Source: Deltaproteobacteria bacterium (GTDB lineage Bacteria > Myxococcota_A > UBA796 > UBA9615). From it: 32,251 nucleotides of DNA. Below are positions 1-32,251 of this stretch, piece after piece (the first letter of the stretch is position 1; each line of letters opens with the position of its first letter). The translations under genes were made by a program, and so were the position numbers. Where the stretch lies: NCBI GenBank assembly GCA_002724675.1, contig PBPL01000210.1, positions 1 to 32,251 of the forward strand. The letters run 5' to 3'. The notes below the pieces were generated by a model. The model searched no databases and was not told the origin of the DNA. It saw only the letters and a list, made by a program, of their open reading frames with translations.

Positions 1-1489
1 CGATGCTCGTGCTTCCGAGATCCACGACCCCCTCGACGACATCCGTGGGACGGAGGCTTTCGATGCCTGTGTTCGTGCCCCAAGTCGCCAGGCGCAGGGC
101 CCCATCGGCGACGAGCATGGACCGACCATCCGGGTAGACGTCGCTCAGTCGGACCATCAAGTCGGTGTCGGGGCGGTCGATGCGCACGAATAGATGGGCT
201 TGGACCCTTCCGGTCACCTCCACGGGTTCGGTGAGGGACTCGGTGGAGAACACGACCACATCATCGCGGTTCTCGATGGGTCGCTGATCGTAGGGTCCCG
301 CGTCGATGTAGAGGTTGGCACCTCCGATCGTGGGCACCGGGCGTTCCGGATCATATCGATAGCGGGTGGTCGCATTGGCCGAGGTTGGGCAGCGCTCGGC
401 AAGCAGGTTGTCCTGTTGAAGATGAAGACGAACCTTGGCGCCTTGAGGTGGCCAGTCGGGCGCAGTGCGCCACTGGTTCCCTGGTGCGGTGGGGTCGTCC
501 ACGTCGCCCATGACGTAGTACTGCACCGGCGGGATCGCGTCGTAGTTGTCGGCGATCGTGTCCCACCGCGTTCCAAGGGTCTCGTCGAGCAGAGTATTCA
601 GGACATCACCTACGGGATAGGGGGCGTGCTTTGCCTCGGCCGGCAGCCGGAGCTGCCCTTGCTCCTGTTTGTGGAACCTGTCGTGGGTCCATGGCCCCAT
701 CACAAGCTTTTGGCGTCCCCGGGCACCGGGCCCAGCTTGATGCTGGTAGCGCAGGAACGCATCGATGGTTCCTTGCGTGAAGATGTCGTACCAGCCGCCT
801 AGGTGCAGCGCTGGGACCTTGATGACGTCGAGCTTGTTGCTGGCCTGGACGGGATCCCAGAAGGCATCGACGTAGGGATGGGCCTCGATTTGTTCCAGAT
901 AGCCCTTGCTGCCCTGATCGATCAGCCACTGGACGACAAGCTGATGGCGGAACACACCGCCGGGAAAGTAGATCTCGTCGTAGAGATCCCCTACGGCTGC
1001 TGCCGGATGCATGGCGACGAGTCCAGGAGGGGCCGAGGCAGCCTGTAGGTACTGGACAATGCCGAGTGCTGAGCCCCCGAAGGTCGCGATTGTGCCGTAC
1101 GCCCAGGGTTGCTCCCGAATCCACACAAACGTGTCGTAGCCGTCTTGCAGTGCGCCGTCGCCGTCGGAGTGATACACCGGGTCGGTGCCTTCGGAGTCCC
1201 CGCGCCCCCGCATGTCTTGGACCACCACAGCCAAGTCCACGCTGGCGTAGTCGCGAGCCACCTCTGACTGGAGTCCCCGGCCGTACGGGGTGCGAATGAG
1301 CAGCGTGGGCCAGGGCGGATCGCCCGACGGTAGATAGACATCTGTGGCGAGGGTGGCGCCATCGCGCATGGGGACCGCCACCGTCACAGGCTCCTGGCCA
1401 GGCTCCGGCTGTGCCTGGACGGAGCTTGGGATCGACAGCCCGAGGACCGTTGCCAGTACGAACCCGGAGGATGAGAACCACTTGCCCAC
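1..1489 (-). CDS. CocE/NonD family hydrolase (X-Pro dipeptidyl-peptidase S15-like), secreted; 3' end outside the window
   Basis: Minus-strand frame open from GTG at 1489 to the window edge (absent from the ORF track because it runs off the end). Reads (V)GKWFSSSGFVLATVLGLSIPSSVQAQ (signal peptide) ... PVTVAVPMRDGATLATDVYLPSGDPPWPTLLIRTPYGRG ... VVQDMRGRGDSEG ... TFGGSALG ... KLVMGPWTHD, the typical CocE/NonD pattern. Confidence 0.9.
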   Translation of the reverse strand, partial: MGKWFSSSGFVLATVLGLSIPSSVQAQPEPGQEPVTVAVPMRDGATLATDVYLPSGDPPWPTLLIRTPYGRGLQSEVARDYASVDLAVVVQDMRGRGDSEGTDPVYHSDGDGALQDGYDTFVWIREQPWAYGTIATFGGSALGIVQYLQAASAPPGLVAMHPAAAVGDLYDEIYFPGGVFRHQLVVQWLIDQGSKGYLEQIEAHPYVDAFWDPVQASNKLDVIKVPALHLGGWYDIFTQGTIDAFLRYQHQAGPGARGRQKLVMGPWTHDRFHKQEQGQLRLPAEAKHAPYPVGDVLNTLLDETLGTRWDTIADNYDAIPPVQYYVMGDVDDPTAPGNQWRTAPDWPPQGAKVRLHLQQDNLLAERCPTSANATTRYRYDPERPVPTIGGANLYIDAGPYDQRPIENRDDVVVFSTESLTEPVEVTGRVQAHLFVRIDRPDTDLMVRLSDVYPDGRSMLVADGALRLATWGTNTGIESLRPTDVVEGVVDLGSTSI

Positions 1490-1496
1490 GGATTCG

Positions 1497-1502
1497 AGAC
1501 TA
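1497..1502 (-). promoter_or_regulatory. Putative -10 box TAGTCT, 7 nt upstream of the CocE GTG
   Basis: Minus strand GGGTAGTCT-CGAATCC-GTG; no Shine-Dalgarno. Confidence 0.45.
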
Positions 1503-1531
1503 CCCGACGGGCCTCGAGAGTCCTGGGGGGG

Positions 1532-1537
1532 TAGACT
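1532..1537 (+). promoter_or_regulatory. Putative -10 box TAGACT, 7 nt upstream of the PFK GTG
   Basis: GGGTAGACT-CCCGCAG-GTG; no Shine-Dalgarno. Confidence 0.45.
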
Positions 1538-1544
1538 CCCGCAG

Positions 1545-2852
1545 GTGACAAAGTCTCCCACCAAGAGGCCAGCTTCTGGCAAGACAGAGCGTATCGCGCT
1601 GGTCTTTTCGGGCGGTCCCGCTCCAGCCGCCAACGCGGTCATCTCTGCAGCTTGTCTCTCTTTCTTGGATGACGGTGCGGAGGTCATCGGCTTGCTCAAT
1701 GGCTACACCGCGCTCCAGCACTACGACCGGCAGGAGGCTCCTCTGGTCGAGGGCGAGCACTACCGCGTGTTGCGAGAACGGGACGTCAGCGGGATCCGGA
1801 ATGCGCGCGGAGTTCTCATCGGGACCGGGAGAGCCAATCCTGGGAAGGGGATTGATGGGCCGGCAGACCTGGCCGACCCCGTCCGCTGTCAGGGGCTGGC
1901 TCGTGTCTACCAGGGCATCGTCGATCTGGGCGTGGATGCTCTGATCTCCATCGGCGGAGACGACACCCTGAAGACGGCAAACTTGCTCTACCGCTATCAG
2001 CAACAGTTGCCCGCCGAGTCTCCTCGTTTTCGTGTTGTCCATCTGCCCAAGACCATCGACAACGACTACCGGGGTATCGACTTCACCTTTGGTTTTTTTA
2101 CGGCCGTCGACGTCATGGCCAAGGAGGTTCAGAACCTGCGTGCCGATGCCATGGCGACCCGCAGTTGGTTCGTTGTGGAGACCATGGGGAGGAAGGCTGG
2201 CTGGCTGTCATACGGGGTGGGGATCGCTGGAGACGCGAACCTCGTCATTGCTGTGGAGGATCTGGACCAGGACCTCTGCCCGGCGGTCGAGGGCGGCCAG
2301 CGTGAGTTGAACCTGGTGGCTCTGGCTGATCGCATCGTGGATCTTATCCAGGTCCGTGAGCGGCGGGAGAACAAGCACTACGGAGTGGTTGTGGTGGCGG
2401 AGGGACTGGCTGAGTTTCTCGCTCCGCGCTACTTGGATGGTGTCTCGAGGGATGACCATGGACACATCTCGTTGGGCAACTTGGATCTAGGCAAGTTCTT
2501 GGCGGGCATCGTGGCCGAGCGCTACCACGAGCGTGTGGGACGAGACCGCAAGGTGAAGGGGATCCAGCTGGGCTACGAGTCCCGCACCGCTCCGCCTCAT
2601 GCCTTTGACGTGATGTTGGGCAGTCAGCTGGGCGTTGGGGCCTATCGTGCGCTCGAGGAAGAGGGGCTCGATGGGCACATGGTCAGCGTCCTTGGCCAAC
2701 TGCAGCTTCAGTATGTGCCTTTTGCCGATCTCGTGGACCCGGAGACTCTCGTGACGGAACTGAGGTCTATCGTGCCCGGCAGTGACTTCCATCGACTTGC
2801 TCGGTTCCTAGAGACGCGGGTAGATCGATTGTCGGGCTGGGATGACAGCTGA
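1545..2852 (+). CDS. 6-phosphofructokinase, predicted pyrophosphate-dependent type
   Basis: VTKSPTKRP...TERIALVFSGGPAPAANAVI; IGGDDTLKTANLL and PKTIDNDYRGIDFTFGFFTA; METMGRKAGWL-like block. GTG start at 1545 is in frame with the 1344..2852 ORF. Confidence 0.92.
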   Translation: MTKSPTKRPASGKTERIALVFSGGPAPAANAVISAACLSFLDDGAEVIGLLNGYTALQHYDRQEAPLVEGEHYRVLRERDVSGIRNARGVLIGTGRANPGKGIDGPADLADPVRCQGLARVYQGIVDLGVDALISIGGDDTLKTANLLYRYQQQLPAESPRFRVVHLPKTIDNDYRGIDFTFGFFTAVDVMAKEVQNLRADAMATRSWFVVETMGRKAGWLSYGVGIAGDANLVIAVEDLDQDLCPAVEGGQRELNLVALADRIVDLIQVRERRENKHYGVVVVAEGLAEFLAPRYLDGVSRDDHGHISLGNLDLGKFLAGIVAERYHERVGRDRKVKGIQLGYESRTAPPHAFDVMLGSQLGVGAYRALEEEGLDGHMVSVLGQLQLQYVPFADLVDPETLVTELRSIVPGSDFHRLARFLETRVDRLSGWDDS

Positions 2853-3828
2853 AGCAATAGATCGGTTGTTGACGCCCTGTTTGAGCTCCCACCCGGCCTG
2901 TGCTCAAGCCCCGGGAACCGTTGAAGAACGTGTGGAGGGCCAGCTGGCCACTCCCATGCCGGCCCTGGCCGACGAGGAGGGAGCAGCGCTCCCGAAGGGT
3001 CTCCCTGAGGTCATAGACGGCCACGTCCATCTGTTCCCAGAACGCCTGTTCGAGGCCATCTGGGATTGGTTTCACGAGCACGGGTGGCCGATTCGCTACC
3101 AACTCCATGCGGAGGCTGTGCTCCAGTTTCTGTTCGAGCGGGGGGTCTCTCGTGTGGTGGCCCTCCACTACGCCCACAAACCCGGGATCGCACGGGACAT
3201 GAACCAGTGGATGAGCTCGCTTGTCGCTCGCTGGCCTCGTGTCCTGGGAACCGCGACAGTGTTCCCGGGCGAAGAGGGCGCTGTGGAGATCTTGCGTGAA
3301 GCCTTCGCGCTCGGCCTGGGCGGCGTGAAGCTTCACTGTCACGTTCAGTGCTTTGGCCCCGATGAGCCAGCCATGCACGAGGTCTACTCCACCTGTGCGG
3401 AGCACTCGATGCCGCTGGTCATCCACGCCGGTCGTGAGCCCAAGAGCCCGGCCTATCATTGTGACCCGCACGAGCTGTGTGCTGCCTCCAAGATCGAGAG
3501 GGCACTGACGGACTACCCCGATCTTCGGATCTGCGTCCCCCACTTGGGGGCCGACGAGTTCGACGCGTATGCCCGACTGCTGGAGAGGCACGACAACCTC
3601 TGGCTCGATACGACGATGATGCTGGCGGACTACTTTTCTTTGGAAGGCGCTTGGCCGCTGCTGGAGGTCCGACCTGACCGCGTTCTCTATGGCACCGACT
3701 TTCCCAACCTGCCCTATGCCTGGGATCGGGAGGTCCGCAGGCTCGCTAGCCGCGGCTTGCGCGATGAACATTTAGAGCAGGTGTTGGGGGGCGTCGCTCG
3801 CGACCTGTTCGGCTTGGACCCACTCTGA
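2842..3828 (+). CDS. Amidohydrolase family protein (amidohydrolase_2-like TIM barrel)
   Basis: VIDGHVHLFPERLFEAIWDWF, GGVKLHCHVQCFGPDEPAM, PLVIHAGREP, RVLYGTDFPNLPYAWDRE. Overlaps the PFK stop by 11 nt; a downstream in-frame ATG at 2956 is an alternative start. Confidence 0.88.
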   Translation: MTAEAIDRLLTPCLSSHPACAQAPGTVEERVEGQLATPMPALADEEGAALPKGLPEVIDGHVHLFPERLFEAIWDWFHEHGWPIRYQLHAEAVLQFLFERGVSRVVALHYAHKPGIARDMNQWMSSLVARWPRVLGTATVFPGEEGAVEILREAFALGLGGVKLHCHVQCFGPDEPAMHEVYSTCAEHSMPLVIHAGREPKSPAYHCDPHELCAASKIERALTDYPDLRICVPHLGADEFDAYARLLERHDNLWLDTTMMLADYFSLEGAWPLLEVRPDRVLYGTDFPNLPYAWDREVRRLASRGLRDEHLEQVLGGVARDLFGLDPL

Positions 3829-3845
3829 GGTTTCCGAGAAGTCCT

Positions 3846-6698
3846 GTGCGTCTCCGACTGGCCATCACGGCGTTCTTCCTGTTGTCCGGTGCAACGGGAC
3901 TGATCTACCAAGTGATCTGGGTTCGTCTCTTGGGCCTCATCGTTGGGCACTCGGTGCTGGCTATCTCTACGGTCGTCGCCACGTTCATGGCGGGGCTGGG
4001 TATTGGTGCACGACTGGCAGGTGGCCGCGCCCAGCGTTCGTCGCATCCGTTGGTGATCTACGGGGTGCTCGAGATCGGGATCGGCTTGCTCGCGGCGGTC
4101 TCTCCCTGGTGGCTGGGGATGGGCACATCGCTCTTCCATGCCGTGGGCGCGGGCGCCGGCGGAGCAGGAGGAGGCCTGTCGCTGGTGGGCGTCCTGTTGG
4201 TGGCTGTGCTCGTGTTGCTGCCACCCACATTGGCTATGGGTGCCACGCTGCCGCTCCTGACGCGCTGGTACGCCCGGGATGAGGCGAGCCTTGGTCTCGA
4301 CATGGGTTGGCTCTATGCCATCAACACCACGGGGGCGGTGGGTGGCGCCGCCTTGGCAGGCTTTGTCCTGCTCCCTGTCTTGGGGCAGCCGACGACACTG
4401 GGTCTTGCGGCAACAGTGAATGGACTCGTGGGGCTCTGTGCCGTCCTGTTGGGCCGGCTCTATCCCCTAGCGCCGAAGCGAGCGAGCACCGAAGAGACCG
4501 TGGCCCCGTCCCCTCCGTCCGCTCCCTTGCCGGGCCTGGACAGTGGGCAGGTGGCTGTGGGCGGTGTCCTGTTGGCTTTCGGGCTCTCGGGTGCTGCGGC
4601 GATGGTCAACCAAGTGGCTTGGAGTCGTTCGTTCGAGTTGTTCGTCGGCTCTACGACCTACGCGTTCAGCTTGATCGTCTGTGCCTTCATCTCGGGCCTG
4701 GCGCTCGGTGGACATGTGTTTGCCCGTCGGGTGGATAGGTCTCCAGATCGTGTGGCCTTGCTGGCCTCGGTGAATGTGGGCATCGCCATAGCTGGTGCAG
4801 TCCTCATCCCTCTCTTGGGCGAGCTGCCGCTCTTGCTCCTCCGTCCTGTCGCTGCCCTCTCTGGCTCGTTCCTGGCAATGCAGTGGTTCACCTTTGGCTC
4901 GCTGTTCGCCCTGGTGCTCTTGCCGACTTTCTTGATGGGGGCGACCTACCCCGTGGCGACCCGCGCGCTCGTGGGCGCGCCGGACCAAGCGGCCATTGCA
5001 GTCGGTCGGGCTTACGGCTGGAACACTGCCGGGGCGGTGCTTGGCGCTCTCTGCGCGGGCATGGTGATGGTCCCCTGGTTGCAGCTGCGCGGCACGCTGT
5101 GGCTGGCGGTGGCGCTCAACCTGGCGGCGGCGGCGGTGTTGTTGGGACCCCGACGCAAGCTGTCCTACGCCCTGCCTCTCTTGGGCGCGCTGGGGATGAT
5201 CGCGACCCCTGCTTGGAATCCGCGCCACATGAACTTGGCCCCCCACATGTATGCCCGGGACCTGGTTGAGGACCCGGAAGCACTCCGTGCAATGCGCGAT
5301 CAGGGCAGCGTGCTCTTCCATGAAGAGGGCATGGGCGCCACCGTGACCGTGCTTCAGCGGCCGGAGGGGGCTCGTGTCTTGCGCATCAACGGCAAGACCG
5401 ATGCCTCGACCCAGAGCGACCGGCTCGGTCAGGGCTTTCTCGGCCATCTACCGCTCTTGCTGGCTCGTGATCGTGGAAGCGCGCTGATGATTGGCTTGGG
5501 CTCGGGCATGAGCCTGGGCTCGGTGTTGTCCCATCCTGTCGAGCGCTTGAAGGTCGTTGAGTTGCTCCCCGAAGTGTACCGGGCCGCAGAACACTTCGAC
5601 GCCATGCTGGGAGGTCCGCTGACCGATCCGCGCACCGAGGTGGTGTTGGGTGACGGTAGACAAGTGCTGCTCTATGGCGAGCAGCAGTTTGATGCTGTGA
5701 TCAGCCAGCCCACCAATCTGTTCGTCTCGGGGATCAGTTCTCTGTTTACCGTGGAGGCCTTCGAGGCCATGGAGCAGGCCCTGCGCCCTGGGGGCGTTGC
5801 TGCAGTGTGGCTGCAGGGCTACTTGCTGCCCAGTGACGACTTCAAGACTATTTGCCGCACCTTTCAGGAGGTCTTTCCGGGCGCAACGCTCTGGAACGCA
5901 GGCCCCTTTGACTACTATCTGGTGGGCCGCGAAGCCAAGGGGGCCGCCGGCGTGGTGCCAGTCGCCTCTGCTCTGCTCGACCAGCGCCTGGCAGAGACCG
6001 CGGACTCTCTAGCTGGCAACTGGACCGGTCTGCAGGAGGTGGTCGATCTGCAGCGCCACTTCCTCATGGACTCGTCGGCGCTGCGAGACTTCGTTGGCCA
6101 GGGCCCCGTACAGCGTGACAGGGATCCGTTCCTGGAGTTCAGCGTCCCGCGTGGCCTCTATGGTGGCGAGGGGCTTCTGGATGTGCCCGAGCTGCTAGAG
6201 CAGCGGCTTCTGTTGCCTGTCGAGCCGCCCAACCCCCAGCTAGAGGCGCTGCTCTTAGCTAGGCGTACGGCGGTGGGCCCCATTGAGCGGGCCGCGCTCG
6301 CTTCGGATCTCCCGGAACTCCTGGAGAGTGAAGCCGGCGATCTCGGCCACCCCTTCTTGCGGGAGCGGAAGGCTCGACTACTGCACGAGGATGCCTTGGC
6401 GCGGGGACGAGCGGGGGACCTCCAAGCCGCAGAGCGTGGTGCGCGCGAGGTGTGTGAGCTGGCGCCCGACTCGTTGCCAGGTTGGCGCCTTCGATCGTTT
6501 CTCAGGCATCTTCAGGGGGACTCGGTGGGGGCGGTGGAGATGTTGCGGACAGCAACGGCGGTGCAGCCGTGGAATGTCTACGCTCACCTGGCTCTCGCTC
6601 GCTACCTGGAGCAGGAGGGCCGCACCGAAGAGGCCTCCCTGGCTTACGAAGAGGTGCTCAGGCTCGACCCGTCGTTGCCGGAGCTCGACACTCCCTGA
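3846..6698 (+). CDS. Fused membrane (MFS-like) / spermidine synthase-like protein with C-terminal TPR region
   Basis: MRLRLAITAFFLLSGATGLIYQVIWVRLLGLIVGHSVLAISTVVATFMAGLGIG, a second FGLSGAAAMVNQVAWSRSFEL half, SAM-binding GSALMIGLGSGMSLGSVL...VVELLPEVYRAA, then TPR-like NVYAHLALARYLEQEGRTEEASLAYEEVLRLDPS. Confidence 0.9.
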   Translation: MRLRLAITAFFLLSGATGLIYQVIWVRLLGLIVGHSVLAISTVVATFMAGLGIGARLAGGRAQRSSHPLVIYGVLEIGIGLLAAVSPWWLGMGTSLFHAVGAGAGGAGGGLSLVGVLLVAVLVLLPPTLAMGATLPLLTRWYARDEASLGLDMGWLYAINTTGAVGGAALAGFVLLPVLGQPTTLGLAATVNGLVGLCAVLLGRLYPLAPKRASTEETVAPSPPSAPLPGLDSGQVAVGGVLLAFGLSGAAAMVNQVAWSRSFELFVGSTTYAFSLIVCAFISGLALGGHVFARRVDRSPDRVALLASVNVGIAIAGAVLIPLLGELPLLLLRPVAALSGSFLAMQWFTFGSLFALVLLPTFLMGATYPVATRALVGAPDQAAIAVGRAYGWNTAGAVLGALCAGMVMVPWLQLRGTLWLAVALNLAAAAVLLGPRRKLSYALPLLGALGMIATPAWNPRHMNLAPHMYARDLVEDPEALRAMRDQGSVLFHEEGMGATVTVLQRPEGARVLRINGKTDASTQSDRLGQGFLGHLPLLLARDRGSALMIGLGSGMSLGSVLSHPVERLKVVELLPEVYRAAEHFDAMLGGPLTDPRTEVVLGDGRQVLLYGEQQFDAVISQPTNLFVSGISSLFTVEAFEAMEQALRPGGVAAVWLQGYLLPSDDFKTICRTFQEVFPGATLWNAGPFDYYLVGREAKGAAGVVPVASALLDQRLAETADSLAGNWTGLQEVVDLQRHFLMDSSALRDFVGQGPVQRDRDPFLEFSVPRGLYGGEGLLDVPELLEQRLLLPVEPPNPQLEALLLARRTAVGPIERAALASDLPELLESEAGDLGHPFLRERKARLLHEDALARGRAGDLQAAERGAREVCELAPDSLPGWRLRSFLRHLQGDSVGAVEMLRTATAVQPWNVYAHLALARYLEQEGRTEEASLAYEEVLRLDPSLPELDTP

Positions 6699-7897
6699 CG
6701 CATGAGCAGCTGCCAGGCTAGGAGGGCTCCCACCAAGCTGACTACCGCGAGCCCCTTGAAGGTCATGCTCGTTCCGATGCGGTCCAACAGGACGGCGGCT
6801 CCCGCCATGGCTAGGAGGCTCCCGAGGCCGTGCCCCGAAGCCAGAAAGAGGCCCTGTGCGGAGTTGCGGAGTTGGCTCGGGGCATGTCGGCTGACGAGCG
6901 CGATGGCCCCGACCCACCACGCGCCGAATGTCAGCCCATGGCTAGCTTGAACGGCGATTAGCGCGGCGGGCGAGGTGAGGATCCCTGAGAGCCACCAGCG
7001 GGGAATACTGATCGTGATTGCGATGAGGACCAGTCTGCGCGGACCCAGCCAAGCCAGCAGTGATCGCCCCCAGGCCATCACCATGACCTCGACGCCAACC
7101 CCGAGAGCGATCGCCTGGCCCGCGATCGCCGGAGACAACCCGAGGCTCTTGACGTGGAGCGCGAAGAAGTGGTCGTAGATCGAGACGGTGGCGCTGTGGA
7201 TGACTGCGATGATGCAGAGGGCGCGGAGCACCGGCTGACCTAAGAGCAGCCTGATGGCCCCACCCCTGGGGCGCGCCGATTCGGTTTCACTTGCAGGTGT
7301 GCGGAGGGCTTCGCCGTGTCCCGGGCCGGCGGTCTCCTCGTTGGCCTCTCTGCCCACTGTGGGCAACGTCCAGGTCACGGCAAGGGTCCCCAGAAGAAGC
7401 AGGGCGCCCAGCGCGAGAGGAGCTCTCGGCTCCGTCTCGTAGAGTCCGCCGGCCAGTGCGGCCGCGGCGATGAATCCCACCGAGCCCCAGAGTCGCACCT
7501 GACCGTAGGAGTCCATCCCCTGGGGCAGCCCGCGAACACTCAGGTTGTCGACGATCGCACTGGATGGGGCGCGGCAGAGAGCGATCAGGATGGCTGCTGG
7601 GATCATCCACTGCCAGGAAGGTGCAACCACGAGCCCTACCGCCCCGATCGCGGCGAGAGCCAGAGAGAGGCGAAGTACCAGATCTGCGCGGCCCGAGCGG
7701 TCCGCTAGGAGCGTGCCGAGCGGTCCAGTGGATAGGAGGCCGATGGGGAACAGCGCAAGAATGCCGGCCGTGGCAGCGCCGGAGGCGCCCAAGTCTCCGA
7801 GCACGACCGCCAGAAAGGGGCCCACGGCCCCAATGGCCCCGAGGTACAGGAAGTACCAGGTAGCCAGTCGAACCCGGGGATCTCGGAGAGTCACCAC
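6644..7897 (-). CDS. MFS transporter (MFS_1-like)
   Basis: 417 aa with about 12 hydrophobic segments; N-terminus RLATWYFLYLGAIGAVGPFLAVVLGDLGASGAATAGILALFPIGLLSTGPLGTLLADRSGR. Overlaps the convergent gene's 3' end by 55 nt. Confidence 0.88.
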   Translation of the reverse strand: MVTLRDPRVRLATWYFLYLGAIGAVGPFLAVVLGDLGASGAATAGILALFPIGLLSTGPLGTLLADRSGRADLVLRLSLALAAIGAVGLVVAPSWQWMIPAAILIALCRAPSSAIVDNLSVRGLPQGMDSYGQVRLWGSVGFIAAAALAGGLYETEPRAPLALGALLLLGTLAVTWTLPTVGREANEETAGPGHGEALRTPASETESARPRGGAIRLLLGQPVLRALCIIAVIHSATVSIYDHFFALHVKSLGLSPAIAGQAIALGVGVEVMVMAWGRSLLAWLGPRRLVLIAITISIPRWWLSGILTSPAALIAVQASHGLTFGAWWVGAIALVSRHAPSQLRNSAQGLFLASGHGLGSLLAMAGAAVLLDRIGTSMTFKGLAVVSLVGALLAWQLLMRQGVSSSGNDGSSLSTSS

Positions 7898-7904
7898 GAG
7901 GCGG

Positions 7905-8351
7905 TCAAGATTCTGTGGGTTCGGAGCGGAGGGGTTTGCGCATGGCCTGGTGCGGGATGCGAGCGTCGAGAAACTGAGGTCCGAAGGGCTCGTAGCCGCG
8001 CCGGGTGTAGAAGGGTACGACCTCTACCTGAGCATGGAGCACCACTGCAGCCTCGCCACGGCGACGCGCCTCGTCTTCGAGAGCGTCCATGAGCAGTGCT
8101 CCCAGCCCCAGCCCGCGTGATGAGGCTCGCACCGCCACGCGCTCGGCTCGGACCTCCCCATCGTCGGTCTTGCGCATGCGAGCAGTGCCTACGGGGCCCT
8201 CGTCGGTGATTGCCAGGAACTGAACGCATTGGGCGTCTAGGCCGTCCAGGTCTTCTTCCACCGTGACCGCTTGCTCCAGCACGAACACGTCGTGTCGGAT
8301 CGCGAGGCAATCGCTGAGTTCCTCTGGTGTGGCGATACGAACTTGCGGCAT
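7905..8351 (-). CDS. GNAT family N-acetyltransferase
   Basis: MPQVRIATPEELSDCLAIRHDVFVLEQAVTVEEDLDGLDAQCVQFLAI...VGTARMRK...AERVAVRASSRGLGLGALLMDALEDEARRRG...FYTRRGYEPFG. ATG at 8351 has GGAGG upstream and lies 7 nt from the MFS gene. Confidence 0.92.
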   Translation of the reverse strand: MPQVRIATPEELSDCLAIRHDVFVLEQAVTVEEDLDGLDAQCVQFLAITDEGPVGTARMRKTDDGEVRAERVAVRASSRGLGLGALLMDALEDEARRRGEAAVVLHAQVEVVPFYTRRGYEPFGPQFLDARIPHQAMRKPLRSEPTES

Positions 8352-8374
8352 CGGGCCTCCGGCTGGGGAAGGGG

Positions 8375-8380
8375 AGTCTA
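8375..8380 (-). promoter_or_regulatory. Putative -10 box TAGACT upstream of GNAT (leadered)
   Basis: Minus strand GGGTAGACTCCCC, 23 nt before ATG 8351, with GGAGG between. Confidence 0.4.
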
Positions 8381-8435
8381 CCCGTGTGCTGGCGGTTCCA
8401 TTGACCTGCTGGCGGGGACAGTGTGAAGTACGCGA

Positions 8436-9689
8436 GTGCCAGACTCTGATCAAGCGTTGTTATTGACTGCGACCTGCGCCCGAGGAATCGAAGAGATCCT
8501 GGTGGGCGAACTGCAGGCTCTTGGCATGGGTGGTATCGAGCCGGGTCGAGGCGCCGTCACCTTCCAGGGCAGCTGGTTGGATTGTTACCGAGCGAATCTT
8601 TGGCTTCGCACTGCCAATCGAGTTTTGGTGGAGCTCGCGCGCTGGCCTGCTCCCGATGGCGATGCTCTGGGTGCGGGTGCGTTCGCGCTTGTTTCCGGGG
8701 TTCGTCGCCGGCCTGGCGACACACGGGCCCGCGTTGCACCAGCCCCGGGCATCGACATCGCCGCCCTCTTCCACCCAGATCACTCTCTCGTGGTGCATGC
8801 CAGCGCCAGTGCGTCCCGGCTTCGTGATGTGAGATGGATCGCCGTCAAGACCAAGGACGGCATTGTGGACGCGCAGCGTGCGCTTCACGGTAGACGGTCC
8901 GACGTGGACAAAGACAACCCCCACTTGGCTTTGCGGGTTCGAGTACACCGGGATCAGGCCACCTTGTTGCTGGACACCTCGGGCCAGTCTCTGGATCGAC
9001 GGGGCTACCGGGAGCGGAGCGTCGAGGCGCCCCTCCGGGAACACCTGGCGGCGGCTTGTATCCTGGCCGCAGAGTGGGATGGCGTGGGACCTGTGGTGGA
9101 TCCCATGTGTGGCTCCGGCACTCTGCTGGTGGAGGCCGGCTGGTTGGCCCTGGGGCGTTCTCCCGGCTTCTTGCGCGACACCTGGGCCTTTCAGAACCTA
9201 CCGTGGTTCGACAAATGGGCCTTCCAGGCCTTGCGTGCCGACCGCGCCCGTGTGGAGTCGGCGGTCGACCCGGAGACGGACTCGGTGGAGGCCTCAGAGG
9301 ATGAGGCCCCGGACTCGGGGCCTCGTCGACGCACTGTCCGCCTCATTGGACTCGACCGCAACGAGGCGGCAGTGGAGGCGGCCCGTGCGAACCTCAAGAA
9401 GGCGTTCCTCAGAGCCCGCATTCAGCATGGCTACGCAGGGGAATTCTCGCCTCCCTCTGGGCCCGGCTTGTTCGTGCTCAATCCCCCGCATGGAGAGCGC
9501 TTGGTCGAGCAGCATCGTCAGTGGGAGCGGATCGGAGAGTTGCTCAAGCAGCGCTACAAGGGCTGGAGGGCGGTCCTGTTGGCCGGTGGGGACGACCGGG
9601 GACGCGGGATCCACCTGCGGCCCACCCGCGAGTTTCAGCTCTGGAACGGCCCGCTGGAGGCCAGCATCTTGGTCTACGACCTGTACTGA
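8436..9689 (+). CDS. THUMP-domain class I SAM-dependent RNA methyltransferase (RlmL/COG0116-like)
   Basis: LLTATCARGIEEILVGELQALG, RGYRERSVEAPLREHLAAACILAAEWDGVGPVVDPMCGSGTLLVEAG, GLDRNEAAVEAARANLKKA, LNPPHGERL. Confidence 0.88.
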   Translation: MPDSDQALLLTATCARGIEEILVGELQALGMGGIEPGRGAVTFQGSWLDCYRANLWLRTANRVLVELARWPAPDGDALGAGAFALVSGVRRRPGDTRARVAPAPGIDIAALFHPDHSLVVHASASASRLRDVRWIAVKTKDGIVDAQRALHGRRSDVDKDNPHLALRVRVHRDQATLLLDTSGQSLDRRGYRERSVEAPLREHLAAACILAAEWDGVGPVVDPMCGSGTLLVEAGWLALGRSPGFLRDTWAFQNLPWFDKWAFQALRADRARVESAVDPETDSVEASEDEAPDSGPRRRTVRLIGLDRNEAAVEAARANLKKAFLRARIQHGYAGEFSPPSGPGLFVLNPPHGERLVEQHRQWERIGELLKQRYKGWRAVLLAGGDDRGRGIHLRPTREFQLWNGPLEASILVYDLY

Positions 9690-10642
9690 CGCAGCCCGCT
9701 GAGGACCTCGCTGGCGGGAAGGAGCAGGGCGCCGGAGACTAGCGCCGAGAGTTGGCCGCTGGAGAGCTGGCCGAGCGGCCCTTCCGAGAGCCACATCCCG
9801 AGCGCGAGGATCGCCAGCACGCCGAAGTAGCCCGCGCCGACGCTGACTCGCTTCCACTGGGGGATAGCGTAGTAGCCAGGGGTGGGTCGCTTCCACCCGC
9901 GGTAGATGGTCACGAGCCCTACGATGAGGATCAGAGCGACGATGGGGGACATCGTGATCAGGAAGACACCGATCCCGATGAGGTAGCCCACGAACCAAAA
10001 CTGACGACTCACGGCTCCCGCTACCCGCCCTCCGTCCAACGGACTGATGGGGATCATGTTGAAGAGGTTGATGAGAAAGCCGGTCGCAGCCAGGGCGTAG
10101 AAGAACAGGGAGCCGGTGGCGTACGCAACTACCAGGCACAGCCCGGCAGCCAATCCACCCAGGACCGGCCCGCCAATGCCCACAATCGCCTCCACATAGG
10201 CATCGCGGGGCCGTCCCTTCATAGCGATCACTGCTCCCACGAAGGGGATGAACACGGGAGCACCTGCGGGGATCCCCTGCTGGCGCATGGCGACCAGGTG
10301 CCCGAGCTCGTGCAGGAGAATCAGCAGGACGAAGCCCACTGAGAATGGCCAGCCGAAGTATTGGGCATAGACAGCAACGCTGAGCACCATGGTGATGAGG
10401 CTGCCGAACTTGAGAAACTTGAGAGCTGCCAGGACCCACTTGAGCTTCCCAAAGACGAAGGCAAGTAGAAGTCCGATGGAGCCCCAGCGGCGCAAGCCAG
10501 TGGCGCGACCACGAGGGCTCGTCGGATGCCCCCACTGGCCGTGGGGTTCGCTGGCACCAGGCAGAAGTTCGGGTGTTGGCTGCCCAAGGGGCCCCCACCG
10601 ATCGTTGCTAGGTCTGTGCGGAGTCGAGCCGGTGGGGTCCAT
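9674..10642 (-). CDS. Site-2-protease-like M50 family membrane zinc metalloprotease
   Basis: LLILLHELGHLVAMRQQGIPAGAPVFIPFVGAVIAMKGRPRDAYVEAIVGIGGPVLGG...NLFNMIPISPLDGGRVAGAVS. Start placed at MDPTGSTPHRPS (10642); uncertain. 3' end overlaps the RlmL-like gene by 16 nt. Confidence 0.87.
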   Translation of the reverse strand: MDPTGSTPHRPSNDRWGPLGQPTPELLPGASEPHGQWGHPTSPRGRATGLRRWGSIGLLLAFVFGKLKWVLAALKFLKFGSLITMVLSVAVYAQYFGWPFSVGFVLLILLHELGHLVAMRQQGIPAGAPVFIPFVGAVIAMKGRPRDAYVEAIVGIGGPVLGGLAAGLCLVVAYATGSLFFYALAATGFLINLFNMIPISPLDGGRVAGAVSRQFWFVGYLIGIGVFLITMSPIVALILIVGLVTIYRGWKRPTPGYYAIPQWKRVSVGAGYFGVLAILALGMWLSEGPLGQLSSGQLSALVSGALLLPASEVLSGLRQYRS

Positions 10643-10740
10643 CGCTGTACTCTGTGTCCGGAACTGCGGTTGGCAAGTACATAGTTCGAGGTACTCTTTG
10701 TCGCCTAGAGAACCCCCATGGAGTAGGGCTTGTTCCATCG

Positions 10741-11355
10741 ATGATGCGACACGACGACAAGCAGGCTGACTCGGGGCGAAGGACGCGCACTCGCCGTCCC
10801 CCAAAGCGCATCACAGAACCCTATCTGGAGCGATCCGCCGTTCACTATTTGCGCCGCTATCCCGCCCCCAGCGCCCACCTGCATCAGGTCCTCATGCGAC
10901 GGGTTCGTCGGTCTGTGGCCTACCATGGCGGGGACCTGGCGGAAGAGGAAGCCAAGGTTCGCAAGGTGGTCGCGGAGCTCTGTGATCGGGGCCTGCTGGA
11001 CGACGCTTTTTTTGCCCGTGCTCGAGCAGAGGAGCTCCATCGTCGGGGCAGCTCGCAGCGGGCTATTCGGTCCAAGCTGACAGCCAAAGGCCTATCTCGG
11101 GACCTGGTGGACGATGCGCTCGCTGCGTTGCAGGAGAGCACAACCGATCCCGAACTGGTGGCAGCTATTCGATACGCTACTCGACGGAGACTGGGTCCAT
11201 TTGCTGCCAGTTCAGATGTGGAGCAGCGCCGAAGCCGACGTCAGAAAGACCTGGCTGCGATGGCTCGCGCCGGTTTTGCATTTGGCGTTTGTTGTCGTGT
11301 TCTGGACGCCCCCGACCCGGAGTCGGTAGAGGCTCTCGTGGAAGACCGCTGGTAG
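10741..11355 (+). CDS. recX: Regulatory protein RecX
   Basis: ERSAVHYLRRYPAPSAHLHQVLMRRV...VVAELCDRGLLDDAFFARARAEELHRRGSSQRAIRSKLTAKGLSRDLVDDAL. Start (10741 or 10744) uncertain. Confidence 0.82.
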   Translation: MMRHDDKQADSGRRTRTRRPPKRITEPYLERSAVHYLRRYPAPSAHLHQVLMRRVRRSVAYHGGDLAEEEAKVRKVVAELCDRGLLDDAFFARARAEELHRRGSSQRAIRSKLTAKGLSRDLVDDALAALQESTTDPELVAAIRYATRRRLGPFAASSDVEQRRSRRQKDLAAMARAGFAFGVCCRVLDAPDPESVEALVEDRW

Positions 11356-11425
11356 TGGAAAAACCTAGCCTGTGCCAACATCGGGCCCGGCGATAGATCG
11401 CCCTTTGGAGGGGAAGCTCGTGTCG

Positions 11426-11734
11426 ATGACCCACTCTCAGAGTCCACCCGGACGAAATGATCCCTGCCCGTGTGGAAGCGGCAAGAAATTCAAGCAGTGT
11501 TGCCTCGGCAAGAAGGCTGAAGCGGCTCAGGGCGAGAAGCAGATTCTGCCCATCGTGTTGGCGGTGATCGCTGTGGTGATAGGCATTGTCGTCGGTGTCA
11601 TGCGCGATGCTGGCTCGGGTCTGGTGGTCGCTATCTCGCTGCTGCTCGTGGCGGGTGGCGCCTATGCATTCATGAACGTGCCGCCGCCCGATCCAAAGGG
11701 CGGCAACCCGGGGGCCATCAACTTCGGAAACTAG
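11426..11734 (+). CDS. SEC-C motif protein with C-terminal transmembrane segments
   Basis: PPGRNDPCPCGSGKKFKQCCLGKK followed by two hydrophobic stretches (ILPIVLAVIAVVIGIVVGVM; GLVVAISLLLVAGGAYAFM). GGAGGGG upstream; GTG at 11420 also possible. Confidence 0.82.
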   Translation: MTHSQSPPGRNDPCPCGSGKKFKQCCLGKKAEAAQGEKQILPIVLAVIAVVIGIVVGVMRDAGSGLVVAISLLLVAGGAYAFMNVPPPDPKGGNPGAINFGN

Positions 11735-11752
11735 TGTGCCCAGTGCACCCGA

Positions 11753-13753
11753 TCAGTCGGGATCACAGGGCCCTTCACAGAAGTGCATCACCTGTCCCTC
11801 GGGCTGGAAGAATGCACCCATCTGAAGTTGAGCACCCTCGGTGTAGCGCTGGTCACCATGGGTGTCATTGTCTTCGCTAGGCGCCTGGTTTCCTTCCGGT
11901 GGAGCTTCGGCATTGAAGTCGTAGTAGACGTAGGCTGAGTCCACGGGGCCTGCAGCATCCGACACGCCCCAGATGGGTTCCCGGGCCGGAGCAAGTTGGG
12001 GGATCTCCATTGTCCTTACCGCGATGTCGGAGGCGAGGTTGGGCACCTGGGAGTCGTGCCGAGCCACCTGGTAGAGAATTTGCTTCGCTGGTGTGTTGGG
12101 TGCTGGGTCGCGCACCAAGTGGGGCATCCAGGCGTTGGGCTCGGCTCCGTCCCAGAGGGTGATCATCAAGCTCATGAGGATCTCCCGGTCGATGCGCTCC
12201 GGGTACCAGGTCTTGTAGATGACTTCGTACTCCTCGAAGTCTACGGACCGTCCGATCATCAGGGGATAGTTCATGGCACCCACCAGCAGAGCACCCTTGA
12301 GGGTGTCTTGGCTGAGGCCCATGACAGTTCCTCCCATGATTCCGCCCTGCGAGATGCCTAGGTAGTAGGGCTCGCCCTCGGCGATCACTTGTACCCCCTT
12401 GGCTTGTAGCTGGGGGAGATCTCGGCAAGCGCCCAGGAACGATCGGACCATGACCAATTGGTTAATCACACCCTGCATGAGCCGATCGCCTACGGCTGGA
12501 AACGAGCTCACATTGGAGAGCGCAGTGCCCACCACGACGATGTCCCGCTCGGACATGCCTTGCCAGTCGGTGGCGACACTCACGAAGTTGAAGCGATTGG
12601 CGAAGCGACGGACAAAGTTGCTGCCGCCCTCGTCGGCTGCCGCGCCCATGAGTCCATGGCCAAAGCTGAGCAGATGTCCCGGTCCCCGAGCGGTCAGCGC
12701 CGAATGGGGGACCATGAGGGTGAAGGGGGCATCCGCCCAGCCCTGGAACTCGGGTAGGCCATCTGGCCCCCGGACAACGCGAGCTCCTGAAACATCACGG
12801 TCCATATAGAGCGGGATCTTGAAGGTGCCGTCCAACCGCCGGAAGACTTGGTCCGAGTAGTCCTCCCGAACAGTCTCGACTGTGCACTCGCCACCACCGA
12901 CCGGAACCCGCTGCATGGCGTCGTCTCGCATCGCGAGGAGGTCACCGCGTGTCGTCTGAGCGCTGGCGGTGTGGAATCGCCAGGCTTGAACCAGTTCTGT
13001 GCGGTCCACACCCGCGCGCTCGAGGGTCTCGAACAGTTCTTCGTAGCTGGCCCGGCGGTCTTCGATGATGGCCGAGGTCGTGGGTGTACCGTCCCGCAGG
13101 GCACGGAATGGTGGGAACGTCTCTGCGTCGGTGCCATCCACCAGCCGGAGATTCCGTAGCGCCACGCCATAGTCGGTGTCTTCGTCCAGACGCCAAGCGG
13201 GCCTGAGGTACAGCAGTGTGGGGGCTGGAGCCAACCCCTCGGGGATGTCTTCCTGGGCTCGGGCGTCAATCTCGACCATGTGGGGGACCCACTCACCCGT
13301 GTCCAGGTTGATCAGTATGGTCGGGCTCTCTGCTGCCAGTGACAGTCCCCACTCACCCTCGACCGCTAGCCCTGGAGTCGCCTCGGTGTCCACAGCGCTA
13401 GGGAACACCGTGAGCAGTGTCGACGACGGCGAGAACCCGTCACGGATGTTGTATGCGCTGACATCAAAGGTGTCCCGTTGGATGTTTTCGGGGATCGCGA
13501 GCGGGTCGTAGTTGAGCCGGTAGCCGGTCTCAGTACTGGGATCGTCGGTAAGCCAGCGGTCGGACGGCCAGGGCAACATGCAGTGCATGGGGTTTGTGCC
13601 CTCGCACCACGAGTCGACTGCGACTTCAATGGGATCCGGGGCGAGCTCCCCGCAGGCGACCAGCATGCAGAGAGTCGCGATCGTCGCCGGGATGGAGCGC
13701 CGGACCGGGCGAGATGACCGGACCAGAGACCGGGAGGCTACGGACGGAAGCAT
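11753..13753 (-). CDS. Predicted lipoprotein, alpha/beta-hydrolase-like (GxSxGG)
   Basis: N-terminus MLPSVASRSLVRSSRPVRRSIPATIATLCMLVACGE (lipobox LVAC); LLSFGHGLMGAAADEGG and YYLGISQGGIMGGTVMG nucleophile elbow. Confidence 0.75.
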   Translation of the reverse strand: MLPSVASRSLVRSSRPVRRSIPATIATLCMLVACGELAPDPIEVAVDSWCEGTNPMHCMLPWPSDRWLTDDPSTETGYRLNYDPLAIPENIQRDTFDVSAYNIRDGFSPSSTLLTVFPSAVDTEATPGLAVEGEWGLSLAAESPTILINLDTGEWVPHMVEIDARAQEDIPEGLAPAPTLLYLRPAWRLDEDTDYGVALRNLRLVDGTDAETFPPFRALRDGTPTTSAIIEDRRASYEELFETLERAGVDRTELVQAWRFHTASAQTTRGDLLAMRDDAMQRVPVGGGECTVETVREDYSDQVFRRLDGTFKIPLYMDRDVSGARVVRGPDGLPEFQGWADAPFTLMVPHSALTARGPGHLLSFGHGLMGAAADEGGSNFVRRFANRFNFVSVATDWQGMSERDIVVVGTALSNVSSFPAVGDRLMQGVINQLVMVRSFLGACRDLPQLQAKGVQVIAEGEPYYLGISQGGIMGGTVMGLSQDTLKGALLVGAMNYPLMIGRSVDFEEYEVIYKTWYPERIDREILMSLMITLWDGAEPNAWMPHLVRDPAPNTPAKQILYQVARHDSQVPNLASDIAVRTMEIPQLAPAREPIWGVSDAAGPVDSAYVYYDFNAEAPPEGNQAPSEDNDTHGDQRYTEGAQLQMGAFFQPEGQVMHFCEGPCDPD

Positions 13754-13760
13754 GGCAGGG

Positions 13761-13766
13761 ACCCTA
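13761..13766 (-). promoter_or_regulatory. Putative -10 box TAGGGT, 7 nt upstream of the hydrolase-lipoprotein ATG
   Basis: Minus strand GTGTAGGGT-CCCTGCC-ATG; no Shine-Dalgarno. Confidence 0.4.
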
Positions 13767-13788
13767 CACCACGGCTGGTGACGGTGGG

Positions 13789-13794
13789 TAGACT
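13789..13794 (+). promoter_or_regulatory. Putative -10 box TAGACT upstream of the 13819 gene (leadered)
   Basis: GGTGGGTAGACTTC, 24 nt before GTG 13819, with GGGAG between. Confidence 0.4.
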
Positions 13795-13818
13795 TCAAGC
13801 CTGTCTCTGGGAGTTCTC

Positions 13819-14706
13819 GTGTTGCACTGTGTTTCCTCTGGCCCCTGGTCTCGTCGGGGATGCCTGGGCCTCTTTCTCCTCTGTGCGTGGAGCGTCGCGC
13901 TGGTCGCTCCGCCGCCGTGTGATGCAGCGCCGCGGTCGGTCACTCTCGAGCCCGTGTGGAACGTTGGAGACAGGTTCCAGGTCAGTCACGGCTCCGTCTT
14001 GGAGATGACACTGGCGGTGGCCGTTGAGGGTCGCGTCGAGACTATTCAGATAGTCAATGACGATCAGTTCCAGCTCTCAGTTGAGGTGGATCAAGTCGAT
14101 GACGAGCGCTTGCGACGAAGCACCCTGGTGGTCCAGGAGGTGCTCCGCAAGGCGACACCTCGCGGCGGCGGACCGGCTCAGGAACTGCTTCGAACCACAC
14201 AGCCCCAACAGTTTGTGGCCCGGTGGGGTCGCGATGGAACCTTGGTTGAGCTCCGTGGCTTGGGGGGAGCGGCTGCGTTGGCGCCGGACTCTCCGGAGGC
14301 AGCCCTGACAAGAGAGGTGCTGGATAGCGCAGTGGACACGGTGAGGTGTGAGGCTGCGGACTTCGGAGTGGGTGGGCTGGCAACGGTGGGCTCGAGTTGG
14401 ACGATCACGCGCAGTCTCTTTCTGGGTGGTGGTGGTCGGGTCCAGGGGGCGTCCACGCTCGACCGGGTCGAGTTGATCGATGGGCGAGAGGTTGCTGTGC
14501 TCAAGGTGCAACTGGAGGTTCAGGAGGAGCACGGGCAGCTGGGAGGAGCCATGCTCGCGCACCTCGAAGGAACGGTTCGAATCCCACTGGCTACAGGGCG
14601 TTGCAGTGCGGTGTTGCTGGAGGGGCCCATTACCCTCGAGGCGAAGCTGGGCGGAGTGCCCATGACAGGGTCGGGCAGGCTCAGTATTCGCTCCGACTGG
14701 AGGTGA
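13819..14706 (+). CDS. Secreted protein of unknown function, all-beta-like
   Basis: GTG start with GGGAG upstream; signal peptide RGCLGLFLLCAWSVALVAPPPCDAAP; SVTLEPVWNVGDRFQVSHGSVLEMTLAVAVEG... No confident family call. Confidence 0.65.
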   Translation: MLHCVSSGPWSRRGCLGLFLLCAWSVALVAPPPCDAAPRSVTLEPVWNVGDRFQVSHGSVLEMTLAVAVEGRVETIQIVNDDQFQLSVEVDQVDDERLRRSTLVVQEVLRKATPRGGGPAQELLRTTQPQQFVARWGRDGTLVELRGLGGAAALAPDSPEAALTREVLDSAVDTVRCEAADFGVGGLATVGSSWTITRSLFLGGGGRVQGASTLDRVELIDGREVAVLKVQLEVQEEHGQLGGAMLAHLEGTVRIPLATGRCSAVLLEGPITLEAKLGGVPMTGSGRLSIRSDWR

Positions 14707-14713
14707 GTTGGCG

Positions 14714-15496
14714 TCAACGCCCCTTGCGTGGAGCCAGGAGCACCCAGCCAACCGCAGCGGCGCACAGCATGGCGATGGAGACTCCCTGGGCCGATGTCAG
14801 AGATTCCCCGAATACTGTCGGCAGAAAGTAGCCTCGCTCGGAGTCGTCTCGGAGTAGCTCGTTTCCGAACCGCAGAACCGGGTAGATGGAAAAGTAGCTC
14901 AAGGTCACCTGTCCGTTGAACTGGGCTCTGGGGCGAAGCCAGATCAAGTAGGCAGCCAGCGCCGCACAGTACAGGGCGGCATACAGTTGAGTGGGGTGCA
15001 GGGCGATGTCTGTCGGGGCAATCGACTGCTCGTCGGTGAATGTGACCGCCCAGGCAACGTCGGAAGCTCCTCCGTAGCAGCAGCCGGCAAAGAAACAGCC
15101 CAGTCGTCCGATGACCTGCGCCACTGTGGCAGCCGGGATGATGGTGTCGATGAGTGCGAGCGCGGAGAGCCGGTGACGTCGTGCATACAGCACGAAACAG
15201 ATGAACATGAGGATCAGGCCACCGTAAAAGACCTGTCCCCCGGAGCGCAGGTCGACAATGGCCCATAAGTCGTCTTCGAACTGATGCCAGTTGGTTCGGA
15301 CGTACTCGCCTCGGGACCCAATGAGGGTGCTGCCGAAGCCGATGAGGACCAGGTCGAGCCCAAAGTCTTTGGGCATGTTGCTTCGTCGACCCCAGCGATG
15401 GGCGAGGAGTATGGCGGTCCCGATCGCCAGAGTCAGGGCGACGCCGTAGGTGTGGACGGCGATTCCGCCGGGCAGGGTGAAGAGAACTGGGTGCAT
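14714..15496 (-). CDS. lgt: Prolipoprotein diacylglyceryl transferase (Lgt family)
   Basis: MHPVLFTLPGGIAVHTYGVALTLAIGTAILLAHR, GSRGEYVRTNW, SGGQVFYGGLI, IGRLGCFFAGCCYGG, ALHPTQLYAALY, FGNELLRDDSERGYF. Confidence 0.85.
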   Translation of the reverse strand: MHPVLFTLPGGIAVHTYGVALTLAIGTAILLAHRWGRRSNMPKDFGLDLVLIGFGSTLIGSRGEYVRTNWHQFEDDLWAIVDLRSGGQVFYGGLILMFICFVLYARRHRLSALALIDTIIPAATVAQVIGRLGCFFAGCCYGGASDVAWAVTFTDEQSIAPTDIALHPTQLYAALYCAALAAYLIWLRPRAQFNGQVTLSYFSIYPVLRFGNELLRDDSERGYFLPTVFGESLTSAQGVSIAMLCAAAVGWVLLAPRKGR

Positions 15497-15505
15497 GGGG
15501 GGCCG

Positions 15506-15511
15506 AGCCTA
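15506..15511 (-). promoter_or_regulatory. Putative -10 box TAGGCT, 9 nt upstream of lgt
   Basis: Minus strand TGTAGGCT-CGGCCCCCC-ATG; no Shine-Dalgarno. Confidence 0.35.
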
Positions 15512-15616
15512 CATGGTTGGTGACCCTGGGTCCCGATCTCCACTCGTGTGGATCCTAGGAGGCGCACCGGGTACCATGCGGCCGCGGGTCCTGGCCCGAC
15601 CCCTGGACGCCTCCTC

Positions 15617-16459
15617 GTGCAGCCTTATCTACATCTCTTGCAGCGCATCCTCGATGAAGGCAAGGCCCGAGAGGACCGAACCGGAACGGGCACACTCGGT
15701 GTCTTTGGGCACCAGATGCGCTTCGATATGGCCGACGGCTTTCCGTTGTTGACCACCAAGAAACTGCACCTCCGGTCGATCATTCATGAGCTCTTGTGGT
15801 TCCTGTCTGGAGACACGCATGTGGCCCCACTGCAGGCGCAGGGGGTGCGCATCTGGAATGAGTGGGCGACGGCCGAGGAGTGTGGACGCTTTGGCCGGGC
15901 AGAGGGGGACTTGGGACCTATCTATGGTCACCAGTGGCGCAACTTTGGGGCTACCGTCACTGCAGACGGAGCCTACGAAAAGGACGGGGTGGATCAGATC
16001 CAGCGGCTGCTGGATGGCATTCAGAACAACCCGTGGAGTCGTCGACACATCGTGACGGGCTGGAATCCCAAGGAGGCCGATCAGGTCACTCTTCCCCCCT
16101 GTCACACGCTGTTCCAGTTTCATGTTCAAGACGGAAAGCTGAGTTGCCAGCTCTACCAGCGCAGCGCCGACGTGTTTCTGGGGGTACCGTTCAATATTGC
16201 CAGCTATGCGCTGCTGACGATGATGATCGCCCAGGTCTGTGGGCTGCAGCCTGGGGACTTCGTGCACACCCTGGGGGATGCACACCTCTACAGCAATCAC
16301 CTGGACCAGGCACGCTTGCAGCTGAGCCGTACGCCTCGGCCCCGGCCTCGTATGGTCTTGAACGACACCGTGACCCGGTTGTTGGATTTCCGATACGAGG
16401 ATTTCCGACTCGAGGACTACGATCCACATCCACACATCAAGGCGGCGGTGGCGGTCTAG
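15617..16459 (+). CDS. thyA: Thymidylate synthase
   Basis: [126 protein letters not shown] 15617 chosen; GTG 15548 also in frame. Confidence 0.97.
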
Positions 16460-16482
16460 ACCCGCCGCTTCAGGGCGAGTAA

Positions 16483-16986
16483 GTGGCCATGGAGGTTCTT
16501 CCGGAGGCAGCGCCCTTGGCTCTGGTCGTCGCGGTGAGTCGGAATGGGGTGATCGGTCGCGATGGCGGACTCCCGTGGCACTACCGAGAGGATCTTCGTC
16601 ACTTTCGGGCTGTGACACTGCACCACGCAGTCATCATGGGTCGGAAGACCTGGGAGTCCATTGGAAAGCCCCTGCCCAAGCGGCGCAACATTGTTGTCAC
16701 TCGGCAGCGCGAGCTGGTTCTTCCTGGTTGTGAGGTTGCGGGCAGTCTTGACCACGCCATTACGCTGGCCCGTACTACCGACACGGAGCCTCGCATCATT
16801 GGCGGTGCGGCTCTGTATTCCCTGGCGCTGCCGTTGGCTACTCGACTGCTCTTGACTGAGATCGACGAGGAGGTCGATGGAGACACCCATTTTCCTCCAC
16901 TGGACCCGAGTCGTTGGTTGGAACACTCCCGGCGCGTCGGTGAAGATCCGAAGCTCGTGTTTCGTGACCTTCGGGTCCGGCGTTGA
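16483..16986 (+). CDS. folA: Dihydrofolate reductase
   Basis: LVVAVSRNGVIGRDGGLPWHYREDLRHFRAVTLHHAVIMGRKTWESIGKPLPKRRNIVVTRQ...IIGGAALYSLALPLATRLLLTEID. Confidence 0.95.
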   Translation: MAMEVLPEAAPLALVVAVSRNGVIGRDGGLPWHYREDLRHFRAVTLHHAVIMGRKTWESIGKPLPKRRNIVVTRQRELVLPGCEVAGSLDHAITLARTTDTEPRIIGGAALYSLALPLATRLLLTEIDEEVDGDTHFPPLDPSRWLEHSRRVGEDPKLVFRDLRVRR

Positions 16987-17012
16987 CAGAGCGTCCGACG
17001 GCACCCTAGCGT
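16983..17012 (+). promoter_or_regulatory. Putative sigma70-type promoter TTGACA-N18-TAGCGT for the cytochrome-like lipoprotein
   Basis: Perfect TTGACA (16983-16988) overlapping the folA stop, 18 nt, then TAGCGT (17007-17012). Confidence 0.45.
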
Positions 17013-17051
17013 TACGTCGTCTGCGCTGTTTGTTCTTGGAGGACCTGCCCG

Positions 17052-17429
17052 ATGGCTCTGCGACTGTTGCTCCCCGCTGCTCTAGCTCTTTCCCTCTCCC
17101 TGGCTGTGGGCTGTGGAGACCCGGGAGAGGATGGTTTGCCCCAAGGGCTGGGTGACTGTCCGGAGGAGTCCACGGTAGTTTGGGCCACTGTTCAGCCCAT
17201 TCTCGACGAGAACTGCAGCAACCGCTGCCACAGCTCGGTTCTCGACGGCGGCGATCGCCAAGGGGCACCCGTGGAGTCGAACTACGACACGTCAGCGGCT
17301 GCCGCGCTCAATGCTGAGTACACCTGGCAGCGGATCCAGACAGGGCAGATGCCCAACGACGAGCCCATGAGCAGCGATGCCGACGCCCTCACGATTCGGG
17401 AGTGGCTGGCCTGCGGGGCACCCGAGTAG
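17052..17429 (+). CDS. Small lipoprotein, cytochrome c-like with CXXXCH motif
   Basis: MALRLLLPAALALSLSLAVGCGD (lipobox AVGC); VQPILDENCSNRCHSS; IQTGQMPNDEPMS; DALTIREWLACGAPE, the organisation of short cytochrome-c-like lipoproteins. Confidence 0.65.
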   Translation: MALRLLLPAALALSLSLAVGCGDPGEDGLPQGLGDCPEESTVVWATVQPILDENCSNRCHSSVLDGGDRQGAPVESNYDTSAAAALNAEYTWQRIQTGQMPNDEPMSSDADALTIREWLACGAPE

Positions 17430-17457
17430 TAGGGAGCCGACTGGCTATTGCGCTGAG

Positions 17458-18867
17458 GTGCTGACCCGTACACACCCCGAGGGCCTTGTTCGGTTCTTGC
17501 TTCTAGTCTGGGTCGGAGGCGTCCTGCTTCATGGGGCATCGGCCGTCGCTGGGGAGAAGATGTCTTCCCAAAAAGCCAAGGAGCCTGCCGAGTACCTCTA
17601 CGCCTTGCGTCTAGGCTGGTCGTTCTTCGATGCGGGCAACTTGAGTGGAGCGCTAGAGGCCTTCGAGGAGGCACTAGCGACTGAAGAGGGGCGTCATGCC
17701 GCCGAGGCTCACTACGCCTTGTCGGCGGTCTGGTGGCAGCGTCGTAACGCTTTTGCTGCCCACAGCCGATTGGCCGAGGCTCTTCGTGTTCGCGAAGAGG
17801 CCTGGGCCTGGAACAGCGGCGTCGACAATGAGTGGGATCGTCGCATCGAGAGCAGGTTGCGCTACATCTCCCGCAACTTCTCTTCCGTTCGGCTGCGTCC
17901 GCCCCAGGCACCTCGTGCTCTGGCACCGCTCCCGGATCCTGCCCCTCGAGATCCTCTCCTGCGGTCGTTCTTGGAAGCAACGCTGGGTGAGTCGGGTACG
18001 GTCCCGGTCCTAGCGGATGGTGTGCAGCACGTGTTCTTGCCATCGGGGTCGTACTGGGTGGGGAACGAGTCCTACACGCTGGAGCCTGGCGAACTGGCTC
18101 CTGGGCAAGCCCAGAGCTGGGACCTTCTGCCGGATCGAGGTCGGTTCCGTCGAGCGCACCGGGAGCGACTCGCGGCCATCGAGGCTGAGCACGGCGCCTC
18201 GAGTCGAAAGTCAAAGCACTCGGCCCGCTCGGCGAGGACCACGTCACCTGAAGGGTCACGTCGGGCACCTCCGCCTAGCCGTTTGCCGACTAGCCAGGGC
18301 GGAGCCGTTCAGTCCGTCGTGGTGGAACTGAGACCCATGGGTGAGGACACTTCTGGGGGGCTCGCCGAGTCCGACCCGGAGCGGAGTCCTGTGGCGTTCG
18401 TGAGTCAGCCCGCAATCGAGTTTGAGGTTGTCCGGTCGTACATGGCTGAGTCGGTGAGCGAGGAGATTGGTCAGCGCTGGCGGGCTCCGACCTTTCACCT
18501 TCAGTACGTCATTAGCTGTCCGTCTCTAGACAGCGAGCACGGGTTCTCGTTTCCGGATCATGACTTCTACGTTCGGGTCGACCCGGGTGGTTCCCTGCGC
18601 GTTCGGGGCGCTGAGCAGTTGACGGTTCAGCTCCGATCCGACTGGCAAGTGGGTGATCAACACGTGCTCAACTACGTGGATATTTGGTTCGACGGGACGC
18701 ATGTGCTGGTCGCGGTCAATGGCGTGGAGTTTGGGCCAGTGCGGGTGCTGGACCAGCCCCTGGACCGCCGCGATGGTCGGTGGTCGATTCGTATTGGAGA
18801 CTCGAAGGCCCGAATCAGCCACTTGCGGGTCGAGTCCTGGGCAGGATTCAGGGGCTCGGGACCGTAG
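17458..18867 (+). CDS. Secreted protein with N-terminal TPR-like region and C-terminal LamG/jelly-roll-like region
   Basis: Signal peptide VRFLLLVWVGGVLLHGASAVAGE; AEYLYALRLGWSFFDAGNLSGALEAFEEALATEEG; C-terminal VDIWFDGTHVLVAVNGVEFGPVRV...WSIRIGDSKARISHLRVESW. GTG 17458 chosen as start. Confidence 0.6.
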   Translation: MLTRTHPEGLVRFLLLVWVGGVLLHGASAVAGEKMSSQKAKEPAEYLYALRLGWSFFDAGNLSGALEAFEEALATEEGRHAAEAHYALSAVWWQRRNAFAAHSRLAEALRVREEAWAWNSGVDNEWDRRIESRLRYISRNFSSVRLRPPQAPRALAPLPDPAPRDPLLRSFLEATLGESGTVPVLADGVQHVFLPSGSYWVGNESYTLEPGELAPGQAQSWDLLPDRGRFRRAHRERLAAIEAEHGASSRKSKHSARSARTTSPEGSRRAPPPSRLPTSQGGAVQSVVVELRPMGEDTSGGLAESDPERSPVAFVSQPAIEFEVVRSYMAESVSEEIGQRWRAPTFHLQYVISCPSLDSEHGFSFPDHDFYVRVDPGGSLRVRGAEQLTVQLRSDWQVGDQHVLNYVDIWFDGTHVLVAVNGVEFGPVRVLDQPLDRRDGRWSIRIGDSKARISHLRVESWAGFRGSGP

Positions 18868-18907
18868 AACTCACTGTGTTGACCTTAGAAGTCACTGTGT
18901 TGGTTGG
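18866..18907. repeat. Two-copy 21-bp direct tandem repeat upstream of the DUF4388 gene
   Basis: AGAACTCACTGTGTTGACCTT (18866-18886) followed by AGAAGTCACTGTGTTGGTTGG (18887-18907); 15 of the first 16 positions identical. Confidence 0.8.
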
Positions 18908-19019
18908 GAAAGCGTTGTGCCACACGATCAACTGATCGGCTCAACGCGTTATCCTGCTGAATCATCCAAAGCGCGATTGTTGCGGGCTTTGGAGCGGCTC
19001 CACACACCTTGGGGTTTAG

Positions 19020-20789
19020 ATGGCTGCGAAGGAGGCAACGCCGGGCGGCCCACACACACGTCGCGGTTACATCGCGCTCGTGTATGGGCTTCAGAAGGCT
19101 CGGCGAACGGGGATTCTAGAGGTCCGCAGCGCGAGGCACTGGCGTCGCCTGTACGTGATCGATGGCGTCCCCTGTTGGTCAGCGAGTGACCGGATCGATG
19201 ATGAGCTTGCTCGTTCGCTGGTGCAGTCGGGGGCGATTCGAGAGAAGGAGCTCTCGCAGTTTCGGCGCGAGTTGGGTCCTTATGATGGGCTCGGCAAGGC
19301 ACTTCTGGCCGCAGGCAAGCTGGATGGGTCTAGCCTGGCCGAACACCGCTTGATGCTCGTAGAGCCCGGTGTGGGTGCGCCTGTGGGCTGGGACCGAGGG
19401 GACTGGAGCTTCACAGCTCGCGACGGGCTGCCTCTGGACGCGTTGGATCCGGGCCTGTTGCCCCCGGTGTCTGCGCTCCGGGGTCTCTGGGAGGCGGTGT
19501 GTCATTTCGTTCGTATGGATGAGGCGCTGCCTGCGGTTGTGGATACCGCGGCTGGTCCACTGCGGCCCGAACCCGGCTTGACCCGGACCTTGCCGACGCT
19601 GGGCCTCAAGGATCCACTGGATGGATTCGCTGCGAGTCTGGGTGAGGGCATTGCCGTGGATGCTCTGTTCAAGAAGATCCCGGATCGGTCGGGTCACCTT
19701 GTCTTGCTGGTGTGGTTCTTACAGATGGTGGGCCTCATCCGGCGTGACGAGGCTGCCATGGAACAAGGGCTGCTCAAGCTGGCGGAGGGGCGCGATCTGC
19801 TGTCGGCATCTGCTCTCATGTGGCCCGACTACGGTGAACCCTCCCCCGATTCTTCCCAGCCGGCACAGGGACCTGCTGGCCGTGTTTCTCCGCCGGTCAA
19901 GGCGCCGAAGGCCAAGGCCCAGGCCGCTGGGCCGAAGGTCGCCCCCTCTGCGCGCAAGGCTGTACAGGGTCAAGGAACCCGCCGAACTGGCTCCCGTGCG
20001 GAGGGGACCTTTGCTCACGAGAACCGCCGGGCGAAGAAGTCCAAGGGGCTCGGGAAGGAAGTGGAGCACCTGGCGCGGCTCATTCGCACCGCACACCGCC
20101 ATCGTATGGGCCAGGACTTCTATGGGTTCCTCGATCTTGCCCGCACTGCTGATGGCGGTGAAATTCAAGATGCCTACGACCGACTGACACGGGGATGGCA
20201 GGCGGCTGCAAGCAATTCAGGCCTGCCCGAGGAGGACCGGCGGCTGGTGGATGAGTTGAACGCGGCGGCCATTCTGGTCTGGCAGACCCTCTCCGATGCT
20301 CGGCAGCGCGACGAGTATGACAGTCGCCTGGCGGCGGGAACGGCGCCGGTCTTGTCTGGGGGGGGGCAAGAGGACCTGCTGCCGCCCACCTCTGCTCTCG
20401 GCGAAGGGGATCTACTTCCGGAGCACGCGAAGGCTCGCAAGCTCATGGAGCGGGGCAACTTTCGGGAGGCGCTCCTCATGCTGGAAGATCTGCGCGAGGG
20501 CCAACCCTCGTCGCCCGAAGTGCTCGCCGACTTGGGCTGGTGTGCTTGGCGTACCAAACACATGGGTGGCGACGGGAATGATGGCCCAGAGGACTTCCTG
20601 TTGCTGGCCCACACCTTCGAGCCCCGATGTGTTCGGGCCCTGGAGTTCCTCGCTCGGATAGCGAAAGAGAAGCAGGACCTGGCGAAGCTCAAGACCTGGA
20701 CAAAGCGGCTCATAGCGGTCGTACCCGATCACGCGTGGGCCAAGTCCGAGTTGAAGAAGGCCTCTGCCGGCCGTGGCTCGCGCAAGTAG
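19020..20789 (+). CDS. DUF4388 (PATAN-like) protein with degenerate J-domain-like segment and C-terminal TPR region
   Basis: N-terminus QKARRTGILEVRSARHWRRLYVIDGVPCWSASDRIDDELARSLVQSGAI...GLGKALLAAGKL; Lys/Pro/Ala-rich linker; DFYGFLDLARTADGGEIQDAYDRLTRGW...WQTLSDARQRDEYDSRLAAG (J-like without HPD); ARKLMERGNFREALLMLEDLREGQPSSPEVLADLGWCAW (TPR-like). Confidence 0.75.
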   Translation: MAAKEATPGGPHTRRGYIALVYGLQKARRTGILEVRSARHWRRLYVIDGVPCWSASDRIDDELARSLVQSGAIREKELSQFRRELGPYDGLGKALLAAGKLDGSSLAEHRLMLVEPGVGAPVGWDRGDWSFTARDGLPLDALDPGLLPPVSALRGLWEAVCHFVRMDEALPAVVDTAAGPLRPEPGLTRTLPTLGLKDPLDGFAASLGEGIAVDALFKKIPDRSGHLVLLVWFLQMVGLIRRDEAAMEQGLLKLAEGRDLLSASALMWPDYGEPSPDSSQPAQGPAGRVSPPVKAPKAKAQAAGPKVAPSARKAVQGQGTRRTGSRAEGTFAHENRRAKKSKGLGKEVEHLARLIRTAHRHRMGQDFYGFLDLARTADGGEIQDAYDRLTRGWQAAASNSGLPEEDRRLVDELNAAAILVWQTLSDARQRDEYDSRLAAGTAPVLSGGGQEDLLPPTSALGEGDLLPEHAKARKLMERGNFREALLMLEDLREGQPSSPEVLADLGWCAWRTKHMGGDGNDGPEDFLLLAHTFEPRCVRALEFLARIAKEKQDLAKLKTWTKRLIAVVPDHAWAKSELKKASAGRGSRK

Positions 20790-20817
20790 TGGAAGAGAAG
20801 GGCCTAGGAAAGACTCG

Positions 20818-23800
20818 ATGACGTCTCTCGAAGACACCAACTACGTGCTGGTCGCCGACTCGGACGCCCGATCTGCTCGTTACTTTCGCGGTCGCCTGTC
20901 GGAGAGCGGTATGGAGGTCGTGGTGTTGTCGGAGCCCGATGCCGTGGTCGACGAGGCCAAGCGGACTCGGCCAGCGCTGATCGCGCTCTCGGCTGACGAG
21001 GGTGACTGGCAGACCCTCTGCTCTCGCCTCCGGGGCCAGGAAGGGTTGTCGGATGTCCCCCTGGTGGTGATGACGGCGGGCTTGTCTGCCGCCGAGATGG
21101 TACTGCACTGGTTCGAAGAGGAGCGTGCTGCGGCTTACGTCCGCAAGCCACTCGATGGTGACTTCCTTGATGAGCACCTCCTGGCGTTGTTCCCGGGCAA
21201 GGTCAGCCTGAGGCCGCTGGGGGCTGCCTGGGAAGAACGGCCTACGGGAGTCTTGGAGGCGATCGAAGACGACGACGACGAGCTCGAGGATGAGGTCGCA
21301 CCGGTCCGCGCGCCGGCCTCGCAGGCTCAGATCGACGAATTGCAGTCGATGGCAGCTGCGATGGCTGGGCTCGAAGCGGAGCTGGAGGAACTCCGTGCGA
21401 GGGCGGCAGAGGGCGACGCACTCAGAACTGAGTCCGAGTCGCTGCGGGATGAGTTGGCGTCACTGCGCAGCCAGTCGGCAGACGAGACGAGCGGGTTGGA
21501 CTCAGTGCGCAAGCAGCTGAAGGAGGCCCAGGACGAGCTCGCGCGGCGCAGGGGTTTTGTGGAGGACCAGGCGCAGCGCCTCAAGGAGATGGACGCTAAG
21601 GAGCGTTCTCGGGCTGCGGAGCAAGCTGGCATTCAGGCCACGCTCACCGAGACACTCGAGACTCTGGATGCCGTTCGGGCGGAGGCCGATCGTCGGGCGC
21701 AAGAGAGTGAGATGGCCGCGGACATGCTCAGGGCTCGTCTCCAGACCATCATCGCCGAGCGGGATGAACTCCAGACCTCTGTGAAGGACCTCCAGGTGGC
21801 CCGGGAGACTGACGCAGCTCAAGGTGAAGAGTCTCTGCGCATGGGCCAAGAGGCTGCGGAACGTGAGGCATCCGCCCTGGAGAGAATCGAGGCCTTGGAG
21901 GTCTCGGCTCGGGCGGCGGCACAGGACGCTGCTCGTGCCGCTGAGGAAGCGGCGAAACGGCACGCTGCCGAGCTGGATGGGCTGCGTAGCGAGCTCGAAG
22001 AGGCCGCAGCGAGCCATGTGGAGCAACTAGAAGCACTGCGCGCTGAACACTCGTTGTCCGAGGGTCGTCTGTCCGAGGCCGCTGCGATCCGTGAAGAACT
22101 CGAAGCGGCTGTTGTGGCGGAGAGGACCGAGGCGGAGGCTGTTAAGTCCGCACTCGAGGGAAGCGTTGCTGAACATCAAGCTCAGGCTGAGGCTGCCCGT
22201 GCTCGGCTGGAAGAGGTCGTCGCTTCCCAGAAGGCTGAGCTGGAGGCCATGGAGGCTCGCCTCGAAGAGACCGCTGCTGCCGGGGCAGCGGAGTCTGAGG
22301 CCGCTCGCACCGGGTTCGAGCGGGACCTCGCCGAGAGGACGGCCGAGTTGGAAGCCTCGCGCACCGAGCTGGAGCGCGCGGTTGCCTCCCACGAGCAACA
22401 GGTTGCGCTCCTGACATCCCAACTCGAGGCTGGAGCGGCGACGCAGGCTGAGTTGGTCGCATCGCTCGAGGGTCAATTGGCGCAGGCCATGACGGACAAG
22501 GACGAGGCGGCCGAGCGGGTGGGTGCCCAGCTGGAGCAGGCTGCTGAGCGCCACCAGGAGGAGGTCCAAGCGCTGCGGTCTCAGATGGAAGAAGCAAGAG
22601 AACGCCACGATGGAGTTGCGGCGGCACTACAGGCTGAGTTGGAGCAAGCGGCTGATCTGCATGCCGAGCAGACTCGAGTCCTCCAAGCGACGGTGGACGC
22701 TACCCAGGCCGAGCATAGCGATGAGACCTCGTCCCTACGGGCTGAGCTGGATGCGCTGCAGGACCAGCAGGACAGCCGCGAACGCTCGGCGGCTGAGGCG
22801 CTCGATGCCGCCAAGCTTGCCCAAGCCGCAGAAGTGGAGGCCCTCCAGGACCAACTGAAGATCACTATGGCCGAACACGCCGAGGAGATCGCAGAACTGC
22901 GCCTCAAGCTCCAGGCCGATGCGGACGGTCACGCCGAAGAAGCGGCCTCGCTGCGTCGCTCGCTCGAAGAGGCGAGAGCCGAGTCGGAGCTCCAGGTCGC
23001 GTCTCTTCGCGTCGAGCTGGAGAGCGCTCTGGCCGAGCGAGACCTGGAAGAGAGCTCGCTCCGGGAGGAGTTGGAGTCCCTCCGAGCCCTGGGTGAGACG
23101 CAAGAGAGTTCCTTGCGGGATCAGCGGGAAGCGGAGCGTGCCGAGCACGATGCAGAGCTCCAGACGCTGAGGGGGGAGTTGGCGGAGCTCCGGGAAGAGT
23201 ACGAGGACTTCTGCGACTCCAGCGATCGCGAACTGGCGGATCTCTTGACCCAGATCGAGTCTGCCGAGGAGCATGCCGCCGACGGTCTAGAGGACGCAGA
23301 GCAGCGCATCGCGGCGCTCCGCACCGAGCGAGATTTGCTGCAGGGTTCCGTGAGTCGACTTCAGGCAGAGACCCACACGCTCGAAGACCGGCTGGCGGAG
23401 AGCGCCCGAGCAATCCAGAAACAGGCCGATGACTTCGAAGAGCGCAGCCTTCGTCAGGAGTCCGATGCTGCTGCACGAGTCGATGCCCTCGTCGCAGAGA
23501 GCGCAGACGAGCTAGAGGCCGCTCGGCAGCGGGCATCGGATCTCGAGGAGTGGAGTCGTGCCGAACTGGAGGCGGCCGAACAACGGCTGAGCTCCGTGGT
23601 GGAGGAGCGGGACCGCTTGCGTGGTGATCTGGAAGCTCGGGAGGAGAGCCTTCGCGGCGAGTTGAACGCTCTCAGAGAGCGTGCGGAACAGGAAAGCCAG
23701 GAACTGAAGAACACCTTGGACAGCGTCCGCCAGGCTGCCGAGGAGCAGGCGGCTTCGAGTCGCCAGGACCTGCTTGCTGCCAATAAGCGGGAGGCTGAAT

Positions 23801-23979
23801 TGGAGGCCCAATCCGAGCAACTGCGTGAGGAGATGCGAGTCAAGGAAGCACTCTTTGCGGAAGACGAGGAGTTCCGTAAGGACGAGAATGAGTTCCTTCG
23901 CGACGAACTGGACGAGTTGCGCGAGGAAGTGGACACGCTGCGTCGCGAACTCGAGTCATCGGATGGGCAGGAAGATTGA
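20818..23979 (+). CDS. Pseudo-receiver domain plus very long coiled coil (AglZ/FrzS-like architecture)
   Basis: N-terminal NYVLVADSDARSARYFRGRLSESGMEVVVLSEPDAVVDEAKRTRPALIALSADE...PLVVMTAG...AAYVRKPLDGDFLDEHL, then about 900 residues of Glu/Ala/Leu/Arg-rich heptad/hendecad sequence. Confidence 0.85.
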   Translation: MTSLEDTNYVLVADSDARSARYFRGRLSESGMEVVVLSEPDAVVDEAKRTRPALIALSADEGDWQTLCSRLRGQEGLSDVPLVVMTAGLSAAEMVLHWFEEERAAAYVRKPLDGDFLDEHLLALFPGKVSLRPLGAAWEERPTGVLEAIEDDDDELEDEVAPVRAPASQAQIDELQSMAAAMAGLEAELEELRARAAEGDALRTESESLRDELASLRSQSADETSGLDSVRKQLKEAQDELARRRGFVEDQAQRLKEMDAKERSRAAEQAGIQATLTETLETLDAVRAEADRRAQESEMAADMLRARLQTIIAERDELQTSVKDLQVARETDAAQGEESLRMGQEAAEREASALERIEALEVSARAAAQDAARAAEEAAKRHAAELDGLRSELEEAAASHVEQLEALRAEHSLSEGRLSEAAAIREELEAAVVAERTEAEAVKSALEGSVAEHQAQAEAARARLEEVVASQKAELEAMEARLEETAAAGAAESEAARTGFERDLAERTAELEASRTELERAVASHEQQVALLTSQLEAGAATQAELVASLEGQLAQAMTDKDEAAERVGAQLEQAAERHQEEVQALRSQMEEARERHDGVAAALQAELEQAADLHAEQTRVLQATVDATQAEHSDETSSLRAELDALQDQQDSRERSAAEALDAAKLAQAAEVEALQDQLKITMAEHAEEIAELRLKLQADADGHAEEAASLRRSLEEARAESELQVASLRVELESALAERDLEESSLREELESLRALGETQESSLRDQREAERAEHDAELQTLRGELAELREEYEDFCDSSDRELADLLTQIESAEEHAADGLEDAEQRIAALRTERDLLQGSVSRLQAETHTLEDRLAESARAIQKQADDFEERSLRQESDAAARVDALVAESADELEAARQRASDLEEWSRAELEAAEQRLSSVVEERDRLRGDLEAREESLRGELNALRERAEQESQELKNTLDSVRQAAEEQAASSRQDLLAANKREAELEAQSEQLREEMRVKEALFAEDEEFRKDENEFLRDELDELREEVDTLRRELESSDGQED
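21844..23298 (+). repeat. About 27 degenerate tandem units of 54 bp / 18 aa within the coiled-coil gene
   Basis: Hand segmentation, e.g. AERHQEEVQALRSQMEEA / RERHDGVAAALQAELEQA / ADLHAEQTRVLQATVDAT / QAEHSDETSSLRAELDAL ... MAEHAEEIAELRLKLQAD / ADGHAEEAASLRRSLEEA / RAESELQVASLRVELESA. The phase holds to nucleotide 23298 with one single-residue skip. Confidence 0.85.
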
Positions 23980-24129
23980 CCCGTGGGCGCGCTCGCGACC
24001 CCAGCAGTTCTTCGTGTTTCAGCTGGACTCGGGTCTCGATGGCCCCCGCATGCACCGAGGCTCGGACTGGTAGGCTGATGCCCTTGGTGCGCGGTCTCGT
24101 CCACGGTTCGTACTGAGGCAGGGAGTTCC

Positions 24130-27100
24130 ATGATGAAGTTTCAAGGTCGCCTCTCGATGCCAGTCTGGCTTTCCGTAATAGTCCTCGCCTTACTGGGCCT
24201 CACCGTGACGGGCTGTCCCGAAGCCCGCCCACCGGTCGATCAGACCCAGGCGCTTCCCATCGCCAAGGCCATGTTCGATGGCGAGTGGTACTTCCAGCGC
24301 ACGGTCATCGACACACCTTGGGCGTCCGAGTTCACATTCGTGGGGGACCAGGGAGAACTGGACCGAGTCCGGTGGCGCATCGAAGAGGGCTTTCTCGTGG
24401 CGGTTCGTAGCTACGAGCGCTTCGATGGCTCGGACCCTGATCGCAACGCTGATGGGAACTATGAGGGTGAACCGGTGGCAGCGTGGCCCATCGTTAGTCA
24501 CTTCGATGTGCGACGCGAGTACAACACCACAACCGGCGAAGAGACGAACGTCATTGTCGAGAACACAAGTGATCGCCAGTGGTTCGAGCGAGACTACATT
24601 CGGGTCGACTGGTCGCAGAACGTCATCACGAACTGGAACTTCTGGGCGCCCAACTTCGTCGAGATGGATGCCCTGGCCTATGCCGTCAGCGACCCGAGCG
24701 ACCCGAGGGCACCCGTGGTCGAGGACAACTACCTGGATGTGACCTCGGCGTTCGTGGCCAAGCCGCTGACGGCGGTGGACCCCGATTACCCTGAGGATGG
24801 GGCGATGCCCCTGTGTTGGTATTTCTATCACTTCGATGACTGCACGGCGGCGGAAGTGGTGGTCCGCAACTCGTTCCTGAAGGTGGAGGACCGGCAGTTC
24901 GAGGCGCAGCCGTGGGACGGCATCGACATGGAGCTGTTCGGCTACTTCGATGTGCAGCGGCCCACGTACGACGAGCAGTACGGTCCCACCAATACGGGTC
25001 GGCTTCGCTATCAGTCCAAGTGGAACATCTGGGAGAGCAGCCACGATGGGCGAAGCTGCAGCCTGGATGCGGAGTGCGAAGACGTCGTGGGCTCGCACTG
25101 CGACGAGCTGGAGGGGCAATGCACCCTGCCGTACCGGGAACGCGAGACACGCCGCATTGTCTGGCACACGTCCCCGGATCTGGACTCTCGCTTTGCCGAA
25201 GTGGTGGACGAGGTGGTCGACCAGTGGAACGAGCCCATGCGGGACACTGTGAACACCTTGCGTGTCTACGAGTGCATCGACGCCGGTGGTGACGAGGGGG
25301 ATTGTCAGTCAGAGATCGATGACGACATCGAGATCTTCGCCTTCTGTCCCAACAACCCGGTGCAGGAAGACGATCCGTCCTACTGCGGTGAGGCCGGCTT
25401 GGCCCCGCGCCTGGGAGACCTTCGCTACAACTTTCTCTACAACGTGCCCCATGCTGGTCGTGGCAATCCCTTTGGCTTCGGCCCGGCACAGCTCGATCCC
25501 CTGACCGGTGAGATCGTCTCGGCGGCCGCCTTGGTCTACGAGGCTGAGATCCGTTCGTACGGGGCTTGGGCCCGAGATCTCGTTCAGCTCATCAATGGTG
25601 AGATCGCAGAGGAAGACTTCATCGACGGTGAGAACGTCTCCGATTGGATTGCAGCGCGCAATTCCGTGCCCACCCAGCCGGTGGAGTACAGCGAAGAGGA
25701 GGCGGAGCGGCTGGCTTCCAAGGTCCAGCTGCAGTATCGCCACACGTTACCCTCGCTGGGTAATGGCGACCGCAGTCCTCGAGCGAAGGTCGAGATGAGG
25801 CGTGCGGTGCTCGATGTCTTGAGGGACCACCCGGCCGTGTCTTCGGATCACGGCGGAGCTTCTGCGCGCCTGGACGCCTTGATTGGTTCCCCATTGGAGC
25901 AACTGGCCCTCACCGAAGAGGACTTGCTGGCAGCGGCGATGGTGCCGGGTGGGCCCACGTCAGACGCAGTCTTGGAGGCGGCCTCTCCGTTGCGGCAGGT
26001 CCGCGCTCAGCGCTTTCGAAAGGCTCGGAACGCGAGGCTCGAGCGGAATGCTCGCAGGTGCGCCTACTTCCGGGACTTCGTGGACCCCTCGGTGGAGGGC
26101 GAAGCCCACCGCTATGCAGGGATGGATCCCGAAGAGATCCGGTGGGAGATCATGCTCGGGGTCTACCGTGGAACGATGGCCCATGAGATGGGCCACACCA
26201 TTGGGCTTCGCCACAACCTGGAGGGGAGCGCTGACCCCTTCAACTACGACTCGATGTATTGGCTGCTCCGCGACGATGGAGACATGGGGCCGCGCTACCT
26301 GGATCCAGAGACGTCCATTGAGGTGGAGGCCGGCATTCGGCAGCATCAGTACTCGTCGGTCATGGACTACCTGAGCCGGTTCAACAGCGACCATCTGGGT
26401 GCGCAGAGCTACGACAAGGCGGCGGTCAAGTTCGGTTACGGCCGGGTGATGGAGGTGATGACCGACGCAGGGTTCAATGACTGGCTGCTCAACGACGAAT
26501 ACATCGCCCACCTCACCGGATTCCTGCAGCCCTTTAACTATGAGGATGATGGGTCACTGTGGGGCATCCACTACACAGATTACCCCGCCTACTATGGTGA
26601 CCTGCAGGCTCGTCGCGACGTGCCCCAGCGCTTGCTGAGTGACTTCCACGGTATTGCTGAGTGGTGGGGGTCTCCGCACACGCAGCTGGCAACGGAACTG
26701 GGCGAGCCGGTTGTCCCTTATCGATTCTGTTCGGATGAGTTCGTTGGCTCGGCCTTCAAGTGTCTCTACTTCGACGAGGGGGCCGACCTGTATGAGATCC
26801 CTACGGATCTCGCGCAACGCTACGAGCGCTATTACATCCTCAACAACTTCGCTCGAGACCAGATGTACTTCAACGCTGATGGGCACGCGTGGCGCATCTG
26901 GGACAGGTATTTCGACCCCATGATCGGCTTGAACCAGTGGTGGGTTCTCGAAAACCAGTTCCTCCATGCCGGTGAAGAGGAGGACGCCGATGTGGATGGC
27001 TATTTCCAGAGGTATGACGGCTATGGGCCATTCACGATGGGCGTGCGAGAGAGCTTCAATGTGTTCGCTCGCACTCTGGCTCGACCAGAGCCCGGCGGCT

Positions 27101-27903
27101 ATGGCCTGGTGACCGATGCGGACGGAAATCAGCAGTGGAACCCGCTGTGGTGGTCTGAAGATTTCACCGTCGGCGTGAATGATGGGCGCTACCTGAGCAC
27201 GGACTGGGACTACGAGGAGGGATACTTTTGGGACGAGGCCATTACGCGGGTAGGGTTCTTCTCCAACAAGATCCTGGCCATGGAGGCGCTCTTCGACCCG
27301 ACGACCTATTTCCTGGGACAGGACACGGCGGCGGATCTGCGGGGCTTCCGAGTCAACTACGGCGCGAACTTCTTCGAGCCGCTCATGGACCTTGTGGGCG
27401 ATCTCATCGTAGGGGACACGGCAGGCTTTGCCCCCTACGAGGTGGATGGTCAGGTCGTCTTTCCCGACTACGCGGACTATCCCGCCACAGCCCCAGGCGG
27501 TGGTGTTCCCATTGATCCCAACGCAGGCTTCACGATTCAGCTGCACACCATGTTGTTGGGGCTCGCCCTCTTGCCAGACACGTTCGACTCGGACTTCATC
27601 GACTCGACTCGTCTCTGGCTCGACGGTGACAATGCGCCAGTGACCGATCGCCCGCTTGTCTCGCACTCCGATCCGGAAAGCGGTCTCACCTGGGTGGCGA
27701 TATCGTATGCAGATGACGAGGGCGTAGAGGAGGGGATCGGAGCTCGTATGCTGATCCGAGCCAACGCGTACGCGAGCCATCTGGAAAGCGGTAGTCTCAC
27801 GGAAGAAGAGACGGTGCGTGTCGAACAACAGCTCGGTCTGCACCGCGAGAACCTGAACCTGATGCGCGCGATCCACATGGAGTTGGGCGTGCTGAGTTAC
27901 TGA
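24130..27903 (+). CDS. Large zinc-dependent metalloprotease lipoprotein (metzincin-like)
   Basis: Lipobox LTVTGCPE; HEMGHTIGLRHN (26182-26217, HExxHxxGxxH) and SSVMDY Met-turn-like motif (26353-26370). 1257 aa. Confidence 0.85.
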   Translation: MMKFQGRLSMPVWLSVIVLALLGLTVTGCPEARPPVDQTQALPIAKAMFDGEWYFQRTVIDTPWASEFTFVGDQGELDRVRWRIEEGFLVAVRSYERFDGSDPDRNADGNYEGEPVAAWPIVSHFDVRREYNTTTGEETNVIVENTSDRQWFERDYIRVDWSQNVITNWNFWAPNFVEMDALAYAVSDPSDPRAPVVEDNYLDVTSAFVAKPLTAVDPDYPEDGAMPLCWYFYHFDDCTAAEVVVRNSFLKVEDRQFEAQPWDGIDMELFGYFDVQRPTYDEQYGPTNTGRLRYQSKWNIWESSHDGRSCSLDAECEDVVGSHCDELEGQCTLPYRERETRRIVWHTSPDLDSRFAEVVDEVVDQWNEPMRDTVNTLRVYECIDAGGDEGDCQSEIDDDIEIFAFCPNNPVQEDDPSYCGEAGLAPRLGDLRYNFLYNVPHAGRGNPFGFGPAQLDPLTGEIVSAAALVYEAEIRSYGAWARDLVQLINGEIAEEDFIDGENVSDWIAARNSVPTQPVEYSEEEAERLASKVQLQYRHTLPSLGNGDRSPRAKVEMRRAVLDVLRDHPAVSSDHGGASARLDALIGSPLEQLALTEEDLLAAAMVPGGPTSDAVLEAASPLRQVRAQRFRKARNARLERNARRCAYFRDFVDPSVEGEAHRYAGMDPEEIRWEIMLGVYRGTMAHEMGHTIGLRHNLEGSADPFNYDSMYWLLRDDGDMGPRYLDPETSIEVEAGIRQHQYSSVMDYLSRFNSDHLGAQSYDKAAVKFGYGRVMEVMTDAGFNDWLLNDEYIAHLTGFLQPFNYEDDGSLWGIHYTDYPAYYGDLQARRDVPQRLLSDFHGIAEWWGSPHTQLATELGEPVVPYRFCSDEFVGSAFKCLYFDEGADLYEIPTDLAQRYERYYILNNFARDQMYFNADGHAWRIWDRYFDPMIGLNQWWVLENQFLHAGEEEDADVDGYFQRYDGYGPFTMGVRESFNVFARTLARPEPGGYGLVTDADGNQQWNPLWWSEDFTVGVNDGRYLSTDWDYEEGYFWDEAITRVGFFSNKILAMEALFDPTTYFLGQDTAADLRGFRVNYGANFFEPLMDLVGDLIVGDTAGFAPYEVDGQVVFPDYADYPATAPGGGVPIDPNAGFTIQLHTMLLGLALLPDTFDSDFIDSTRLWLDGDNAPVTDRPLVSHSDPESGLTWVAISYADDEGVEEGIGARMLIRANAYASHLESGSLTEEETVRVEQQLGLHRENLNLMRAIHMELGVLSY

Positions 27904-27931
27904 GATCCAAGGAACCGAGAGGGCAGCTCAC

Positions 27932-28771
27932 ATGGAAGGCAACGATGTCGAACGAACTAGGGCTCGGGGGCGGCTGCTCGCTTCGTTCTTGCTTGTGGCC
28001 CTTGCGTCACTGACGCTCTCGGCTTGTGGGCCCGCATTCCGGTTCAGGCCGGCCAATATCCTGCCGAAGGGGGATGTGGAGATCGGTGGCGGGCTGGGCA
28101 CTGGAGCCCGGGCGGAGAATGGCAGTTGGGGCGGCGCAGAACTCCAGGCCTGGGTCCGCTGGGCCCCGAAGAAGCGGTTTGAGACCAGCCATCGCTTCTG
28201 GACCCATACCTTCTCCAGCATTGGTTGGGAGCCCGAGTTCCGCATCCAGGCTGTCCGTGGGCCCTTCGACCTGACCATTGAGTTCGCGCCCATGTTTTCG
28301 CTGTGCTGTGGCGTGGGCACCGAGCAGAAGTTCCTCTCGGCGGGGCTGGGCTTTGACGTGGGCATCGCTGTGGGCAAGCGATTTGGAGGGCCTCAGTCTG
28401 CGGCCATCTATTTTGCGCCGCACTACCAGATGACTTGGACCTTCCCGCCCGATGCGGGGTGGGATGGACATCGGCTCCTCAACCTGCCGGTGGGGCTCGA
28501 CATTCCCATGGGGAAGTCACCGTTCGCGATTCGGCCCGAGATTATGGTCGTCAGCGTGATTCGACCCAGCGGATTCGCACCTTTGTGGCGTGTGGGTGGC
28601 GGTGTGGCCATCGCGCTGCAGGGAATGGGCCCCAAGAAGCTCAAGGCGTTCAACGAGGCCAAAGCGGCGGGCAAGCCTCTTCCCGATGATTGGGACAAGA
28701 AGAAGAAGAAGGGCAAGAAGGGCAAGAAGGTCCCCGAGGCCAAGGAGGAGGAGCCGGCCCCGGCGCCGTGA
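27932..28771 (+). CDS. Predicted lipoprotein of unknown function with Lys-rich then Glu/Pro/Ala C-terminal tail
   Basis: Lipobox LASLTLSACGP; beta-rich glycine/aromatic pattern; C-terminus DWDKKKKKGKKGKKVPEAKEEEPAPAP. Begins 28 nt after the metzincin stop. Confidence 0.65.
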   Translation: MEGNDVERTRARGRLLASFLLVALASLTLSACGPAFRFRPANILPKGDVEIGGGLGTGARAENGSWGGAELQAWVRWAPKKRFETSHRFWTHTFSSIGWEPEFRIQAVRGPFDLTIEFAPMFSLCCGVGTEQKFLSAGLGFDVGIAVGKRFGGPQSAAIYFAPHYQMTWTFPPDAGWDGHRLLNLPVGLDIPMGKSPFAIRPEIMVVSVIRPSGFAPLWRVGGGVAIALQGMGPKKLKAFNEAKAAGKPLPDDWDKKKKKGKKGKKVPEAKEEEPAPAP

Positions 28772-28831
28772 GAGTTGGGTGGGCTCTGAAGGGCGCCTAG
28801 TCGCCAGGGTATCTGTGGGCCTCTCGACCCC

Positions 28832-30010
28832 TCAGAGCGAGGGGGAGCCTGATGCTTCTTGTGGGGCCTGTTCTTCGACGCGTTTGTTGGCTACTCGTGA
28901 ACGACGGGCCCGCTGTACCTCCGCCTCCACCATGGCTACTGGCGAGAACGTGACATCGATGTAGATCTGCGACCATCGGTTGGCTACTGGGTTGTACCAG
29001 CTGCCGTCGGGAGTCATGCCCCCCAGGGTCCAGAGCCCCACGGAGAGGCCAAGGCCTGGATGAAGCTGATAGCTGATGTCGAAGATGAACTCGGTGCTCA
29101 GGGTCACAGGGCTGCCCCCCCCATTGCCGGGAACGGTCAGGGTGCTCTCCTCCCATCGGTCGGACGGGCTCTTCGGATGCAGGAAGCCGTGGGTGAGCGC
29201 GAAGCTGCCGCTGATCCCCAGTCGTTCCTTGGCGAGAGCCAGGGCCAGTGAGATCTCGTTGCCCAGCTGGAGCGCTGTGTTGCGTTGGCCTGTGTTTGTC
29301 GTTGCTCCCAGTGTGCACCCAACCGCTGGAGAACAGGGCCGTGGGACCAGCAACTGGCTGGTTGTGTAGCGCTGGAACCGGGGGGTGGGGCTCAGGCGAT
29401 AGGCCAGGGTCAGACCATCGAGTAGTGGTGCTGTGACTCCAAACTCGAACCAGGGGGTTAGGGCGAGGATCAGGCTCTCTGCCTGGGAAGCCTTGCTCGT
29501 CGGACCCTCTACTGAGAGGCCGGTCGATACGGCCAGGCCGGTAGCCAGTGGCTTCGGAACGGGCAGCGTCAGGCTGGCACCAGCCCCGATGTCGCCGAGA
29601 AGAATCTCCATGGGGTAGGTGGTGTCGGTCACTGTTAGAGCCCGGGCGATTGCCAGGTCCACGTCCAGTGTGAGGGACCTTGTTGCCCGGAACGAGGGCG
29701 AGAACTTCACTATGCGGTCCAGGCTCCGGGTGTACTGAGGCGAGAGGTTGAGGTGGTGAAGAAACGTGAAAGCGTGTTCGACCAGGATCGACGTGCCAGC
29801 GAATCGGTCGGCGAGAGTCAGCGGGACCTGGGTGGCCTGCACCGTTGGCGAGTCGTGGTCCTCGCTGGGGGCAGGGGTTGGTTCGCTGGACTCCTGTGCC
29901 CAGACCGGCGAGGTCCCCACTGCGCTCAGAACGGTCAAGACGACCCCCACGAGGACCGGAAGGAAAGACCGCCTCTTGTGGGGTGAACGCTCTGGTCGTT
30001 CTCGTGGCAT
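28832..30010 (-). CDS. Predicted outer-membrane beta-barrel-like protein
   Basis: Signal peptide FLPVLVGVVLTVLSAVGTSPVWAQ; alternating beta-strand-like pattern (SLTLDVDLAIARALTV, LGDIGAGASLTLPVP, TLAYRLSPTPRFQRY, FIFDISYQLHPGLGLSVGLWTLGG). Confidence 0.65.
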   Translation of the reverse strand: MPRERPERSPHKRRSFLPVLVGVVLTVLSAVGTSPVWAQESSEPTPAPSEDHDSPTVQATQVPLTLADRFAGTSILVEHAFTFLHHLNLSPQYTRSLDRIVKFSPSFRATRSLTLDVDLAIARALTVTDTTYPMEILLGDIGAGASLTLPVPKPLATGLAVSTGLSVEGPTSKASQAESLILALTPWFEFGVTAPLLDGLTLAYRLSPTPRFQRYTTSQLLVPRPCSPAVGCTLGATTNTGQRNTALQLGNEISLALALAKERLGISGSFALTHGFLHPKSPSDRWEESTLTVPGNGGGSPVTLSTEFIFDISYQLHPGLGLSVGLWTLGGMTPDGSWYNPVANRWSQIYIDVTFSPVAMVEAEVQRARRSRVANKRVEEQAPQEASGSPSL

Positions 30011-30017
30011 GGGGTCA

Positions 30018-30023
30018 AGTATA
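30018..30023 (-). promoter_or_regulatory. Putative -10 box TATACT, 7 nt upstream of the beta-barrel gene ATG
   Basis: Minus strand CCTATACT-TGACCCC region ending at ATG 30010 (7 nt gap); no Shine-Dalgarno. Confidence 0.45.
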
Positions 30024-30121
30024 GGTCGGACCTCTTGTCATGCGTTGGCGCCCCACGCCACTTTGGCCCTGGCTTTGTCTCGATGCGCTCTCTGTGAACG
30101 CTTCTGTGGGGCACGGCGTGG

Positions 30122-30127
30122 TAGCTT
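30122..30127 (+). promoter_or_regulatory. Putative -10 box TAGCTT, 6 nt upstream of the SGNH hydrolase GTG
   Basis: GTGGTAGCTT-GGTGCC-GTG; no Shine-Dalgarno. Confidence 0.35.
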
Positions 30128-30133
30128 GGTGCC

Positions 30134-32251
30134 GTGATCAAGGACCCTCCGGTCCCGACGAAGGGACGCCGAGCGCCGACACTCTGGCTGGTCGCTCCGT
30201 TGGCCGCTCTGCTTGTGGCAGAGGTGCTTGCTCATCTGGCTCTTCCAGCCGGCCAGTTGGCCCTCTTCGCCCCCTTTCCTGATGATCGCTCCGCTTATCT
30301 TCAGGAGGGTGGTGGCGAATCCAACTTGCCCTGGTTCGTTCCAGGGGCGATGGGGGAGAGCGGCTCCGGGACCGTTCGCATCAATGCGCTGGGGCTGCGC
30401 GATGCCAGCAACTATCCACCCAAGAAGCCGTCGGGTTGTTACCGCGTGTTGGCGCTCGGCGACTCTCGAACCTTTGGCGCGGGGGTCAACGAGACCGAGA
30501 GCTGGCCGGGGATTCTCGAGACCAACCTGAAGGCTGGTTACCCCTCAGCCTGCGTGGAGGTCCTGAACGGTGGCATGCCCGATACCGACCTGCACGATCA
30601 GGTGGCCTTGCTCGTGGATCGCTGGAAGGACCTCGACATCGACCTGGTGCTCGTGGGCTTGTCTGCGCCGGATGACATTGGGAACGGTGGGCCCGACACC
30701 GCAGCAGCCTCACGGCCGAGGTCTCTGGTCATGGAGCAGCCCTGGCTTGCTCACTCGGCGACGCTACGTTGGTTCTTGGACTCGGGCGTGCGTGACGAGG
30801 TGCATGCAGCACTGCATCCCGAGCTGCCCAGGATCAAGGCTCCCGATGATCCTGCTTGGGTTCGGTTCGAGAGCGCGGTTGCCGACCTCCGCACCACAGG
30901 GGACAGGATCGGGGCGCGAGTGGCCATCCTCTTGCTGCCCGCTCCGGTCGCTGCGGACAAGCACCCTGTGTCGGAGACTCACCGGCAGCTGGCCGCTTGG
31001 TTCCGAGACGAGTGGCATCTTCCTGTGGTGGATCTGGTGTCGTCCCTCGGCACCGTGGATGGACAAGAACTGCGAGTGCACGCGGCCGAACCGTGGCCTT
31101 CCGTTGCTCTCCATCGGGCCTATGCGCGCCGGGTTGAGGTGGAGTTGCCCTGGAACCAGTTTTTCCAGCGATGTCCCCCAGAGACGAAGCTCCGCACGGA
31201 GGGGCGAGCATCGAGCTGCGTGGACGCTGCTGGGCTACGACATGGGCCCCACCGAGAGGTGGGAGTGGATGGCGCCATCTTGTTGGAGGCCACCTATGGG
31301 AAGGGGAAGCTCTCGGGGCCCTTTCGTAAGGTCGAGCTGGGTGCCCTTGGTCTGGAGGAGGGCACTTACCTGTCGGACGTGAAGGAGGGACCTTGGTGGG
31401 AGGTGAAGCAGCCATCTCAGGAAATGCGTGACGTGGCTCGCGGTGAGTATCGAAGCGGCTTGCGTACAGGACCCTGGGTGGAGACGAGTATCCGGGGGGC
31501 AGAAGAACTGCGTCGGGAGGGCACCTATCAGGATGGGAGTCGGCACGGTCATTGGGTGGTCGGCAACCACATCGAAGGGCGGTGGCGGGTGGCCGGCGAG
31601 GGGGGCTACAGCAACGGGGAGCGAGCTGGCCGGTGGCTTCGGTGGCAGCCAGAAGGGGAGGGACGGTCCGTACTGGAGAGGATCCGTTGTTACGTGAGCC
31701 CCGGCGCGATCCTTGTCTGGGAGTGGACGGCTTTCGACCTGGGCCCCGAGGGGCTCGATGGAGAGTTTCGCTCTGTGGATGGTGGAGCCGGGGAGTCCAA
31801 CTGCGCGGATGGCATCGACGATGAGGGGGATGGTCGCATGGACTGTGACGATCCGGAGTGCCTCCGCGATCCGGCATGTGCTCACCTCAGTCAGGTCGCT
31901 GAGCCCGTAATCCCCGAGTCCAACTGTGGCAACGGGGTCGACGATGACAAGGACTCGCTGGTGGATTGCGATGACTCGGACTGCCGCAACGATGCAGCTT
32001 GCGCGCATCTGAGTGCCGATGACTCGACCGTTCGGCGCTTCGAGGGCAATTGCTCCGACGGGCTCGATGGCAGTGACGCGGATGGCCTGGTGGACTGTGC
32101 GGATTCGGACTGTGCCGACGATCCTGCCTGCGCTCACCTCGTGTGGCCCACGCCTGCGGAGGCCGAAGGCTCCTCGGATCAGAGGCGGGTGCTGGCGGTG
32201 GACGCCTCGGAAGCCGTGCTCCCGGGGACCGGCAATGTACGCGTCCTGGGC
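30134..32251 (+). CDS. SGNH/GDSL-like hydrolase with MORN-like (YwqK-type) region and Cys/Asp-rich repeats; 3' partial
   Basis: Open frame from GTG 30134 to the window edge (absent from the ORF track). (V)IKDPPVPTKGRRAPTLWLVAPLAALLVAEVLAHLAL (TM); CYRVLALGDSRTFGAGVNETESWPGILETNL; KGKLSGPFRKV, GEYRSGLRTGPWVE, GTYQDGSRHGHWVV, GGYSNGERAGRWLRW; three NC-DG-D-D--DC repeats. Frame checked codon by codon from 31142 to the third repeat. Confidence 0.82.
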   Translation, partial: MIKDPPVPTKGRRAPTLWLVAPLAALLVAEVLAHLALPAGQLALFAPFPDDRSAYLQEGGGESNLPWFVPGAMGESGSGTVRINALGLRDASNYPPKKPSGCYRVLALGDSRTFGAGVNETESWPGILETNLKAGYPSACVEVLNGGMPDTDLHDQVALLVDRWKDLDIDLVLVGLSAPDDIGNGGPDTAAASRPRSLVMEQPWLAHSATLRWFLDSGVRDEVHAALHPELPRIKAPDDPAWVRFESAVADLRTTGDRIGARVAILLLPAPVAADKHPVSETHRQLAAWFRDEWHLPVVDLVSSLGTVDGQELRVHAAEPWPSVALHRAYARRVEVELPWNQFFQRCPPETKLRTEGRASSCVDAAGLRHGPHREVGVDGAILLEATYGKGKLSGPFRKVELGALGLEEGTYLSDVKEGPWWEVKQPSQEMRDVARGEYRSGLRTGPWVETSIRGAEELRREGTYQDGSRHGHWVVGNHIEGRWRVAGEGGYSNGERAGRWLRWQPEGEGRSVLERIRCYVSPGAILVWEWTAFDLGPEGLDGEFRSVDGGAGESNCADGIDDEGDGRMDCDDPECLRDPACAHLSQVAEPVIPESNCGNGVDDDKDSLVDCDDSDCRNDAACAHLSADDSTVRRFEGNCSDGLDGSDADGLVDCADSDCADDPACAHLVWPTPAEAEGSSDQRRVLAVDASEAVLPGTGNVRVLG
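31793..32143 (+). repeat. Three Cys/Asp-rich protein repeats (MopE-like putative metal-binding type)
   Basis: ESNCADGIDDEGDGRMDCDDPECLRDPACAHLS (31793-31891), ESNCGNGVDDDKDSLVDCDDSDCRNDAACAHLS (31916-32014), EGNCSDGLDGSDADGLVDCADSDCADDPACAHLV (32042-32143). Confidence 0.88.

Follow-up and report, generated by a model that had tools for sequence, protein, structure and literature searches.

A 1068-residue protein encoded in the window, by which we mean the whole 32,251-nucleotide stretch of DNA analyzed, joins a FrzS-type pseudo-receiver to a long coiled coil in which histidine recurs at 18-residue steps. The best-supported reading, to which we assign a probability of about one half, is that this ladder forms the polar stutter layer of a near-straight coiled-coil rod in a FrzS-like scaffold, with the layer filled by His in this lineage. 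The main rival is that the His column is a tolerated relic of how the repeat arose. The features discussed below are as follows.

19020..20789, + strand: upstream partner gene, 589 aa, with a weak DnaJ-like segment and a TPR segment (matches below curated cut-offs)
20773..23979, + strand: open reading frame of 1068 aa, a pseudo-receiver followed by a long coiled coil (translation)
20842..21189, + strand: FrzS-type pseudo-receiver domain, residues 24-139 (best phmmer and Foldseek matches are FrzS)
21325..21954, + strand: first coil section, heptad-like and without His, residues 185-394 (hydrophobic period and lag autocorrelation)
21955..23301, + strand: 25 units of 18 residues with 18/5 coiled-coil periodicity, residues 395-843 (repeat and register fit)
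23302..23976, + strand: C-terminal coil with a conserved C-terminal block, residues 844-1068 (periodicity and orthologue alignment)

The reading frame at 20773-23979 starts with GTG at 20773, with an alternative ATG at 20818, and the protein as a whole has no Pfam match at E ≤ 0.001. Its coiled coil spans ∼880 residues, from about residue 185 to the protein end, a length that corresponds to ∼130 nm if fully helical. Within it, residues 186-393 have a hydrophobic period of 3.50 with autocorrelation peaks at lag 7, and the C-terminal coil (residues 844-1068) has a period of 3.58 and no polar stutter column.

The 18-residue repeat and its histidine column

Between these two sections, residues 395-843 show a lag-18 identity of 0.31, as compared to ∼0.15 at most other lags, and a hydrophobic period of 3.60, bearing out the 18-residue phase proposed in the initial annotation of this DNA. 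The register fit divided this section into 25 units, interrupted once by a slip of one residue between residues 413 and 430, and the units have a rough consensus of A E H x A E [ALV] E [AS] L R A E L E A A x. Column 3 is His in 11 of the 25 units (44%; residues 397, 415, 468, 540, 594, 612, 630, 648, 702, 720, and 792). The same count had been reported earlier, with His at a fixed position 4 in a phase starting from 21952; the count stands, but the position does not, as it becomes 3 after the slip. Residues 426 and 834 are the only off-ladder His in this section, in agreement with the two counted earlier, and Gln, which had been noted at this position in several other units, occupies it in four. 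The remaining occupants are Arg (three units), Gly (two units), and Glu, Lys, Ser, Tyr, and Ile (once each). Since His fills 11 of 25 units, many layers do without it, which counts against the stutter-layer reading.

The His column is far above chance. When residues were shuffled within units in 20,000 trials, no column held more than 7 His, and the relative entropy of column 3 (2.03 bits) is the highest of the 18 columns, the second being Leu14 at 1.77 bits. Synonymous codon identity between units is 0.370 versus a shuffled null of 0.386 ± 0.014. As this is the shuffled level, the units are old copies, and recent tandem duplication was accordingly ruled out as the source of the ladder and of the His that its units have in common. 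Identity is slightly higher between adjoining units of the array.

The ladder could instead be a relic of descent. If the founding 18-residue unit chanced to have His at the stutter layer and the array expanded long ago, a polar site could tolerate the residue with no specific role for it, and the orthologues described below do lack the His, the column accepts Q, R, G, E, K, and S, and the array resembles an old repeat expansion. However, decay is expected at unconstrained sites, and with synonymous sites saturated His still stands in 44% of units, in the most informative of the 18 columns, so that we consider such a relic an unlikely, though serious, explanation.

Predicted placement of the column in the coil core

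At 100 degrees per residue, 18 residues of a helix close exactly in five turns. When column 3 is left out of the calculation, the hydrophobic moment deviates from the direction of that column by 3 degrees on the Kyte-Doolittle scale and by 9 degrees on a binary scale, and the core placement claimed for it in the initial annotation is supported as a prediction. The core columns run 17-(4)-3-(4)-7-(3)-10-(4)-14-(3)-17, with the stutter at the His column, where two consecutive 4-steps meet, and hydrophobic occupancy is 2/25 in column 3 versus 16-23/25 (Ala counted) in columns 7, 10, 14, and 17. Repeats of the 18/5 type (7+7+4) have been described as a delocalised stutter (PMC4786415). The window protein shares with these coiled coils both the hydrophobic periodicity of 3.60, here combined with an 18-residue recurrence, and the 4-3-4-3-4 core spacing, but differs from them in having a polar stutter layer in which His predominates.

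Over the whole coil, 12 of the 14 His are found no more than 50 degrees from the local hydrophobic stripe. In 29 other coil segments, among them the pattern-selected L141 coil described below, the corresponding figure was 30 of 90 His (33%), giving a binomial P of ∼8e-5. AlphaFold2 modeled residues 592-735, as a single chain, as one unbroken helix with a pLDDT of 97, a result that is silent on packing. A partner is indistinguishable in a single-chain model, and the His column might serve to dock a different protein, or a helix running antiparallel to it, instead of lining the core of a homo-oligomer; FrzS itself works by partner binding (PMC12632262). The stripe, however, runs on from the Leu/Ala core columns, which fits self-association, and we regard such a docking surface as quite improbable.

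In the preferred reading of a polar stutter layer, the pseudo-receiver would serve as a docking head on the ∼880-residue rod, and heptads combined with a regular 4-residue stutter would produce a nearly straight coil. At every stutter, one residue would face the bundle axis, in a layer that appears to be polar in this branch of the family and whose usual occupant in this lineage would be His, or else Gln or Arg. Since His could sit in the core and hydrogen-bond across it, its likely job would be structural, with the polar layers fixing register and oligomer state and loosening the packing at regular intervals.

The ladder in orthologues and in other proteins

The closest comparison comes from a sister genus (genome G001), in which the same three genes occur in the same order and the neighbors of the coil gene are 41% and 74% identical to those in the window. 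The sister-genus coil protein has 818 residues, and is 39% identical over 145 residues at its N-terminus and 48% identical over 71 residues in the C-terminal block (AEDEEFR...LRDELDELREE), with a middle that is rewritten relative to the window protein. Its coil contains only one His, which is off the stripe, leaving none in the stripe. It has approximately nine 18-residue units. The column at the centre of their stripe, again flanked by a 4-step on either side and picked post hoc on these nine windows, reads R, E, Q, Q, Q, R, K, S, R; none of these residues is hydrophobic. What is common to the sister genus thus seems to be the polar layer and not the His, as judged from a single orthologue and a column chosen after the fact. 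Farther relatives mostly have heptad coils with 14-, 21-, or 28-residue recurrences and no ladder, and the ladder His is conserved in none of the relatives examined. A search with the coil across 79 relatives gave no match outside its own genome, although composition filtering may mask weak matches. The orthologues and this search together ruled out the ladder as a conserved family feature; with the nearest relatives lacking it, the ladder is, as far as these comparisons reach, an unusual variant local to this lineage.

The initial annotation had proposed that the His could confer pH- or metal-dependent behavior and had named orthologue conservation as one check. No His was found at the ladder position in the orthologue, one of the outcomes it had set against its own proposal, and a conserved pH or metal function of the ladder is therefore not supported by these alignments. 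A rod in which His layers spaced by ∼27 Å coordinate metal or gain charge as the pH falls, altering register, stiffness, or assembly, is physically workable, as designed helical filaments with buried His undergo sharp pH-driven disassembly (PMC11286511), and the core placement of 12 of the 14 coil His is in keeping with it. Those filaments likewise contain repeated buried His (burial being predicted in the window protein), but they have hydrogen-bond networks and a measured pH response, whereas the window protein is known by its sequence pattern alone. Against a responsive rod, besides the missing conservation, stand the use of Gln and Arg in place of His in other units, the little pH change that a predicted cytoplasmic scaffold would be expected to meet, and the few metal ligands that one His per helix per layer would offer in a dimer. 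Such a rod is improbable on this evidence. A lineage-specific pH or metal role is possible, but nothing beyond the geometry speaks for it. Its fullest form strikes us as a long shot: a ∼130 nm cytoplasmic rod, belonging to a FrzS-like polarity scaffold of a single lineage, in which regularly spaced buried His layers would be protonated or bind metal all along the length and so determine register, stiffness, or assembly.

Ladders elsewhere were sought with a strict pattern of four His at 18-residue steps and hydrophobics at +4, +7, and +11. Among 386 genomes of the phylum, this pattern recovered the window protein and matches in four others. One of these, in G238, was rejected since in another frame it reads as a repeat of the 18-residue TKAELADYAKTSALAAYA type; on brief inspection, the matched DNA in G088, G104, and G154 is unlike a coil array, so that no coil ladder was evident by this pattern in the 385 other genomes. 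When genome contigs and viral contigs were scanned with the pattern, the matches listed were mostly short-period tandem repeats, and among them was a single convincing coil (L141, positions 7402-7971), from Chrysopegis kryptomonas. This 190-residue membrane-anchored coil with FRREH repeats has six His in a row at 18-residue steps plus a further 11-residue step, and hydrophobics at +4, +7, +11, and +14, the first three of which were imposed by the search pattern. Like the window protein it carries a His every 18 residues, but it is short and has near-identical units (73% at lag 18) and no receiver, and the two are apparently unrelated. A comparable arrangement can therefore arise independently, with the caveat that most of the shared geometry was imposed by the pattern. 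No coil homologue was found in phages, the PDB contained no convincing match to the coil, and a search for the locus by protein among genome contigs gave no match. The literature searched yielded no comparable His ladder in a natural protein, which is weak evidence of absence.

The FrzS-like head domain and its genomic setting

FrzS of Myxococcus xanthus consists of a pseudo-receiver and a coiled coil and is a polar scaffold for type IV pili. The marks of this class include dynamic localisation at the poles and a partnership with type IV pili and the polarity system of MglA and MglB. In the PDB, the best phmmer match of the window receiver is FrzS (2gkg, E 4.8e-7), and Foldseek likewise ranks FrzS first (2i6f, E 5.4e-8, TMt 0.81). 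By the phmmer alignment, the phosphorylation site (FrzS Ala53/CheY Asp57) is Ser, so that the phospho-Asp is lost, the FrzS Ser10/CheY Asp13 site is also Ser, and the equivalents of FrzS His92, Tyr102, and Lys105 are retained. His92 and Tyr102, on the output face, are important to how FrzS works (PMC1974792), and FrzS recruits SgmX via its pseudo-receiver (PMC12632262). With FrzS as the closest receiver fold, the phospho-site lost, His92 and Tyr102 kept, and a C-terminal coil, the protein can be classed from its predicted domains as FrzS-like, an N-terminal pseudo-receiver with a long coil. As in FrzS, the phospho-Asp is replaced, the Ser10 site is Ser, and a long coil follows. The window protein differs in having Thr where FrzS has Gly88, in its 18/5 repeat with a His column, and in the length of its coil, ∼880 residues as compared to 258 in FrzS (PMC1974792).

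In a further M. xanthus protein, AglZ, a receiver-like head precedes a very long coil, and it is in this general architecture that it resembles the window protein. AglZ is a filament-forming coiled-coil protein of gliding motility, according to a title cited in PMC4488436.

The gene with the weak DnaJ and TPR matches lies directly upstream of the gene for the pseudo-receiver and coil (window 19020-23979). The two adjoin in many relatives (G001, G002, G003, G004, G005, G006, G043, G044, G052, G057, G059, and G075), and the pair stays together between genera while the coil is rewritten. The N-terminus of the 589-residue upstream protein is presumably PATAN/DUF4388-like. A single 661-residue frame elsewhere in the same genome (G000:C171:971-1807) matches both this N-terminal domain (E 2.9e-6) and the receiver (E 2.4e-4), and may hold a second, diverged copy of each. 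Downstream in the window, 24130-27903 encodes an apparent lipoprotein resembling metalloproteases of the Met-zincin (DUF4953) type, which is 59-74% identical in G001, G002, G003, and G005 and is far more conserved than the neighboring coil protein; its gene adjoins the coil gene in G001 only. The product of 3846-6698, 950 residues long, combines a spermine synthase domain with TPRs at its C-terminus. The genome contains five PilT-family ATPases above cut-off. No match to an MglB-type roadblock domain (Robl_LC7) was obtained in this 90% complete genome, and the M. xanthus circuit should therefore not be assumed.

With a head domain akin to that of a known polarity scaffold, the protein offers a clean natural test case for the effect of polar residues where a near-straight coiled coil has its stutters. 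Should pH or metal prove to act on the His layers, nature would have an equivalent of the designed pH-responsive filaments. The comparison with the sister genus also indicates that the rod of such scaffolds may be rewritten quickly while both ends stay conserved.
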